Positions 1-64,000 of a stretch of 64,000 nucleotides of DNA are shown here, piece by piece. Numbering within the stretch: position 1 is the stretch's first letter; each line of letters begins with the position of its first letter. The stretch is taken from positions 1 through 64,000 of the forward strand of contig NZ_KV812007.1 in assembly GCF_001813295.1 (NCBI RefSeq), written 5' to 3'. The notes below the pieces were generated by a model, which was not told the DNA's origin, did no database searches, and worked only from the letters and a program-made list of their open reading frames with translations. Origin of the DNA: Streptococcus sp. HMSC072G04 (GTDB lineage: Bacteria > Bacillota > Bacilli > Lactobacillales > Streptococcaceae). A program made the position numbers and the translations under genes.

Positions 1-170
1 TTTTTTCTGTCTAACTTTTGGGGTGCAGTTCATTAGTTCCGTTGGCTCTTTTCTTATCGAAACGTATTCGATTACTTTTATTCAGTTTTCAAAGAACAAT
101 GGCTCGTTAGCCTATCAAAACACATTGAAAGCTCAATATGCTTTGGTGGAATAACAAACCTCCCTGTTCG

Positions 171-199
171 GGAAGCGTGGAATGGTTTAGCACGCTTCC
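171..199. other. Inverted repeat downstream of orf8
   Basis: GGAAGCGTG (171-179) and CACGCTTCC (191-199) form a 9-bp perfect stem with an 11-base loop. It lies between orf8 and the off-window xis/int end. There is no clear T-run, so it may be a processing or regulatory hairpin rather than a terminator. I see no gene in 1-217. Confidence 0.4.
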
Positions 200-217
200 A
201 CGAAAGGAGAGAGGATA

Positions 218-448
218 TTACTTAATTTCAAATGACAAAATCTTTGTAATCAGTCTGGTTTCCATTCTTCCACGTAAGACTTCATCAACGACCATACTTT
301 GATTGCCATATTCATCTTTCATAAGTCGTAGGGAACGCTTCGTTATGTACCCTCTGTAATGATGTAGAATCTGGTTAATCGCTTCGGTATCGCCATCTGT
401 TGCCTTTACAATGAGAGGAAAGGGAATCATAGGATATTGTGTTTTCAT
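218..448 (-). CDS. orf8: Tn916 Orf8, small helix-turn-helix-type protein
   Basis: This 76-residue protein matches Orf8 of Tn916 in length, position and the recognisable N-terminal region around ATDGDTEAINQILHHYRGYI. Its ATG overlaps the stop of orf7 by four bases (ATGA), so the two are translationally coupled. In Tn916, orf7 and orf8 belong to the regulatory segment that links transcription leaving tet(M) to xis-int and, after circularisation, to the transfer genes. No enzymatic motif is visible. Assignment rests on recall of the family and context. Confidence 0.9.
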   Translation of the reverse strand: MKTQYPMIPFPLIVKATDGDTEAINQILHHYRGYITKRSLRLMKDEYGNQSMVVDEVLRGRMETRLITKILSFEIK

Positions 449-867
449 TCTTCAAATTCCTCCATAAACTTTTTAATTAAGGCTAGTCCACTGGTTCTAT
501 GCCGATAGACAGTAGAACGGTTCAATTTCAACAGGTCTGCAATTTCTGAATCGCTCATGTCCATAAAGTAAAACAGCAGTAGAATTTCACGTTTCTTGTC
601 TGACAACTCACGTAATGCTTCACTCAACAAATCATTTTCAACGCCTACTGATAACCCATTGAGTGTAAAAATCTGAAAGTCAGTTGAATAGTTATCTGTT
701 GTCGCAAACTGGCTAACAAGATAATCGCCAACATCCGAAAAGGACACCTCACGCTTTGCAATCCTTGAAAGATAAAGCATATAATTCTTTCGCTCGTCTT
801 CCATAGCACGTTTACAGATATAGTCAAACTGATTTTCTATTGTGGTCTGAAAAGAAGATGGTTTCAT
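445..867 (-). CDS. orf7: Tn916 Orf7, sigma-70 region 4-like regulator
   Basis: The 140-residue form starting at MKPSSFQ is chosen because it matches the Tn916 Orf7 length; an in-frame ATG nine bases upstream exists. The C-terminal part (about residues 85-135) is a sigma-70 region 4-like helix-turn-helix, with LSDKKREILLLFYFMDMSDSEIADLLKLNR containing the DNA-binding segment. In Tn916, Orf7 together with Orf8 is thought to promote its own transcription and read-through into xis, int and transfer genes when antitermination occurs. The stop overlaps orf8. Intact here, with no frameshift. Confidence 0.92.
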   Translation of the reverse strand: MKPSSFQTTIENQFDYICKRAMEDERKNYMLYLSRIAKREVSFSDVGDYLVSQFATTDNYSTDFQIFTLNGLSVGVENDLLSEALRELSDKKREILLLFYFMDMSDSEIADLLKLNRSTVYRHRTSGLALIKKFMEEFEE

Positions 868-1631
<764 letters not shown>

Positions 1632-1666
1632 GGGTACAAATTCCCACTAAACCAATGTTTCAAGGC

Positions 1667-4585
1667 CTATTTATTTTTTATATTCAATTCTCTTAAGTGT
1701 TTAGGAATAGATAACAAGTCAAATTTATACTCTCCAAGAAAAGTGATATGCTCCCAATTAATAGGAGATACATGCTTCATATACTTAGTTACTTCGGGAT
1801 CTATTTTGACGAGATAATTATAAGCTGCTTGTAAGTAGACGGCGTTCCATATACTTATTGCATTTATTAACACATTAAGCGCACTAGCACTTTGAAGTTG
1901 TCGGCGAATATCGCGCTCCATAAATTTTCCGCGTCGCCCAAAAAATAGTTCTCTAGCTAAAGCATTAATCGCTTCTGTCTTATTTAGTCCATGAGTGATC
2001 CTTCGCCGTAGCTCACTATCTGTAATATAATCTATCATAAAAATGCTCTTTTCAATGCGACCTAGTTCTCTCAGTGCAAGAGCTACTCTATTCTTACGTG
2101 CGTATGAGCCTAGCTTTCCTAATAGTAAAGAACTAGATACTTTTCCTGTTTGAATCGAATAGGCGATTCGTTTAATTTCATCATAGTTTTCTTCAATAAT
2201 TTTTACATTGATTTTTCCGCTTATATCTTCTGATAAGTTAGGGTAGTAGGAAGGTGATTTGATAGAAAATAATTGTGATTTTTTTATATTTCTGATGCGA
2301 GGTTCAAAATCAAAGCCTAGTAATGCGGTCATTCCAAACACCTGATCAGAATACCCATTTGTATCAGTAAAATGTTCCTCAATATCTAGATCTGTTTCAT
2401 GATAAAGTAGGCCATCAAGGGTATGAGTAGCTTCCCTTGTATTAGTTGAAGCAACCTCGATATGATGAGTCGTATGCCTATCATTTATTGATCGAATCAT
2501 TGTAGCTCCTTTTTCCATACTTTTGTAATGTGGATTAACATCGGATTTTAGAGCTGAGACGCCCACTGGGACGCGCATTCCGTCTGAAGCAGTGGTTTTT
2601 CCTTCACCCCAAAAGTCTGCAACAGGAAGCTTTAACTGATAATTAACCAAAACAGATTGAGCACGAGTCAGAGCTTCTTTATAAAAGCGCCATTGTTTGG
2701 CATTGGCTAACTGAGAATAAGAAATTCCAGGAGTTGATTGGGCCATTTTTTCAAGACCAATATTCATCCCTAAACCCAGCAAAGCAGCAAAAATAATTTT
2801 TCTTTCTTGTTCACTCGGCGGTTTCCCTGTAGAATCATGACTAAATTCTTGTGAAAAGTTGGTCCAACTGTCCACCTCAATTAAAAGATCACTAAGCCTT
2901 ATCTTAGGAATTATTGAATAAAGTTTTTTTCTATATATTTCTGCTTCGCTAGGTGTAACTTTTTCCAACTTTTTAAGGTTTGCTCTTGAAATTCTCTTAT
3001 CAACTGTCGAATAAAATTGAAGCTGTAAATCTAAAATTATTTCCCGATCCTTTAAATAGTCCTCAAACGTGTCTGGAATAGTTTCTGAATCAATACAAGC
3101 AGATAAATCAACTAAGTAATCATCAATATTTCGATGGATCATACTTCCTTCAACTGAAATATCTCCTGATCGAATATTGTTCTTTAGCTCGGTGAAAGCT
3201 ACTAACTCATAGTAAGACCGATCTATTTTCCCCTCTTCTGGCCGAACAAGGCTTTTCCATTTTTTACTCACAAAATCAGTAGAAGTATCTGCCGGTATTT
3301 TTCTTTTACCACTATTGTGTAAATCAGTTAGTTGAGTTAGGGCCATGAGGACTGGATTTGCTGCCGGAGTTGCTTTGAACGAAAGGGTCCTCAATAACAT
3401 TGGCGTGTATCTTCGGAGGTAATTAGCTTTATTTCGAACCATTTCTAAATAGCCATGATTTTTATTACCTGTAATTTTTTTAGCTTCTTCTCCATCTTGT
3501 ACTAAATCTTCCCAAGGCATGATTCGTTCAATTTCGTCAAAAGGATTACTATCATTATCTTTTGCAAAGTGAAGAGCATCAATTAAAGAAGCATAATGTT
3601 CCAATTTTTTAGTAGCCAATTTTCCTTTTTCTTTTAACTGTTCTTGTGAATCACGTGTCCCTTTGCGTTTAATACTTGCTAAAATGCGGTCATTAATCTC
3701 AATCAGTTGATCGATCAGATATTGATGATGATTGACTAAAAAAGCAATAAGTAAAGAGTATCTTTTTTCAAGCTCAAAACGGGAGAAGTCATATGCATCA
3801 TAATTTTCCCCTAGTCTAGCTAGCTGAAGAAACCTGTTCCGATTAATATGGGAGACATTAATTGTCCCGAGTCCCATGGAAGCAATCACTTCCACTTTTT
3901 TACAAATACTCATAAAGCTTTCTGGATTTGCCTTACCTGGAATGTCTTTTAGCCAAGCGAGTTTAGTTATTTTCGTCTCTTCATAAATTTGAAACAAACT
4001 CTCTAGTTTTTCAATTTGTATATCTGTTAATGAACAGAGTAATATTGAAAATAAGTTGTTTTCTGCTTTATCTCGACAGCGGCTTATAATGTCTTCAAGT
4101 GTAGCTATAGATGGAAAAATAATTCTTTTTCGAGTTAAGAAATCAATTGTTTTTTTCATTAGATAGATAGAGTCATCATTTTCTAAAGCTAGTTCAATTA
4201 AATATTCTATTAACTGTTTTTGTGTATTAGCACTACCGAATCGATGATAGTTGAATACTTCTAAGATCTCGTTGAAGTGATTTGCACGTGTATTTCTATG
4301 ATCATATGAATTTAAATCAATTGCATCAAGATGGAGCTGTCGACTCACATAAGAAGTTAGTCTGGTTGATTTAATCGGCCAATTACTTAAAGAACACCCA
4401 GGATACCGGGCCAAACAAAGTTGTATCGCAAATCCTAGTTTATTGACCTTTCCACGGTGTTGATTAATAACCTCCAGATCATAATCAGAAAAACTAAAAT
4501 ACGCTTTAAAATCCTCTTCTGATAAGTGGTCTACAGAAAGAAGTTGTTCACGCTGTGAAGTAGTTAAAATTCTTTTCATAGCCAT
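1667..4585 (-). CDS. tnpA: Tn917 transposase TnpA (Tn3 family)
   Basis: The 972-residue protein has the size and sequence style of Tn3-family transposases, with an N-terminal DUF4158-like DNA-binding half and the C-terminal DDE_Tnp_Tn3 region containing DGMRVPVGVSALKS and TDTNGYSDQVFG, where catalytic acidic residues lie. It binds the 38-bp ends and performs replicative cointegrate transposition, which tnpR resolves. It starts three bases after the tnpR stop, so the two are probably one operon. No frameshift or stop is visible, so the transposon may still be active. Confidence 0.97.
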   Translation of the reverse strand: MAMKRILTTSQREQLLSVDHLSEEDFKAYFSFSDYDLEVINQHRGKVNKLGFAIQLCLARYPGCSLSNWPIKSTRLTSYVSRQLHLDAIDLNSYDHRNTRANHFNEILEVFNYHRFGSANTQKQLIEYLIELALENDDSIYLMKKTIDFLTRKRIIFPSIATLEDIISRCRDKAENNLFSILLCSLTDIQIEKLESLFQIYEETKITKLAWLKDIPGKANPESFMSICKKVEVIASMGLGTINVSHINRNRFLQLARLGENYDAYDFSRFELEKRYSLLIAFLVNHHQYLIDQLIEINDRILASIKRKGTRDSQEQLKEKGKLATKKLEHYASLIDALHFAKDNDSNPFDEIERIMPWEDLVQDGEEAKKITGNKNHGYLEMVRNKANYLRRYTPMLLRTLSFKATPAANPVLMALTQLTDLHNSGKRKIPADTSTDFVSKKWKSLVRPEEGKIDRSYYELVAFTELKNNIRSGDISVEGSMIHRNIDDYLVDLSACIDSETIPDTFEDYLKDREIILDLQLQFYSTVDKRISRANLKKLEKVTPSEAEIYRKKLYSIIPKIRLSDLLIEVDSWTNFSQEFSHDSTGKPPSEQERKIIFAALLGLGMNIGLEKMAQSTPGISYSQLANAKQWRFYKEALTRAQSVLVNYQLKLPVADFWGEGKTTASDGMRVPVGVSALKSDVNPHYKSMEKGATMIRSINDRHTTHHIEVASTNTREATHTLDGLLYHETDLDIEEHFTDTNGYSDQVFGMTALLGFDFEPRIRNIKKSQLFSIKSPSYYPNLSEDISGKINVKIIEENYDEIKRIAYSIQTGKVSSSLLLGKLGSYARKNRVALALRELGRIEKSIFMIDYITDSELRRRITHGLNKTEAINALARELFFGRRGKFMERDIRRQLQSASALNVLINAISIWNAVYLQAAYNYLVKIDPEVTKYMKHVSPINWEHITFLGEYKFDLLSIPKHLRELNIKNK

Positions 4586-4588
4586 ATC

Positions 4589-5143
4589 TTAAGCATTCCT
4601 TTTATTGAGGTAACGGTAAAAGGTTGTTTTGCTTAATTTAGAGGCATCAAGAATTTGACGAATAGAATACTCTTTGCTGTCATACATTTTTAAAGCTAAA
4701 TCAATTGATAGCTTACCTTTACTTGGACGGCCCCCTTTTTTTCCTCGGACTCTGGCTGCCTTAAGACCAGAGTTAGTTCGTTCAATAATAATATCCCGTT
4801 CCAGTTCTGCTAAACTAGCCATAACTCGGAAAAAGAATCTTCCCATAGACGTTGAAGTATCTACGTTATCTTGAATAGATATAAAATTGACACTAAGTTC
4901 TTCAAATAATTCAGAAAGTTCAATCAAATGTTTAGTTGATCGTGAAATTCGATCTAACTTGTAAATGACAACAGAATCTCCTTCACGTAGTAGGTTGATC
5001 ATTTCTTCTAATTGCGGTCGGTCTTTTTTCGCACCAGTTACTTTTTCTTGAAATAATTTATCAATTCCATAATGAGTAAGTGCATCAATTTGTAAACTAA
5101 GATTTTGATCATCCGTACTCACTCGAGCATAGCCAAAAATCAT
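4589..5143 (-). CDS. tnpR: Tn917 resolvase TnpR (serine recombinase)
   Basis: A 184-residue serine recombinase of the resolvase/invertase family. The catalytic Ser9 lies in GYARVSTDDQN, with the usual KLDRISRS motif about residue 62-69 and a C-terminal Hin-type helix-turn-helix (KMYDSKEYSIRQILDAS). It resolves cointegrates at res and in Tn917 also affects tnpA expression. A strong AAGGAGG ribosome site precedes the ATG. Full length. Confidence 0.97.
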   Translation of the reverse strand: MIFGYARVSTDDQNLSLQIDALTHYGIDKLFQEKVTGAKKDRPQLEEMINLLREGDSVVIYKLDRISRSTKHLIELSELFEELSVNFISIQDNVDTSTSMGRFFFRVMASLAELERDIIIERTNSGLKAARVRGKKGGRPSKGKLSIDLALKMYDSKEYSIRQILDASKLSKTTFYRYLNKRNA

Positions 5144-5326
5144 AAAAAAACCTCCTTAATTTTATAATTTAAATGTACCATAACTCATTAAGTATAACTA
5201 TATAGGAACTATGAAAAAGGAACGGATTTTGGTACTTGATTTACTTAAAAAACATTTAGAAAAAGCAGGAAAATGAAAAGGTACCATAAACGGTCGTTTA
5301 TGGTACCATTCAAATTTATCCTTATT
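5144..5326. promoter_or_regulatory. Tn917 res/promoter region
   Basis: This non-coding stretch upstream of tnpR contains a near-perfect palindrome GGTACCATAAACG (5280-5292) / CGTTTATGGTACC (5295-5307) and a related half-site near 5172 (TGTACCATAACTC). Such paired sites are expected for resolvase binding at res and for tnpR autoregulation. Assignment by position and symmetry. Confidence 0.65.
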
Positions 5327-5396
5327 GTACAAAATAACAGCGAAATTTTTAAATCTATTCCTTATCGATACAAATTCCCCGTAGGCGCTAGGGACC
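5327..5396 (+). repeat. Internal copy of Tn917 end, direct repeat of 6788-6857
   Basis: The 70 bases here recur at 6788-6857 in the same orientation with only a few differences, ending GGCGCTAGGGACC here versus GGCGCTCGGGACC at the true end. The erm(B) segment thus lies between a degenerate internal copy and the real terminal repeat. Recombination between them would excise or amplify erm(B), as known for Tn917 amplification. Confidence 0.85.
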
Positions 5397-5493
5397 TCTT
5401 TAGCTCCTTGGAAGCTGTCAGTAGTATACCTAATAATTTATCTACATTCCCTTTAGTAACGTGTAACTTTCCAAATTTACAAAAGCGACTCAT
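5362..5493 (-). CDS. Small ORF following erm(B), 43 residues
   Basis: Starts at MSRFCKFGKLHVTKGN just past the erm(B) stop with a GGAGG ribosome site in the erm(B) tail. The last third is read through the internal Tn917-end copy, so its C terminus is a by-product of that junction. The same short frame commonly accompanies erm(B). No function is known; expression is plausible. Confidence 0.55.
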   Translation of the reverse strand: MSRFCKFGKLHVTKGNVDKLLGILLTASKELKRSLAPTGNLYR

Positions 5494-5497
5494 AGAA

Positions 5498-6235
5498 TTA
5501 TTTCCTCCCGTTAAATAATAGATAACTATTAAAAATAGACAATACTTGCTCATAAGTAACGGTACTTAAATTGTTTACTTTGGCGTGTTTCATTGCTTGA
5601 TGAAACTGATTTTTAGTAAACAGTTGACGATATTCTCGATTGACCCATTTTGAAACAAAGTACGTATATAGCTTCCAATATTTATCTGGAACATCTGTGG
5701 TATGGCGGGTAAGTTTTATTAAGACACTGTTTACTTTTGGTTTAGGATGAAAGCATTCCGCTGGCAGCTTAAGCAATTGCTGAATCGAGACTTGAGTGTG
5801 CAAGAGCAACCCTAGTGTTCGGTGAATATCCAAGGTACGCTTGTAGAATCCTTCTTCAACAATCAGATAGATGTCAGACGCATGGCTTTCAAAAACCACT
5901 TTTTTAATAATTTGTGTGCTTAAATGGTAAGGAATATTCCCAACAATTTTATACCTCTGTTTGTTAGGGAATTGAAACTGTAGAATATCTTGGTGAATTA
6001 AAGTGACACGAATGTTCAGTTTTAATTTTTCTGACGATAAGTTGAATAGATGACTGTCTAATTCAATAGACGTTACCTGTTTACTTATTTTAGCCAGTTT
6101 CGTCGTTAAATGCCCTTTACCTGTTCCAATTTCGTAAACGGTATCGGTTTCTTTTAAATTCAATTGTTTTATTATTTGGTTGAGTACTTTTTCACTCGTT
6201 AAAAAGTTTTGAGAATATTTTATATTTTTGTTCAT
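5498..6235 (-). CDS. erm(B): 23S rRNA adenine-N6 dimethyltransferase Erm(B)
   Basis: The 245-residue enzyme is recognised as Erm(B). It dimethylates A2058 of 23S rRNA and gives resistance to macrolides, lincosamides and streptogramin B. The SAM-binding motif [10 protein letters not shown] is at about residues 34-43 and the target-base motif NIPYHLST at about 101-108. A leader peptide sits upstream (6360-6443) for ribosome-stalling control. Full length, no internal stop. It is the only non-transposition gene in Tn917. Confidence 0.99.
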
Positions 6236-6359
6236 GTAATCACTCCTGAAGTGATTACATCTATAAATAAATACAGAAGTTAAACGATTTGTTTGTAATT
6301 TTAGTTATCTGTTTAAAAAGTCATAAGATTAGTCACTGGTAGGAATTAATCTAACGTAT

Positions 6360-6443
6360 TTATTTATCTGCGTAATCACTGTTTTTAGTCTGTTTCAAAA
6401 CAGTAGATGTTTTATCTACATTACGCATTTGGAATACCAACAT
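6360..6443 (-). CDS. ermBL: erm(B) leader peptide ErmBL
   Basis: A 27-codon frame begins MLVFQMRNVDK and ends NSDYADK, the known ErmBL stalling peptide, with a GGAGGGA ribosome site. Erythromycin-bound ribosomes stall at the RNVDK region and open the erm(B) start. The leader is intact, so resistance should be inducible unless the downstream pairing region is altered. Confidence 0.95.
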   Translation of the reverse strand: MLVFQMRNVDKTSTVLKQTKNSDYADK

Positions 6444-6787
6444 GACGAATCCCTCCTTCTTAATTACAAATTTTTAGCATCTAATTTAACTTCAATTCCT
6501 ATTATACAAAATTTTAAGATAATGCACAATCAACACACTCTTAAGTTTGCTTCTAAGTCTTATTTCCATAACTTTAGGGTTAACCATACGCAAGACCAAT
6601 CACTCTCGGACAATACTCATGATTTTAATGATAAAATCCATGTTAAACCCATAGATAAGAAATACACCTGCAATAACCGTTACCTGTTTGTGCCAATTTA
6701 AAAATGCACCACTTTTTTATAATTAAAACGGTTGAAAACTGTACCACTAATAACTCACAATAGAGAGATGTCACCGTCAAGTTAAAT
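6444..6787 (-). promoter_or_regulatory. erm(B) promoter region
   Basis: On the minus strand a TATAAT -10 box lies at 6506-6501, upstream of the leader ribosome site. The rest of this stretch, up to the Tn917 terminal copy, carries no gene I can support; a frame on the plus strand at 6429-6701 looks accidental. Confidence 0.6.
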
Positions 6788-6859
6788 GTACAAAATAACA
6801 GCGAAATTTTTAAATCTATTTCTTATCGATACAAATTCCTCGTAGGCGCTCGGGACCCC

Positions 6860-6996
6860 TACCTGCTAATAACTTGGTAAAAAGCACCCGACGATTACAG
6901 ATAGAGAAATACATGGATAGCTTTACAGACAAAGAACTATCCTTAATGGAATCTTTAGCCAGCGGTATCAACGAAGCAAGAAACATCGAAGACTAA
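6860..6996 (+). pseudogene. orf9: orf9 3' part, separated by Tn917
   Basis: After the duplicated TACCT the frame continues with the rest of Tn916 Orf9 (ASNLVKSTRRLQIEKY... to NEARNIED and TAA). It has no start of its own and is probably not translated. Confidence 0.92.
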
Positions 6997-7023
6997 TTAA
7001 AAGAATCCATACATAACGGAAAG

Positions 7024-7064
7024 AGCCGATAAAATGAGATTGTATTAATCTCATTTTATCGGCT
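7024..7064. terminator. Bidirectional terminator between orf9 and orf6
   Basis: A perfect inverted repeat AGCCGATAAAATGAGA / TCTCATTTTATCGGCT with a short loop lies between the two convergent genes. The orf6 stop codon is inside its right arm. Confidence 0.75.
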
Positions 7065-7223
7065 CTGCGTCTTTGCGTCTGGCTCTGTAATCACAGTTAC
7101 TTTGAACTGCTTTATTTCAATTAAATTTTCTTGTCTGCATTTCGGACAATAGAGGGGGAATTTTTTTAATTCAGTATCTTCCCTTATCTTTAATCGTGTT
7201 TTATTTCCACATACAGGACACAA
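7056..7223 (-). CDS. orf6: Tn916 Orf6, cysteine-rich KTR-type protein
   Basis: A 55-residue frame from a TTG start contains CPVCGNKTRLKIRED and LYCPKCRQEN: two CPxC pairs that should bind one zinc ion, plus the KTR tripeptide that names the family. An open extension of nine codons upstream (INYKWIL) ends right at a GGAGGAG ribosome site, so the true start may be a non-AUG codon there. It is downstream of tet(M) in the same direction and is co-transcribed when tet(M) is antiterminated. Function unknown. Confidence 0.8.
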   Translation of the reverse strand: MCPVCGNKTRLKIREDTELKKFPLYCPKCRQENLIEIKQFKVTVITEPDAKTQSR

Positions 7224-7341
7224 TATCCACTTGTAGTTTATAATAACTATCTCCTCCTTTACACTTTAATTCAAATCTTTATTAAAAAATATTTCATCTT
7301 ATTTAACAAGAAACCATATTTATATAACAACATAAAATACA

Positions 7342-9261
7342 CTAAGTTATTTTATTGAACATATATCGTACTTTATCTATCCGACTATTTGGACGACGGG
7401 GCTGGCAAACAGGTTCACCGGTAGTAACATGGTACCCTTTTAACTCTGTTAAACAAACACTACGTCCATTTGTAAAGAAAGTTAAATCACTACGATATTC
7501 TTGAATACACCGAGCAGGGATTTCTCCACTAAGAATGACCTCATTATTTTTCAATTGAGTGTCTACGATGTTCGCACAATATTTAGGAGCATCGTTGTAT
7601 GCTCGTGAAAGATATTCCTGTGGCGCATAAATTTTAAAACTAAGATATGGCTCTAACAATTCTGTTCCAGCTTTTTTTAAGACTTGTTCCAATACAATAG
7701 GAGCAAGCATCCGAAAATCTGCTGGGGTACTAACAGGGCTATAGTATAAGCCATACTTAAAACAGATTTTACAATCCGTCACATTCCAACCATATAATCC
7801 TTGTTCGCAACCATAGCGTATCCCTTCCATAACTGCATTTTGAAATGATTGATTTAAGTATCCAAGAGAAACCGAGCTCTCATACTGCATTCCACTTCCC
7901 AACGGAAGCGGTGATACAGATAAACCAATGGAAGCCCAGAAAGGATTTGGCGGCACTTCGATGTGAATGGTATATTCTGCATTTTTTAACGGTCTCTCCA
8001 TATAAATGACTGTAGGCTCTTTTAGTTCTATCTCCACATGATACTTTTCTTGCAACAGTGCACTAATCACTTCCATTTGTACTTTCCCTAAGAAAGAAAG
8101 TATAATTTCATGTGTCGTAGAATCCACGTAATATCGTAGAAGCGGATCACTATCTGAGATTTCCAAAAGGGCATCAAGCAACATTTCTCTCTGTTCAGGT
8201 TTACTCGGTTCAACAGTTGTTTGTAGTAGAGGGTGCGGATTTTCAATCTTTTTTCTCTGTGGCAATAGTTTTGTATCTCCAAGAACACTATTTAACTTCA
8301 AAAACTCATTTTGCAAAATAACAATTTCTCCAGAATAAGCTCTATCAATCTTACATAATTCACCATTTATTGAAGTATACATTTCTGTAACTTTTATTTT
8401 TTCTTTTTCTGATACTCTAACCGAATCTCGTAAATGTAGTACTCCACTATAAAGGCGTATATATGCAAGACGTTGTCTTTTTTTTGTATATTCAATTTTG
8501 AAAACATTTCCGCAAAGTTCAGACGGACCTCGATGTGTTGATGAATAAAATTTATTCGTAATCACTTCTATAAGGTTATCAATCCCTATATTGTTTTTTG
8601 CACTTCCGTGATAAACAGGGAACAGGGAACAATTATGAAATCTTATGCTTTCCTCTTGTTCGAGTTCCAATGCTTCTAATGATTTACCGGACATATATTT
8701 CTCTAAAAGGTCATCGTTTCCCTCTATTACCGTATCCCATTGTTCAGATTCGGTAAAGTTCGTCACACACATATTAGGATACAGTTCTACCTTCTGTTTG
8801 ATTACAATTTCGGCAGAAAGTTTCTCTTTAATATCCTGATAAACCGTTGATAAATCAATTCCATTTTGGTCAATCTTATTGATAAAAAAGATTGTGGGAA
8901 TCCCCATTTTCCTAAGTGCATGAAATAATATACGAGTTTGTGCTTGTACGCCATCTTTTGCAGAAATCAGTAGAATTGCCCCATCTAAAACTGATAATGA
9001 ACGATATACTTCTGCTAAGAAATCCATATGTCCTGGCGTGTCTATGATGTTCACCTTCGTATTTTCCCACTGAAAAGAGGTTATTCCTGTCTGAATTGTA
9101 ATTCCTCTCTGACGTTCTAAAAGCGTATTATCCGTCCTCGTTGTACCTTTGTCCACGCTTCCTAATTCTGTAATCGCTCCACTGTTATATAATAAGCTTT
9201 CTGTTAAGGTAGTTTTTCCTGCATCAACATGAGCTAAAACTCCAATATTAATAATTTTCAT
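7342..9261 (-). CDS. tet(M): Ribosomal protection protein Tet(M)
   Basis: A 639-residue elongation-factor-like GTPase that removes tetracycline from the ribosome. G1 motif AHVDAGKTT is at residues 10-18, the G3 region reads DTPGHMDF and G4 NKID near residue 128; domains resemble EF-G. The start MKIINIG is the known Tet(M) start; a longer frame (MEENH) begins 15 bases upstream but covers the ribosome site GGAGG. Preceded by the orf12 leader and attenuator. Full length and apparently functional. Confidence 0.99.
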
Positions 9262-9276
9262 GTGATTTTCCTCCAT

Positions 9277-9363
9277 TCAAAAACCCAAAAGGGCATAAAA
9301 ATCCCAGTGATAAATACTTTTATCACTGGGATTTTTATGCATAACCATAGGTATACAAAGCAT
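9277..9363 (-). CDS. orf12: tet(M) leader peptide Orf12
   Basis: A 28-codon frame starting MLCIPMVMHKNPSDK and ending YALLGF matches Tn916 orf12. It lies 15 bases before tet(M). Translation of its rare-codon stretch is thought to report tetracycline stress and prevent termination within the leader. Confidence 0.9.
   Translation of the reverse strand: MLCIPMVMHKNPSDKSIYHWDFYALLGF
9293..9340 (-). terminator. tet(M) leader hairpin/terminator
   Basis: A 22-bp perfect stem (GCATAAAAATCCCAGTGATA and its complement) with a 4-base loop lies inside orf12. It is the attenuation hairpin that must be overcome for tet(M) expression. Confidence 0.8.
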
Positions 9364-9637
9364 ACAGATATTCTCTGGATACTTTAGAATCACATGATAA
9401 AGGTATTCTTAAACTGGGTACAAAAAACTAAGCCCTCCTAAAAAAGGACATCTAATTATTTGTTCCCGCTATCAAATTGACAGTTTATTTAAGAATACCT
9501 TGCCGCATATTTATTAACTCCTTTTAAATAGTCACTTAAATAATAGCACGTAAGAGCATATTTGTAAAGGAATCTCCAATTTTTTATCAAAAAGAGTACA
9601 TGATTACAAAGTATCTGTAATCATGTACCAATATTTG
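9364..9637 (-). promoter_or_regulatory. tet(M) promoter and attenuation leader
   Basis: This 274-base stretch has no gene besides the leader. A long imperfect repeat, GGTATTCTTAAACTG (near 9402-9416) against CAGTTTATTTAAGAATACC (near 9480-9498), can fold the transcript. It is the known Tn916 Ptet/attenuator region, from which induced read-through reaches orf7, orf8 and xis-int. Confidence 0.75.
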
Positions 9638-10570
9638 TTATTTTACAATCTTCCAATTACTCCCGTTCTTTTCAAGTACCAAATCAAATTGAGATACCTG
9701 CGTTGCTTTGGTCTGCTGGTCGATATACTCCACTGTCAGCGATACCGTGACTTGATTATCCTTACGATTGTGAATAGGATTTACCAGTTCTTGAAAGATG
9801 TACTCTTTTCCGATTGGTTTTAATATCCCGTCATTCACATAGTAGGAAAGTTCACTGGCTGTCGCTGTAGGATAGAGCTTGAAGAACGTCGTTAAAAACT
9901 CATTGATTTCATTGGTTGTAATGGAATCAACCGTCCCCTCACTTTCAATGGCTTTTGGTTTATAACTTGATTTCTTAGGTATGTTGGTAATGGTCGGATT
10001 CTTAACCAGTACCATATTTCCAGAACCATCTACATAGACACTCACTATATAAGCAGAGTGGACGGTCTTTGTATTTTCTCCCTCTGTAATGAGCTGGTCT
10101 ACACTGTAGGTTACATTAAACTCATTGTCGCCAGTTGGCTCTACCGTCCATATCTGAAATCCTCTTACAGAAGACGATACAGGAATATCTTTGCGTACTG
10201 TATCAACATTGAGAGCTTGAAGTTCATCTGTCAGATAGCCTTTTAGACTTTCCATTCGATTATCAATGGACTTATCGGATTGCTCCCATGAATAGTAGAC
10301 TTTCGCAAAGTTCTCTACAAAATTTTCTACATGATGAGTATCAACGTATTCCTTTTCTATGATAGTTGTTTCGTGAATAGTATGAGTATCTATAGCTGTA
10401 AAGTGCTTGAATATCGCAAAGCTGAAACTAAGCCCTAAAAGTACCCACAAGGCAATCACAACCTTTTTATGAGGATTGACCTTATAGACACGAGGTTTCT
10501 TTTCCTTTGGTATCTGTTTTTCTTTATTCTGATTTTTTCTAAATTTCATCATTAAATCTTCCTTTCTCAT
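9638..10570 (-). CDS. orf13: Conjugation protein Orf13 (TcpC/VirB8-like)
   Basis: A 310-residue protein with a short basic cytoplasmic start, one transmembrane segment (about residues 33-53, VVIALWVLLGLSFSFAIF) and an extracytoplasmic part with two NTF2-like domains, as in TcpC. It is a scaffold of the Gram-positive type IV secretion channel. Its start overlaps the orf14 stop by four bases. A second ATG pair (MMKF) is a possible start. Full length relative to Tn916. Confidence 0.92.
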   Translation of the reverse strand: MRKEDLMMKFRKNQNKEKQIPKEKKPRVYKVNPHKKVVIALWVLLGLSFSFAIFKHFTAIDTHTIHETTIIEKEYVDTHHVENFVENFAKVYYSWEQSDKSIDNRMESLKGYLTDELQALNVDTVRKDIPVSSSVRGFQIWTVEPTGDNEFNVTYSVDQLITEGENTKTVHSAYIVSVYVDGSGNMVLVKNPTITNIPKKSSYKPKAIESEGTVDSITTNEINEFLTTFFKLYPTATASELSYYVNDGILKPIGKEYIFQELVNPIHNRKDNQVTVSLTVEYIDQQTKATQVSQFDLVLEKNGSNWKIVK

Positions 10571-11568
10571 TGTTTGATTCGTCCTGCTTCCACTAAATGC
10601 TGTTGCCAGTAGGGGCTTGTTAAGTCGGCATAACCGATTGGGTCGCCTGCATGAAACATACGGTTATTGCCAAGGTATATCCCAACATGAGTAATATAAG
10701 AGCCAGCGTTATAGGTAGAATGAAAGAAAACCAAATCGCCAGCTTGTGCTTCCGATAGTGGGATATGCTGGGTCACATCATATTGCTGTTGTGCGGTTCG
10801 TGGTAAGTTAATTCCAGCTTTTCCATACGTCCATTGTGTCAGTCCGCTACAATCAAAAGAAGTAGTCGGGGAAGCTCCACCGTAAACGTATCGCCAGCCC
10901 TCATATTTCAGTGCTTCGTCCATGATGGCTTGTACCGTATCATCATCAAACTCTGTTGTGACAAGATACTGCGTTACCAGTTGCACATAAAACATATTGC
11001 CATAGTTGTATCGCCAGCCCCCATTGATAGGTATGGCTATGGGATTGGGGTAAGACACTTTTTCGCCACCTGAATACTCTTTTGAGAAACTTTGAGCCAG
11101 TTCAAAGGTATATTTATTTCCACGATTAGCCACATACCCTAAGAAACCACCACCATAATTGTAGGACTGGATAACCGATTCTAAATCTACACTGAGCCTT
11201 TCGCTACTGGCTAATAATTCACTGAAATACTTCACACCTTGCTTAATGGATTCTTCTGTACTCAATGAATTAGGTGGAAGACCGAGGGATTCCGAGGACT
11301 GCATAACATCTTCCGCAGTACCGCCCGATTCCACCTGTATAATCGCAAGAAGTATGTTGACATATTCTTCAACGCCATATTCTTTGGCATATTTTTCTAC
11401 CATAGGCTTATGAGCCAGCACTTCTGCGGAAACATTCACACCTCCATAATGAATATTGGAAATTCCGCTGTCCTGTTCATCTGAAAATAAAATGGCAACA
11501 AACAGAAGCAGTGAGAAGACCATCAAGAATAATCCAGAACCACCAATCACTAAAGTTTTCAACTTCAT
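10567..11568 (-). CDS. orf14: Conjugation cell-wall hydrolase Orf14 (lysozyme-like + NlpC/P60)
   Basis: Residues 1-30 form a membrane anchor. Residues about 55-200 resemble a lytic transglycosylase/muramidase with Glu80 in AIIQVESGG, and residues about 205-333 are an NlpC/P60 peptidase with Cys240 (FDCSGL) and His294 (ITHVGIY). The bifunctional enzyme opens peptidoglycan for the transfer channel. Coupled by overlap to orf13 and orf15. 333 residues as in Tn916. Confidence 0.95.
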   Translation of the reverse strand: MKLKTLVIGGSGLFLMVFSLLLFVAILFSDEQDSGISNIHYGGVNVSAEVLAHKPMVEKYAKEYGVEEYVNILLAIIQVESGGTAEDVMQSSESLGLPPNSLSTEESIKQGVKYFSELLASSERLSVDLESVIQSYNYGGGFLGYVANRGNKYTFELAQSFSKEYSGGEKVSYPNPIAIPINGGWRYNYGNMFYVQLVTQYLVTTEFDDDTVQAIMDEALKYEGWRYVYGGASPTTSFDCSGLTQWTYGKAGINLPRTAQQQYDVTQHIPLSEAQAGDLVFFHSTYNAGSYITHVGIYLGNNRMFHAGDPIGYADLTSPYWQQHLVEAGRIKQ

Positions 11569-13742
11569 GGTTTCTTACCGACTTTCTTAATGGTGGCGGT
11601 TTTGATTGGTGGTCTACTTCTTGTATTTTGTAGTGGTACTCTTTGAACAGTAGACGGACGTTCTTTTGTGATTGGACGTTGTGAAGTTCTATCTGCTGTA
11701 GTGGTTGAAGTTGCTGGCTTTTGAACGGTTTTTTCTTGAACGGTATTGCCTTGGCGTTCCACTTTTGGACTTGAAAAATCGGACTTAACTGCTGGACGCT
11801 CTTGTTTGGCTTGTTGAGATTCCTTATATGAAGTCTGAATATTAGACTGTTTTGAGGTCTGTTCATCATGATATTGTTCTTGTCTTGTAGTCGGTCTTTC
11901 ATGAACAGAAGAAGCAGGCTGTTTTTTCTGTTTGACCTGTTCCATTTCAGAGCGACGCTTCGCAATGGTTTTTCGCCTTTGTTCCTGCTGTTCCTTGCGT
12001 CCACTGGCTCTGTCCGCTTTGGTTTGAGAAATACTACTGGTTAAATCACGGACATTCTCTTTTACTTTGGATTTTCCTTGATATACTGCATATCTTGCAT
12101 TGGTCGGCAAATCTTTAACCTGTTCTTTCAAACCACTAGCAGTGTCTACCATTCTGTCTTTGGTATCAGCTACTGTACCGATGGTTTGACCGATACGTTT
12201 TCCAAGTGTTGATTTTTCCTTTCCGTCTGGTCGGGAGTGATCTGCTTGTGTCCTTGCAGAACTCCCCGAACCCGACTGTCCTTTTTTACCTGTAACAATG
12301 GCAGACCCAGCCCCTAGAGTAGTCATGGAACGTCCAAGTTTCCGCTGTAGACGGTGCATGTGAGCGTGCATAAGCATACGAGGTTTTCTCATCACACGAC
12401 TTCCCACACTTTGAGAATCGTTACTCTGTAGAGAAAACATACTCATTAAATCGCCCAGCTTGAAGTAGATTCCTGCAAAGGTCACAATCTGTAGAAAAGC
12501 AATCAAAAAGAACGGATAACCAGCCGATAAGGTATAGAGCATGGTTGAAATACTAAATGCTGTCGTAATAATCAATGTGATTCCAGCTCGTGTCAAAATG
12601 GTATTAAAGAGCTTTGTTATGGCTCGTTTTGACATACCATCAAATGATGGAATCATGCTTAAAATAAAGCTCACAGGCAGAAACATAGCATAGATGATAA
12701 AAAGTACCTGCGAGAAAATCATGATTCCTGTTAATAGGAATACAAATATGGAAATCCCAATATTGAAGACAAATAGGAAGAAGACTGTACCTAAACGGTT
12801 AATGGTCTTTGTAATGGTTAGATTGGTATTGCTTCTGTCTTCAATTTCTTCCGCAACAATTTTTTCTCTGTCTTCGCCATTGTTGGAATCTGGGCTGGTG
12901 GAGAGCAGGCTTTCCACACGGTCAATACCGATACTTTCAATGTCTGAACTGTTGTATTGAAGCAGTAGCCACGGTTGCTGAACCTGTATGGAAAACAGGC
13001 TATCTCTGATTAAGTCCACGCTGTCCTTGCCTTGACTATCGGAATGGGGCATGACAATCTTCGTGCCAAGTGATAAACTGGCATTACTGATGTCTGATGA
13101 AAAGTCATTGATTTTTTTAATGTAGTCGGGAGCGTAGGCAATAAAGGAAGCCGATAGGATAAACACCAGCACAAAATTCATAATGGCATGAATTGCCTTT
13201 GTGGTTTCTCTCTTTATCAGTCCCGTATAGGCAACATAAACCCCAAGAACCAAAATCAAGAGTAAGAGGAATCCAACATAGAAACCCTCTGTTGAAAATC
13301 CGTTTGCACTCACACCAGCTAAGGTCTGCATATTCTTACCAATGGAATCTGCTGTAGCGGAAATGAAGTCTAAGGAATAGGCTTCCTGTACTAAGTAACC
13401 TGTCGCATTGGAAACATACAAACTGATTGTCCAAATAAAATTGGTAATGGCATATAGTCCATACATGACCTGTTTTCCAATCCCGTCCGACCAGTTCCAC
13501 GGAAGCCAGCCCCAGCTATTATCCACATAAAAATCCAGTTGATAGTTTTCAAGTGGGTATCGGCTGTATTCATTTGCCACATTGACCGTATCATCTACCA
13601 AGCCCGCAGCTTGAACCACCGTTCCCAGCATGGCTAAAAGAAAAATGGCAATCACAAGTGTGAAAGCCACTGTCATTGCCACTTTACCTAGACGTTTCAG
13701 CGTCCAGTTTGATTTTATTCTGTTTACTATTGATGGTTTCAC
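11565..13742 (-). CDS. orf15: Conjugation membrane protein Orf15 (TcpH/VirB6-like)
   Basis: The 725-residue protein has an N-terminal signal-anchor, about seven further membrane segments up to residue 430, and a long basic, Gln/Lys/Ser-rich tail (from about 460) that should be cytoplasmic. This layout is that of VirB6/TrbL-like channel proteins. It is slightly shorter than the roughly 750 residues I recall for Tn916, a difference most easily placed in the low-complexity tail. Overlaps orf14 by four bases. Confidence 0.9.
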   Translation of the reverse strand: MKPSIVNRIKSNWTLKRLGKVAMTVAFTLVIAIFLLAMLGTVVQAAGLVDDTVNVANEYSRYPLENYQLDFYVDNSWGWLPWNWSDGIGKQVMYGLYAITNFIWTISLYVSNATGYLVQEAYSLDFISATADSIGKNMQTLAGVSANGFSTEGFYVGFLLLLILVLGVYVAYTGLIKRETTKAIHAIMNFVLVFILSASFIAYAPDYIKKINDFSSDISNASLSLGTKIVMPHSDSQGKDSVDLIRDSLFSIQVQQPWLLLQYNSSDIESIGIDRVESLLSTSPDSNNGEDREKIVAEEIEDRSNTNLTITKTINRLGTVFFLFVFNIGISIFVFLLTGIMIFSQVLFIIYAMFLPVSFILSMIPSFDGMSKRAITKLFNTILTRAGITLIITTAFSISTMLYTLSAGYPFFLIAFLQIVTFAGIYFKLGDLMSMFSLQSNDSQSVGSRVMRKPRMLMHAHMHRLQRKLGRSMTTLGAGSAIVTGKKGQSGSGSSARTQADHSRPDGKEKSTLGKRIGQTIGTVADTKDRMVDTASGLKEQVKDLPTNARYAVYQGKSKVKENVRDLTSSISQTKADRASGRKEQQEQRRKTIAKRRSEMEQVKQKKQPASSVHERPTTRQEQYHDEQTSKQSNIQTSYKESQQAKQERPAVKSDFSSPKVERQGNTVQEKTVQKPATSTTTADRTSQRPITKERPSTVQRVPLQNTRSRPPIKTATIKKVGKKP

Positions 13743-13744
13743 AT

Positions 13745-16192
13745 TTACACCTCTTTTCGCACAGGTGGTCTGGTATCAAAGGCATGGAGCAGTTCTTCAA
13801 ATACAGGGTGGAACTGTATCACACCGACACGACCATATAAATCACTGATAAGGCATTGCCCGTTTTCCAAATCACGCAATCGCTTCTGATTGTTTTCGTC
13901 CTCTGGGTCTACACCAAAAAAGGCTAAGGTCTTTTTAATCTCGTTAAGGTCAGTGGAACGAAATGCAAATTTTAAGCCGAGGTTATTTTTCAGTTTTTCA
14001 TCTAAGAGGTCGTCTGTATTTTGGGTCACGAAATATACCCCAGCGTTCATAGCACGACCAGCCCGAACCAGCTTCATAGATAGTGTTTTTCCTTGTGCTA
14101 CCTGTAAAAAGCTCCATGCTTCGTCTAAATCTACAATCTTGAAAATGCTTCGGTCTGTATGGATAAAGTCTAAAGCAAAGGTACTAATGACAATCAGCAT
14201 AGCAACGGATAAAAGCTCCATAGTGGTATATTCCTCAAAGGAAGTTTCCTTGTCGGGAAGTACCAAGTCCGCAACCTGTATAATGTTCAGTTGTTTTTCT
14301 AAGCTGATAGACTGCTCCACATAACCATTACTGAATAATAAATGTGCAAAGTCATAGTCTGTAAAACTTTCGATATGGTCGGCTATACTGGTACTTAGTG
14401 GCGTATTCTCAACCCGTAATTCCTCAATCACTTTCATCAACCCTCGTACTTCACTATTGGTTACTGCACGAATGGCTTTTCTAAGGATTGGGAAGCGTTC
14501 CCCATCACGAGAGGAAATCCCCGTAAGGAATGTCAGAATATCAATAGCCAGTGATTCAGAATCTTTGGGATTTTTCATAATCACATAAGGGTCAAGTAAG
14601 CCTTTGTTTTTCTCATCAGAAGTCAGAGTGACGATATTGATTTCATGGGAAATCTCTGGCAAGGTTTCTTTCCATCTGCCACGTACTGCTTTTGGGTCTA
14701 CAATCACTGCTTGTGCCCCATAAAGCACCGCATAATAGACGATAAGGTTATTCGCAAAGGATTTACCACCACCCAGCGAACCAACAAAAGCCGACGCTAA
14801 CGCATTGGTTACTGAACCCTTAACCCCTTGACTGGCAAGAGCAGGTTTCAGATAGACATTGCGTCCAGTATCTAAGCTGTAGCCAACATAAATCCCCTCA
14901 TTTTCCCCCAGCATTTGAGTAGCACCAAAACCTAAACCAGCGAGGAAATCAGAGGTCACGTATTGAATATAATCATTCATATAACGCTTGCTGGCAGGTA
15001 AAAATTCTTCATGTAAGCCGAGCATATCCCCAAATGGTCGTACCAGTTTTACGCTTAAATCGTCATAAAAATCTTTCACTTCATTACAACGACGTTTGAG
15101 TTCGTCAAGATCATTTGCTGATACCCTTACCACATAAGACAGCTTGTACATAGATTCCTTGCTTTGGTCTAAATTGGTTTCCAGCTCATTCACACTTTCC
15201 AGAGCTTCCGCCACATTGGAGCTGGTTTCATTATCACTTTGCCAAGCGTGGTTATCCAAGTCTTTCAGTTCTTTCTTTTTATTGCGGACAGTAGATAGGG
15301 CTTTACGATTCGCTACAATTTCCACATTCATTGACGTATCAATCGGGAATGTAAATTGCTGTTGCTGGTAGTAGAAGATTTCAGAGGACGGGAAGTCCAG
15401 TTCTCCGACAATGCTGTTAATGGTAAAGTAAGCTACATAGACGGTTTCATCTTCCTGCTGGATTTTCAAATATCGCTGTTTTTCTTCCACCAAACAGCGA
15501 GTAGGCTTAATCAAGTCATAGTATTTAATCAGCGTTTCATTATCCAGCTTTTTCTTTGATAGATGGTACTCATACTCTTCATAGGCAGTGCCTGTCTGTC
15601 CGTAAAGGTGTTCAATCAGATAGCCGAAGTCGTCCTTATCTAACCTGCGGATTTTGAAACGACGAGAGATTTTATTTTCTAAGAGCTTTTCCATCTTCTG
15701 AAAACGCAGGATTTCATCATTACTCATACTAACAAAATCGCCCATCAGCTTATGGTTCACATCATAGACAAAATCAGACAAAGCATTTTTTGCTTCAACG
15801 GTAAGACTTTTCATAGAAAACTCCTGATCGTTGAGAAGCAACTTAAAGCCGATAAAGAAACGGTAGTTCACTTGATTTTCGCCAATCATGGATATTAAAG
15901 CGTCTGTCTGTTGGTCGATTTTGTCATAGGCAACCGCTTTGAGCTTGCCAGTGACTTCATTTTTGGAACGCTCTTGTGCAGAACGTATGCTGGATTCTGT
16001 ACTGATTTGTAAAGCATGAATTTTGCCATCACGATTTTGTGCGATAAGCTGTCTGAAAGAATCATGCACTTGTATTTTCTGTTCTGGACTTAGAAATGAG
16101 TAATTGTAAGGAACAAGCTCATAGTAAGCATAACATTCCCCGTCTTTATTCCAGACGAGATTGTTTTCAATGTATTTAATTGGATATGCCAT
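13745..16192 (-). CDS. orf16: Conjugation ATPase Orf16 (VirB4/TcpF-like)
   Basis: From the MAYPIKYIENN start the protein is 815 residues, the Tn916 length; a frame open 51 bases further upstream is ignored because it would extend deep into orf17. Walker A is GSLGGGKSFANN in the second half and Walker B follows near KIVDLDEAWSFL. It powers assembly of, or substrate movement through, the transfer channel at the inner face of the membrane. Overlaps the orf17 end by 17 bases. Confidence 0.95.
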   Translation of the reverse strand: MAYPIKYIENNLVWNKDGECYAYYELVPYNYSFLSPEQKIQVHDSFRQLIAQNRDGKIHALQISTESSIRSAQERSKNEVTGKLKAVAYDKIDQQTDALISMIGENQVNYRFFIGFKLLLNDQEFSMKSLTVEAKNALSDFVYDVNHKLMGDFVSMSNDEILRFQKMEKLLENKISRRFKIRRLDKDDFGYLIEHLYGQTGTAYEEYEYHLSKKKLDNETLIKYYDLIKPTRCLVEEKQRYLKIQQEDETVYVAYFTINSIVGELDFPSSEIFYYQQQQFTFPIDTSMNVEIVANRKALSTVRNKKKELKDLDNHAWQSDNETSSNVAEALESVNELETNLDQSKESMYKLSYVVRVSANDLDELKRRCNEVKDFYDDLSVKLVRPFGDMLGLHEEFLPASKRYMNDYIQYVTSDFLAGLGFGATQMLGENEGIYVGYSLDTGRNVYLKPALASQGVKGSVTNALASAFVGSLGGGKSFANNLIVYYAVLYGAQAVIVDPKAVRGRWKETLPEISHEINIVTLTSDEKNKGLLDPYVIMKNPKDSESLAIDILTFLTGISSRDGERFPILRKAIRAVTNSEVRGLMKVIEELRVENTPLSTSIADHIESFTDYDFAHLLFSNGYVEQSISLEKQLNIIQVADLVLPDKETSFEEYTTMELLSVAMLIVISTFALDFIHTDRSIFKIVDLDEAWSFLQVAQGKTLSMKLVRAGRAMNAGVYFVTQNTDDLLDEKLKNNLGLKFAFRSTDLNEIKKTLAFFGVDPEDENNQKRLRDLENGQCLISDLYGRVGVIQFHPVFEELLHAFDTRPPVRKEV

Positions 16193-16568
16193 AAAATTCA
16201 CTCCTAACTGCTGTAATGGCTTCTTGTGGCTGGTTTCTGCCAAGCGTTACTTTTTTTCCTGCATAGGTCAGCTTTGGTCGCAGTGCATAAGCAATGACAG
16301 ACTTCAAAAATCCATAAGGCTTTTTACCATCAAAAGTTTTTGTAGACATAAACCATGTGAAAGCCACAGGAATCCCAAAGTATTTGAGAAATGCTCCCTC
16401 TATCATGGAAAGAGGGGGCAAGTTGCCAAGTATCATCACTGCAAAGAGTGACACGACAAACCATGTCATTTGCGTAAAGGTTATGGGAAACGGAAGTCTA
16501 AAATCATTGATAGAATACAGTACCTTTTCCACAGACCAGATACTGGTATAGCTTCGTATTTTCTTCAT
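16176..16568 (-). CDS. orf17: Conjugation membrane protein Orf17 (TcpE-like)
   Basis: A 130-residue form starting MKKIRSYTSIW is chosen because AAAGGATTG lies at the right distance; the frame is open further upstream but would run over orf18. Two hydrophobic segments (TWFVVSLFAVMILG and the following loop region) fit TcpE, an integral membrane partner of the VirB4-like ATPase. Sits in the continuous transfer operon. Confidence 0.85.
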   Translation of the reverse strand: MKKIRSYTSIWSVEKVLYSINDFRLPFPITFTQMTWFVVSLFAVMILGNLPPLSMIEGAFLKYFGIPVAFTWFMSTKTFDGKKPYGFLKSVIAYALRPKLTYAGKKVTLGRNQPQEAITAVRSEFYGISN

Positions 16569-16656
16569 GTAATCAATCCTTTCATAAAAAATAGGGGTAG
16601 CTGATTGAGCCACCCCGTAAAATAGAAAATCTGCCAGTAGTAATGTACCGACAGAT

Positions 16657-17154
16657 TTAATAGACGATTTCAAAAATCCCATGATTGGTTGAGATAAACG
16701 TTCCTGAAAGGTCTAAATCCCGACCATAGGCTTGATAATCAATATAGTTTTGAAGACTAGCTGGTACTTCGCCTAAAGCACCCGTTTCTTCAATGTAGTA
16801 GCGTGCCACGTCATACATATCATCACAATCGGAATGAATGATAATATCCTCTTGATGTTCGCTTAGTTCTTCAATGCTTGAAAAATGAGTGAGCAGAGCA
16901 GATAGCTCCGATTGTAATTCTTCGGGTAATTCCGATACCATTTCCCATAGTCGATTGAGTTCGCCAATGGAAGTGTATTCGTCAACCGTAAAGGGTAACT
17001 CGTAGTCATGAATGGCGTATTCCTCATATTCATCATTCAAGCCGATTTTCTCTTTGACTTCCTCAAAGTCAATGGGAAAGGTAAACCACGCACCGACCAA
17101 TTCGCCCTCATTGTATTTGCCTAAATTCGCAATATAGACTTGCATATCGTCCAT
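16657..17154 (-). CDS. ardA: Antirestriction protein ArdA (Orf18)
   Basis: A 165-residue, strongly acidic protein (many Glu/Asp, for example EEVKEKIGLNDEYEEYA) that mimics bent B-form DNA and blocks type I restriction enzymes when the element enters a new host. Length and position match Orf18 of Tn916, whose structure established this mimicry. Full length. Confidence 0.95.
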   Translation of the reverse strand: MDDMQVYIANLGKYNEGELVGAWFTFPIDFEEVKEKIGLNDEYEEYAIHDYELPFTVDEYTSIGELNRLWEMVSELPEELQSELSALLTHFSSIEELSEHQEDIIIHSDCDDMYDVARYYIEETGALGEVPASLQNYIDYQAYGRDLDLSGTFISTNHGIFEIVY

Positions 17155-17270
17155 ATATTCACGTCCTTTCTTTGTAGAGATTCAAAAATCCCTACCGCAC
17201 TTCGTTTGGTGTACCATTCCTTTGCGGAACATAAGAAAACCACTTATATTCCACAAAAGAACGGTTTTAT

Positions 17271-17492
17271 TTAAGCACCAATAATGCGATTGAATAGCTC
17301 TAGTAAAATGTCTTTTACTCCAGCAGCGTTGAAGACTAAGCCAACCGCAATAATCGCAATAATTAAAAAGCCAATCAGTTTGCTAAACTCACGCTTGAAG
17401 CCAAGATACAAGCCAATCACAACGATTGCTAAAAGCACCAGTGATTGAGCGTTTGATAGAAACCAGTTATAAAGGTTTTGTCCAAAATTCAT
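17271..17492 (-). CDS. orf19: Conjugation protein Orf19, small membrane protein
   Basis: A 73-residue protein with two hydrophobic segments (about 16-32 and 38-60). Same length and place as Tn916 Orf19. Probably a pilin-like or channel component (VirB2/TrbC-like topology), which is inference. A 116-base gap to ardA contains an inverted repeat near 17176-17265. Confidence 0.88.
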   Translation of the reverse strand: MNFGQNLYNWFLSNAQSLVLLAIVVIGLYLGFKREFSKLIGFLIIAIIAVGLVFNAAGVKDILLELFNRIIGA

Positions 17493-17534
17493 AAAAATGT
17501 TCTCCTCTCTATATTCAATGAATTTGTATTTGAG

Positions 17535-18740
17535 TTATTTTTTTGTTGTTATCACGTCCTGTTCTTTTACTGACTGTTGCTTCAAAATCTGCTTGTGTCG
17601 GTCTGTCAGTTTCGCATGGTCGAGAATGTCTTTTACAACCTGCGTCTGGTTGATTTCATCAAGTTTAATCGCAACCTTTAAGGTCGGGGCAACTTGATGA
17701 GATAGCCAGTTCAGCGTCCTTTGGAAGGAGTAAGGCTCTGGTTTTGTGGTTAGTTTTAATCGTTCACGATTGTTCCCAATAAACCAAGCCCATTCTTCAT
17801 TCAGTTTCCAATCAGAACGAGGTTTGGAATCGTCTTTATCTACAAAACGGATATACCGATTGATAATTTTAAAGGCGGTATGCTCTGGATTGTCATAGAC
17901 GAGTAAATCACGGACTGCATAATAGGCACGCTCATTTTTCAATCGAATCTCAAAACGGTTTTTTACTTCTGCGTCTTCAATGGGAATATCATTTTTCTTG
18001 TACTGCTCGTAGTCCTTTTCATAGATACAGAAATAAACTTCACTTTGTAATGAACCGATATAGAGGGTGTTTCCCATACATTCCTTTTCCTCTTTGCGTA
18101 CCAGTTCGCCACTGCGATAGCTTTTAAAACTGCGGAAGACGGAGATACATTCTTCCTGTTGGCACTTTTCAGTGAGTACAGGGATATTTAAAATCCCTGT
18201 CTTATCGTTAATGGCAAGGTCAAGGCGTTTCATCACACCGCCAGCCACCAAAACGTCCATAAAGAACTCATACCAGCTTCTTTGTTGTGCCAGAAGATAG
18301 CTTTCAAATTGTCTGCACCCACGACCTTTCAATTCCACCAGAACTCCTTTGTCCAGTTCATGGGAGCAAAGGACGAATATGTCGCCTAAAGCATAATGCT
18401 CTGAATAAGAATAGAAACCATAGTCCTCATGAAGAAAATAGGACAGTTTCAGTTGTAAGATGTTTTCGACCACCTGCTGTACGTCTGTTGTCGGAAAGCG
18501 AATCCTTACATAATCAAACAGCATTTCAAGGGGAGCGTCGGGATTGAAGCGTTCCAGAGCTTCCCAAAGGGACTGCTGTAAATCCTCTGATGGCTTGACT
18601 TTTCCTGTTTCAATATCGCTTAGATACTGCCTTGTAATACCAGTCGCAACAGCTAAACGGTTTTGAGATAGTCCATAAGCCAAGCGTTTTTCTTTTAAAT
18701 GCTGTAACCAAGTTTGTTCATTCAGTAAAAATCCCTCCAA
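17535..18740 (-). CDS. orf20: Relaxase / rolling-circle initiator Orf20 (MobT)
   Basis: 401 residues: an N-terminal XRE-type helix-turn-helix (about residues 15-70, GLSQNRLAVATGITRQYLSD) followed by a Rep_trans-type nicking domain, as in MobT relaxases. It cuts oriT, just upstream, to start single-strand transfer and intracellular rolling-circle replication; in Tn916 the integrase adds strand specificity. Full length. Confidence 0.95.
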   Translation of the reverse strand: MEGFLLNEQTWLQHLKEKRLAYGLSQNRLAVATGITRQYLSDIETGKVKPSEDLQQSLWEALERFNPDAPLEMLFDYVRIRFPTTDVQQVVENILQLKLSYFLHEDYGFYSYSEHYALGDIFVLCSHELDKGVLVELKGRGCRQFESYLLAQQRSWYEFFMDVLVAGGVMKRLDLAINDKTGILNIPVLTEKCQQEECISVFRSFKSYRSGELVRKEEKECMGNTLYIGSLQSEVYFCIYEKDYEQYKKNDIPIEDAEVKNRFEIRLKNERAYYAVRDLLVYDNPEHTAFKIINRYIRFVDKDDSKPRSDWKLNEEWAWFIGNNRERLKLTTKPEPYSFQRTLNWLSHQVAPTLKVAIKLDEINQTQVVKDILDHAKLTDRHKQILKQQSVKEQDVITTKK

Positions 18741-18917
18741 TCAAAAAGGCGTATGTCAACTTTTAAAGCCCATTTGACATACGCTGAAATTTTGTAAATC
18801 CCTTGTAACCAAAGGATTTTCTAATGTTTTTTTGACTGTTTCCTGTCGATTTGTACCCCCCTGTTAGATACGGGGGGTTAAGTGCTGGCGTGGCTATTGC
18901 CACACCAGCCAGCAAGA
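18741..18917. other. oriT: oriT of the Tn916-like element
   Basis: Between orf20 and orf21 are three hairpins: GCGTATGTCAA / TTGACATACGC (18749-18785 area), ACCCCCCTGT / GGGGGGT (18855-18878) and GCTGGCGTGG / CCACACCAGC (near 18883-18908). The central one closely resembles the nic-site hairpin of ICEBs1, a MobT-type element. Position beside the relaxase gene agrees with the mapped Tn916 oriT. Confidence 0.85.
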
Positions 18918-20303
18918 TCAGTCCACACCTGCGACTTCCGCTTCGCACGTCGCCTGCGTGGACTGTCTGCTGTTGGATAACTTTTTAATTTCCTCCAAGA
19001 AATCATATCCTTTTGGTACAAGGGGAGTATAAAACTCTGATATGACACTTGTTCCTACATCAACATAGCCACGACCTTTGATTCGCTTTAAGAAGAAATC
19101 CTTTTGTACGTCACTGCCAAACATCATGCCATAGCCCATTTCAGACATACGACCTAAAGCCACTCTGAAATTAAACTGATCACGGATTCCGTCGCCTAAA
19201 TATTTTGCGTCTGGACGTTGACAAGCCAGTATTAGAAAGAAGCCAGCTTGACGACCTAACATGACAATCTGTTTCAGCTTATTCATAACTGCGGTGTTTT
19301 CTTTTGTTCCCAGCATTTCCATGAAAGCGACGTATTCATCAAAGATTAAGAAGTGTGCCGGGAGACCTAAGTAAGCATAATTTTTGCCAGTCTTATAGTT
19401 CTTCATCTGCTTCATTTCCTCACTACGTTTCATCATTTCTTCATAGAATGTTTCAATGCAAGAAAGCAAGTCTTCTTTTCTATAGTAGACATTTGCCATC
19501 ACAGAACCTAAGTCCGCAAGGTCAGCATTTTTCGGGTCAAGAATATACAGTTTTGAATCTGTATGAAGCAAGGCTTCAATCAGTGTCAGTATAAAGTAAG
19601 TTTTACCGCCACCTGTACCACCAGCAATCAACATATGAGGGAGCTTATCATATTCCCACCATACGTTTTTCATTAAGCGAAGTTTACCATCTTTAGCTTC
19701 TACTTCATCAATAGAAATACGACTGGCTATGGTGTCATAGAGCAAAGTATATTCCACATAGGAATCCTTTAACTCTTTATCCGTCAGCTCACAGTACAAG
19801 CCACTCTCTAATTTCTTTTCCAAGTGTAAGAGTTGGTCTTGATATTTTCCCAGCGTGATTTCCACCCGTATCTGTATCAAGCCATTTTTAAGTCGATAAT
19901 ACATTTTAGGGAAGTAGGTTATCTTTTCCTTTGTACGACCAGCACTATCTTTAAAGAAACCCTCTGTTTTGACCTGTTCAGATTCATACCACTTGTTTTC
20001 AAGTATCATCTTTGCCAGTTTTTGACGGTGGTAAAGTTGTTTAACCGTATCATAGCGAACCCGTTTGAATACAAACGCTACCAGCAAGCAGATAAGAATT
20101 GCGACACTGAAACTGATAATTAAATAGGGAATGTCAATCTTATCTGCTTGTGATAGGTTAAAATCCTGCCAGTTGATCTGCTGGATTGTCTTCACATGAA
20201 ACAGTCCGACAACCAGCAGGAAAACAGGCAGGAGTGACGCTATCGTAAAATGAAAGACTAAATCTTTACCAGATGGGCGAATCCTTTTACCACGCTGTTT
20301 CAT
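18918..20303 (-). CDS. orf21: Coupling protein Orf21 (FtsK/SpoIIIE-type, TcpA)
   Basis: 461 residues with two N-terminal membrane segments (about 16-35 and 52-70) and an FtsK/SpoIIIE ATPase domain. Walker A is AGGTGGGKTYF and Walker B LIFDEYVAFME. It recruits the relaxase-bound strand to the transfer channel. The short tail beyond LSNSRQST reads into the oriT region, as in Tn916. Confidence 0.95.
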   Translation of the reverse strand: MKQRGKRIRPSGKDLVFHFTIASLLPVFLLVVGLFHVKTIQQINWQDFNLSQADKIDIPYLIISFSVAILICLLVAFVFKRVRYDTVKQLYHRQKLAKMILENKWYESEQVKTEGFFKDSAGRTKEKITYFPKMYYRLKNGLIQIRVEITLGKYQDQLLHLEKKLESGLYCELTDKELKDSYVEYTLLYDTIASRISIDEVEAKDGKLRLMKNVWWEYDKLPHMLIAGGTGGGKTYFILTLIEALLHTDSKLYILDPKNADLADLGSVMANVYYRKEDLLSCIETFYEEMMKRSEEMKQMKNYKTGKNYAYLGLPAHFLIFDEYVAFMEMLGTKENTAVMNKLKQIVMLGRQAGFFLILACQRPDAKYLGDGIRDQFNFRVALGRMSEMGYGMMFGSDVQKDFFLKRIKGRGYVDVGTSVISEFYTPLVPKGYDFLEEIKKLSNSRQSTQATCEAEVAGVD

Positions 20304-20331
20304 GCGAAAAAGTCTCCTTTCTACCTAGCGA

Positions 20332-20718
20332 CTATTTGTCTTGTGTCGGTTCTTTCTTTGCTTGTGGTTGAGCTTTGAATGAACTAGAATCCTTTGTCAG
20401 CACAATATCGTCTGCCTTGATATACCAGTCAACATCTGCTCCTTGATAGGTGGCAGTAGCAACGGTGTCCGCAATGGGATTGATAAGTTCCACCCGTGCG
20501 TTATAATCAAACTCTTTCAAAGGCACGCTGGCAGGAATACTTACTTGAATCATGCGTCCTTGTCCTTTGGATTTTAAGTCATAGGTACGTTCCTTGATTT
20601 CATCTGAAACCGACCCGTCTTCATTTTGGATTCTCACTTCACGACGTAGAGCAGAGAATTTCAATTCTCCAAAAGTCGTGTCTTTATCTAATACAATGCC
20701 ATTTGCTAATCTCATCAT
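20332..20718 (-). CDS. orf22: Tn916 Orf22, DUF961 (YdcP-like) protein
   Basis: 128 residues. The middle region (DLKSKGQGRMIQVSIPASVPLKEFDYNARVELINP) is homologous in style to Orf23 just upstream, so the two are probably an ancient duplication. DUF961 proteins occur at the start of Tn916/ICEBs1 transfer operons; ICEBs1 relatives take part in element replication. Two adjacent ATGs compete; the first is used here. Confidence 0.9.
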   Translation of the reverse strand: MMRLANGIVLDKDTTFGELKFSALRREVRIQNEDGSVSDEIKERTYDLKSKGQGRMIQVSIPASVPLKEFDYNARVELINPIADTVATATYQGADVDWYIKADDIVLTKDSSSFKAQPQAKKEPTQDK

Positions 20719-20733
20719 TTTTCCTCTCTTTCT

Positions 20734-21048
20734 TTATTCTTTTATCATGTCGTCAGCATGTAAAAGGTAATTTGTAAAACCACGAGTGCCGATTTTGTAG
20801 CCCTCTGCGGTAATACGTGGATTGACTAACTTCACACGTTCCTCAAAGCCGAAATGTTTTTCGCCAGCTTCAGCAGGAAGCACCACCACAATATCATCTG
20901 CTCTTTGAACATCAGAATAGAGATTATAGCTTCTTGATAAGACAGTTAGCCGTCCGTTGATTCTTCGCTGAACGACTTTATCCTCGCCAGCAAATTCTAA
21001 ATTGCCGAATGTTTTTTCCATGTTGGGAATCACAAATTTAAGTTCCAT
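20734..21048 (-). CDS. orf23: Tn916 Orf23, DUF961 (YdcO/YdcP-like) protein
   Basis: 104 residues, first sizeable gene of the transfer operon. Contains DDIVVVLPAEAGEKHFGFEERVKLVNPR, parallel to the Orf22 segment. No catalytic motif. Good ribosome site (GAAAGGATAGG). Likely role in replication or processing of the excised circle, by analogy only. Confidence 0.9.
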   Translation of the reverse strand: MELKFVIPNMEKTFGNLEFAGEDKVVQRRINGRLTVLSRSYNLYSDVQRADDIVVVLPAEAGEKHFGFEERVKLVNPRITAEGYKIGTRGFTNYLLHADDMIKE

Positions 21049-21070
21049 ATTTTTACCTATCCTTTCTTTT

Positions 21071-21145
21071 TTATTGGCTGAATGAATGTTTGATGGTCTT
21101 AAAGAGTGGGGAACGACCTTTTGATTCTTGATTTTTTGTTTTCAT
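21071..21145 (-). CDS. Short leader ORF (orf24 position), 24 residues
   Basis: A frame MKTKNQESKGRSPLFK... ending HSFSQ and TAA, preceded by GGAAG, precedes orf23 by 22 bases. Basic and hydrophilic. It sits where orf24 of Tn916 is expected; I am not sure it is the annotated orf24. Confidence 0.45.
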   Translation of the reverse strand: MKTKNQESKGRSPLFKTIKHSFSQ

Positions 21146-21178
21146 AAGTTCACTTCCTTTCAAAATCGGGTAAAAAAA

Positions 21179-21204
21179 TAGACACCTCATTTTTTGAAGT
21201 GTCT
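21179..21204. terminator. Hairpin near the int-distal end of the element
   Basis: TAGACAC / GTGTCTA arms around a 12-base loop with T-rich sequence. It could insulate the transfer operon from chromosomal transcription, or act after circularisation when read-through from int arrives. Confidence 0.5.
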
Positions 21205-21289
21205 ACCTATTAAATATTCAAATTTTATTGGAAGTATCTTTATATCTTCACTTTTCAAGGATAAATCGTCGTATCAAAGCTCATTCATA

Positions 21290-21384
21290 AGTAGTAAATT
21301 AGTAGTAAATTGAGTGGTTTTGACCTTGATAAAGTGTGATAAGTCCAGTTTTTATGCGGATAACTAGATTTTTATGCTATTTTT
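21290..21384. other. int-distal end of the Tn916-like element
   Basis: Direct repeats AGTAGTAAATT (about 21291-21313) fit the arm-type DR sites bound by the integrase N-terminal domain, and TTTTTATGCTATTTTT ends the element. The next six bases, AGGCAT, are read as the coupling sequence, before a seven-A run of the chromosome. Confidence 0.75.
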
Positions 21385-21390
21385 AGGCAT

Positions 21391-21442
21391 AAAAAAAGTG
21401 GGAAAGAAAAAGTTTTTATACTTATCCTTTTCCACTTTTTTA
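21391..21442 (-). terminator. Terminator of the XRE gene, split by the Tn916 insertion
   Basis: AAAAAGTGGGAAAG (21393-21406) pairs with CTTTTCCACTTTTT (21427-21440). Read on the minus strand it is a stem followed by seven T. The T-run abuts the transposon end, so the element landed in the terminator tail. The stop codon of the XRE gene lies in the first arm. Confidence 0.7.
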
Positions 21443-21766
21443 TTTTGTCTCGTTTATAATTGTGTTAATAGCTGAAATGACTTTATTTTGTTTGTATTCT
21501 GGTAAAGATTTGATAGTGTCGATAAGCTGTGCTAAGTCAGTGCTTTCTTCTTTAAGTGTTAAATCAAAAAAAGTTTGTAGATCAACATTTAACGCTTCTA
21601 TAATTTTCTCAAGCGTACTAATTTTTATATTGGGTTCTAAATTTTCCAGCTTATAGGCATAATTGGTACCAAGATCTGCTTTTTCTTCTAGTTGTTCCTG
21701 TGTCATTCCTGACTGAATCCGCAAAATCCGTATTCTTTTGCTTATATACTTTTGTAATTCTGACAT
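21440..21766 (-). CDS. XRE-family transcriptional regulator, 108 residues
   Basis: Residues about 10-65 form a Cro/C1-type helix-turn-helix (IRILRIQSGMTQEQLEEKADL). The C-terminal 40 residues are helical and may dimerise. It is divergent from the large surface protein gene starting at 21927, with a 160-base shared promoter region, so it is a candidate regulator of that gene. Not part of Tn916. Specific target unknown. Confidence 0.85.
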   Translation of the reverse strand: MSELQKYISKRIRILRIQSGMTQEQLEEKADLGTNYAYKLENLEPNIKISTLEKIIEALNVDLQTFFDLTLKEESTDLAQLIDTIKSLPEYKQNKVISAINTIINETK

Positions 21767-21926
21767 TGCTCACCTCGTAAGACTATTCTACAGTCTTAGA
21801 AGGTTAGATTCTAGTTCTTAAAAGGTTGGATACAACTTTACAAAGTTGCCAAAATATAGTATAATTCGGGTGTTTATAATTATATAGTGATAATTTGCTC
21901 AATACTCTATCATAAAGGTGGGAATT

Positions 21927-24900
21927 ATGAAAAAGAAAACGATCAAAGCAACTGTATCTGCTGTATCAATAGCTACAGCTTTTGCGGGAATTTCTGTTGT
22001 ACAAGCGGATGAAGTAACTGCAACTCAACCTAATGAGTCAACTTTAAGTGTTGAATCGGCGTCTCCTTCGTCTACAAATATAAAACAAGTAGACGGGGTA
22101 TTTGTCCATAATGGAGTTGCAACCGTAACGAAAACGCCAACTTCTGAAGTTGTAGAAGAAGCTAGAACGATCAAGAAAGAAACGGATCAATCGGTTTCAA
22201 ATCAAGAAAGTGCTTTAGAAAACGCTAAGACTTCGGAAACAGTTGCTGCATCAAAAGTTTCCGATGCAAATATTGAATTAAAGAATGCTGAGGCGAATAA
22301 AGAATTAGCTACGCCTGAAAAAATTGAAAAAACGAAGAATGAAATATCAGAAGTAAAAGCTAATATTGAGAAAAAGGAAACATCACTAAAAGATGCATCT
22401 GATAAAGTTCTAGAAGCTGAGAAAGAACGTAATCAGCAATCAGAGGTTATTAAAAAAGATCAAGAAAAAATTTCAGAGCAAGAAAAGAAAGTTTCGACAG
22501 CTGAGGAAGCAGTAGCAACTGCACAAAAAAATCTTGATGGTACTGGAGCATCGGAAATCATTGCTGAAAGAGACAAAGCAAAAAGTGATGTAGCGGAAAA
22601 AGAATCAGCAGAAGAAGCAGCGAAAAAGGCTTTGGAAACTGCCATTAACGAAGACAAAAATAAAGCTGAAGAACTCCGTAAAGCTTCTGCTGATGAAAAA
22701 ATGCAACATAGTGCTAGTCAAGTATCTGCTAAACAACTAGCAGATGCGAAAAAGGTTGCAGAAGAAGCAGCAAATGCATTAGTGAAGGCACAAAAAGAGA
22801 AAGAAACTGCCCAGAAGGTTCTAGACGGTACTGGTGTTGAAGAAATTGTAGCAGAACGTGATGCTGCTAAGGAGAATTTAGATGCTAAAACAGCAACTGA
22901 AAATACAGCTAAACAAGAACTCGATCGTGCCAAAGAAGCGGATGATAAAAAAGCTACTGCATTAAAAAATGCAAAATCAGTTGAAGCAGATCAAATAAAG
23001 AAAAGCCAAGAAACGGCAGCAAATTTGTCATCTGCTGAGGAAAAACAAAAACAAGCACAAGAGAATCTAAAGAAAGCTAAAGAAAATAAGGTTTCAGCGC
23101 AAAGTAATCTTGATGCTTCTGAATCACAACTTGCCCAAACAATCGCAAATCGTGATAGCAAAGCAAATGATTTAGCAAATAAACAAAATAGTAAGATTAG
23201 TGCAGAAGAAGAGCTAAAAACAGCTAAAGAAAATGATGCTAAAAAAGCTTCGGAAATTTCTGCTTTAACTACCAAGAAAAACCAAGAAGAGGCAAAAGTA
23301 AATGAAACTTCAAATGAGCTAGCGAGTGCTACATCAGCAGCTCAGGAAGCAAAAGAGAATAAAGAGAAAGCTGATCAAGCAGTTGAAATGCTGAATAAAC
23401 AAATTGCAGCAATTAAAAATCTCACTATTCCTCAATTGCCTCAAGATGTCATTGATGCTTACAAGACTTATCTTGCCGATAACTCTGATGCAAATAAAAA
23501 TGCATTAAACGATGTTATTCAAAAATGGTTCACAGGTAGTAAGTATGATTTTGGTACTCCAGAGACGGAATATTCTCCTGAACACCAAAATATTGTTATC
23601 AAAGGTTGGCCAAATAAGGATATTGTTTTGCCTATCGATGACTCTGAAGTCGATTTGGATAATCTTACAGATAAACAGATTGAAGCTTTGAGTCAATATT
23701 ATGTGCTTCTCGCAAACAATCTGCAAGACCAAGTCTGGGGAAGCCATGATTTTATAGTTACTAAAGAATCTGTTCAAGGTGTTAAAAATATCGCAAAAGC
23801 CTATGCTGAAGAAAATAAACCATTTGGTACAAGTCATAGTGTGACAGCTCTTGCAAAAGATGGATTGGATTCAATCGCTTGGGCTGGCGAAAATATGAGC
23901 TTCAATAATACATTACTAGGTTTTAGTGCTTATTATTCAGAAGCAAAAGAAACACGAAAAGCTACAATGTCCCAATTGTATCGCGAGGTATATGATGCTG
24001 TAATTAGCTTTATGGCAAATGATGTACATGCATATTTTGGACATATGAGATTAATGATAGGAGAAAAAGCTCCTTCAAATATACAAGCAGTAGGGGTAGC
24101 AAATAGTCTAACACCTAGTGGTGTTGGTCGAATGCATTTTATTAAATTCAAAGGTCAATCTAGCCATTTCGATTACATTAAAGATGAACAAACAGGTGAG
24201 TATCACTCTAAGTTCATCGACGATTATTATGATAAAGGGATTGCCAAACCTCTAGCTACTCCATTTGATACTTCAAAAATGGAAGATGAGTTATCAGTTG
24301 CAAAAGCTAAACAGACTGCAGCAAATACGGCAAATGATTCTGCACAGAATCGTTTGGAAAAAGCTAAATCAGAAAATGATTCAAGTACAAAAGCTCTCAA
24401 AGAAACGACAGCAAAATTAGATGCTTTGAAAGCTACTCCTGACCAAACACCTGCAGCTACTACTAAATTTGAAATCGCTACACAAAATTATAATGAAGCA
24501 CAAATCCAATTTAATAAAGCTCAAGATGCACTCGATCAATTAAATGCTGATATTCAAAGCAAGCGTCAAGCTTTAGCAAATGCAAAAGACAATTTAGACC
24601 AGGCTACAACAGCAGAAGTAAAAGCTAAATCTGATCTTGAAAAAGCAAAACTAGAAAATCAAAATGCGAATCAAAATCTGAAACAAACTCAAAAACTTGT
24701 AGCAGAATTAATGTCAGTTCCTGATCAAACTCCAAGTGCACAAAAGAAATACGACAATGCGAAACAACTAAAAGAAGAAGCTGAAACAAGATATATCAAA
24801 GCTCAAACAGCTCTGGATAACTTAAATGCAGACCTTCAAGTTAAGCAAAAAGCATTAGAAACTGCAAAAGAGCAGCTTGAAAAAGCAAAAGCAACAGATA

Positions 24901-25766
24901 AGACTGCAAGAAACAATTTAGATGAAGCAACAAAAATTCATGAAAAACATTTGGCAGCCTTAAATGCTACACGTCAAACGATTGCAAGATTAAACTCAAT
25001 CTCAGATAAGACACCTCTTGCACAAAAGAATCTAGATGAAGCTTCTCAACAATTGATTGCTGCCAAAACTCGTTATACAAAAGCACAATCAGCAGTTGAA
25101 AATCTAAATGCAGATATTCAAACAAAACAAAAAGTTTTAGCAGAGGCGCGTGCAGAATTGGATAAAGAACTTAAAGTTCTTTCAGAACTTAAAGCTGAAA
25201 AAGCTAAGGACGAAGCAGAACTCAGAAACCGTCAGAATAAAGTTGAAGAGTTAAAAGCTAAAGAAAGTCAAATTAAGGATGCAATGTCTAAATTAAAGAC
25301 TAACTTAGTTGCTTTAGAAACACTTTTGGATCATTTTGAAAATGCTGATGCATATTTGAAGAAAGCAAAAGATGCATATGACAATGCAGTTGAAGAGCAT
25401 CGTTTAGCACTTGAGAATGTAGTAAGAGAGGAAGCTAAACTTAAAACACTTTTACAAGATCAATTGGATGCAACTGCACAATATGAAGCAGTTAGGGAAG
25501 CCTATTTAAATACTCGTACAAGACAAAGCGAAGTCTTTAACGATAAAGTAGATCACAAGATGATTTCTCTGAATCCTACGTTAGAAAAGAGTATACCAGA
25601 AAATACTTTTAACGAACGAGTATATAGCTATGCTGGAAATCAAGCTAAATATGCTGCAAATAGAGCCTTGCCTAATACAAGTTCAATTGAGAATTGGTTA
25701 GTATTTGCAATGGGAATTGTTCTTTGTAGTTTTGGTATTTCAGTATCACGGAAACATCGTAATTAA
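21927..25766 (+). CDS. Cell-wall-anchored surface protein with SEC10/PgrA-type domain
   Basis: Start at ATG 21927 (AAAGGTGGG ribosome site); an in-frame GTG nine bases upstream lies within that site. 1279 residues: signal peptide to about residue 30 (VVQA/DEV), long Ala/Lys/Glu coiled coil with LDGTG..EI.AERD repeats, a globular SEC10/PgrA surface-exclusion-like domain about residues 520-760 (WGSHDFIVT, VYDAVISFMANDVHAYFGH), three exact-length 94-residue coiled-coil repeats, and a C-terminal sorting signal. The sorting motif reads LPNTS instead of LPxTG, followed by a hydrophobic stretch and SRKHRN. Related domains inhibit redundant plasmid mating or bind host surfaces; which applies here is unknown. 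Confidence 0.9.
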   Translation: MKKKTIKATVSAVSIATAFAGISVVQADEVTATQPNESTLSVESASPSSTNIKQVDGVFVHNGVATVTKTPTSEVVEEARTIKKETDQSVSNQESALENAKTSETVAASKVSDANIELKNAEANKELATPEKIEKTKNEISEVKANIEKKETSLKDASDKVLEAEKERNQQSEVIKKDQEKISEQEKKVSTAEEAVATAQKNLDGTGASEIIAERDKAKSDVAEKESAEEAAKKALETAINEDKNKAEELRKASADEKMQHSASQVSAKQLADAKKVAEEAANALVKAQKEKETAQKVLDGTGVEEIVAERDAAKENLDAKTATENTAKQELDRAKEADDKKATALKNAKSVEADQIKKSQETAANLSSAEEKQKQAQENLKKAKENKVSAQSNLDASESQLAQTIANRDSKANDLANKQNSKISAEEELKTAKENDAKKASEISALTTKKNQEEAKVNETSNELASATSAAQEAKENKEKADQAVEMLNKQIAAIKNLTIPQLPQDVIDAYKTYLADNSDANKNALNDVIQKWFTGSKYDFGTPETEYSPEHQNIVIKGWPNKDIVLPIDDSEVDLDNLTDKQIEALSQYYVLLANNLQDQVWGSHDFIVTKESVQGVKNIAKAYAEENKPFGTSHSVTALAKDGLDSIAWAGENMSFNNTLLGFSAYYSEAKETRKATMSQLYREVYDAVISFMANDVHAYFGHMRLMIGEKAPSNIQAVGVANSLTPSGVGRMHFIKFKGQSSHFDYIKDEQTGEYHSKFIDDYYDKGIAKPLATPFDTSKMEDELSVAKAKQTAANTANDSAQNRLEKAKSENDSSTKALKETTAKLDALKATPDQTPAATTKFEIATQNYNEAQIQFNKAQDALDQLNADIQSKRQALANAKDNLDQATTAEVKAKSDLEKAKLENQNANQNLKQTQKLVAELMSVPDQTPSAQKKYDNAKQLKEEAETRYIKAQTALDNLNADLQVKQKALETAKEQLEKAKATDKTARNNLDEATKIHEKHLAALNATRQTIARLNSISDKTPLAQKNLDEASQQLIAAKTRYTKAQSAVENLNADIQTKQKVLAEARAELDKELKVLSELKAEKAKDEAELRNRQNKVEELKAKESQIKDAMSKLKTNLVALETLLDHFENADAYLKKAKDAYDNAVEEHRLALENVVREEAKLKTLLQDQLDATAQYEAVREAYLNTRTRQSEVFNDKVDHKMISLNPTLEKSIPENTFNERVYSYAGNQAKYAANRALPNTSSIENWLVFAMGIVLCSFGISVSRKHRN
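24438..25283 (+). repeat. Three 282-bp (94-residue) tandem coding repeats
   Basis: The motifs PDQTP (24438), PDQTP (24720) and SDKTP (25002) are spaced exactly 282 bases. Each is followed by AxxK(F/Y)(E/D), a YxKAQ(D/T/S)A segment and LNAD(I/L)Q. The exact spacing points to unit duplication and possible length variation by recombination. Confidence 0.8.
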
Positions 25767-25907
25767 TAAAGGTAGTTAAGTATTTCTTATTGTAGTAGTG
25801 AATAAAAGTTTATCATTCAAAATTTGATTTTTTACTAATGATTTTAGTGAAACTAGGTATATGAAAAAAATAATAAATATCTTTAGATATTTATAGGAGG
25901 AAAAATA

Positions 25908-26279
25908 ATGAAAAAAATTATTGCTTTAGTTGTTTTAGTACTTGCGGTTGCCGGTGGGGTATTCTTTTTCTTGAATCAAAATTCAGGACCAGAGAAGCAA
26001 ATTATTGGTACTTGGTATGATAGTAAACACGATTCAACTATCGTTTTCAATAGCGATAAAACACTAGAAGTAACAAATAATAAAGACGAATCTAGAGATG
26101 GTACTTGGAAAATTGCTGGGAAATACGTCAAATTAAAGGTTTCTAGTGCAGCGAGTGCTAAAGCTGAATTACCTGGAAAAGATGAAAAAGAAGTAAAATA
26201 TTTAAAGATTCAATTTAATTCAATTGAAACTGTTAACAGTGATTTTCGAGTGGCAGACGGAACTTTTGAAAAACAGTAA
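25908..26279 (+). CDS. Small membrane-anchored or secreted protein, 123 residues
   Basis: One N-terminal hydrophobic segment (residues 4-22) without lipobox cysteine, then a soluble region with IIGTWYDSKHDSTIVFNSDKT and DGTWKIAGKYVKL, the two-strand GTW pattern of lipocalin-like or DUF5640-type small domains. Strong GGAGG ribosome site. It follows the surface protein by 141 bases on the same strand. No function is recognised. Confidence 0.75.
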   Translation: MKKIIALVVLVLAVAGGVFFFLNQNSGPEKQIIGTWYDSKHDSTIVFNSDKTLEVTNNKDESRDGTWKIAGKYVKLKVSSAASAKAELPGKDEKEVKYLKIQFNSIETVNSDFRVADGTFEKQ

Positions 26280-26486
26280 TATAATTTAAGTATCTATCTT
26301 AAATATAGTTAGAAGATAAATAATAAAAGGATTTGGAATTAATGTTATTGTTAACATGATTCTAAGTCTTTTTTATTGAGATTTTATCAAATGATAAATT
26401 GTAAAATATAGTGCAACAAAAAAACTCATAGCGTTTCATTGGTGTAAACTGTAAGTAACCGCACAAACAGAACCCGAGGAAAAACT
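26280..26486. other. Intergenic stretch with IS30-type left end
   Basis: An imperfect stem (AAGGATTTGGAAT / ATTCTAAGTCTTTTTT) probably ends the preceding gene. From about 26400 the sequence (ATAGTGCAACAAAAAAACTC) looks like the left end of an IS30-family element leading to its transposase start. Confidence 0.5.
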
Positions 26487-27251
26487 ATGAGCTACTCCCA
26501 TCTTACCATAACCGACCGAATAAAGATAGAAACTTACTTGGATTTAGGTTTAAAATCTTGCCAAATTGCAAGTAAACTTGACTTTCATAAGTCTACCATT
26601 TCAAGAGAGTTAAGACGATGCCAAAATGGTTACTACGCCGTCTTAGCACAGGAACAGTACGACCACAGGGCTAAGCAAAAGGGTCGGAAGTCTTGTTTGA
26701 CACCAAAGTTGAAAAAGGAAATTGAGAAGGGGTTAAAAGCCTCTTGGTCACCTGAACAGATTTGTGGTCGCTATCAGCTTGAACAAAAGCCAATGGTAGC
26801 TTTTAAAACCATCTATAACTGGCTCTATGCTGGTTTGATTGATCTGGATTTAAGCGTCCTGCGCCGAAAGGGAAAAAGTCGACAGCCCAAAGAAACACGT
26901 GGGACATTTAGGATTGGCACGTCGATTGCCAAACGTCCTAAAGAGGTCAGGAATCGTGAGACTTTTGGCCACTGGGAGCTCGATACTGTGGTGTCTTCCA
27001 GAGGTAAAAGCAAGGACTGTTTAGCGACCTTTCTAGAGAGAAAAACGCGCTTTTACTTAGCTTTCATTCCACTTTATACTCCTGAGATGAATCCGATTGA
27101 GCAAGTCTGGGCGGAGATTCGGAAGCGTGGGTTCGAGAAAAAGATGTTTAAAACTCTCAATGAAGTAATTGATAAGTTGCAAGAAGTGATTAGGAGCTTG
27201 CATTGGACAGTACTAAAATCTATTGTTCATAGAAGTTGGATTAGTTTTTGA
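26487..27251 (+). pseudogene. Hybrid IS30/IS630 transposase frame
   Basis: Residues 1 to about 193 are an IS30-family transposase N-terminal part: HTH (LTITDRIKIETYLDLG, HKSTISREL) and the first catalytic region (GHWELDTVVSS). From about residue 194 the sequence switches to a DDE_3/IS630 C terminus (FIPLYTPEMNPIEQVWAEIRK). The two are joined in frame, 254 residues total. IS30 catalytic residues after the first Asp and the IS630 N terminus are missing, so neither enzyme should work. Most likely two IS remnants fused by deletion. Confidence 0.8.
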
Positions 27252-27343
27252 TTTTAGGTGAGTATGAATAATTGAAAAATAAAAGTCATAATGTTATAAT
27301 TTGTGATATAAAGATAAATATTACATAGAATAGAGGTGGCCAT

Positions 27344-28216
27344 ATGGGGAAACTATTGGCGAGCCGAATGCGTAGTCGGAGAAAAGAACTGAATTTGTCT
27401 CAGGTTGAATTGGCTGCTGGTATCTGTGAACAGGCCCAAATCAGTAAAATTGAGCGAGATGCAGACTATAGTCCTGGCTCAGACTTAATATATGCCCTTG
27501 CAAAAAAGCTAAATGTATCAATGGACTACTTTTTTGACGAGGATATCCATGTCGAATCGGAGTTTTTGACTCAATTTCGTGCTGTATCTAAGAAATTCTT
27601 AGACTTACGAGATTATGATTCACTAAAATATATCTATGAGTTAGAAGCTGCGAAGACAGTAAAACTCCCTCTCTCCGATCAGTTATACCTTCAGTGGATA
27701 GAGGCTATTGTGTTGTTTAACCATGACCTTAAACAGAATGAAGCGATCAAAAAATTAGAAGCTATTTTGTCAAAATATAGCGAATATGATTGGGAATATT
27801 TGAATATCTCAAATAGTTTATTACACTTTTACTTTCAGACGGATGAACTCTCAAAATTTGAAGAAGTCTATAATCGCATGACCAATCTTTTTAAGAGTGT
27901 TAAGGTTCGGACAATTGATGAACTTGAAATTCTGATTAAATGTCGGTATAACTTTTGTCGGTATCTATGGTTAAACCAGCAAACAGAGAGAGCGATAAGT
28001 GAGACTTTTGAAACGATTGGTATTTGTCTCAAAAATAATAGTTTCTACTGTTTAGCTAATCTTTACTGTTTACTTGGGAATGTTAGTGAAGGTTTTGCCC
28101 ATAAAGATGCCGTTAAACAGTACTTTGTAACAGCGCAGCATGCATACCTGCTAGAGGGAAATGATAAGATGGCTTTAGACCTTGAGCGTTTTATCAATGA
28201 AACATTCCCAGCATAA
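27344..28216 (+). CDS. TprA/PlcR-type quorum-sensing regulator
   Basis: 290 residues: XRE helix-turn-helix at about 5-62 (RRKELNLSQVELAAGICEQAQISKIE) and a C-terminal array of TPR-like helices to the end, the RRNPP layout that binds short re-imported peptides. It resembles pneumococcal TprA in the opening MGxLLAxRxRxRRKELxLSQ and in length. It lies directly upstream of a short secreted-peptide gene and a bacteriocin operon on the same strand, the arrangement expected for peptide-controlled bacteriocin production. The cognate peptide is inferred, not shown. Confidence 0.85.
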   Translation: MGKLLASRMRSRRKELNLSQVELAAGICEQAQISKIERDADYSPGSDLIYALAKKLNVSMDYFFDEDIHVESEFLTQFRAVSKKFLDLRDYDSLKYIYELEAAKTVKLPLSDQLYLQWIEAIVLFNHDLKQNEAIKKLEAILSKYSEYDWEYLNISNSLLHFYFQTDELSKFEEVYNRMTNLFKSVKVRTIDELEILIKCRYNFCRYLWLNQQTERAISETFETIGICLKNNSFYCLANLYCLLGNVSEGFAHKDAVKQYFVTAQHAYLLEGNDKMALDLERFINETFPA

Positions 28217-28225
28217 TTGTTATAG

Positions 28226-28255
28226 ACAACTCAGTCTTTACTGTGTTGTTTTTTA
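28226..28255 (+). terminator. Terminator after the TprA-like gene
   Basis: ACAACTCAG / CTGTGTTGT with one mismatch, then six T. Separates the regulator transcript from the promoter at 28359. Confidence 0.6.
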
Positions 28256-28358
28256 TATGCATTTATTATAACATCTCTCATGAAACGAGTTATTTCTACG
28301 GTTAAAATAAACTTATTCATAATAAAAAAATAAAATAAAAAAATCTTTATAAATATAA

Positions 28359-28387
28359 TTGACAAATAATTTTCTGCGTGATAGAAT
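28359..28387 (+). promoter_or_regulatory. Promoter of the peptide gene
   Basis: TTGACA (28359-28364), 17-base spacer, TAGAAT (28382-28387). This is a near-consensus sigma-A promoter 33 bases before the peptide start. A strong core promoter suggests regulation by repression, as with TprA-type repressors. Confidence 0.75.
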
Positions 28388-28419
28388 ACAATCAAGGAAT
28401 ATGAAAGGGGTTGCAAGAT

Positions 28420-28557
28420 ATGAAGAAAGCAACTAAAAAGTTTGTTGTCGCAGTTTTATTAGCGGGTTTATTAGTTATTGTTGGTAAACCATCGATAAAT
28501 CCCGCTCCCGCCCCTTTAGGCTTTGATCCTGGAGAATTATATTCTGTAAAATTTTAA
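28420..28557 (+). CDS. Putative secreted signalling peptide (Phr-like), 45 residues
   Basis: Starts MKKATKKFVVAVLLAG with an AAAGGGG ribosome site nine bases upstream. A lysine-rich start, a hydrophobic core (residues 8-22) and a C-terminal part with PAPAPLGFDPGE and ending YSVKF give the layout of Phr/PapR-type pre-peptides, whose last residues are released and re-imported. It lies between the TprA-like gene and the bacteriocin. I do not recognise the sequence; the mature form is unknown. Confidence 0.7.
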   Translation: MKKATKKFVVAVLLAGLLVIVGKPSINPAPAPLGFDPGELYSVKF

Positions 28558-28702
28558 AATATGAATTGTACAATTTTATGAATAAGCTGGTAGTATTACC
28601 AGTTCAAAGAAAGGATAGTTGCCAATGTACTAAGTTGTCATAAGTTACTAAAAAAGAGTTGTAATTGTTAGTTTTAGTCAAAAATGAAATGGAGACTATG
28701 TT
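28558..28702 (+). promoter_or_regulatory. Regulatory region before the bacteriocin gene
   Basis: Two palindromes lie here: AATTGTACAATT (28564-28575) and CTGGTA/TACCAG (28587-28602). A weak promoter, TTGTCA (28635) and TGTAAT (28660) with a 19-base spacer, follows. They are candidate operators for the TprA-like protein; alternatively the operon is read through from 28359. Confidence 0.45.
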
Positions 28703-28996
28703 ATGAAGAAAAGAATTAAGAAGATTATTTCAACATCGTTACTTGCTCTTACCCTAGCTGGTGCAGGTGGTTCAATCGCTTCTGCCGCAACAGTTTATTA
28801 TAAAGGTTCTGCCGTTTATTGGAACTATGGTCGTACAGTAGGACTTTGGAGTTACTCACACGTTCAATCTGGTGTGTATGAACACGCAGCAAGTGCTAAC
28901 GGAGGTTTCTCAGGTTGGAAACGGCCAGGAATTGAAGCACGTGCATCTAGATATATTGGAAGTGGTACAGCACAATGTTACTGGAATTGTAGGTAA
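28703..28996 (+). CDS. Lactococcin 972-family bacteriocin precursor
   Basis: 97 residues: Sec signal peptide with cleavage likely at IASA/ATVYY (about residue 29), then a mature part of about 68 residues rich in Tyr, Trp, Ser and Gly (YWNYGRTVGLWSYSHVQSG, HAASANGG), typical of lactococcin 972. Lcn972 binds lipid II and blocks septum formation. The two genes downstream match the usual immunity/export partners of this family. Two cysteines at the end (CYWNC) could form a disulphide. Confidence 0.88.
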   Translation: MKKRIKKIISTSLLALTLAGAGGSIASAATVYYKGSAVYWNYGRTVGLWSYSHVQSGVYEHAASANGGFSGWKRPGIEARASRYIGSGTAQCYWNCR

Positions 28997-29002
28997 GCGC
29001 CT

Positions 29003-31204
29003 ATGACATACAAAAACATGTTATTAGGTAAAATGAAGTACTTAATCCTGTTTTTGATTGCCATTCAGAGCGTACTACTTGCTCTGATGGCAATTTTTTT
29101 TACAGGTGTTCAGTATGAGGAGGCATGGCAAAGTTATAACCGTAATTCTAGGACAGTTACAGTTTATCTTCAAAGATTATCTGAAGAACAGGCGCAAAGT
29201 GTATACCAATACTTTTTGGAACAAAGTGACTTGTCTATTTGGACGAAACGTACTACAAATAGTAGTAGGGATGGTTCAATAAATAGAATATATTTAGATG
29301 TTCTTGGCAATCCTGAAGGTTTTTCAGATTTTACAAACGGTGGTAAAATAATTTTATCACGCCAACAAATTTCAGATTTATTATCCCATAGTGACAATAA
29401 CTTGACTATTGGACTTGATAAGGGAACTGATAATATGCTCTATGAATTACCGAGCTTGTTATTTACAACCCCTGTTGTTATTAATCGGTTAGACCATATT
29501 TTTCAAGAAACAAATACAATAAACGGGATATATCATATCAATGGTCTTCAGGACGACCTCTCAAGAGAAACGTTTTTATCAAATCTCTCATCTATTACTG
29601 GGATTTCTGTTGAAGACTTGACTAGAGAGAGTTTTGGCAGTAATACTGTTGAGGGAATTGTGCCAATCGTTTTAGCTGCTAGTATTGCAGTAAATGCTAT
29701 GGTTCTTCTTGTTCTTTTCCTAATATGTGTTTTACAATCCTTTAAACATTTTGGGACATTGATACTACTTGGATGGGATAGGAAGGAGTTGTGGTCTGCC
29801 CTCTTTAAGGATTCTCTTCTGTTTTCTATTTATATTGCACCTGTTTCCGCACTAGCAACTTGGTTTTTGTCAGGTTGGGCTAGTTTTGGATTATCATCAT
29901 TTGTGTTAGTCTTTGCGGGTACAAGTCTTTCAATCTTGTTACTATTGCTAACATTAATTATTCCAAGTATTGTTGTTTATTGGGTTTCTCCATTAGCTGC
30001 AATTCATAAACGGTTACCAATGAAACCATTAATGGCAACCAGTTTGTTATTCTATACTTTAGTAGCTGGTTTATTAATAGCAGTTAGTCATTCCTTAGAT
30101 GCGCCAATGAATCAGTTCATTGATAATGTCAAAGTAGCTAGGGAGTGGAAAAGTGTCGAAAATATGTATGTTATTTCGGATTTTGTAGAAGGGGATGATA
30201 TAGGAACCTACTCTGGTAATACAAATTCATTAGAAAGCAGCATGTATCACTTTTACCAACGAATTTCAGAGATTCCAGGTGTTTATATTGCTCAGGGAGA
30301 ATATCTCGGGCAAGAATACCTTGATACAATCTATGGTACGTATCAAAATGTTCCTAAAAAACCATTTTGGTATTTAACCTATTCTTATAATTACTTATCT
30401 GAACTAGGAGTTGAGTTAAGTAATGAAGAATTATCCGAAATACGTAATGGTGCCAGATTGTACCTTATTCCTGATACTCTAGGTTCAGCGGATGTTGAAA
30501 CCATGAAGGCTTACTTACAAGAAGTTGTTCGAGTAAAACCAGGGGATATAGGGACTAAGTTTACAGAAAATCCAAGATTTTTATTTAGAACCTATCAGCC
30601 ATCTAAGTCCATTTTTACTTGGTCAAGATCAATCGATCGAGGTGTAACTAGTGAAGAACCTGTTATTTTTGTAGCAGCTCCTGAAAACTTGTACTTCATG
30701 GAATCAGCAAACCTATCTGTGAGTGGATATGACGGAATTTTGAAAGTTCGTGATAAGGAAACAACGAATCAGGTAAAATCAATTTTAGAAAATGAGTTCC
30801 CTGATTTATCAGACAATGCACTGAAATTTACAACGGTTAAGAATTATATCAATGGACTTCAGAAAGATCTCGGCTATACTTTCTACCTATTTGGAAGTAT
30901 CATTGCTATTATTGTCTTTACTATGATGGCTATCTTTTGGAGTTTTGTCTTGATTTATCGCTTGCTTTTCGAAGAAAAACTGTATGTACAATACTTCATG
31001 GGCTTTTCTCCTTGGAAGAGGTATAGCGGTGTTCTTTCTCTTGTCGTTGGTGTTTCTGCGATAGAACTACTAGTTTCTATCTTACTAGGCTCTAAGTTGG
31101 GAATAGTTTTAGCACTAGTTACATTTGCTTTCCAATTATTACTTCTTTACTTCAATCTATTCCGTAAAGAAGTAGAAAGTCTCATACAATCGTTTAAGGG
31201 GTGA
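29003..31204 (+). CDS. Bacteriocin-associated integral membrane protein (DUF1430)
   Basis: 733 residues, starting seven bases after the bacteriocin stop. One membrane segment at about 12-32, a large extracytoplasmic region, three to four segments at about 220-365, a second large outside region and three to four segments at the end (about 625-720), an MacB/FtsX-like layout. This family accompanies lactococcin 972 precursors and their ABC ATPase. It is probably the permease giving immunity or export. Ends four bases before the ATPase gene. Confidence 0.88.
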   Translation: MTYKNMLLGKMKYLILFLIAIQSVLLALMAIFFTGVQYEEAWQSYNRNSRTVTVYLQRLSEEQAQSVYQYFLEQSDLSIWTKRTTNSSRDGSINRIYLDVLGNPEGFSDFTNGGKIILSRQQISDLLSHSDNNLTIGLDKGTDNMLYELPSLLFTTPVVINRLDHIFQETNTINGIYHINGLQDDLSRETFLSNLSSITGISVEDLTRESFGSNTVEGIVPIVLAASIAVNAMVLLVLFLICVLQSFKHFGTLILLGWDRKELWSALFKDSLLFSIYIAPVSALATWFLSGWASFGLSSFVLVFAGTSLSILLLLLTLIIPSIVVYWVSPLAAIHKRLPMKPLMATSLLFYTLVAGLLIAVSHSLDAPMNQFIDNVKVAREWKSVENMYVISDFVEGDDIGTYSGNTNSLESSMYHFYQRISEIPGVYIAQGEYLGQEYLDTIYGTYQNVPKKPFWYLTYSYNYLSELGVELSNEELSEIRNGARLYLIPDTLGSADVETMKAYLQEVVRVKPGDIGTKFTENPRFLFRTYQPSKSIFTWSRSIDRGVTSEEPVIFVAAPENLYFMESANLSVSGYDGILKVRDKETTNQVKSILENEFPDLSDNALKFTTVKNYINGLQKDLGYTFYLFGSIIAIIVFTMMAIFWSFVLIYRLLFEEKLYVQYFMGFSPWKRYSGVLSLVVGVSAIELLVSILLGSKLGIVLALVTFAFQLLLLYFNLFRKEVESLIQSFKG

Positions 31205-31208
31205 TTTA

Positions 31209-31865
31209 ATGTCTATGATTTCCGTACAAAATGTGTCAAAAAAATTTGGGTCACGTGAGATTTTAAAAGACTTAAGTTTTGATGTTGAGGAAAATGAATT
31301 TGTAGCTTTAGTAGGGCCATCTGGTTCTGGAAAATCTACGTTACTTAATATGATTGGCCTTTTGGATAATATTGATAGTGGTAAGATTTTAATCAACGGG
31401 AAGATCTTACCAAAAGTGAATTCGCGTTCTGCGGTTAACTATCGAAAGAATGTTATCAACTATCTATTTCAATCAAATGCACTCATCTCTACATCCAGTG
31501 TAAAAGATAATCTCATGCTTGCTATGAACTTTACTAATTTCTCTAAAGAAGAGAAGGAGAAAAAGATTAAAGAAACCTTGCGGTTTGTTGGTTTGGAAAA
31601 TAGACTAGATAGCAAGGTCAATGAATTATCTGGAGGTGAGCAGCAGAGAATCGCCATCGTGAGAGCTATTCTAAAACCAGGTGATATCATCTTGGCAGAT
31701 GAACCAACAGGTTCATTGGATCCTGATATGGCTCAAAAATCATTTGACTTAATTCGGTCATTGAGAGATCAGTTTGGAAAAACAATTCTAATCGTCACAC
31801 ATAATTTAGACCATGCGAAACAATGTGATCGAATTGTCTCGTTGAAATCAGCTTTTGTAAATTAG
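31209..31865 (+). CDS. ABC transporter ATPase of the bacteriocin locus
   Basis: 218 residues. Walker A GPSGSGKST (about 36-44), signature LSGGEQQR (about 140-147), Walker B ILADEPTG and the H-loop THN. Member of the MacB/LolD-like family found with Lcn972 bacteriocins. Pairs with the DUF1430 membrane protein as a self-protection or export pump. Last gene of the apparent operon. Confidence 0.93.
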   Translation: MSMISVQNVSKKFGSREILKDLSFDVEENEFVALVGPSGSGKSTLLNMIGLLDNIDSGKILINGKILPKVNSRSAVNYRKNVINYLFQSNALISTSSVKDNLMLAMNFTNFSKEEKEKKIKETLRFVGLENRLDSKVNELSGGEQQRIAIVRAILKPGDIILADEPTGSLDPDMAQKSFDLIRSLRDQFGKTILIVTHNLDHAKQCDRIVSLKSAFVN

Positions 31866-32293
31866 TCTACTCACTCGCAACTGAGACAATCATTTTAGTC
31901 TATAGAACAACGAAGAAAGTGGAAGTTTAAGGATGAAAATTTTGAATACTATATGACACAACAGCCAAATTTGTACAATCATCTAGAGTTATAAACTTAT
32001 CTAGTGGTTGAAAATCATATTGATGACATCCTTTGTCTGCATATAATTTTCAACAATAAATTAGTAGATATGGTTGTTTTACATTCATTTCAAAAGAAAA
32101 CTGTCCCTATCCCACATTGTTTTAAAGGCGAGACTGTGACAGTCTTAGATGACGATGAGGTGACGTGGCATTTGTTAGAATTTCAGGATTTTAGAACTTG
32201 TTTGACTTCAGTGATTCAGCATGGAGTTCACTAAAATATAAGAAAAAGAATTTTATCAGGAGAAGTATACTACTATATATAGCGGAAAATCGT
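31866..32293 (+). pseudogene. Decayed reading frame, unknown origin
   Basis: No intact gene. A frame from 32004 (GTG) to 32234 encodes 76 residues (VLHSFQKKTVPIPHCFKGE..), and the same frame upstream, broken by TAG/TAA codons, still reads plausible protein (FEYYMTQQPNLYNHLE). This looks like the tail of a degraded gene. I do not recognise the family. Confidence 0.35.
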
Positions 32294-32335
32294 AAAAAAG
32301 CAAAGACGAAGTAATTACCTCGTCTTTGCTTTTTT
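32294..32335. terminator. Strong bidirectional terminator
   Basis: AAAAAAGCAAAGACGA (32294-32309) pairs perfectly with TCGTCTTTGCTTTTTT (32320-32335). It closes the bacteriocin region at the left edge of the putative island. Confidence 0.85.
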
Positions 32336-32435
32336 AGTATAATGAACACCTTCATGTCAATGAAGTCAATATCGGATGGTAGCCCTTTTGAGTAATCAAA
32401 AATGCCCAAATTAATTAAAACTTGCGCATCTTATT

Positions 32436-32451
32436 AATTTTACAAATTGGG
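32436..32451. repeat. Candidate attL, 16-bp direct repeat
   Basis: AATTTTACAAATTGGG is repeated exactly at 45793-45808. The recombinase gene begins about 320 bases inside. The repeat is AT-rich, so chance similarity is possible, but both copies sit where gene content changes. Confidence 0.45.
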
Positions 32452-32564
32452 TATTACTACTTTATGCCACCCTTTTTCAAATATATTATACAAAAAAATG
32501 AAAAGGTTTACAAGGAATTGACGGTTATAGGAACTATAATTCTCATCACTTTGAACATTAAAAA

Positions 32565-32750
32565 GGAGAGAACCAATTTAGTCCTCTCCAGATTGTAACT
32601 TTATATCAACCCACTACAGTTGACAATGAGCCAAGGATCAGTCGCTATCATCTCTATGGGGCAATCAAGACAAGCACAGACACAACAGATCAGTCATTTG
32701 CCTATAACTTCGAAGTTCGTGACGATACTGGACTTGACTATTCAGGATAG
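32565..32750 (+). pseudogene. Short C-terminal gene fragment
   Basis: A frame with no start encodes TLYQPTTVDNEPRISRYHL, SFAYNFEVRDDTGLDYSG and a TAG stop. It is preceded by a small hairpin (GGAGAG / CTCTCC). It appears to be the tail of a lost gene that shares the terminator with the recombinase. Family not recognised. Nothing else is seen in 32452-32772. Confidence 0.4.
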
Positions 32751-32782
32751 GGTTACCTCTATGAAGGTAGCCCTATTTTTTT
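32748..32782. terminator. Terminator at the recombinase 3' end
   Basis: TAGGGTTACCT and AGGTAGCCCTA form the stem, followed by seven T on the plus strand. The recombinase stop codon lies in the second arm. Confidence 0.7.
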
Positions 32783-33672
32783 GACTGTGAATGAATCGAA
32801 GCGATGGGATTACACAGAGTTAGAATTTCTTTTTGCTTTGACTGAGATACATGAGTATAGATTTGTGTGACTGAGATAGAACTATGTCCAAGAATTTGTT
32901 GAATGTATCGAATATCTACATCACTATCTAGAAGCATTGTTGCGAAACTATGTCTAAACATATGGGGGGTAATAGGTGTAGTTAAGTTATGTTGTTTAAC
33001 AAGGGTATTTAGAATTAAACGTACACTTTGCTCTGACAATGGGTTGAAAGAATATTTTCCAGAGAATAGGTAGTCACTGGGTTGAAAGCAGTAGTTATTT
33101 ATATATGTTTCTAGTAAGCTAAATGTTATTTGATCTCCTAAAAATAGGATACGTTCTTTCTTGCCTTTTCCCATAATATGGAGAGTCCTATTTGAAAGAT
33201 TAATGTTTTTAAGATGAATATGACAAAGTTCGGAAATCCTAATTCCAGTTGAAAGCAATAGGGAAATGATTAGCAAATTTCTTTCAGCTTTTTGTTTTTG
33301 ATATTTAGTTTTTGAATAGGTAACTTTCTGTTCTAGATGTGAAAAAATACTTTTCAAAATATCATAAGGAATCGTTTTAGGTAATATTTTTTCCGTTCTA
33401 AATTGATAACGTAATTGATTAAAAGGATTCTCATCAACTAAATTATGATATTTTAAGTAGCTGTAAAACACCTTCAAACTAGCAATTTTGCGACGTAATG
33501 TATTAGATTTAATATTGGATTTCGTCAAATGTTCAACATAGGTTTCCACACTGCTGTAATTTGAATTGTAAAATTGCAAAAGATCATTTTTGTAAGCTCG
33601 AATCGTATGTGAACTCAAGCGTTTATGGGTTTTGCAGTAGTCTAAGAAAGTAGAAATATGTTTATAATCCAT
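32773..33672 (-). CDS. XerC/D-like tyrosine recombinase
   Basis: The start MDYKHISTF is preferred (AAAGGAG seven bases before), giving 299 residues. An N-terminal SAM-like core-binding domain (about 5-90) precedes the catalytic domain. Catalytic residues are visible: Arg in STGIRISELCH, Lys in MGKGKKER, HxxR in HMFRHSFAT, His in LGHSS and Tyr in QIYTHVS. Its size is that of Xer and of small simple recombinases (integron, phase-variation) rather than of large phage integrases. It could integrate the island, or invert the neighbouring cassette flanked by inverted repeats. Confidence 0.92.
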   Translation of the reverse strand: MDYKHISTFLDYCKTHKRLSSHTIRAYKNDLLQFYNSNYSSVETYVEHLTKSNIKSNTLRRKIASLKVFYSYLKYHNLVDENPFNQLRYQFRTEKILPKTIPYDILKSIFSHLEQKVTYSKTKYQKQKAERNLLIISLLLSTGIRISELCHIHLKNINLSNRTLHIMGKGKKERILFLGDQITFSLLETYINNYCFQPSDYLFSGKYSFNPLSEQSVRLILNTLVKQHNLTTPITPHMFRHSFATMLLDSDVDIRYIQQILGHSSISVTQIYTHVSQSKQKEILTLCNPIASIHSQSKK

Positions 33673-33727
33673 GAATAACTCCTTTATCAATAATCATGCT
33701 ATTATATACTTATTTGAATGCTTTGTA

Positions 33728-33757
33728 TAGTGATAATAAATAGTTATCGGTAGGAGA
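33728..33757 (+). repeat. 30-bp inverted repeat, left copy, before thsB
   Basis: This stretch (TAGTGATAATAAATAG... ending TAGGAGA) is the exact reverse complement of 36021-36050. It holds a GATAAT-like -10 and the AGGAG ribosome site of thsB. The two copies enclose both Thoeris genes. Confidence 0.9.
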
Positions 33758-33762
33758 GAAAT

Positions 33763-34476
33763 GTGAGAGAATTTCAATATTTCATAAGTTATTCAAGAGA
33801 TATTTACTACGAATTTGTAAATCATCTGAATAATATGTTAAACGAAATAGGATTAAAAACCTGGATTGACAAATTTGAAATTAACATTGGAGATGAAATA
33901 ATTGATAATCTATATACTGTACTCGATAAAAGTGCTGATTATTATGGAATTATTTTTATATTCGATGAAACATTCTTTAACAAAGCATGGTGTATAAAAG
34001 AGCTAGATTATGCGATGAAGAAAAGGATTCCTTTTTTTCCAGTATTGTATAAAATAAAAAAAGAAGATATTCCTAGTGAGTATACCTTCTTAAAAAATTA
34101 TAATTTATTAACGGTATCATCGTTAAAAGAGATAGATTATATCGTAGATCGCTTTATATTACTGCATTTGAACAATATTGTTTGTAGAGATATTCCTAAG
34201 TTTTCAATCAGCAGTTATGTCGGTAACTTTTTATTAGAACAGATTCGGTGTTGTACTGTAAACAATATTGACGCTATTTTTATCATAGATAACTTCTCTC
34301 AATATTTGAGAAAGCAGAAAAAGTCAGGAGATTTTAAACTAACTCACGAAATATTATTTTGTACTGAAATAACTCAATTATTAAAAGAACGCTTATTTAG
34401 GAAAGACTTTCAGGGAGAATATCATTTTAAAATACTGGAAATTATCCAAGAAATATACACAAACATATATATGTGA
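33763..34476 (+). CDS. thsB: Thoeris TIR protein ThsB
   Basis: 237 residues from a GTG start (an ATG two bases earlier runs straight into TGA). Residues 1 to about 140 form a TIR domain: FISYSRD, the LKTWID strand, and catalytic Glu80 in WCIKELDYA. On phage infection ThsB proteins make a cyclic ADP-ribose isomer that activates ThsA. The C-terminal 90 or so residues extend beyond the roughly 195-residue ThsB of Bacillus cereus and have no motif I recognise. It converges on thsA, with 68 bases between stops. Confidence 0.9.
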   Translation: MREFQYFISYSRDIYYEFVNHLNNMLNEIGLKTWIDKFEINIGDEIIDNLYTVLDKSADYYGIIFIFDETFFNKAWCIKELDYAMKKRIPFFPVLYKIKKEDIPSEYTFLKNYNLLTVSSLKEIDYIVDRFILLHLNNIVCRDIPKFSISSYVGNFLLEQIRCCTVNNIDAIFIIDNFSQYLRKQKKSGDFKLTHEILFCTEITQLLKERLFRKDFQGEYHFKILEIIQEIYTNIYM

Positions 34477-34544
34477 TTGAAATTTAGAGAATATCAAACA
34501 AAAATAGAGATCCATCGAAGTGAAGTCAATCGTTGAGTCTCTAT

Positions 34545-36017
34545 TTATATTACGGGAGCATTCTTTATATACTTGCTATCCATGATGTAAGACTCTCTGA
34601 TATATTTAATGCAGTCAATAATAGTTTGAGATAGAATTTCAGGATCCTTCTCCGTTAGTAACTTATCTAGAAAAGGAGTGAGATAGGAATATTTATCAAT
34701 TTCAGATAAAAGTGTTTGATATACTTCTAAAGAGCTCCAACCAGTTGAACCTACAGGAATAATAAATCTATTTTGCTTCATTGCCCTATCAAAATCTTCC
34801 AGTACTCCCCTAGAATTAGATAAAGTCCCATCATAATATTGGTTTCCGAATACAAATATAACTATTCCTGCTTCTGATATCATATTATCTTGAAATCTTT
34901 GTTTTGCAGATCTATCAATATGTTTATCGCTCCCCTTAATTAATGGGAGAGTTTTAATTTTTAAATACTTCGAAATATCAAGATTTTTATCATTAATCGC
35001 TGTCATCACACCATTAATCACCTGTGGTCCTACACCTTCTATATTCCCATTTCCAACAATAATTCCATTATCAATTAACTTATATCCTAAAAGATATAAA
35101 AACTCAGTAGCACTAGTCTCATCCCATTCTCCATAATTTCTGCAACTTCCAGCAATAAAGACACTGTTGGTTAAATATAACTGATAGCACTGATTAAAGA
35201 TTTCATCAATCTCATTATAATTATCAATCAAAATAGTATGAATGCCATATCTTTTTAAATCATTTATTTCGAGCTCTTGTTTTATCTTGCCATATTCTAA
35301 TTCGTTTTCAGGGGCGTTGGAATTTTTAAACATATCAATAGATAAATTTTTCCGAAAGCAATAATGCATTCTAATATTTTCCCCGATTAATAATCTAATT
35401 TTACTTAGAATTTGCTGAATATCTGGATCATTTAAACTATATCCTACAAATACAAATGTTTTACTAATCAGATCTCCTCGAAGTGTTTGGATAAAAAGTT
35501 TGTGACTCTCATCAAAACTCTCATAATCATCCCGAGTCAACACTGCCTCATAGGGTCTAGAAATATCTCCATGAAATTTATATACAGTAGTATCAATATT
35601 TGGGGGTGTAATTGATAAATCGTTATTATCAATCTTGACATCTACGCGTCTTCCAGATTTCTTCAAGTTGTCTTCAATTAAGTGATCATAATTAGTTGTC
35701 CAAAAAGTCCCGATGGGCATACTTGTTAGAAGTGTCAGCAAATTATTATCTTTAGAGTCTTTAGTAAATTCTTGTATTAGTTTTTGTGTAATCTGATTTT
35801 TTGAATGTGCAGAATTTTTATAGTACTGTGCAACTGAAATTAAGTCGTGTTCTTTATCAATATCTAGTCCAATCGAATCAGAAAATTGCCGTAATAGTTC
35901 TTTCCAGTTTACATACCCTGAGGGAACTGAGAGTCCTGCGCCAGCAAAAACAGCTACATTATTTTCTAACATTGCTGCACTAAAATCAGAAATAAATTGT
36001 TGTTTTAGTTTTTTCAT
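34545..36017 (-). CDS. thsA: Thoeris effector ThsA (SIR2-SLOG)
   Basis: 490 residues. N-terminal SIR2 NADase with AGAGLSVPSG (about 25-34), Asn109 in WTTNYDHL and His149 in KFHGD, equivalent to the catalytic pair of B. cereus ThsA. From about residue 285 a SLOG domain (VFIAGSCRNYGEWD, VGNGNIEGVGPQVI) senses the TIR-made signal. Activation depletes NAD+ and stops infected cells. Convergent with thsB; its ribosome site is inside the right 30-bp inverted repeat. Confidence 0.93.
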   Translation of the reverse strand: MKKLKQQFISDFSAAMLENNVAVFAGAGLSVPSGYVNWKELLRQFSDSIGLDIDKEHDLISVAQYYKNSAHSKNQITQKLIQEFTKDSKDNNLLTLLTSMPIGTFWTTNYDHLIEDNLKKSGRRVDVKIDNNDLSITPPNIDTTVYKFHGDISRPYEAVLTRDDYESFDESHKLFIQTLRGDLISKTFVFVGYSLNDPDIQQILSKIRLLIGENIRMHYCFRKNLSIDMFKNSNAPENELEYGKIKQELEINDLKRYGIHTILIDNYNEIDEIFNQCYQLYLTNSVFIAGSCRNYGEWDETSATEFLYLLGYKLIDNGIIVGNGNIEGVGPQVINGVMTAINDKNLDISKYLKIKTLPLIKGSDKHIDRSAKQRFQDNMISEAGIVIFVFGNQYYDGTLSNSRGVLEDFDRAMKQNRFIIPVGSTGWSSLEVYQTLLSEIDKYSYLTPFLDKLLTEKDPEILSQTIIDCIKYIRESYIMDSKYIKNAPVI

Positions 36018-36020
36018 CCT

Positions 36021-36050
36021 TCTCCTACCGATAACTATTTATTATCACTA
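36021..36050 (-). repeat. 30-bp inverted repeat, right copy, before thsA
   Basis: Exact reverse complement of 33728-33757, ending three bases before the thsA ATG. Outside this repeat the flank continues with GTATACC, so on the minus strand TATACT overlaps the repeat edge as a possible -10 box. Confidence 0.9.
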
Positions 36051-36177
36051 GTATACCATAAATTCCTACCTCCAATATGTTTTCGATTGTAGTTTTCATT
36101 CTCAAAGACTTTTTGAACAGCCTCATAATACTCTTTCTTCAATAACTGAATATGTGGCATTCTATCTATCGGCATCA

Positions 36178-36218
36178 ACGCACCAAAAATGGTGCGTTTC
36201 TCTATTTTGTGCTATAAT
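36178..36218 (+). promoter_or_regulatory. pezAT promoter and probable PezA operator
   Basis: A perfect palindrome ACGCACC / GGTGCGT (36178-36197, six-base loop) precedes an extended -10 box TGCTATAAT (36210-36218). Toxin-antitoxin operons repress themselves at such palindromes. The same promoter may drive the genes after pezT. Confidence 0.7.
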
Positions 36219-36243
36219 AGAAATAAATAAAAGGAGGAGTTAC

Positions 36244-36720
36244 ATGATTGGAGAAAATATAAAAACGTTACGTAAAACACATAAATTAACGCAGCCTGAA
36301 TTTGCAAAGATTGTTGGTATCTCTAGAAATACTCTGAGTCGTTATGAAAATGGGACAAGTCGAGTTTCGACAGAATTAATAGATCGTATCTGTAAGAAAT
36401 TTAATGTTTCTTATATCGATATCGTAGGAGAGGAAAAAATGCTCACACCAGTAGAAGATTATCAGTTAACTCTGAAAATTGAAGTGATTAAAGAACGAGG
36501 GGCGAATATCTTAGCGCAACTTTATCGTTTACAAGATGAACTAGAAATTGCATTTGATGATGCTAATAATCCTTGGCTTCTAATAAGCGATGATCTTTCT
36601 GATTTGATTAACACGAAGATTTATCTTGTTGCAACTTTTGAGGATGTGGAGCGATATAATGGCTATTTGGATGGAATTGAACGTATGCTAGAACAAGCTA
36701 CTCATCTGGTGGTGGCTTAA
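36244..36720 (+). CDS. pezA: PezA antitoxin (XRE family)
   Basis: 158 residues from the ATG after GGAGGAG, the length of pneumococcal PezA. HTH at residues about 7-60 (LTQPEFAKIVGISRNTLSRYENG). The C-terminal region (ANNPWLLISDDLSDLINTKIYLV) matches PezA and binds the toxin. It represses its own operon and neutralises PezT. Its stop overlaps the pezT start by one base (TAATG). Confidence 0.95.
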   Translation: MIGENIKTLRKTHKLTQPEFAKIVGISRNTLSRYENGTSRVSTELIDRICKKFNVSYIDIVGEEKMLTPVEDYQLTLKIEVIKERGANILAQLYRLQDELEIAFDDANNPWLLISDDLSDLINTKIYLVATFEDVERYNGYLDGIERMLEQATHLVVA

Positions 36721-37481
36721 TGAAACTAGAAGAATTTAGTCAAGATGATTTTGAACGAGCATCCAAACGACTCGTTCGTTCTTTAACTCGTGGGAAAACA
36801 ACCTCATCTCAGCCTAAAGCTATTTTGCTCGGTGGACAGAGTGGTGCTGGTAAGACAACGATTCATCGTGTGAAACAAAGGGAATTTCAAGGCAATATCA
36901 TTATCATTGATGGAGATAGTTATCGCTCTTTTCATCCGAACTACCTTGACCTACAGGAGAAGTATGGCAAAGATAGTGTGGATTATACTAAAGTATTTGC
37001 GGGTCGAATGGTTGAATATCTCGTAGATGAATTGAGTAAACTAGGCTATCATTTGTTAATCGAGGGCACATTGAGAACGACAGAAGTTCCTCGAAAAACG
37101 GCCCAATTATTGGCAACTAGAGGTTACCAAGTCTCACTTGCACTGATTGCTACTAAGCCAGAATTGTCCTATCTCAGCACCTTGATACGCTATGAAGAGC
37201 TCCATGCTATAGACCCTATTCAAGCTAGAGCGACTCCCAAAGAGCACCATGATGGAATTGTAGAACATTTAGTTGATAACTTACGAGAGTTGGAAAATGA
37301 TAAGATTTTTAATCAAATTCAAATTTATCAAAGAGATCAATCGTGTGTTTATGATTCGCAAGTAGACGAAACCTCAGCGATAGAAGTTTTACAAGAATGC
37401 CTCTTCGGAAAATGGAGTAAAGTGGAGGAAGAGATGTTGAAGTTGGGACAGGAACGGTTGAGGAAGTTGAGTGATAAATAA
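36720..37481 (+). CDS. pezT: PezT zeta toxin (UDP-GlcNAc kinase)
   Basis: 253 residues. Walker A GGQSGAGKTT at 38-47, catalytic Asp66 in IIDGDSYRSFHPNY and the EGTLRTTEV segment near 115. Zeta toxins phosphorylate UDP-N-acetylglucosamine and stop cell-wall synthesis, causing autolysis when PezA is lost. Follows pezA with a one-base overlap; the Gabija-like gene starts only 14 bases after its stop. Confidence 0.95.
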   Translation: MKLEEFSQDDFERASKRLVRSLTRGKTTSSQPKAILLGGQSGAGKTTIHRVKQREFQGNIIIIDGDSYRSFHPNYLDLQEKYGKDSVDYTKVFAGRMVEYLVDELSKLGYHLLIEGTLRTTEVPRKTAQLLATRGYQVSLALIATKPELSYLSTLIRYEELHAIDPIQARATPKEHHDGIVEHLVDNLRELENDKIFNQIQIYQRDQSCVYDSQVDETSAIEVLQECLFGKWSKVEEEMLKLGQERLRKLSDK

Positions 37482-37495
37482 TAGAGGAAGAAAAT

Positions 37496-39568
37496 ATGAA
37501 AATTATAAAAATTAATGTTCAAAATTATCGTCTATTGAAAGATTTTTCTTTAGAATTAAAAAATGATTTATCACTAATTGTTGGTAAAAATAATTGTGGT
37601 AAGACTTCGGTTTTATCTGTGTTAGAAAAGATATTCAATAAGAGTTCTAGTAACACCTTGACATGGGAAGATATTAGCTTAAATCATAGAAGAGAAATTT
37701 ATGAAAAAGTAAAGTTAGTTTCTAATATTTCCGAGAAAGATTGGGAACCTATTTTAGGTATTAATCTTCAAATTTGGATTCAATATTCGGAAATGGATTC
37801 GTATCAAAATATCCAAACATTAATGATGGATTTAAATCCCGATAACAACTTTATTATTCTTGAATTTACATATATAATTCCTATTCAAAAACTTAGTGAC
37901 CTAAATTTTCAAGTTAGTGAATTTATAGATGATTTTGCAAAATTTGAGTCGTTTATGAAGAAAAATATGAGTAAATTTTTCGAAATTCGGATTTACTCAT
38001 TGGGATACGATCCTGTGACTCAAAAATTAACAGAAGAAAAGTCTGATTTACTTGAAATGAAAGATATTCATAAAGTTATTAAAGTCAGAGGGATTAGTGC
38101 AAGTCGAGAAGTATCAAATAAGGAAAATAACCATTCACTATCTAAGACATCAAATAGATATTATAAATTAAATAATGGTGATAATATTGATAACGCAGCA
38201 AATAATTTACTTCAATCTGCGATTATTGAGGCGGATGAAACTTTAACTAAGGCATATAGTGGTGATGGTGAAGACAGAGGGATTTTTACCTCAATCTTTG
38301 AAAGAATAAAAGGATTTGGTGGAAATGACAGTGAGGTAGAATTGGCCATCCATTCATCCCTGTCTGAGAGAGATATTTTAAGCAATAATACGACACTGTA
38401 TTATAGACATGATGATAGTTTATTGCCGGAAACATATAATGGCTTGGGGTATTTAAACCTATACGGAATGATTTTTGGGATTGAGACTTTAATGGCAGAT
38501 ATAAAAAATGAACCTGCTGATATTAATCTAGTTTATATTGAGGAACCCGAGTCGCATACACATCCACAGTTACAGTATATTTTCATCAAGAATATCAAAG
38601 GTTTGCTGAAGGAACATGATGATTCCTTAAAAACAGATGAGAATACTAGTGGTATTCAAACTTTAATCACAACTCACTCATCTCACATAGTATCTGATTG
38701 CAACTTTGATGATTTAATTTATTTTAAGCGTGATAATGGTGAGGTTATATCAAAAGCGTTTAATTCATTGAAAGAAGAATATGGAGATGATAAACTCGGG
38801 TACAAATTTGTTAAGCAGTACTTGACACTTAATAGTAGTGAATTATTTTTTGCTGATAAAGTCATTTGTATTGAGGGTGACACTGAAAGAATTTTACTAC
38901 CAACGATGATGCAAAAAGTGGATGTGGCTAATCCGATAAATCAAGATTCGATTACTATGCCTTTGCTCTCTCAAAATATTTCAATTATTGAAACGGGTGC
39001 CTATTCACATGTGTTTAGGAAATTATTTGAATTTTTAGGAATTAAAGTACTAATTATAACGGATATTGACAGTACGAAGGAAGAAGAAATAACTGATAAA
39101 AACGGAGGAGTGCGTACTGTTAATAAATCTTGTGCTCCTAAAGAAGGTACTCATATTAGTAATAACTCTATTCTGGATTTTTTTGGTAAAGATAGTTTGA
39201 AGTCTGATACCAAAACTCAATTTGAATTAGTGACTGAAAAACAAAAATACGAAAAATATATTGGGAATTTTCGTATTGCATATCAAATTCCCGAAGATGG
39301 AAAAGATTATCAACCTGCTAGTTTTGAAGATGCCTTTATCAGTTTAAATAAACAATTCATTATTGACCAAAAAGCTGGTCTTATTGAATATAAAGCCTTA
39401 AAAAACTTTGATGATAGGGAAATAGAAGATTTCTATAAATTTGCTAGGGATAAAGTGAATAAAAAATCTGCATTTGCATCAAGTTTATTATACTTTGAAG
39501 ATGAAGAAAATACTTGGAAAGTACCAAACTATATTTCGGAGGGATTATTATGGTTGAGAGAACAATAG
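37496..39568 (+). CDS. gajA: GajA-like OLD-family nuclease (Gabija)
   Basis: 690 residues. Walker A GKNNCGKTS at 30-38 near the N terminus; ABC-type signature/Walker B area around INLVYIEEPESHTHPQ; TOPRIM domain with Glu about 460 (VICIEGDTERILLP) and DxD about 522 (LIITDIDST). This is an OLD ATPase-nuclease, and the next gene is a UvrD-like helicase, which defines class 2 OLD/Gabija. It nicks invading DNA when nucleotides are depleted. Longer than the roughly 580 residues of the B. cereus type protein. Probably in one operon with pezAT. Confidence 0.88.
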   Translation: MKIIKINVQNYRLLKDFSLELKNDLSLIVGKNNCGKTSVLSVLEKIFNKSSSNTLTWEDISLNHRREIYEKVKLVSNISEKDWEPILGINLQIWIQYSEMDSYQNIQTLMMDLNPDNNFIILEFTYIIPIQKLSDLNFQVSEFIDDFAKFESFMKKNMSKFFEIRIYSLGYDPVTQKLTEEKSDLLEMKDIHKVIKVRGISASREVSNKENNHSLSKTSNRYYKLNNGDNIDNAANNLLQSAIIEADETLTKAYSGDGEDRGIFTSIFERIKGFGGNDSEVELAIHSSLSERDILSNNTTLYYRHDDSLLPETYNGLGYLNLYGMIFGIETLMADIKNEPADINLVYIEEPESHTHPQLQYIFIKNIKGLLKEHDDSLKTDENTSGIQTLITTHSSHIVSDCNFDDLIYFKRDNGEVISKAFNSLKEEYGDDKLGYKFVKQYLTLNSSELFFADKVICIEGDTERILLPTMMQKVDVANPINQDSITMPLLSQNISIIETGAYSHVFRKLFEFLGIKVLIITDIDSTKEEEITDKNGGVRTVNKSCAPKEGTHISNNSILDFFGKDSLKSDTKTQFELVTEKQKYEKYIGNFRIAYQIPEDGKDYQPASFEDAFISLNKQFIIDQKAGLIEYKALKNFDDREIEDFYKFARDKVNKKSAFASSLLYFEDEENTWKVPNYISEGLLWLREQ

Positions 39569-41475
39569 AACCAGAGGTAGAAAAAGTATTTGAATTAATA
39601 AAACAAGGTCAAAATTTCATTCTTGAAGGTGGTGCTGGAAGTGGGAAAACTTATTCGCTAATTTCAATTATTGAAAAAATATCTATGGAAGAACCCAAGA
39701 AATCAATTGTATGTATTACCTATACTAACAACGCTGTTGCGGAGGTTAAATCACGAATCATTAATGATAATTTATGTGTTTCAACAATTCACGAGTTTAT
39801 TTGGCATGTCATTGGAAATTTCCAAAAAGAGATTAAAGAATGTCTTGTTGAGTTAATAAATGATGATGCACAAAAATTATTCATTGCTCCAAAGGAAGTA
39901 TTAGGTGAGGAACTTATTTCGCTTGATTACTTTGATGGTGTTCGTGTTGAATATACTGAATGGTATTCTATGAGCATAACTGAGCAAAATAAAGTTCAAA
40001 TAAGTCATGACCATATTCTTATAGTTGCTGAAAAAATGTTTTCCAAATATAAGAAGTTATGTGATATTTTAGCAGATACTGCAAACTATATTTTTGTTGA
40101 CGAGTATCAAGATACGAGCCCCTTAGTTGTAAAAATTTTATTAGAGCATCTAGAAAAGAGTACTAGAAATAATATTGTAGGTTTTTTTGGAGATTCAATG
40201 CAGGCTATCTATGATTCAGGAGTGGGAAACATAGATTCCTACGGTCTTGAAAAAATACAAAAAAATCAAAATAGACGTAATCCACAAAAAGTTATTAATT
40301 TAGCGAATAAATTTAGAAGTGATGGATTAGTTCAGGTTCCTTCAAGTGATGTAGCTGCTCCGAACATGAATAATGGTAATGTAATTCAAGGATCGGTGAA
40401 ATTCATCTATGGCGATGGAATTAATCATCTTGAAGATCTTAGAAATAGCAAACTATTTAAGGACTTAGAGTTTGATATACCACAGAAAACAAAGGAGTTG
40501 CGATTAACACACAAACTTAATGCGGAAATGGCAGGATTTTCTAGACTATTTGAATTATATAATTCTGATTTGCTTGTGAAATTAATTACAGATATGAAGA
40601 AAAAAATTAATGCAAGTGAGATAGTTGATAAAGGAGAATCTTTTGAAGAATTAGTAGAAGAAGCTCAAATAGTTGTTAGAAGGGGTGGTCCATTAATAAT
40701 TGATGTTGTCAAATCTACCCCAGACCTTTTAGCTATTTACGATGAAATTAAGACGTTTTCGTTTGAAGAAGTGATTAGTAAGAGTAAAGTTAATAAAGAT
40801 TCCTTATTGGCTTATAAATTTAATGGTTTAAGTAGTAGGTATGAGGCAGGTACAGATAGAGATAGGATTCTTAAAAGATTAGATTTAATCTATGAACTAT
40901 TAGAACTATATAAAATAGGTAAGCATAATGAATTTTTACGTATTACGAAATTTAAAGTAACTTCGACAAAAGATAAAATTAGTCTATCTAAAGTTATGAC
41001 AGAAATCTCAGATGATGATATAACAGTTGGAAAAATTATAGAGCTTGCAGAGGAAAATGAATTAATTTCAAAGGATGACCTATTTACTAATTTTATTGAA
41101 AATAGGGGATATTATTTATGGTCACGACTTAAGATATTACCATTTCAAGAATATGTAAATAGTATCGCTTATCTTAGAGAATATGTATCTGTTATAACTC
41201 AGCATAAGGTTAAAGGCAGTGAATATGAGAATGTCTTAGTTTTGTTAGATAATGGAAGATGGAGTCAATATAATTTTAATTCTCTATTTGGCAAAGGTTC
41301 AGCTAATGAGAATGTTCAAAACAGAACTAAGAAACTATTTTATGTTACAATCACTAGAGCAATGAAAAATTTAATTGTTTATATGCCAAGTAATGATCAA
41401 CAGATTGTTGAAAAAGCTAAAGATTATTTTGAACAGAGTGATATTGTTAATGTTCTGTCATTAGTTGATGAGTAA
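39550..41475 (+). CDS. gajB: GajB-like UvrD/PcrA helicase (Gabija)
   Basis: The start MVERTIEPEVEK (GGAGGGA just before) gives 641 residues and a 19-base overlap with gajA. Walker A GGAGSGKTYS near residue 27, Q-like and Ia motifs (CITYTNNAVAEVK), motif II VDEYQDTS near 183, and motif VI VTITRAMKNLIVY near the end. A superfamily 1A helicase. In Gabija it works with GajA in a joint complex. Somewhat longer than the B. cereus GajB (about 500). Confidence 0.88.
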   Translation: MVERTIEPEVEKVFELIKQGQNFILEGGAGSGKTYSLISIIEKISMEEPKKSIVCITYTNNAVAEVKSRIINDNLCVSTIHEFIWHVIGNFQKEIKECLVELINDDAQKLFIAPKEVLGEELISLDYFDGVRVEYTEWYSMSITEQNKVQISHDHILIVAEKMFSKYKKLCDILADTANYIFVDEYQDTSPLVVKILLEHLEKSTRNNIVGFFGDSMQAIYDSGVGNIDSYGLEKIQKNQNRRNPQKVINLANKFRSDGLVQVPSSDVAAPNMNNGNVIQGSVKFIYGDGINHLEDLRNSKLFKDLEFDIPQKTKELRLTHKLNAEMAGFSRLFELYNSDLLVKLITDMKKKINASEIVDKGESFEELVEEAQIVVRRGGPLIIDVVKSTPDLLAIYDEIKTFSFEEVISKSKVNKDSLLAYKFNGLSSRYEAGTDRDRILKRLDLIYELLELYKIGKHNEFLRITKFKVTSTKDKISLSKVMTEISDDDITVGKIIELAEENELISKDDLFTNFIENRGYYLWSRLKILPFQEYVNSIAYLREYVSVITQHKVKGSEYENVLVLLDNGRWSQYNFNSLFGKGSANENVQNRTKKLFYVTITRAMKNLIVYMPSNDQQIVEKAKDYFEQSDIVNVLSLVDE

Positions 41476-41518
41476 ATAAACTTTAACAATTGTTGAACTT
41501 AATGTTGAAGGAGCAATT

Positions 41519-42109
41519 ATGATTACATTGGAAAATGATTTACTTGAATTTGATATTACAGGAATTTTAGGCTATGAAATCAATCAACATATTGATTTTT
41601 ATAATACTGGAGTCGAAGAAGCTTATGCGGCAATAAAAAATAAAGATGACAGAACAGCACTGTCCATTTTAAGAATATTAAAATCACAACTAGACATAGA
41701 GTATAAGTATTTTGATTCTAAAAGGTTTTGGGATTTTGGTGCATTAAACGATGCTTATAGTTATGTTGATGGTATAAAAAGAGCTAGTCGAGCATTGGTG
41801 GGAGCACCCAATTATCGAAATATGAAATCCATGCTTTATGACATTCAAGATTATATGACTAGAACAAGGTTTGACGATGATAGGTATTACGGGAACATAT
41901 TCGCTTTAGCTGTTGACAGATATTTAGATGAGATGATGCCTTCGGAACGTCATTCGCGTTTAGGAATATTCCTTCAAGGGATTAGAACATTTTACCATCG
42001 ACCAGGAAAAGGTACAGCAAAACAATGTCATGCTCTATCTAAAGGTCTCCGTTCCAAGGATATAGAACCTTTTGTCTTCATAGAGTATATTGAGAAATAT
42101 TTGCGATAA
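41519..42109 (+). CDS. Unknown protein downstream of Gabija-like genes, 196 residues
   Basis: Starts 43 bases after gajB with a GAAGGAG site, same strand, so likely the last gene of the operon. Mostly predicted helical; no membrane segment. Notable stretches: YGNIFALAVDRYLDEMMPSE and GIRTFYHRPGKGTAKQ. I recognise no family. Position suggests an accessory or immunity role for the PezAT-Gabija unit; that is inference only. Confidence 0.75.
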   Translation: MITLENDLLEFDITGILGYEINQHIDFYNTGVEEAYAAIKNKDDRTALSILRILKSQLDIEYKYFDSKRFWDFGALNDAYSYVDGIKRASRALVGAPNYRNMKSMLYDIQDYMTRTRFDDDRYYGNIFALAVDRYLDEMMPSERHSRLGIFLQGIRTFYHRPGKGTAKQCHALSKGLRSKDIEPFVFIEYIEKYLR

Positions 42110-42159
42110 TTTATAATGCACTCCGTATATCAAATGTACAAAACAATAACAATTCAAAA

Positions 42160-42315
42160 GGTGTGAACTTTTTGGTAAAATATAGCTCAATTTGTGTATT
42201 TTTAGGGTAAAATTCACACCATTCAATTGAAAGTTATTCAAATTAGATGAAATATTTCTTTCTTAAAACGTGGGGAAACATTGATATTAAGCATATATTG
42301 AAATTCATTCAAATA
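42160..42315 (+). repeat. 156-bp direct repeat, copy A
   Basis: Begins GGTGTGAACTTTTTGGT and ends ATTCAAATA. Copy B at 45506-45661 has the same length and about 88 percent identity by eye (roughly 19 differences, most near the right end). Each has an inner inverted pair GGTGTGAA / TTCACACC. The copies bracket the MerR to 166-residue gene segment. Confidence 0.85.
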
Positions 42316-42325
42316 CGAGATGTTC

Positions 42326-42363
42326 AAAAAGGGATTGAAATTTTATTGTCAATCCCTTTTTTA
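42326..42363. terminator. Bidirectional terminator
   Basis: AAAAAGGGATTGA pairs with TCAATCCCTTTTT. It separates copy A from the merR-like gene transcribed towards it. Confidence 0.75.
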
Positions 42364-42385
42364 GATAAAGAAAATAATAATGGTG

Positions 42386-42748
42386 CTAATTAGGATTAAT
42401 ACCTAAATAAGTTTTAATTTTCTTTTCAAGAAAATCAATATGTTGGTTAATTTCAGTTTGTTGCTTATGAAGTTCATCAAGTTGAAAAAATAGTAGTCTA
42501 AGTCGTTGAGGAATTGTGGAGTCTCCTTTATATCTTAGGTCAGCGTATTCTTGCATATTTTTAATAGACATTCCCGTCTTTTTTAATCTAATAATGAATT
42601 GAGTCCACGCTATATCAGAGTCATCATAGTATCTACGATTATTTTCTTCTCTGTGTGAGTAAATCAATTTTTCTTGCTCATAGTATCGAAGTGTGGGAAT
42701 AGGAAGTCCAGTTTTTTTAGCAAATTCTCCAATAGAATAGTGAGCCAT
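42386..42748 (-). CDS. MerR-family regulator (AdhR/NmlR-like)
   Basis: 120 residues: winged HTH (about 1-70, IGEFAKKTGLPIPTLRYYEQEKLI) and a C-terminal dimerisation coil. There is no conserved metal-binding Cys set, so it belongs to the non-metal branch that senses aldehydes or redox stress. It is divergent from the dehydrogenase gene, with a MerR-type promoter between them. Confidence 0.9.
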   Translation of the reverse strand: MAHYSIGEFAKKTGLPIPTLRYYEQEKLIYSHREENNRRYYDDSDIAWTQFIIRLKKTGMSIKNMQEYADLRYKGDSTIPQRLRLLFFQLDELHKQQTEINQHIDFLEKKIKTYLGINPN

Positions 42749-42819
42749 AATATTCCCCCCTTTATTTTTTATTATTTTAGCATAATTTTTAAAAAAATCA
42801 AAAAAATTTCAGTTTTCTC

Positions 42820-42850
42820 TTGACATAAAGTGCACTTTACTATGTAAAAT
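42820..42850 (+). promoter_or_regulatory. MerR-type promoter with palindromic operator
   Basis: TTGACA (42820-42825) and TAAAAT (42845-42850) are 19 bases apart, the stretched spacing that MerR proteins act on. Between them is the perfect palindrome TAAAGTGCACTTTA (42826-42839). It should drive the thiolase remnant and the SDR gene. Confidence 0.85.
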
Positions 42851-42861
42851 ACATAGTATCA

Positions 42862-43116
42862 AAGGAAAATGAAGCATTTGCTGCACAATCAATAGCTTGC
42901 ATAAGACAATTGGGAATCAATGATATGGATAAGGTTAATCCTAAGAGTGGTGCCATTGCTTTAGGGCATCCAGTTGGAGCTTCAGGAAGCAGAATACTGG
43001 CTACTCTAATTTATGAGTTGATTGAAAATAAAGGAAATTATGGAATCGCTTCTTTGTGTATCGGTGGCGGAATGGGAGCAGCGACTCTTATAAAAAATGC
43101 AAATAGCAATCTGTAA
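42862..43116 (+). pseudogene. Thiolase (acetyl-CoA acetyltransferase) C-terminal remnant
   Basis: The frame from about 42862 ([11 protein letters not shown]) through [15 protein letters not shown] and [12 protein letters not shown] is the last ~80 residues of a thiolase, with the GHP histidine and the CxGGG catalytic cysteine. The N-terminal 300 or so residues are absent and the remnant abuts the MerR promoter. Deletion seems to have fused the operon tail to the promoter. Not expected to be active. Confidence 0.88.
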
Positions 43117-43129
43117 AGGAGAAAATAGT

Positions 43130-43885
43130 ATGGAACAAACGAAGAATTATACTTGTATTACTGGAGCCAGTGCTGGTATAGGAGCGGAGACAGCAAGACA
43201 ATTTGCAAAATTAGGAACGAATCTTATTTTAATTGCTCGGCGTCAAGAACGACTAGAAGAATTGAAGCAAGAGATTTTGAACCATTATCCGGATTTAGAT
43301 GTTGTTATTAAAGTTGTTGATTTATCGAAGTCCAGTAATGTTTTTGCTCTTTATGAAAGCTTGAAAAAATATCACATTACTACTCTAATAAATAATGCTG
43401 GTTTTGGAAATTATGATAAGGTTGAATCTCAAGATTTAGAAAAGATAATAACATTAATCCATCTAAACATTGAAGCTTTAACAATTCTATCAACTCTATA
43501 TGTGAGAGATTATAAAGATTGTAAAGGCGCTCAATTGATTAACTTATCATCTAGAGGCGGATACATGATGGTTCCAAATGCAGTTACATACTGTGCAAGT
43601 AAATTTTATGTCAGTGCTTTTACAGAAGGCTTGGCATTGGAACTAGAGGCAAATCAACATCAATTAAAAGCTAAGGTTTTAGCTCCAGCTGCCACAAAAA
43701 CGGAATTCGGTCAAGTTGCTACAGATTCTAAAGAATATGATTATGATGAGCATTTTGCTAAATATCACACAAGTGAAGAGATGGCACAATTTTTGATGGA
43801 ATTATATCAAAGTGACAAAGTTGTTGGTTTAGTTGATGTTACAAATTTTGAATTTCATCTTAGCGGACCACTACTTAAACATTAA
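43130..43885 (+). CDS. Short-chain dehydrogenase/reductase
   Basis: Start at MEQTKNY (AAAGGAG site), 251 residues. Rossmann motif TGASAGIGAET at about 9-19, NNAGFGN near 85, catalytic Ser in LINLSSRGG and YxxxK in TYCASKF. A classical SDR of the DltE/YdfG type using NAD(P). Substrate unknown; the MerR regulator suggests an aldehyde or carbonyl stress function. Follows the thiolase remnant by 13 bases. Confidence 0.92.
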   Translation: MEQTKNYTCITGASAGIGAETARQFAKLGTNLILIARRQERLEELKQEILNHYPDLDVVIKVVDLSKSSNVFALYESLKKYHITTLINNAGFGNYDKVESQDLEKIITLIHLNIEALTILSTLYVRDYKDCKGAQLINLSSRGGYMMVPNAVTYCASKFYVSAFTEGLALELEANQHQLKAKVLAPAATKTEFGQVATDSKEYDYDEHFAKYHTSEEMAQFLMELYQSDKVVGLVDVTNFEFHLSGPLLKH

Positions 43886-43948
43886 TTATTTTAATAAATA
43901 TAGATAATGTGGTATCGATTAATAGTTGCAGTCGTTTTATGATAAGAA

Positions 43949-43987
43949 GAAAGCTTCTGAAACGTTAGATTTCAGAAGCTTTTTGTC
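43949..43987 (+). terminator. Terminator after the SDR gene
   Basis: AAAGCTTCTGAAA / TTTCAGAAGCTTTTT with a seven-base loop. Serves the SDR gene and, in reverse, limits the fic transcript. Confidence 0.8.
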
Positions 43988-44065
43988 TTTAAGTTTTGAG
44001 TAAGTTATAATTTTCTGTGATATTTAGGATATTTAAAAAATATACAAGTGTTTTTGTAGATTAAT

Positions 44066-44677
44066 TTACAATTTTTCCAGTATTTTACCAAGTAGTTCTT
44101 CTAACTTTCCTAAGTCCCCATAGACTGTCCCATCCATATAAAGATTGTAAACTTCATCATCTTGTTCCACGCGTATTTGTGCAGAGTATCCTTTTGATAA
44201 TGCTAAGGAACGAATGACTTCTCGTTGAGTTCGTCCATTCCCTTCTCGAAAGGGATGGAAATAATTAAGATTATCAAGAATTTTTGCTAATTGTTTAATA
44301 ATCTCATCTTTTGAATTAGCAGTTTGATAATAGGTATGAATAAGGCGGTTTATATATGCTTGGGCAGTACTGAAAGATTGTATTGACATAAAAGAATTCC
44401 CATTTTTTGAGATATTCACCTTGCGAAATTGTCCCGCCCAAGCATAGACATCTTGAAATAAATATTTATGAATGGCTAAAATATCACTAATGGAGTAGAC
44501 TTCTATGGTTTTCAAGCGCAAGTCTGCAAGCCTTTTAGTAACGAATAAATGCTCATTCCGGTAGGCTTCTTCAATATTTGTAATATTTTGTTTGTTGATT
44601 AAGACTGTAGAATTTGGATAGGTATATTGGTGATTGGGGTCAATGTACTCATAGCCTTCGTATTGATTTTTAACCAA
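44066..44677 (-). CDS. Fic-domain AMP-transferase (toxin)
   Basis: 203 residues. The Fic motif is complete: HPFREGNGRTQ near residue 140, with catalytic His, Gly-Asn-Gly-Arg for ATP phosphate binding. No inhibitory helix is seen inside the protein, so it is class I and depends on a separate antitoxin. The neighbouring gene upstream overlaps by eight bases and carries the inhibitory motif. It probably AMPylates gyrase/topoisomerase IV-like targets, as VbhT/FicT toxins do; target not shown. Confidence 0.92.
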   Translation of the reverse strand: MVKNQYEGYEYIDPNHQYTYPNSTVLINKQNITNIEEAYRNEHLFVTKRLADLRLKTIEVYSISDILAIHKYLFQDVYAWAGQFRKVNISKNGNSFMSIQSFSTAQAYINRLIHTYYQTANSKDEIIKQLAKILDNLNYFHPFREGNGRTQREVIRSLALSKGYSAQIRVEQDDEVYNLYMDGTVYGDLGKLEELLGKILEKL

Positions 44678-44858
44678 TATTCAATTCCTTTCGTCTGTTG
44701 ATAACATAAGTTTTTAAGTCAATCACATCTTGAACAGTAGGTTCATAATTTTCAATCATTGATGACCCAATAGCATACCAGACAGTATCAAAATCTGAAA
44801 AGTTATCAAAGGGAATCCCTAAAATTGTTAATTCTTCTTTATTTACATCAAGAGTCAT
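44670..44858 (-). CDS. VbhA/FicA-like Fic antitoxin
   Basis: 62 residues. The inhibitory helix motif (S/T)xxxE(G/N) is present as SSMIEN near residues 32-37; its Glu would block the ATP site of Fic. Overlaps the toxin start by eight bases, as expected for tight stoichiometric translation. Ribosome site AAGGAGG. Confidence 0.88.
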   Translation of the reverse strand: MTLDVNKEELTILGIPFDNFSDFDTVWYAIGSSMIENYEPTVQDVIDLKTYVINRRKELNIG

Positions 44859-44994
44859 GGCACACCTCCTTGTATAGAGTTATCCTTATTATACCATAAA
44901 ATCGGTATTTTCACCTAAAGGATAGAGACTGTTATTAAAGTATGAATTTATGATAAAATAATTTTATTATAAAAAGAAATAACAGAGGTATAGC

Positions 44995-45495
44995 ATGGAG
45001 CCATATATTACAGAAGCTTTAGTAAAAGCAGGGATTGAGTTGGGAACTCTAACATTTAAGGGAACAACAACACTAGTGAATAGTAAAATTCAATCATTAA
45101 AGGAAGAACGTAACGCCGATAAATTACGAAATACTTATGATGAAATTGTAAATGAGTTACTTTCGGAACGAGAACAGGCAATTAGAATTGCTCAGGCATA
45201 TAAAGAAGAATATGAAAAAGTACATATTGATGATAAAGATATCGAGTATTTGCACAACACTTTAGAACGGGTTATTTCTCTTCTATCTTCATTTACCAAT
45301 GTTGAAGATGGGAAAGAAGATTCAATGAAACAATTGGTTGCTTTACTTAATAAGGATACTTTAAAGACTATGCAATTATTAGGATTTAATTACAAGGAGG
45401 CGATAGGAGAACCTTTAACGGAGGTTTGCTCAAATGCTATAAGAAATAAATTAGGAAGTCTATCATCTAAGAAAAATGTACGTAACAAAAAATAA
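44995..45495 (+). CDS. Unknown helical protein, 166 residues
   Basis: Starts after a weak AGAGG site. The N-terminal 25 residues (ITEALVKAGIELGTLTFKG) are amphipathic or weakly hydrophobic; residues 30-75 form a charged coiled coil; the C terminus is basic (SSKKNVRNKK). Divergent from the Fic pair and ends just before repeat B. No recognised family. Location in a defence-rich island is the only hint of function. Confidence 0.7.
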   Translation: MEPYITEALVKAGIELGTLTFKGTTTLVNSKIQSLKEERNADKLRNTYDEIVNELLSEREQAIRIAQAYKEEYEKVHIDDKDIEYLHNTLERVISLLSSFTNVEDGKEDSMKQLVALLNKDTLKTMQLLGFNYKEAIGEPLTEVCSNAIRNKLGSLSSKKNVRNKK

Positions 45496-45505
45496 TTGAA
45501 CCAAT

Positions 45506-45661
45506 GGTGTGAACTTTTTGGTAAAATCTAGCTCAATTCATGTATTTTTAGTGTAAAATTCACACCATTCAAATGAAAGTTATTCAAATTAGATGAAATT
45601 GTTCTTTCTGAAAACGTGAGAAAACATTGATTTTAAGCGCATTTTGCAACGTATTCAAATA
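45506..45661 (+). repeat. 156-bp direct repeat, copy B
   Basis: Same length and orientation as 42160-42315. The similarity seems to extend weakly past the end (TTCAAATAGAAGTGTTTCC versus TTCAAATACGAGATGTTC). Confidence 0.85.
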
Positions 45662-45783
45662 GAAGTGTTTCCAACCAGGTCTTAAGAAAGCTCGTAAAGC
45701 ATCACAATTATCAAAACGTTAATCAACACGCTTATATCAACGTTTACAGACATTTAAGAAATTTCTCTTGGATGTCTTTTTTT
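45662..45783 (+). pseudogene. 3' tail of a lost gene with its terminator
   Basis: A frame reads FQPGLKKARKASQLSKR and stops at 45720 (TAA), typical of a basic protein end. A terminator follows: AGACAT / ATGTCT (45748-45777) and a T-run. The body of the gene is absent. It sits directly before the candidate attR, so it may mark the original host locus. I could not name the gene. Confidence 0.4.
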
Positions 45784-45792
45784 GTCTAGCTA

Positions 45793-45808
45793 AATTTTAC
45801 AAATTGGG
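45793..45808. repeat. Candidate attR, 16-bp direct repeat
   Basis: Exact copy of 32436-32451 (AATTTTACAAATTGGG). It lies after the last island gene and before the ABC transporter operon. Confidence 0.45.
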
Positions 45809-46175
45809 CAATTTAGGTTACTCAATAATATAAAAAAGATAAAAATTTAAAGTTCGAATTTTAATTTTAAAAAAAGTAATTATTATTGAATATCTGTTCA
45901 AACATTTTTTCTTTTCTAAGGTTAATATAAGTATATATACTTTAAAAAAGGAAGTCAAACATCTTGCTCATAGATTTTTGCATTTTTAAAAAAAACATTT
46001 TGCATATAATAATGTGGAAAATTGACGGATTCCTTAAATAATCATATAATATGAATATGTAAACCCTTACATACTATTCTACTTATACTTGATAAAATGC
46101 AAGTTCTTGAGGATCTATAAATATATAGACACTCTTCTATTTATAAAGTGAAATAAAGAATCACGGAGAAAGTTT
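45809..46175 (+). promoter_or_regulatory. AT-rich region with promoter for the ABC operon
   Basis: A promoter TTGACG (46022-46027), 17-base spacer, TATAAT (46045-46050) lies 125 bases before the first ORF; another TATAAT is at 46005-46010 after a TGCA...TGCA repeat pair. The long leader holds no gene I can support. Confidence 0.6.
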
Positions 46176-46379
46176 ATGGATATTAAAGAGACATTCAACC
46201 AGCTAGACAATACAAAATTTAATGATTTCAATAATCGCCTTGAAGGTTTTGAGAAACTTTTTAAAGACAAATATTATTTTACCCATCCCGAAGATTTTAG
46301 CTCAATCTTTAGCATTTTGGTAAAGTATGGAAAAAGTACAAGTAAATATATTTTATCGAAAGGAGAGATATATGAGTGA
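46176..46379 (+). CDS. Short ORF preceding ABC-2 exporter, 67 residues
   Basis: Starts after GGAGAAAG. Hydrophilic, aromatic-rich (FEKLFKDKYYFTHPEDF) and without a signal peptide or membrane segment. It overlaps the ATPase start by eight bases, so translation is coupled. It could be a peptide substrate precursor, a small regulator or a truncated gene; the tail LSKGEIYE is read through the ATPase ribosome site. No family recognised. Confidence 0.55.
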   Translation: MDIKETFNQLDNTKFNDFNNRLEGFEKLFKDKYYFTHPEDFSSIFSILVKYGKSTSKYILSKGEIYE

Positions 46380-47358
46380 AATAGTTATTAATGCTCAGAA
46401 TTTATCTAAAAATTTTTATAATTTTGATTCAAGACTCCCATTTATCAAGAGATTTTTGAAACGTAATCAAATAACGATTCGAGCTGTTCAAGATATTAGT
46501 TTTACGATTAAGAGAGGGAGTATAGTTGGCTTTATTGGGAGTAATGGAGCTGGTAAATCCACAACGATTAAAATGTTGACTGGGACTCTTTATCCTAGTT
46601 CCGGAAAATTAGAAGTGAATGGAGAAATTCCATTTAAAAGAAGTATAAATTTTAGAAAAAAAATTTCAATAGTAGTAGGAAATAAATTACAGTTATTTCA
46701 AGATGTTTCGGCTATGGATTATTTTCAATTGATTGGTACTTTATATGAGGTAGAACCGGCGATTTTACAAGAACGAATTCAGGAATTAAGCAATTTGTTG
46801 AATGTAAAAGATCAGCTTTACCAGCAGGTCCGGACCCTCTCTCTTGGACAAAAAATGAAAATGGAGTTTATCGCGGCATCTTTAACAAGTCCGGAAATAT
46901 TATTTTTAGACGAGCCTACTATAGGGTTAGATATACAGTCTAAAAAAGATATCAGAATATTTTTAAAGAAAATGAATGAAGAATGTCATACTACTATTAT
47001 TTTAACGAGTCATGATATGGATGATATTTCGTCTGTTTGTGACGAATTAATCGTCATTGACAAAGGAAAAATTATTTTGCAGGAGTCAATGGATGTTATT
47101 TTATCTAAATTTTCTGATTTTAAATATTTAAAGATAAAAATGACATTAGATTTGGTACCAGAGTTATGCTCTGTTAAAGGAGTAGTAGTCATTTCTCAAA
47201 CAAAATCGGAATGTATACTAAAAATACCTAGAGATTTTGTCTTTGAGACATTAGAATCAATCAATAAGCTTGTAGATATAGAAGATTTTGAAATATTAAA
47301 TCTTTCTTTAGAAGAAATTATTTTACAAAACTATTTTACAAAAAAGGAGCACAATTGA
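46372..47358 (+). CDS. ABC-2 exporter ATPase
   Basis: Start at MSEIVINAQN (AAAGGAGAG site) gives 328 residues. Walker A GSNGAGKST near 58-66, signature LSLGQKMK, Walker B EILFLDEPTIGLD. The C-terminal extension (after about 235) is typical of the COG4586 ATPases that work with two DUF990/ABC-2 permeases. Overlaps the first permease by four bases. Confidence 0.92.
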   Translation: MSEIVINAQNLSKNFYNFDSRLPFIKRFLKRNQITIRAVQDISFTIKRGSIVGFIGSNGAGKSTTIKMLTGTLYPSSGKLEVNGEIPFKRSINFRKKISIVVGNKLQLFQDVSAMDYFQLIGTLYEVEPAILQERIQELSNLLNVKDQLYQQVRTLSLGQKMKMEFIAASLTSPEILFLDEPTIGLDIQSKKDIRIFLKKMNEECHTTIILTSHDMDDISSVCDELIVIDKGKIILQESMDVILSKFSDFKYLKIKMTLDLVPELCSVKGVVVISQTKSECILKIPRDFVFETLESINKLVDIEDFEILNLSLEEIILQNYFTKKEHN

Positions 47359-48149
47359 AAAAAGAAATGTCTATTATTCTGATATCATTTCGATCTATTT
47401 TGAACTATAAATCAAGTGTACTATTGTTAATGTTACAGGCAAGTATACAAATTATGATATCAGTATTTTTATGGACGTATATATATAAGAGTAACCAGAT
47501 AAATATAGCAGGATATGATTTTACCTCAATGGTTCAATACTATTTGGGGACTATAATTTTTTCATATTTTGTTTTTTATCCAGTTGATTGGGAAATCAAT
47601 GACGATGTTCATTCAGGAAATTTTTTTAGCATATTAATAAAACCTGTTACTTTTTATAAGTATTATTTTTGTAAAATGCTTGGAGATAGGCTTGCTCATT
47701 TATTATTCATCATCATTCCTGTCATTTTATTCTCCAGTGTTTATTACAAGAATGAGTTATTAACCATTGAAATTCTTATTTTAGGAAGTATTGCAATTAT
47801 TCTATCTATGGTTCTATGGTTTTTAATATCATGTTGTGTAGGTATGCTTTCTTTTTGGTTAGAAAATATATTTTTTGTCCTTACTGTTAAAGAAATAGTA
47901 ATTCAGTTTTTATCAGGAATATTATTGCCTTTAAGTTTTTTTTCAAATAATTTTCGTCTGTTTTTAGATGTATTACCTTTTAAATACTTAGTATATGAAC
48001 CGCTTCAGATGTTTAGTAATGATACATATAAATTAATAGACTATTTGAGAATTATTTGTATTCAATTGATTTGGTGCATCATTTTTTATATTATATCAAG
48101 ATTCATATTGAGAAAAGGAGTGGAGCACTTCTCAAATGTGGGAGGATAA
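47355..48149 (+). CDS. ABC-2 permease subunit 1
   Basis: 264 residues with six hydrophobic segments (about 20-42, 58-78, 108-128, 138-165, 170-195, 230-252), as in COG4587-type permeases. The start codon is a TTG inside the ATPase stop overlap. Works with the next permease as a heterodimer. Substrate unknown. Overlaps permease 2 by 14 bases. Confidence 0.88.
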   Translation: MKKEMSIILISFRSILNYKSSVLLLMLQASIQIMISVFLWTYIYKSNQINIAGYDFTSMVQYYLGTIIFSYFVFYPVDWEINDDVHSGNFFSILIKPVTFYKYYFCKMLGDRLAHLLFIIIPVILFSSVYYKNELLTIEILILGSIAIILSMVLWFLISCCVGMLSFWLENIFFVLTVKEIVIQFLSGILLPLSFFSNNFRLFLDVLPFKYLVYEPLQMFSNDTYKLIDYLRIICIQLIWCIIFYIISRFILRKGVEHFSNVGG

Positions 48150-48936
48150 AATGTTTAGAATAAAAGTAATTTTTAGGCTACTTCATTTTGGTTTTAAATC
48201 TGATATGAATTTTCATTTTGACTTCTTTTGTGGTCTATTTTCGTCGATACTGTGGATTGGTTTACCTATTGTATTTTTTAGATTGATTTTCTTAAACATA
48301 GACTCTTTTAATGGTTGGGACTATTATCAAATTTTATTTTTGGTAGGTTCCTACACTATTGTAGATGGAGTTATGATGGGATTGTTAATTAGAAGTATGG
48401 GAATTTTAGAATCAGATATTTTGAGTGGTAACTTGGATCAAATTTTATTGAGGCCGTTTGATACACAGTTGTTCTATATTTTTAGATCATTTAATTTAGT
48501 TCAATTCGTGAATACTTTTTTTGGTCTTGCGATCATTTTTATAAGTTATGGAAATTTAAATGTACATTTAAATTCATTAAAAATATTATTTTATATCCTT
48601 TCTTTAATGTGTGGTTGTATTATATATTATTCAATTTGGTTTCTAATAACGATTAGTTCATTTTGGTTCCCAACTAAATTTTCAAAAGTAGATGTATTTT
48701 TGAATTATATTGGAATTTCTAAGTATCCATATAATATTTTTACAGGTATTAACAGATTGATCACTATGTTATTTGTTCCCAATTTATTAATTGCCAATCC
48801 TGCAGTATTAATATTTTTAGGGAAAGATACATTGAACCTATTTTTCTATCAAATAGTTTTTACAGTTTTTTTGATTATTATCAGTCGTACAATTTTTAGA
48901 AAAGGATTGAAAAAATATGAAAGTGCAGGAAGATAA
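48136..48936 (+). CDS. ABC-2 permease subunit 2
   Basis: 266 residues, six hydrophobic segments, COG3694-like (YQILFLVGSYTIVDGVMMG, motif GNLDQILLRPFD shared with the family). The alternative start MFRIKVIFRLL at 48151 lies just after GGAGGATAA and is perhaps the true one (261 residues). Third gene of the exporter operon. Confidence 0.88.
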   Translation: MWEDKMFRIKVIFRLLHFGFKSDMNFHFDFFCGLFSSILWIGLPIVFFRLIFLNIDSFNGWDYYQILFLVGSYTIVDGVMMGLLIRSMGILESDILSGNLDQILLRPFDTQLFYIFRSFNLVQFVNTFFGLAIIFISYGNLNVHLNSLKILFYILSLMCGCIIYYSIWFLITISSFWFPTKFSKVDVFLNYIGISKYPYNIFTGINRLITMLFVPNLLIANPAVLIFLGKDTLNLFFYQIVFTVFLIIISRTIFRKGLKKYESAGR

Positions 48937-49057
48937 ACAATGTTGTTCAGTTATATGTTTGACTAAAGGAAGTGATTCGCTGTACTTTGTTTTGTGGTCA
49001 TTGAAACATCAGATAATTATAAACTATAATTTAAAGAATAGTATTATTAACTTATAG
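48917..49057 (+). CDS. Short Cys-containing ORF at the end of the ABC operon
   Basis: 46 residues starting MKVQEDKQCCSVICLTK, overlapping permease 2 by 20 bases in another frame, with AAAGG upstream. It could be a small peptide product of the exporter or the first codons of a truncated gene. No similarity recognised. Confidence 0.4.
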   Translation: MKVQEDKQCCSVICLTKGSDSLYFVLWSLKHQIIINYNLKNSIINL

Positions 49058-49231
49058 GTGCTAAGAAAAAATTTAAAGAAATTCCCTCATTCAATCAAAC
49101 TTATTCATATTTTTTAAAATAAGAAAATAGTTGGATTTTGATGATGGTTGATATAAAGCTAAACTGAAAGTACCTGAAATCCAACTGTGTCAAACCAGGT
49201 CATACGATCTGTGAGAAAAAGAACACATAAC

Positions 49232-49268
49232 AAAAAGAGGAGCTTCACAATAAAGTTCCTCTTCTTTT
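49232..49268 (+). terminator. Terminator of the ABC operon
   Basis: AAGAGGAGCTT / AAGTTCCTCTT with one mismatch, then CTTTT. The 49058-49231 stretch before it has no gene I can support. Confidence 0.75.
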
Positions 49269-49302
49269 ATATATCCGAATCATTATTCTTATTTCAAAAA
49301 AG

Positions 49303-49411
49303 GTAGTGAAAAAGGTAGTGATTCGGTTGATTTATATTGCAATGTAGTGAAATTTAGAATTTCAAGAATCGCTTAAAATCAAGGTTTCTAACATCTATTG
49401 ACGTGTAGTGA
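49303..49411 (+). repeat. Four GTAGTGA repeats beside the rpmG 3' end
   Basis: GTAGTGA occurs at 49303, 49315, 49344 and 49405, all in the same direction, within 110 bases just outside rpmG. Spaced short direct repeats of this kind are typical integrase arm sites at the end of an integrated element. No integrase gene is adjacent on this side. Confidence 0.5.
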
Positions 49412-49415
49412 ACCC

Positions 49416-49565
49416 CTATTTCACCTCAGTAAACACAACGTGTTTGCGAAGTTTTGGTGAGTATTTCTTCAATTGAAGACGGTCTGGAGTGTTACGTTTG
49501 TTTTTAGAAGTAAGGTACAAGCGTTCACCAGATTCTTTGTGTTCAAGTGTAATATTTACGCGCAT
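49416..49565 (-). CDS. rpmG: 50S ribosomal protein L33
   Basis: 49 residues, [17 protein letters not shown]...; no CxxC pairs, so it is the zinc-independent form. Sixteen bases after rpmF on the same strand, the usual rpmF-rpmG pair. The 3' end of rpmG is a known integration site for some streptococcal ICEs, and its downstream side here carries arm-like repeats. Confidence 0.95.
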
Positions 49566-49580
49566 GGTATCTCCCTTCTA

Positions 49581-49763
49581 TTATTCAGCTGATGCAGCTT
49601 TAGCGATCTTACGTCCTTTGTAGTATCCTTTAAGTGATACACGGTGTGAACGTGAGTAATCTCCAGTTGCTTCGTCAAAGTTTACAGATGGAGCTGTTAC
49701 TTTGTAGTGCGTACGACGTTTGTTTTTCTTCGCTTTTGATGTGCGACGTGCAGGTACTGCCAT
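49581..49763 (-). CDS. rpmF: 50S ribosomal protein L32
   Basis: 60 residues, basic, [21 protein letters not shown]..., without zinc cysteines. AAAAGGAGAAA ribosome site. Standard large-subunit protein; marks the return to the core chromosome. Confidence 0.96.
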
Positions 49764-49914
49764 TTCGTTTTTCTCCTTTTAAGATATAAATTCAATTAGG
49801 TTTGATTTTCATCAACTGTAACAGTATAACAAAACTTTTTTGTAAAGTAAAGTTACTTGACAAAAAAATTGAAATTTTTGGGAAAAGTTTCTTCTCCCTA
49901 GTTGATCTCAAAGT

Positions 49915-49977
49915 TTGGATCTGTCTTTGGGCCTTCTTTTATGCTATAATGGTAAAAAATGGAACGAGAGGAATGAC
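49915..49977 (+). promoter_or_regulatory. ilvD promoter
   Basis: Extended -10 box TGCTATAAT (49942-49950). A CodY-like AT palindrome (AATTTTTGGGAAAAG, near 49873) lies upstream but has about four mismatches, so CodY control is only a guess. Confidence 0.55.
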
Positions 49978-51681
49978 ATGACAGAATTAGACAAACGCCA
50001 TCGTAGTAGTGTCTACGATAGCATGGTAAAATCTCCCAACCGTGCCATGCTTCGCGCGACGGGAATGACCGATGAAAGCTTTGAGAAACCGATTGTCGGA
50101 GTGATTTCGACATGGGCGGAAAATACCCCTTGTAACATCCACCTCCACGATTTTGGAAAATTGGCCAAAGAAGGTGTGAAAGATGCAGGTGCTTGGCCGG
50201 TCCAATTTGGCACCATTACGGTTGCGGACGGGATCGCTATGGGGACGCCTGGGATGCGCTTCTCCCTGACGTCACGTGATATCATTGCGGATTCTATCGA
50301 AGCGGCTATGGGCGGTCACAACGTGGATGCCTTTGTGGCCATCGGGGGCTGTGATAAGAACATGCCTGGTTCGATGATTGCCATTGCCAATATGGATATC
50401 CCAGCGATCTTTGCTTATGGTGGGACCATTGCTCCAGGGAATCTCGATGGAAAAGATATCGACTTGGTTTCTGTTTTCGAAGGAATCGGGAAATGGAACC
50501 ACGGTGATATGACCGCTGAAGAAGTGAAGCAACTAGAATGTAACGCCTGCCCTGGCCCTGGTGGCTGTGGTGGGATGTATACGGCCAACACCATGGCGAC
50601 AGCGATTGAGGTCCTTGGGATGAGTCTTCCTGGTTCCTCTTCTCACCCTGCTGAATCGGCTGATAAAAAAGCCGATATCGAAGAAGCAGGTCGTGCTGTT
50701 GTCAAGATGTTGGAAATGGGACTCAAACCATCGGATATCTTGACCCGTGAAGCCTTTGAAGATGCCATTACTGTCACCATGGCGCTGGGTGGTTCTACCA
50801 ATGCGACCCTTCACTTGCTTGCGATCGCTCACGCGGCTAACGTGGACTTGACCCTTGAAGACTTCAACGATTTCCAAGAGCGTGTGCCTCACTTGGCGGA
50901 CTTGAAACCTTCAGGGAAATATGTCTTCCAAGACCTTTATAATGTTGGTGGTGTGCCAGCCGTCATGAAATACCTTCTTAAGAATGGTTTCCTTCATGGG
51001 GATCGTATCACTTGTACTGGTAAAACTGTTGCTGAGAACTTGGAAGCCTTCGCTGATTTGACACCGGGTCAAAAAGTCATCATGCCACTTGCAAATCCGA
51101 AACGTGCCGATGGTCCATTGATCATCTTGAAAGGGAACTTGGCTCCAGAAGGGGCGGTTGCCAAAGTATCAGGTGTGAAAGTTCGTAACATCACGGGCCC
51201 TGCTAAGGTCTTTGACTCAGAAGAAGCTGCCATTGAAGCCGTTCTTTCGGACGAAATCGTGGATGGCGACGTTGTCGTTGTTCGTTTCGTAGGTCCTAAA
51301 GGTGGTCCTGGTATGCCGGAAATGCTGTCCTTGTCATCTATGATCGTTGGGAAAGGCCAAGGAGACAAGGTGGCCCTCTTGACAGACGGACGCTTCTCAG
51401 GTGGGACTTACGGTCTCGTTGTCGGTCACATTGCGCCTGAAGCTCAGGTTGGTGGCCCAATCGCCTACCTCCACACAGGGGATCTGGTGACCGTTGACCA
51501 AGATACCAAAGAAATTACCATGCATGTCTCAGACGAAGAGTTAGCAAAACGCAAGGCAGAAACAACCTTGCCACCACTGTATAGTCGTGGGGTTTTGGGT
51601 AAATACGCCCACATCGTTTCTTCAGCATCTCGTGGTGCCGTGACCGACTTCTGGAATATGGAACAGTCTGGTAAACAATAA
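49978..51681 (+). CDS. ilvD: Dihydroxy-acid dehydratase
   Basis: The start [11 protein letters not shown] after GAGAGGAATG gives 567 residues. It converts dihydroxy acids to 2-keto acids in isoleucine, valine and leucine synthesis. Fe-S cysteines are in GGCDKNMPG and [12 protein letters not shown]. The longer open frame upstream overlaps the promoter and is rejected. Stands alone here, with high G+C codon use unlike the genes to its left. Confidence 0.97.
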
Positions 51682-51699
51682 TTGCAAGGACGACTTTGT

Positions 51700-51890
51700 C
51701 CAAAGAGAGAGTGGGACAGAAATCGGTAATTCGTTAGAATTCGATTTCGTCGTCCCACCTCCGCACAGTTGAGTAGGGCTGTAAAAACTGATGAAATCAG
51801 CGTAGTAGAGCCCACTCAACCACTGCGTCTTGCTCGACAATCCAAAAATAATTGAGAGGCTAGGACTTTTGTCCCAGCCTCTTTTTTTTG
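51700..51890 (+). repeat. Streptococcal intergenic repeat with terminator
   Basis: Contains GAGTGGGACAGAAATCGG, GTCGTCCCACCTCC, a long imperfect hairpin (GAGTAGGGCTGT...AGCCCACTC) and a closing terminator GAGGCTAGGAC / GTCCCAGCCTC with eight T. I recall this module as a dispersed intergenic repeat of oral streptococci. It terminates ilvD. Confidence 0.6.
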
Positions 51891-51976
51891 TCTCAGAGTG
51901 GCTATTTTCAACCCTGTCGCTGAAGCGTATGAATATTACTTTTTGGGAGATTTGAGTGTATCATCTGCCATTTTTC

Positions 51977-52005
51977 TTGTAAATTCGTCTATAATCTGCT
52001 ATAAT
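51977..52005 (+). promoter_or_regulatory. Promoter of the uracil permease leader
   Basis: TTGTAA (51977-51982), 17-base spacer, extended -10 TGCTATAAT (51997-52005); another TATAAT is at 51990. Confidence 0.7.
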
Positions 52006-52033
52006 TGTGACTAATCGAATCAATCCTTTAATA

Positions 52034-52130
52034 CTGTCCAGAGAGGCAGGCAAGGAGCTATGGAAATGAAAGGCCTGGGAAGACCAGCCTATATTTTGTG
52101 TATCTCCTTGTTGTGGGGGATTTTTTTGTA
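52034..52130 (+). promoter_or_regulatory. PyrR-responsive attenuator
   Basis: CTGTCCAGAGAGGCAGGCAA carries the PyrR anti-antiterminator loop consensus (CCAGAGAGGC). About 60 bases later CTCC / GGGGGA and seven T form the terminator (52101-52127). With UMP, PyrR binds and termination follows; this matches the downstream uracil permease. Confidence 0.85.
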
Positions 52131-52179
52131 TATTGAAAAGTGGTTTGATAAAAAAGAAATCGTCGATGATGGAGCATGA
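52066..52179 (+). CDS. Possible small membrane peptide inside the pyr leader, 37 residues
   Basis: ATG at 52066, eight bases after AAGGAG, opens MKGLGRPAYILCISLLWGIF and ends KKEIVDDGA. A hydrophobic helix flanked by charged ends suggests a membrane peptide. The ribosome site lies in the PyrR-binding loop and the terminator within the frame. A second ATG six bases upstream is too close to the site. Confidence 0.45.
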   Translation: MKGLGRPAYILCISLLWGIFLYIEKWFDKKEIVDDGA

Positions 52180-52268
52180 AGCACTCCCTTACGATTTGGT
52201 CATCGAAGGTAGACGTTTTTGTTCAGCCATAGCTTGTCGCATCTTAATTTTAGGAGGTTTTTACGATC

Positions 52269-53543
52269 GTGAATGACGTTAAATATGATGTGAATGATAT
52301 GCCAAAACCTGGTTTATTGCTTGGTTTATCTTTCCAGCATTTGTTTGCCATGTTTGGGGCTACAGTGCTGGTGCCGATTTTGGTTGGGATTGATCCTGCC
52401 ATTGCTTTGTTCTCATCTGGTTTGGGGACCTTGGCTCACTTGACAGTGACCAAGTATAAGATTCCTGCTTATATGGGGTCTAGTTTTGCTTATATTGCAG
52501 CGATGCAAATGCTGATGAAGTCAGATGGGATCGCGGCAGTTGCCCAGGGTGCTATGGCGGGTGGTTTGGTCTACTTGTTTGTAGCTCTGATTGTTAAGCA
52601 TGCGGGTAAAGATTGGATTAATAAGGTCCTTCCACCAATCGTGGTTGGTCCCATTATCATGGTAATTGGTTTGAGTCTTGCGGCAAATGCAGTCACTGAT
52701 GCGACAACCTTAAATAAAAGCTATAGTGGTTATGCTCTATTGATTTCGATGGTGACCCTCTTTGCGGTTATCCTCTTTAACATGTATGGCAAGAAGATTG
52801 TCGGTGTCGTCCCAATTTTACTTGGATTAATTGTGGGCTATATTTTCTCATTGGCTCTTGGTTTGCTGACAGGACATAGTTTTGTCAATTTCTCAGAGGT
52901 AAGTGCGGCGCATTGGATTCAAGTTCCAAACTTTGACATTCCATTTGTGGATTATAGCTTTAAGCTCTATCCAAGTGCGATTTTGACCATGGCTCCGATT
53001 GCCTTTGTGACCATGACGGAACATTTTGGCCACCTCATGGTTTTAAATAGTTTGACTGAGCGTGATTACTTCAAGGATCCAGGGCTTGACCATACGCTTA
53101 CTGGTGATGGCTTGGCACAGATTATTGCTGGATTCTTTGGAGCTCCTCCAGTAACTTCTTATGGGGAAAACATTGGGGTGATGGCCCTTAGTAAGGTCTA
53201 CTCAGTTTACGTTATTTCAGGTGCAGCAGTGATTGCGGTTGTCATGAGCTTTATTGGGAAGCTATCAGCACTCTTGCACTCTATTCCAACTCCTGTATTG
53301 GGAGGTTTGTCTATTGCCCTCTTTGGGGTTATCGCTGCTAGCGGTTTGAAAATTTTAGTTGAACATAAGATTGATTTTGATAATAAAAAGAATCTCTTGA
53401 TTGCAAGTGTGATCTTGGTATCAGGGATCGGTGGTTTGATGATTGACCTCGGTGGTCTTCAAATCACTGGTGTCGCAACGTCAACCATTCTTGGAATTGT
53501 GTTGTATCAAATCCTTCCAGAACCAAAAGCTGACCAGGCTTAG
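52269..53543 (+). CDS. uraA: Uracil permease (NCS2 family)
   Basis: 424 residues from a GTG start with TTAGGAGG upstream. About 12-14 membrane segments; NCS2 motifs QHLFAMFGATVLVP near the start and FVTMTEHFGHL and GAPPVTSYGENIG in the core. Imports uracil with protons. The PyrR attenuator upstream links it to pyrimidine need. Confidence 0.95.
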   Translation: MNDVKYDVNDMPKPGLLLGLSFQHLFAMFGATVLVPILVGIDPAIALFSSGLGTLAHLTVTKYKIPAYMGSSFAYIAAMQMLMKSDGIAAVAQGAMAGGLVYLFVALIVKHAGKDWINKVLPPIVVGPIIMVIGLSLAANAVTDATTLNKSYSGYALLISMVTLFAVILFNMYGKKIVGVVPILLGLIVGYIFSLALGLLTGHSFVNFSEVSAAHWIQVPNFDIPFVDYSFKLYPSAILTMAPIAFVTMTEHFGHLMVLNSLTERDYFKDPGLDHTLTGDGLAQIIAGFFGAPPVTSYGENIGVMALSKVYSVYVISGAAVIAVVMSFIGKLSALLHSIPTPVLGGLSIALFGVIAASGLKILVEHKIDFDNKKNLLIASVILVSGIGGLMIDLGGLQITGVATSTILGIVLYQILPEPKADQA

Positions 53544-53590
53544 TTTGTTCTGGTAGTGAAAAAGTTTGAATGGATTCAAACATTATAAAA

Positions 53591-53637
53591 ACGAGGAACA
53601 AACTCTGATGGCAGAGTTGGTGTTCCTCGTTTTTTTT
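53591..53637 (+). terminator. Terminator of uraA
   Basis: AACGAGGAACA / TGTTCCTCGTT arms with an inner AACTCTG/CAGAGTT stem and eight T. Confidence 0.85.
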
Positions 53638-53707
53638 ATTATGGATTGGATTTCCAAAGAGGCTTTCCTTCATTAAGTTGACTGCGTTTCTTAAATGGTA
53701 ATGATTG

Positions 53708-54048
53708 TTATCGTGGTGGAAGACCAAGGGCGATGCGGCCATATCGGCTGATTCGTGTAATTTTCCAAGCGGGTGACCAAGTTACTTCAACCTTGACATC
53801 TTCGATCCCCTCGATCTCTTTTAGGCGAGCGACGATTTCGATCGGAAGACTCTCAGCGCAGCTACAAGCCGTACGGTAAAGGTCATAACCACCTTGCAAG
53901 TACCGGCTTCATCTAGATGGATCTCGTAGATCAGTCCAAGATTATAAACATCTAACTCAACATCGGTATCAAATACAAGCTCCAATTTTTCGATTAACGG
54001 CTTCTCTAGTGTCAGGGCGCGGTCATTGATTTTGATATCCTCTCTCAT
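53708..54048 (-). pseudogene. Metal-sulfur cluster assembly (DUF59/SufT-like) gene, frameshifted
   Basis: Two frames join into one family protein: [17 protein letters not shown]...KVVMTFT, then in another frame TACSCAESLPIEIVARL... to ALGLPPR. The shift is near 53873, where one base is missing (ACCG-TACGG instead of ACCGATACGG, minus strand). The second part holds the conserved TACSCA cysteine motif. DUF59 proteins help assemble Fe-S clusters. A true single-base deletion or a sequencing error cannot be told apart here. Confidence 0.85.
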
Positions 54049-54218
54049 CGCAAGATCCTTTCAGTGTAGTATGGCTTCCATTTTCTCATAATTCGGCTGA
54101 TAAGGCAAGAAGAGAAAGAGGTTTTGAACGTGTCGAACGAAGGAAATTCGGTCCAGCCTCCATTTCTCTTCGAATTTGTGGTAAAATAGAGGCAAAAGTA
54201 AGACAAAGGATGAAGGCT

Positions 54219-55502
54219 ATGAAATTACAAAAACCAAAAGGGACCCAGGATATCCTTCCTGGCGATTCAGCGAAATGGCAATATGTAGAAGGCTTTGCAC
54301 GCAAGGTCTTTGCGCGATACCATTATGATGAAATCCGCACACCGATCTTCGAACATTATGAAGTCATCAGCCGTTCAGTAGGGGATACAACGGATATCGT
54401 TACCAAAGAAATGTATGACTTCTATGACAAGGGAGACCGTCATATCACGCTTCGTCCAGAAGGGACAGCTCCTGTTGTCCGCTCGTATGTAGAAAACAAA
54501 CTCTTTGCGCCTGAGGTACAAAAACCAAGTAAGTTCTATTACATAGGCCCAATGTTCCGCTATGAACGTCCTCAAGCAGGTCGTTTGCGTCAATTCCACC
54601 AAATTGGGGTAGAATGCTTTGGATCGAGCAATCCTGCAACGGATGTCGAAACCATTGCCATGGCAGCGCAATTCCTGAAAGAACTAGGAATTGACAATGT
54701 GACCTTGCACTTGAACACCTTGGGAAGCCCTGCTAGTCGTCAGGCTTATCGTCAAGCCTTGATTGATTACCTCTTGCCAATGAAGGATCAATTGTCTAAG
54801 GACAGCCAACGTCGCTTAGAAGAAAATCCGCTTCGTGTCTTGGATTCAAAAGAAAAAGAAGACAAGGCCGCGGTTGAACAGGCTCCTTCCATCCTAGACT
54901 ATCTAGATGAAGAAAGCCAAGCGCATTTTGATGCGGTTCGTCGGATGTTAGAAGATTTAGGTGTAGCCTATGTCATCGATACCAATATGGTGCGTGGCTT
55001 GGATTACTACAACCACACGATTTTTGAGTTCATTACAGAAATTGAAGGCAATGAATTGACAGTCTGTGCGGGTGGTCGCTATGATGGTTTGGTTGAATAC
55101 TTCGGTGGCCCTGCGACAGCTGGTTTTGGATTTGGTATCGGTGTGGAACGGATCCTTCTCGTTCTTGAAAAGAAAGGCATTGAATTACCGATCGAAACAG
55201 GCCTAGATGCCTATATCGCTGTCCTAGGAGATGAGGTCAATGAAGCAGCGCTTAGCTTGGTTCAAGCCCTTCGAATCCAAGGTTTCAAGGCAGAACGTGA
55301 TTACCTTGGACGCAAGCTCAAGGCACAATTTAAGTCAGCAGATGTCTTTGCGGCCAAAGCCTTAATTACCTTAGGAAGTAGTGAAGTTGAGAGTGGTCAA
55401 GTTACTGTGAAAAATAACCAAACTCGTCAAGAAGTAACGGTAGCTCTTGAAAGCTTGAAGAAAGACTTTCCATCTGTTTTAGCAGAGTTGGGATTGGCTT
55501 GA
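54219..55502 (+). CDS. hisS: Histidyl-tRNA synthetase
   Basis: The start [13 protein letters not shown] gives 427 residues, the usual streptococcal length; an ATG nine bases upstream is also open. Class II motifs: [17 protein letters not shown] (motif 2) and the HisA/HisB boxes [11 protein letters not shown] and AGGRYDGL. Charges tRNA-His. A TAAAAT -10 is near 54183. Confidence 0.97.
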
Positions 55503-55534
55503 TCAAATCTTTCAGACACCTGTAAAACAGATTC

Positions 55535-55580
55535 GCATGGGAGTAGGAGCAAAATCGTTGCACCTGCTCTCTTTTATCTA
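55535..55580 (+). terminator. Probable hisS terminator
   Basis: GAGTAGGAGCA and TGCACCTGCTCTC pair imperfectly, followed by TTTTA. Confidence 0.5.
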
Positions 55581-55682
55581 GCTTCTGTTTGCCGACCTTT
55601 GCCAAGATTTGGCGAAAAGCCGTTAAATTTTCTGACATTTATGATATAATGAGAAGACTACTAGTAAAGGAATGAATCAGTC

Positions 55683-57167
55683 ATGACATTAGTTTACCAA
55701 TCAACACGAGATGAAAAAAATACTGTAACAGCTAGTCAAGCCATCCTTCAAGGATTGGCGACAGATGGCGGTTTGTTTACCCCAGTCTCTTATTCTCAAG
55801 TAGAGCTGGATTTTGATACCCTCAAAGACGCTTCTTACCAAGAAGTGGCCAAGCTTGTTTTGTCAGCCTTTTTGGACGACTTTACAGCAGAAGAGTTGGA
55901 CTACTGTATTTCTCATGCTTATGACAGCAAGTTTGATACTCCAGCTATTGCTCCTCTTGTCAAACTCGATGGGCAGTACAACTTGGAACTCTTCCATGGT
56001 TCCACCATTGCCTTTAAAGATATGGCTTTGTCGATCTTGCCTTACTTTATGACAACAGCAGCTAAAAAGCACGGTTTGGAAAATAAAATTGTCATCTTGA
56101 CGGCGACTTCTGGAGATACAGGAAAAGCTGCTATGGCAGGTTTTGCCGATGTTCCAGGGACAGAGATCATTGTCTTTTATCCAAAAGATGGTGTCAGCAA
56201 GGTGCAAGAATTGCAAATGACGACTCAAACGGGGGACAATACCCATGTCATCGCGATCGATGGAAACTTTGACGATGCCCAAACCAATGTCAAACACATG
56301 TTCAATGATGTGGCGCTTCGTGAAAAATTAGCAACCAACAAGATGCAATTCTCATCAGCCAACTCTATGAACATTGGTCGTTTGGTGCCTCAGGTTGTCT
56401 ATTACGTATACGCCTATGCGCAATTGGTGAAGACAGGCCAAATCACAGCGGGAGAAAAAGTCAACTTTACCGTCCCAACAGGAAACTTTGGAAATATCTT
56501 AGCAGCTTTCTATGCCAAACAAATCGGTCTTCCAGTTGGAAAATTGATCTGTGCGTCAAATGAAAACAATGTCTTGACAGACTTCTTCAAAACACATGTC
56601 TATGATAAGAAACGTGAGTTCAAGGTGACCACTAGCCCATCAATGGATATTTTAGTCTCTTCAAACTTGGAACGCTTGATTTTCCACTTGGTAGGCAATG
56701 ATGCCACAAAGACCAAAGAATTGATGGAAAGCCTCGTTGCAACAGGTCAGTACCAATTGTCCAACTTTGACGCAGACATCTTAGATTTGTTTGCGGCTGC
56801 ATACGCAGATGAAGCAGAAACTGCTGCAGAGATCAAGCGGGTTTATGAAGCGTCTGATTACATCGAAGACCCTCATACAGCCGTAGCATCAGCCGTTTAT
56901 CAAAAATACCGGACCCAAACAGGGGATACTGCTAAAACAGTTATTGCCTCTACAGCAAGTCCTTACAAATTCCCAGTTGTAGCAGTAGAAGCGGTGACAG
57001 GCGAGACAGGTCTAGGCGATTTCGAAGCCTTGGCTAAATTACACACACTCTCAGGTGTTCCTGTGCCACCGGCTGTAGACGGCCTTGAAACTGCACCGGT
57101 TCGCCATCGTACAAGCGTGGCAGCCAAAGACATGCAAGCAGCCGTAGAAGACTACTTGGGACTTTAA
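55683..57167 (+). CDS. thrC: Threonine synthase
   Basis: 494 residues, the long (yeast/E. coli-like) form. PLP lysine in GSTIAFKDMALS near residue 110; the phosphate-binding TATSGDTGKAAM near 140. Converts O-phosphohomoserine to threonine. TATAAT at 55645-55650 and a moderate ribosome site (AAGGAATG). Followed by a terminator, so monocistronic. Confidence 0.97.
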   Translation: MTLVYQSTRDEKNTVTASQAILQGLATDGGLFTPVSYSQVELDFDTLKDASYQEVAKLVLSAFLDDFTAEELDYCISHAYDSKFDTPAIAPLVKLDGQYNLELFHGSTIAFKDMALSILPYFMTTAAKKHGLENKIVILTATSGDTGKAAMAGFADVPGTEIIVFYPKDGVSKVQELQMTTQTGDNTHVIAIDGNFDDAQTNVKHMFNDVALREKLATNKMQFSSANSMNIGRLVPQVVYYVYAYAQLVKTGQITAGEKVNFTVPTGNFGNILAAFYAKQIGLPVGKLICASNENNVLTDFFKTHVYDKKREFKVTTSPSMDILVSSNLERLIFHLVGNDATKTKELMESLVATGQYQLSNFDADILDLFAAAYADEAETAAEIKRVYEASDYIEDPHTAVASAVYQKYRTQTGDTAKTVIASTASPYKFPVVAVEAVTGETGLGDFEALAKLHTLSGVPVPPAVDGLETAPVRHRTSVAAKDMQAAVEDYLGL

Positions 57168-57183
57168 TTCTCTGTATTAGAAA

Positions 57184-57210
57184 GATCAAAAGAGCCGTTT
57201 GGCTCTTTTA
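57184..57210 (+). terminator. Terminator of thrC
   Basis: AAAAGAGCC / GGCTCTTTT with a four-base loop. Confidence 0.8.
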
Positions 57211-57217
57211 TATACTC

Positions 57218-58498
57218 ATGAATTCGTACAAAAAAATCTTAAACATCGCCCTTCCTGCCATGGGTGAAAATTTCTTACAAATGCTGATGGGCATGGTGGA
57301 TTCTTATTTAGTGGCTCACCTGGGCTTGATTGCCATTTCAGGTGTTTCCGTCGCAGGGAATATCATCACGATCTATCAAGCCATCTTTTTGGCACTGGGT
57401 GCGGCAGTTGCCAGTGTCATGTCCAAAAGCTTGGGCGAAAAAAATCAAGAAACCATTGCCTACCATGCGACAGAGTCACTGAAGGTGACCTTATTGTTGA
57501 GTGCTCTCTTAGGAGGGGCTTCGCTGTTATTTGGACGCCAGATGATTTCGCTGTTGGGGACTGAAGCTGCAGTAGCCGAAAGCGGGGGGATTTACCTTTC
57601 CTTGGTCGGCGGGACCATTGTTCTCTTAGGATTGATGATGACCTTGGGCTCCTTGGTTCGGGTGGCCAACAATCCACGTCTTCCTATGTATGTGAGCCTG
57701 TTGACCAATCTATTAAATGCTCTGTTCTCCTCTGTGGCCATTTTCCTTTTTGGCTGGGGCATTGTCGGCGCGGCTTTGGGGACGGTGCTGGCCCGTCTGG
57801 TGGGCGTCCTCCTCTTGTGGCAAAAGGTTCGTCTGCCCTTTGCACCCCTTCGTTGGGGATTGGATCGTAAGCTCTTGAACTTAGCACTTCCAGCTGCCGG
57901 AGAGCGCTTGATGATGCGGGCTGGAGATGTGGTGATTATCGCGATCGTGGTCGCCTTTGGAACCGAGGCAGTCGCAGGAAATGCCATCGGAGAGACCTTG
58001 ACCCAGTTTAACTACATGCCGGTGTTTGGAGTGGCCACAGCGACGGTCATGCTCGTAGCACGGAGCCTGGGTGAAGGTGATCTTGAGCAGCTTCACCGCC
58101 TTCGAAAGCAGTCTTACTGCTTGTCCTTTGTGTTGATGTTGCCCATTGCTCTGGGAGTTTTTTGGGGGGGCACTCTTCTGACCCATCTCTACACACAGGA
58201 TGTGAAAGCGGTAGAAGCTAGCCTATCGGTTGTCCTCTTTTCTTTGTTGGGAACACCATTTACAGCAGGAACGGTCATCTATACAGCTGTTTGGCAAGGC
58301 TTGGGAAATGGGAAACTTCCATTTTATGCAACGACGATTGGCATGTGGGTCATTCGAATTGGAGCCGGTTATCTGCTTGGAGTAACCCTTGGCTTTGGCC
58401 TTCCAGGGGTCTGGACGGGGACCTTGCTAGACAATGGCTTTCGTTGGCTATTTTTGAGTCAGCTATATAGACGAACAGTAGGAGAGGAGAAAAAATGA
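57218..58498 (+). CDS. MATE-family efflux transporter
   Basis: 426 residues, about 12 membrane segments, MATE domain repeats (MGENFLQMLMGMVDSYLVAHLG at the start; PAAGERLMMRAGDVVII in the second half). Exports cationic compounds with Na+ or H+. No strong ribosome site is seen before the ATG. Its stop overlaps the HAD gene by four bases, so the two form an operon. Confidence 0.92.
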   Translation: MNSYKKILNIALPAMGENFLQMLMGMVDSYLVAHLGLIAISGVSVAGNIITIYQAIFLALGAAVASVMSKSLGEKNQETIAYHATESLKVTLLLSALLGGASLLFGRQMISLLGTEAAVAESGGIYLSLVGGTIVLLGLMMTLGSLVRVANNPRLPMYVSLLTNLLNALFSSVAIFLFGWGIVGAALGTVLARLVGVLLLWQKVRLPFAPLRWGLDRKLLNLALPAAGERLMMRAGDVVIIAIVVAFGTEAVAGNAIGETLTQFNYMPVFGVATATVMLVARSLGEGDLEQLHRLRKQSYCLSFVLMLPIALGVFWGGTLLTHLYTQDVKAVEASLSVVLFSLLGTPFTAGTVIYTAVWQGLGNGKLPFYATTIGMWVIRIGAGYLLGVTLGFGLPGVWTGTLLDNGFRWLFLSQLYRRTVGEEKK

Positions 58499-59124
58499 CA
58501 AAACGATCCTTTATTTGGGATTTGGATGGGACCTTGCTGGATTCCTATGATGCTATTTTAGCAGGTCTTGAGGAAACCTATGCAACTTATCAGCTTCCGT
58601 TTGACCGAGCGAGGATCAAAGACTACATCTTGAAACATTCGGTTCAAGATCTTTTAGTAGCGGTGGCGGAGGAGCATCATCTGGATGTGACGGACTTAAA
58701 TCATCGCCGAGCTGAAAGTCTAGCAGAGAAAAATGCCCAGGTCCTTCTGATGGATGGGGCGCCTGATGTCCTAGCCTGGGGACAAGAAGCTGGAATTGAG
58801 CAGTTTGTCTATACCCATAAGGGAGAGAATGCCTTTGTCATCCTACGGGACTTGGGCCTGGAATCTTTTTTTACAGAGATTTTGACCAGTCAAAGTGGTT
58901 TTGCCCGCAAGCCTGACCCAGAAGCTGCCATGTATCTGATGGAGAAGTACGGGTTGGAGCCAGAAAATACCTACTATATTGGGGATCGGAGCCTGGATAT
59001 TGACTTTGCAAGAAATAGCCAGATTCAGAGTATCAATTTCTTGACGTCTGACTATCAAGGCAATCATCAGATGAACACCTTACTAGATATCCCAGGTATT
59101 TTAAACGCTGAAAAGAATCTGTAA
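58495..59124 (+). CDS. HAD-superfamily phosphatase (Gph/PGMB-like)
   Basis: 209 residues. Motif I DLDGTLLDS near residue 9, motif II in VYTHKG (T), motif III K in ARKPDPEA and motif IV YIGDRSLDID. Cap domain between about 15 and 80. Hydrolyses small phosphate esters; substrate unknown. Translationally coupled to the MATE gene. Confidence 0.93.
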   Translation: MTKRSFIWDLDGTLLDSYDAILAGLEETYATYQLPFDRARIKDYILKHSVQDLLVAVAEEHHLDVTDLNHRRAESLAEKNAQVLLMDGAPDVLAWGQEAGIEQFVYTHKGENAFVILRDLGLESFFTEILTSQSGFARKPDPEAAMYLMEKYGLEPENTYYIGDRSLDIDFARNSQIQSINFLTSDYQGNHQMNTLLDIPGILNAEKNL

Positions 59125-59152
59125 AGAATTTGTTTTCATTTTGAAATAAAGT

Positions 59153-59185
59153 CGTAAGCTTTCTTTAAGAAATGTCCGCTATAAT
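59153..59185 (+). promoter_or_regulatory. CiaR-type binding site and promoter of the sRNA
   Basis: CGTAAG (59153-59158), five bases, TTTAAG (59164-59169), then exactly 10 bases to TATAAT (59180-59185). This fits the CiaR direct-repeat rule TTTAAG-N5-TTTAAG, with two mismatches in the first half. Confidence 0.75.
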
Positions 59186-59191
59186 AGAATC

Positions 59192-59301
59192 ATAAACAAA
59201 GACCTCAACAAAGACCTCCTAACTTTGTTTAGAAAAATCCTAAAACTTTTCTTTTTCATAATAATCTCCCTAAGAGTCGCCAAATCAGGCGGCTTTTTTT
59301 G
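59192..59301 (+). ncRNA. CiaR-dependent small RNA (csRNA/Ccn family)
   Basis: From the predicted start to the terminator AGTCGCC / GGCGGCT with seven T (59275-59300) there is no ORF. The body contains CAAAGACCTC twice, then CTCCTAACTTTG and AATAATCTCCCTAAG. Such CU-rich single-stranded stretches and two end hairpins are features of pneumococcal csRNA1-5, which pair with ribosome sites, for example of comC. Size about 110 nucleotides. Confidence 0.8.
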
Positions 59302-59353
59302 TGTAAAAAAACAGTGCAAGCTCTTTTCCTTGCAAGAGGATATGAAATATTTT

Positions 59354-59373
59354 ATAATTGATTAGTCAATTAT
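59354..59373 (+). promoter_or_regulatory. MarR operator palindrome
   Basis: ATAATTGA / TCAATTAT arms around TTAG, 30 bases before the marR-like gene. Probable autoregulatory site. Confidence 0.65.
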
Positions 59374-59404
59374 TGATTTATCAAAAATAATACGGAGAAG
59401 GAAT

Positions 59405-59833
59405 ATGGCAGAAATAAATGATTTGCTCTACCAACTACGTTTGGCAGATCAATCAACTACGCAACTTTTTGAAAAGCGCCTAGGGATTAGCTTAACGCGT
59501 TATCAAATTTTGCAGGATTTATTAGAACAAGCGCCTTGCAATCAGATCGCGGTTCAGGAACGCTTGCAGATTGATCCAGCGGCCTTAACCCGGCATTTCA
59601 AAATATTGGAAAAGGAAGGGTTTGTCCATCGGAGTCGAAATCCAAAAAACCAGCGGGAAATCTTAATTCATTTGACGGATACGGCCTATAATCGTTTGGT
59701 CAAACATCCCCCTCGCCATCATGTGGCGGTGAAAGAACAGATGAGTCGGATTTTGACTGCTCAAGAACAAGAGCAATTTTCTTACCTGCTGGACAAATTA
59801 GTATCTGGCATTGAACAAATAACAGTCGAATAA
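59405..59833 (+). CDS. MarR-family transcriptional regulator
   Basis: 142 residues with the winged HTH at about 30-100 (CNQIAVQERLQIDPAALTRHFKILEKEGFVHR) and dimerising end helices. Good ribosome site ACGGAGAAGG. Probably controls itself and the DUF1304 gene 16 bases downstream. Confidence 0.92.
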   Translation: MAEINDLLYQLRLADQSTTQLFEKRLGISLTRYQILQDLLEQAPCNQIAVQERLQIDPAALTRHFKILEKEGFVHRSRNPKNQREILIHLTDTAYNRLVKHPPRHHVAVKEQMSRILTAQEQEQFSYLLDKLVSGIEQITVE

Positions 59834-59848
59834 AAAGGAGAATCTACG

Positions 59849-60211
59849 ATGTCATTACTGACGATTATTTTAGCAAGTCTTGCTGCACTGGAGCATTTAT
59901 ATATTTTTTATTTGGAGAGCATCAGAACCACATCTGATACCACAAGTCGGGTTTTCAACATGGATAAAGAAGAACTCGTCCGCCCATCTGTGACCTCTTT
60001 ATTTAAGAATCAAGGAATATACAATGCCTTGATTGGTGTCTTCCTCTTGTATGGATTGTTTGTCTCTAAAAATAGTGAAGTTGTTACGATTTTTGTGCTC
60101 TTTATTATTGGAGCAGCGGCCTACGGTGCGATGACAGCCAATAAAAAGATTATCTTGACCCAAGGCGGTCCTGCAATTTTAGCTTTGTTGAGTATCCTAT
60201 TTTTGGGATAA
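59849..60211 (+). CDS. DUF1304 family membrane protein
   Basis: 120 residues, four hydrophobic segments. Begins with LASLAALEHLYIFYLE and has FNMD and NQGIYNALIG, the DUF1304 pattern. AAAAGGAG ribosome site. DUF1304 proteins often follow MarR regulators; function unknown. Confidence 0.9.
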   Translation: MSLLTIILASLAALEHLYIFYLESIRTTSDTTSRVFNMDKEELVRPSVTSLFKNQGIYNALIGVFLLYGLFVSKNSEVVTIFVLFIIGAAAYGAMTANKKIILTQGGPAILALLSILFLG

Positions 60212-60293
60212 AAAGGACGTGCCGATAGGAATCTTTGAGCTGATTTTATTAAATTAGTGTAGAAAAAAGTATAAAAAAAGACTAAAAATTTTA

Positions 60294-60321
60294 TTGACTT
60301 TCGAAAAAAAAGGGTTATAAT
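60294..60321 (+). promoter_or_regulatory. trp operon promoter
   Basis: TTGACT (60294-60299), 16-base spacer, TATAAT (60316-60321). Confidence 0.8.
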
Positions 60322-60339
60322 GGTAGCAACAGAAAAGTA

Positions 60340-60576
60340 ATGAGTCGGCTATTTTCAGGGAGCTTGTGGGAATTGTGAACAAGCAATAGCGACTGATGAA
60401 AATTGGACTGTTATGATCAATGAATTCTAACCCATGTGAATTCGGTTGGCACCCCTTACCGTGCAACTCCTTGATAGAGGAGATAGAGATGTAGGGAAAG
60501 ACCAGCTAATTTTCCCTATAAAAGAGGTGGCACCGCGGACACTACGCCCTCACACAGTTTTTGTGTGAGGGCTTTT
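60340..60576 (+). promoter_or_regulatory. T-box riboswitch of the trp operon
   Basis: The T-box core GAGGTGGCACCGCGG is at 60524-60538, followed by the terminator GCCCTCACACAG / TGTGTGAGGGC and TTTT (60546-60576). Upstream is the long stem I with ATTGGACTG, where a UGG specifier would suit tryptophan. Uncharged tRNA-Trp should promote read-through into trpE. The specifier codon is inferred from the genes downstream. Beyond it, 60577-60725 holds repeats of CCTTAGCAAGC and no gene. Confidence 0.92.
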
Positions 60577-60725
60577 CTATGTGCCTTAGCAAGCAAAGCG
60601 AGCTTAGGCACATTGATCCCAAAGCGCAAACAGAGCGATGGGATAACCTTGATCGCCTTAGCAAGCGAAGTAGGGTGCGGTTGAATTCCTTAGAATAAAA
60701 GAGTTCTAGAAGAGAGGTTTCTGAT

Positions 60726-62084
60726 ATGAAAAAAGTTTTATCTGCTGATGTGTTGAGTCCAATTTTGGCTTATATGCGATTGGATGCGCCCCATAAAATG
60801 ATCTTGGAGTCGATCCCTCGTGAAAAAGAGAATGCGCGTTTTTCAATTGTAGCCTATCGGCCGGTCAGTGAAGTCAAGTTTGAAAATGGCGTCCTCTATA
60901 ACAATGATCAAATTGTTGAAGAGGATCCTTTGGACTTTTTGAATCGCATCACGGTCAAAAGGAAAACTTCAGAAGAGCTTCCTTTTAACGGTGGGGCAAT
61001 TGGATTTGTCGGCTATGACTTGATTGGCCTCTATGAGAACATTGGTTCCATTCCGGAAGATACGATCGGCACACCTGATCTCCATTTTTTCTTATATGAA
61101 AGCTATGTGATTTTTGATCACAAAAAGGAAAAGGTCTATGTGGTGGAAGAGAACCTCTATAGTGGACGGAGTGAAGCAGAGCAAGCGTCGAGCTTGGAGC
61201 AAGTATTAGCGCAATTGGCAAGACCTGCAAAAGAAGAGTTTCAGGACAAGGACCTGCATGCGCTTCATTTCCACAATCATTTGGAGCAAAAAGAGTTTGA
61301 GGAAATGGTGGCCCTAGCGCGGGACTATATTCGAAAAGGAGATATGTTCCAATGCGTGCTCAGTCAACGTTTTTCAGCTGATTTTTCAGGTAAACCATTG
61401 GATTATTACCGCAATTTGCGCGTGACCAACCCTTCGAATTATCTCTACTTTTATGATTTTGGGGAGTACCAAATTATCGGTGCCAGTCCAGAAAGTCTGG
61501 TGTCGGTCAAGGATCGAGTGGTGACGACCAATCCCATTGCTGGCACACGTCCCAGAGGGATCGATGAAGAGGCTGATCGGCAATTGGCAGCTGATTTGGC
61601 AGGGGATCCAAAAGAAGTCGCAGAGCACCGGATGTTGGTGGATCTAGGGCGAAACGATATTGGGCGTATCGCTCAAAATGGGTCAGTTGAAGTGACCAAA
61701 TATATGGAAGTGGAATTCTTTCGTTATGTGATGCACCTGACGAGTGTGGTCAAGGGGCAATTACTTCCTGGACTAGCCTCCATTGAGGCTCTGAAGGCGA
61801 CTCTTCCAGCTGGGACCGTTTCGGGTGCTCCCAAGATTCGAGCCATGAAGCGGATCTATGAAGCAGAAAAAGAGAAACGCGGGGTCTATGCGGGTGCTAT
61901 TGGCTATCTCTCTGTGACGGGGGATCTCGATTTTGCTATTGCGATTCGAACCATGATCCTCAAAAATAAGAAGGCTTATGTGCAGGCAGGAGCAGGAATC
62001 GTTTATGATTCGATCGCTGAAAATGAATACCAAGAAACCGTCAATAAGGCAAAATCAATGACAAGGATTGGAGAAGAAGGATGA
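60726..62084 (+). CDS. trpE: Anthranilate synthase component I
   Basis: 452 residues. The chorismate-binding domain fills the C-terminal two thirds ([57 protein letters not shown]). The Trp-feedback site should be in the N-terminal part. Works with TrpG to form anthranilate from chorismate. Overlaps the next gene by four bases; AGAAGAGAGG precedes its start. Confidence 0.97.
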
Positions 62085-63655
62085 TTTTATTAGTCGATAA
62101 TTACGATTCATTTACCTACAATTTAGCACAGTATATCGGAAAATTTGATGAGGTCCAGGTGCTTCGAAATGATGATCCGGATTTGTACCAAGTTGCCCAA
62201 GAAGCAGATGCCTTGGTCTTTTCTCCAGGTCCAGGTTGGCCAAAGGACGCGGGCAAGATGGAGGAGATGATCCGAGATTTCGCAGGGGTCAAACCAATCT
62301 TGGGGATTTGCTTGGGGCATCAAGCGATTGCGGAAGTTTTTGGAGGGCGCTTGGGATTGGCACCACAGGTCATGCATGGCAAACAAAGCCAGATCCAGCT
62401 AGAACCTCCCTCTCCGCTATACGCGGGTGTCGCAAAAGAAGTCCCAGTTATGCGCTACCATTCGCTGACGATTGAAGACATGCCAGAGGATTTTGTCATT
62501 ACCTCTCGAACGACGGATGATCAAGCGATTATGGGAATTCAACACCGTAGCTTACCGATTTATGGTTTTCAATACCATCCAGAAAGTATCGGGACGCCAG
62601 ATGGGCTCAAGACCATCGAAAATTTTGTCAAACTAGTCAAGGAGCGGAAGATGAAACAAGTGCTTGCAAAAGTAGCGGAAGGAATGGATCTAACCAGTGC
62701 AGAGTTAGAGGCTGCTATGGAGGAAGTCGTTGCTGGTCGTGCTTCAGAAGCACAGGTGACGGCCCTTCTTCTAGGCCTCAAAATGAAGGGGGAAACGGTT
62801 GAAGAGCGGACGGCTATTGCAAAAGTGATGCAGGCCTATGCAGTCGCTATTCCTACAGAAGTTCAAGGAGCAATGGACAATTGTGGAACGGGGGGCGATC
62901 GTTCTTATAGTTTCAATATTTCAACAACAGCTGCCTTCGTCCTTGCTGGTGGCGGCATCAAGATGGCGAAACACGGAAATCGTTCGATCTCTTCTAAATC
63001 TGGTTCTGCGGATGTGCTAGAAGCGCTAGGGATTAACCTTGATTTGGGTCCAAAAGACTTGGGACGAGTGTTTGAAAAGGCGGGAATTGTCTTCCTATTT
63101 GCCAAAAATCTACATCCTGGCATGCGCTATATTATGCCCGCTCGCTTGGCATTAGGGGTTCCAACGGTGATGAACTTAACCGGTCCTCTTATCAATCCGA
63201 TTCCTCTAGAAACCCAGCTATTGGGAACCAGTCGTCCGGATATGCTGGAAAGTACGGCAGAGATTCTAAAGAATTTAGGTCGAAAACGCGCAGTGGTAGT
63301 GAGTGGTCCACAAGGTTTGGATGAGGCAGGCCTTGATGGAGAAACCCAGCTGGCTATTCTGGAAAATGGACAGGTTACCTTATCTAGCTTTCAACCAGAA
63401 GATATAGGAATGGAGCGCATCGAAATTGATCAAGTACGTGGTGGAGACGCCAAACGCAATGCGGAAATTTTGCTCAGTGTCTTGAAGAATGAAGCAAGTC
63501 CCTTCTTAGAGGTGACTGTCTTGAATGCTGGCCTTGGTTTTTATGCCAACGGCAAGGTAGATTCTATCAAGGAGGGGATTGCCTTGGCACGTGAAGTGAT
63601 TGCCAGTGGGGCTGCCCTTGAGAAATTGAGATTATTACAGGAGTATCAAAAATGA
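62081..63655 (+). CDS. trpGD: Fused anthranilate synthase II - phosphoribosyltransferase (TrpGD)
   Basis: 524 residues. Residues 1-188: class I glutamine amidotransferase with Cys in GICLGHQAI (near 78) and His-x-Glu in FQYHPES. From about residue 190 ([15 protein letters not shown]) to the end: TrpD with [29 protein letters not shown] and NLTGPLINP. No stop lies between them, and the ATG that would start TrpD is in frame. Gives ammonia for TrpE and then joins anthranilate to PRPP. Four-base overlaps on both sides. Confidence 0.95.
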
Positions 63656-64000
63656 GTCAAGAATTCTTGCCAAAGATTCTAAAGGAAAAGGCGCGTGAAG
63701 TGGCTGAGATGAAAGAAGAGGAACTCCAACCTTTGCGCGAGACCTACCGCCTGTATGATTACCTAAAGAGTCATCCAGAAAAGCTTCAGGTCATTGCGGA
63801 AGTGAAAAAGGCTAGCCCGAGTCTGGGAGATATTCATGTCGATGTGGATATCGTCGCGCAGGCTAAGACTTACGAAGAAAATGGGGCCGTGATGATTTCT
63901 GTCTTGACTGATGAAGTGTTTTTCAAGGGCAGTATCGAGTATCTCCGGGAAATATCTAGTCAAGTACGTATCCCCACCCTCAACAAAGATTTCATTGTGG
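63652..64000 (+). CDS. trpC: Indole-3-glycerol-phosphate synthase, N-terminal part
   Basis: Starts ATGAGTCAAGAA overlapping the trpGD stop; 116 codons are visible before the window ends. [15 protein letters not shown] holds the first catalytic Lys (normally KxSPS), and [15 protein letters not shown] and LNKDFIV follow as in TrpC. Third step of the pathway after TrpD/TrpF. Confidence 0.95.

Follow-up and report, generated by a model that had tools for sequence, protein, structure and literature searches.

Within the window, as we call the whole 64-kb stretch of DNA analyzed herein, the ORF listing revealed five genes in a row on the + strand, encoding a regulator, a 45-residue peptide, a bacteriocin precursor, a membrane protein, and an ABC ATPase (Table 1), which is the gene set and order that an initial annotation of this DNA had claimed. 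Judged by sequence, the host of the contig is Streptococcus parasanguinis; the window regulator is 99.7 to 100% identical to copies in four named S. parasanguinis records. Conserved footprints lie 5' of both the peptide gene and the regulator gene, and a search for a shared operator found no palindrome common across the regulator subclades.

Table 1. Features of the locus, with positions in the window.
Feature	Position	Strand	Basis
Regulator-gene promoter, TTGAAA-17-TATAAT	27272..27300	+	11/12 consensus matches; kept in three species
TprA/PlcR-like RRNPP regulator (predicted), HTH + TPR helices, 290 aa	27344..28216	+	Profiles, PlcR homology, predicted fold
Promoter of the peptide gene, probably serving the entire bacteriocin operon, TTGACA-17-TgTAGAAT, extended -10	28359..28387	+	11/12 matches; cross-species conservation
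Predicted Phr-type pheromone precursor, ATG start, 45 aa, C-terminal end PLGFDPGELYSVKF	28420..28557	+	Conservation, dN/dS, D-x-G core
Perfect 6-bp hairpin between the peptide and bacteriocin genes, CTGGTA-gtat-TACCAG	28587..28602	.	
Divergent Lcn972-like bacteriocin precursor (putative), 97 aa, Sec-type signal, C-terminal CYWNCR	28703..28996	+	Remote homology
FtsX-like membrane protein, 733 aa, remote relative of DUF1430 / bacteriocin-associated integral membrane proteins; presumed immunity	29003..31204	+	
ABC ATPase, 218 aa, top family Lcn972-associated ABC TIGR03608	31209..31865	+	241.7 bits, cut-off 254.85

The first gene had been described as a TPR-containing XRE regulator of the TprA/PlcR type, and our analyses bear this out. 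Specifically, HTH_3 (PF01381) scored 45.7 bits against a cut-off of 23, and RNPP_C (PF18768) scored 23.3 bits, under its cut-off of 26.5. Among solved structures, PlcR (2qfc) was the nearest relative at the sequence level (phmmer, E=2.6e-10, covering residues 5-255), and the predicted model, all-helical with a pLDDT of 84.5, returned PapR-bound PlcR as its top PDB match (E=2e-10), followed by ComR and Rgg. From these profile and fold comparisons, the window regulator is best regarded as a PlcR/TprA-like RRNPP protein. It shares 38-39% identity with canonical TprA proteins, and the same genome carries a second, separate canonical TprA copy with PhrA.

The claim of a 45-codon secreted-type peptide with a consensus promoter likewise held up. 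Best started at ATG 28420, the gene encodes 45 residues (MKKATKKFVVAVLLAGLLVIVGKPSINPAPAPLGFDPGELYSVKF), and its homologues in two other species share 67-78% protein identity, with dN/dS of 0.15, 0.22, and 0.11 for the three species pairs among S. parasanguinis, S. merionis, and S. suis. Because of this identity and these ratios, the ORF is, on comparative grounds, taken to be a conserved gene under purifying selection and not a chance frame. Its promoter has been kept in all three species amid flanking and upstream DNA that has diverged, an A/T-rich block 5' of the -35 is conserved in the same three species, and related peptide genes are preceded by a promoter of the same layout.

Genus-wide, peptides adjoining related regulators are hydrophobic in their N-terminal part and have, close to their end, a hydrophobic-D-x-G core. 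The core in the window peptide is GFDPGELY, and those found beside related regulators are GIDPGV, EIDPGPAN, GVDPGPAY, GIDTGAYY, and GFDPGPVF, with LDVGKAD at TprA loci. We treated these peptides as an informal Tpr-associated DxG signal-peptide class (30-60 aa, a hydrophobic stretch on the N-terminal side, [ILVF]-D-x-G close to the C-terminus, and a position adjoining a TprA-like regulator), and the window peptide has every one of these traits. Some related regulators had no adjacent peptide detectable under the DxG-peptide filter; applied loosely over the whole window, the filter passed 5 of 741 frames, among which only the window peptide was family-like. Further, the window core matches PhrA (LDVGKAD) and PhrA2 (VDLGLAD), for both of which the synthetic heptapeptide has activity (PMC5436883). 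It also matches an S. thermophilus precursor ending GIDPGPANIMVK, a C-terminal peptide of which was detected in the supernatant by mass spectrometry (PMC12445099). The NCBIfam PhrA_Strep model NF040904, which recognizes PhrA at a canonical locus with 116.6 bits, gave no match to the window peptide. By analogy, we infer that the peptide is PhrA-like in function though outside the PhrA family represented by NF040904. Candidate C-terminal segments of the window peptide are FDPGELY, GFDPGELYSVKF, and LYSVKF. The regulator and the peptide have also been kept together in S. merionis (92% and 67% identity to the window pair, respectively) and in S. suis (82% and 78%), and in the latter, the pair adjoins unrelated transporter genes and a DUF3267-like protein, a cargo different from that of the window.

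The best-supported reading of the locus, to which we assign a probability of roughly 0.8, is a Tpr/Phr-type pheromone circuit that controls an Lcn972-like bacteriocin cassette, with the regulator acting as a peptide-relieved repressor. The peptide-signalled Lcn972-like locus under a TprA/PlcR-type regulator proposed at the outset is thereby retained, with backing from the PhrA-type core and from the conservation of the peptide with the regulator despite other cargo in S. suis. Under such quorum control, the precursor would be exported via Sec and trimmed to a C-terminal peptide containing GFDPGELY, which would accumulate with cell density, re-enter through an oligopeptide permease (five oligopeptide-binding proteins are encoded in the host genome), and bind the TPR groove of the regulator. 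The regulator would most likely repress the peptide-gene promoter until the peptide releases it, and this release would bring positive feedback on the peptide gene, with transcription also running on into the genes for the bacteriocin, the membrane protein, and the ABC ATPase. The putatively killing bacteriocin would then be Sec-secreted, and the FtsX-like protein and the ATPase would protect the producer. Cotranscription as one operon is suggested because the + strand of the interval separating the peptide gene from the bacteriocin gene showed no promoter scoring at least 9/12. The hairpin in this interval is terminator-like on the - strand only, and its region folds no better than shuffles (z -1.1); it could interrupt read-through into the bacteriocin gene. 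An Rfam search of the locus gave no match.

We favor repression because TprA and TprA2 repress their targets until their own peptides lift the block (PMC7595303, PMC5436883) and because the peptide promoter appears strong unaided. The same circuit could carry the opposite sign, with the regulator being an activator that, like PlcR or ComR, needs its bound peptide. Although PlcR, the top structural match, is an activator, and the A/T-rich block 5' of the -35 is conserved in three species, we consider this unlikely, given that a near-consensus promoter with an extended -10 should need no activator and that the nearest characterized streptococcal relatives, TprA and TprA2, fall on the repressor side (PMC7595303).

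As for the cargo of the proposed repressor circuit, the labels first given to the bacteriocin precursor and to the DUF1430 membrane protein hold by remote homology only, with curated cut-offs not being reached. The Pfam and NCBIfam models, including PF09683 and TIGR01653, did not match the precursor, and the host genome contained no PF09683 match at E<=0.001. With a custom profile of streptococcal Lcn972, the precursor was the only significant ORF among the 538 in the window (E=2e-5); its profile-profile comparison with Lcn972 (hhalign) gave E=9.7e-7, and blastp against the member at locus L071 gave E=2.7e-7. Its leader is Sec-type and, read by eye, ends ASA-A. Close relatives share the C-terminal CYWNCR, which takes the place of the FYYNF of Lcn972 itself, and the precursor contains an insertion and a Cys pair missing from the other members compared. 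When the mature bacteriocin was used to query solved structures, nothing relevant was retrieved. By remote homology, then, the precursor is a probable Lcn972-like bacteriocin, divergent, Cys-containing, and below every curated cut-off. The absence of a curated match, along with the insertion and the Cys pair, might instead point to a secreted protein unrelated to Lcn972 and with a non-antimicrobial role; this is improbable for the sole match to the Lcn972 profile among the window ORFs, with a profile-profile E of 1e-6, encoded beside an Lcn972-type ABC and a DUF1430-like permease. The membrane protein contains some eight hydrophobic segments and resembles an FtsX permease that has undergone duplication. 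PF07242 (DUF1430) scored 17.6 bits on it, below the cut-off of 28.2, the TIGR01654 model gave no match, and profile-profile comparison with TIGR01654-type permeases gave a probability of 94.7 and E=5.6e-8. We count it among the remote relatives of Lcn972-associated membrane proteins, with a presumed role in immunity. The score of the ABC ATPase fell just short of the cut-off of its top family.

Our survey of 284 streptococcal genomes, comprising 105 PF09683 genes and 20 window-type genes, revealed a recurrent pairing of this cargo with TprA-like regulators. At least 33 of the 125 Lcn972-like genes have a listed TprA-like regulator no more than 3 kb away, where about 0.5 would be expected, including at least 18 of the 105 PF09683 genes (chance, 0.4) and at least 15 of the 20 window-type genes (chance, 0.1). 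The pairings involve at least five regulator subclades, as read from a quick tree with open forks and long branches, from which we take no more than the presence of Lcn972 cargo in several subclades. The five-gene order, sought in other streptococci as the initial annotation had suggested, recurs, and both the regulator subclade and the Lcn972 gene vary between its occurrences: the full order of regulator, peptide, Lcn972, membrane protein, and ABC is also present in S. merionis and under other regulator groups (L071/L074/L075, L082-L083, and L113), and at the canonical TprA loci L085, L086, and L110, the cassette lies behind phrA in divergent orientation. Of the 20 window-type bacteriocin genes, 18 are preceded by a DxG peptide, whether intact or decayed, and several of these peptides have decayed along with the cassette. 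As to whether the peptide gene is missing from otherwise conserved loci, the two sister cassettes without it are also without the regulator. At three related loci (L114, L115, and L118), the peptide and the cassette are kept with no regulator adjacent, a pattern that speaks against the proposed circuit.

These counts bear on the notion that the peptide-regulator pair acts mainly on itself or on distant targets, with the bacteriocin cassette being a chance neighbor under its own control. The S. suis pair beside unrelated transporter genes and the two related cassettes devoid of both regulator and peptide fit it, but the excess of pairings over expectation, spread over so many subclades, and the lack of a separate bacteriocin promoter (+ strand, >=9/12) make it distinctly improbable. 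That the 45-residue ORF encodes no signal and instead a leader peptide or another small antimicrobial, as a small secreted-type peptide heading a bacteriocin operon might imply, is highly improbable, since its PhrA/PhrA2-type D-x-G core is common to peptides beside related regulators and the peptide is conserved with the regulator, not with the cargo.

Returning to the pheromone circuit that we favor, the cassettes and the regulators appear to have parted company. The window regulator is 92% identical between S. parasanguinis and S. merionis, and TprA is 98% identical between loci L085 and L097, with 38-39% identity between the two types. The S. parasanguinis cassette, by comparison, shares 85% (bacteriocin), 75% (permease), and 83% (ABC) identity with that of the L097 TprA locus. 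In S. merionis, the window type of regulator and peptide is accompanied by another Lcn972 cassette, of a type also found at TprA loci, sharing 71% (bacteriocin) and 61% (permease) identity with that of L085, and the S. parasanguinis and S. merionis cassettes are barely alignable with each other. Two cassettes are thus each found under both circuits, and, therefore, cassettes have been exchanged between pheromone circuits. Within the pneumococcus, an earlier study described the switching of bacteriocins next to TprA (PMC6120550); the exchange observed herein crosses both species and circuits. A broader picture, which we put forward tentatively and at somewhat less than even odds, is that Lcn972 cassettes are exchangeable cargo of genus-wide Tpr switches, every one of which has a D-x-G pheromone to itself, that the cassettes move between circuits, that loci with peptide and cassette alone answer to a Tpr regulator elsewhere, and that the CYWNC bacteriocins form a separate, disulfide-containing branch missed by curated models.

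Regarding expression, the Lcn972 gene Spaf_1859 of strain FW213 rises 3-fold at early stationary phase and its ABC genes 6-fold (PMC3329508), which agrees with density control, provided that Spaf_1859 corresponds to the window bacteriocin gene; in other genomes of S. parasanguinis, there is a second Lcn972 that Pfam does detect. If the circuit operates as proposed, Tpr/Phr control would cover Lcn972-like bacteriocins in addition to lanthipeptides, and a common oral commensal would provide a concrete predicted receptor-peptide pair. Further, D-x-G near the C-terminus plus an adjacent TprA-like gene offers a simple signature for finding more pheromones, and the cassette exchange between two pheromone circuits makes interspecies cross-talk and cheating testable.

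The locus is reminiscent of TprA/PhrA of S. pneumoniae D39 and TprA2/PhrA2 of PMEN1, in which a PlcR-type regulator adjoins a hydrophobic-D-x-G peptide heading a bacteriocin operon, and deviates from them, besides the 38-39% regulator identity to TprA, in three aspects. First, the window regulator and peptide genes are codirectional, whereas pneumococcal tprA and phrA are divergent. Second, the window DPG core is followed by several more residues, whereas the active heptapeptide of PhrA and PhrA2 ends the precursor. Third, the window cargo is Lcn972-like and theirs is lanthipeptide. The first two of these, like the missing match to NF040904, weigh against the reading that we favor. The statement that Lcn972 bacteriocins go without quorum sensing is outdated, given streptococcin B and the prediction for streptococcin E (PMC11796350). 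Streptococcin E is an Lcn972-like cassette predicted to be under TprA/PhrA (PMC6120550, PMC11796350), and homologues of the window cassette lie behind phrA in other streptococci, a likeness of locus context; unlike for streptococcin E, the Tpr regulator presumed to control the window cassette belongs to another subfamily and is paired with a peptide of its own. Streptococcin B (scb) is controlled by ComE, and the ComR-type regulator ScbR is also able to activate it (PMC11796350); a survey of two pneumococcal genomes, SP9 and D39, revealed no peptide gene. Streptococcin B too is a peptide-inducible Lcn972-like bacteriocin adjoining an RRNPP regulator, but one of the ComR/XIP type, not Tpr/Phr. 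With lactococcin 972 (PF09683, TIGR01653), the window precursor shares a Sec-type leader, the W-x-Y-G and Y-S motifs, an H, and the accompanying membrane protein and ABC ATPase, and differs in scoring below the curated cut-offs, in extra residues before W-x-Y-G, and in a conserved C-terminal CYWNC. Relative to these systems, three things are new herein: a Tpr subfamily that stands apart and has a conserved peptide of its own, a branch of Cys-containing Lcn972-like proteins missed by curated models, and the exchange of cassettes between circuits.

In the other S. parasanguinis strains compared (L003, L119, L120 and L121), a streptosactin cluster, comprising Rgg, the GggB radical SAM protein and the GggC exporter, lies immediately 5' of the Tpr regulator, whereas the window strain lacks it, its place being taken by an IS30-like ORF. 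Two IS remnants border the cluster in L003. The ORF looks like a fusion of both remnants, as if the cluster had been deleted by recombination between them.

Downstream of the cassette, a conserved tyrosine recombinase is followed by genes that vary between strains: a Thoeris-like defence pair in the window versus genes for a ThsB-like TIR protein and a caspase-domain protein in L003. This strain-to-strain variation suggests a defence-gene hot spot behind the recombinase.

Features flanking the window cassette and their counterparts elsewhere
Feature	Location	Coordinates	Content
IS30-like ORF	window	26487-27251	at streptosactin cluster position
Tyrosine recombinase region	window	32776-33690 and downstream	genes varying between strains
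Region compared	L003	14414-16412	
Thoeris-like pair	window	33763-36017	ThsA (509.6 bits, - strand), TIR-domain protein
Regulator-peptide pair and cargo	S. suis L006	about 9390-12900	cargo: ABC ATPase, membrane proteins, DUF3267-like

The regulator-peptide pair of the window recurs in S. suis with this unrelated cargo; an ORF there of 56 codons, starting with TTG, may encode a small bacteriocin. L114, L115 and L118 carry a window-type cassette and a peptide reading GFDSGLVFVAQ/K with no adjoining regulator, and are possible eavesdroppers on a Tpr encoded at another site. Among the TprA-locus versions, those at L100, L104, L105, L106 and L108 are decayed: the PhrA frame is broken or altered, and the C-terminus of the bacteriocin is frame-shifted.

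Inspected by eye, the window peptide promoter showed nothing like TGACAACGCTTTCA. At L102 and L101, TGACAACGCTTTCA overlaps the peptide promoter -35 (likewise read by eye) and resembles a catabolite-response element, as is known for phrA.
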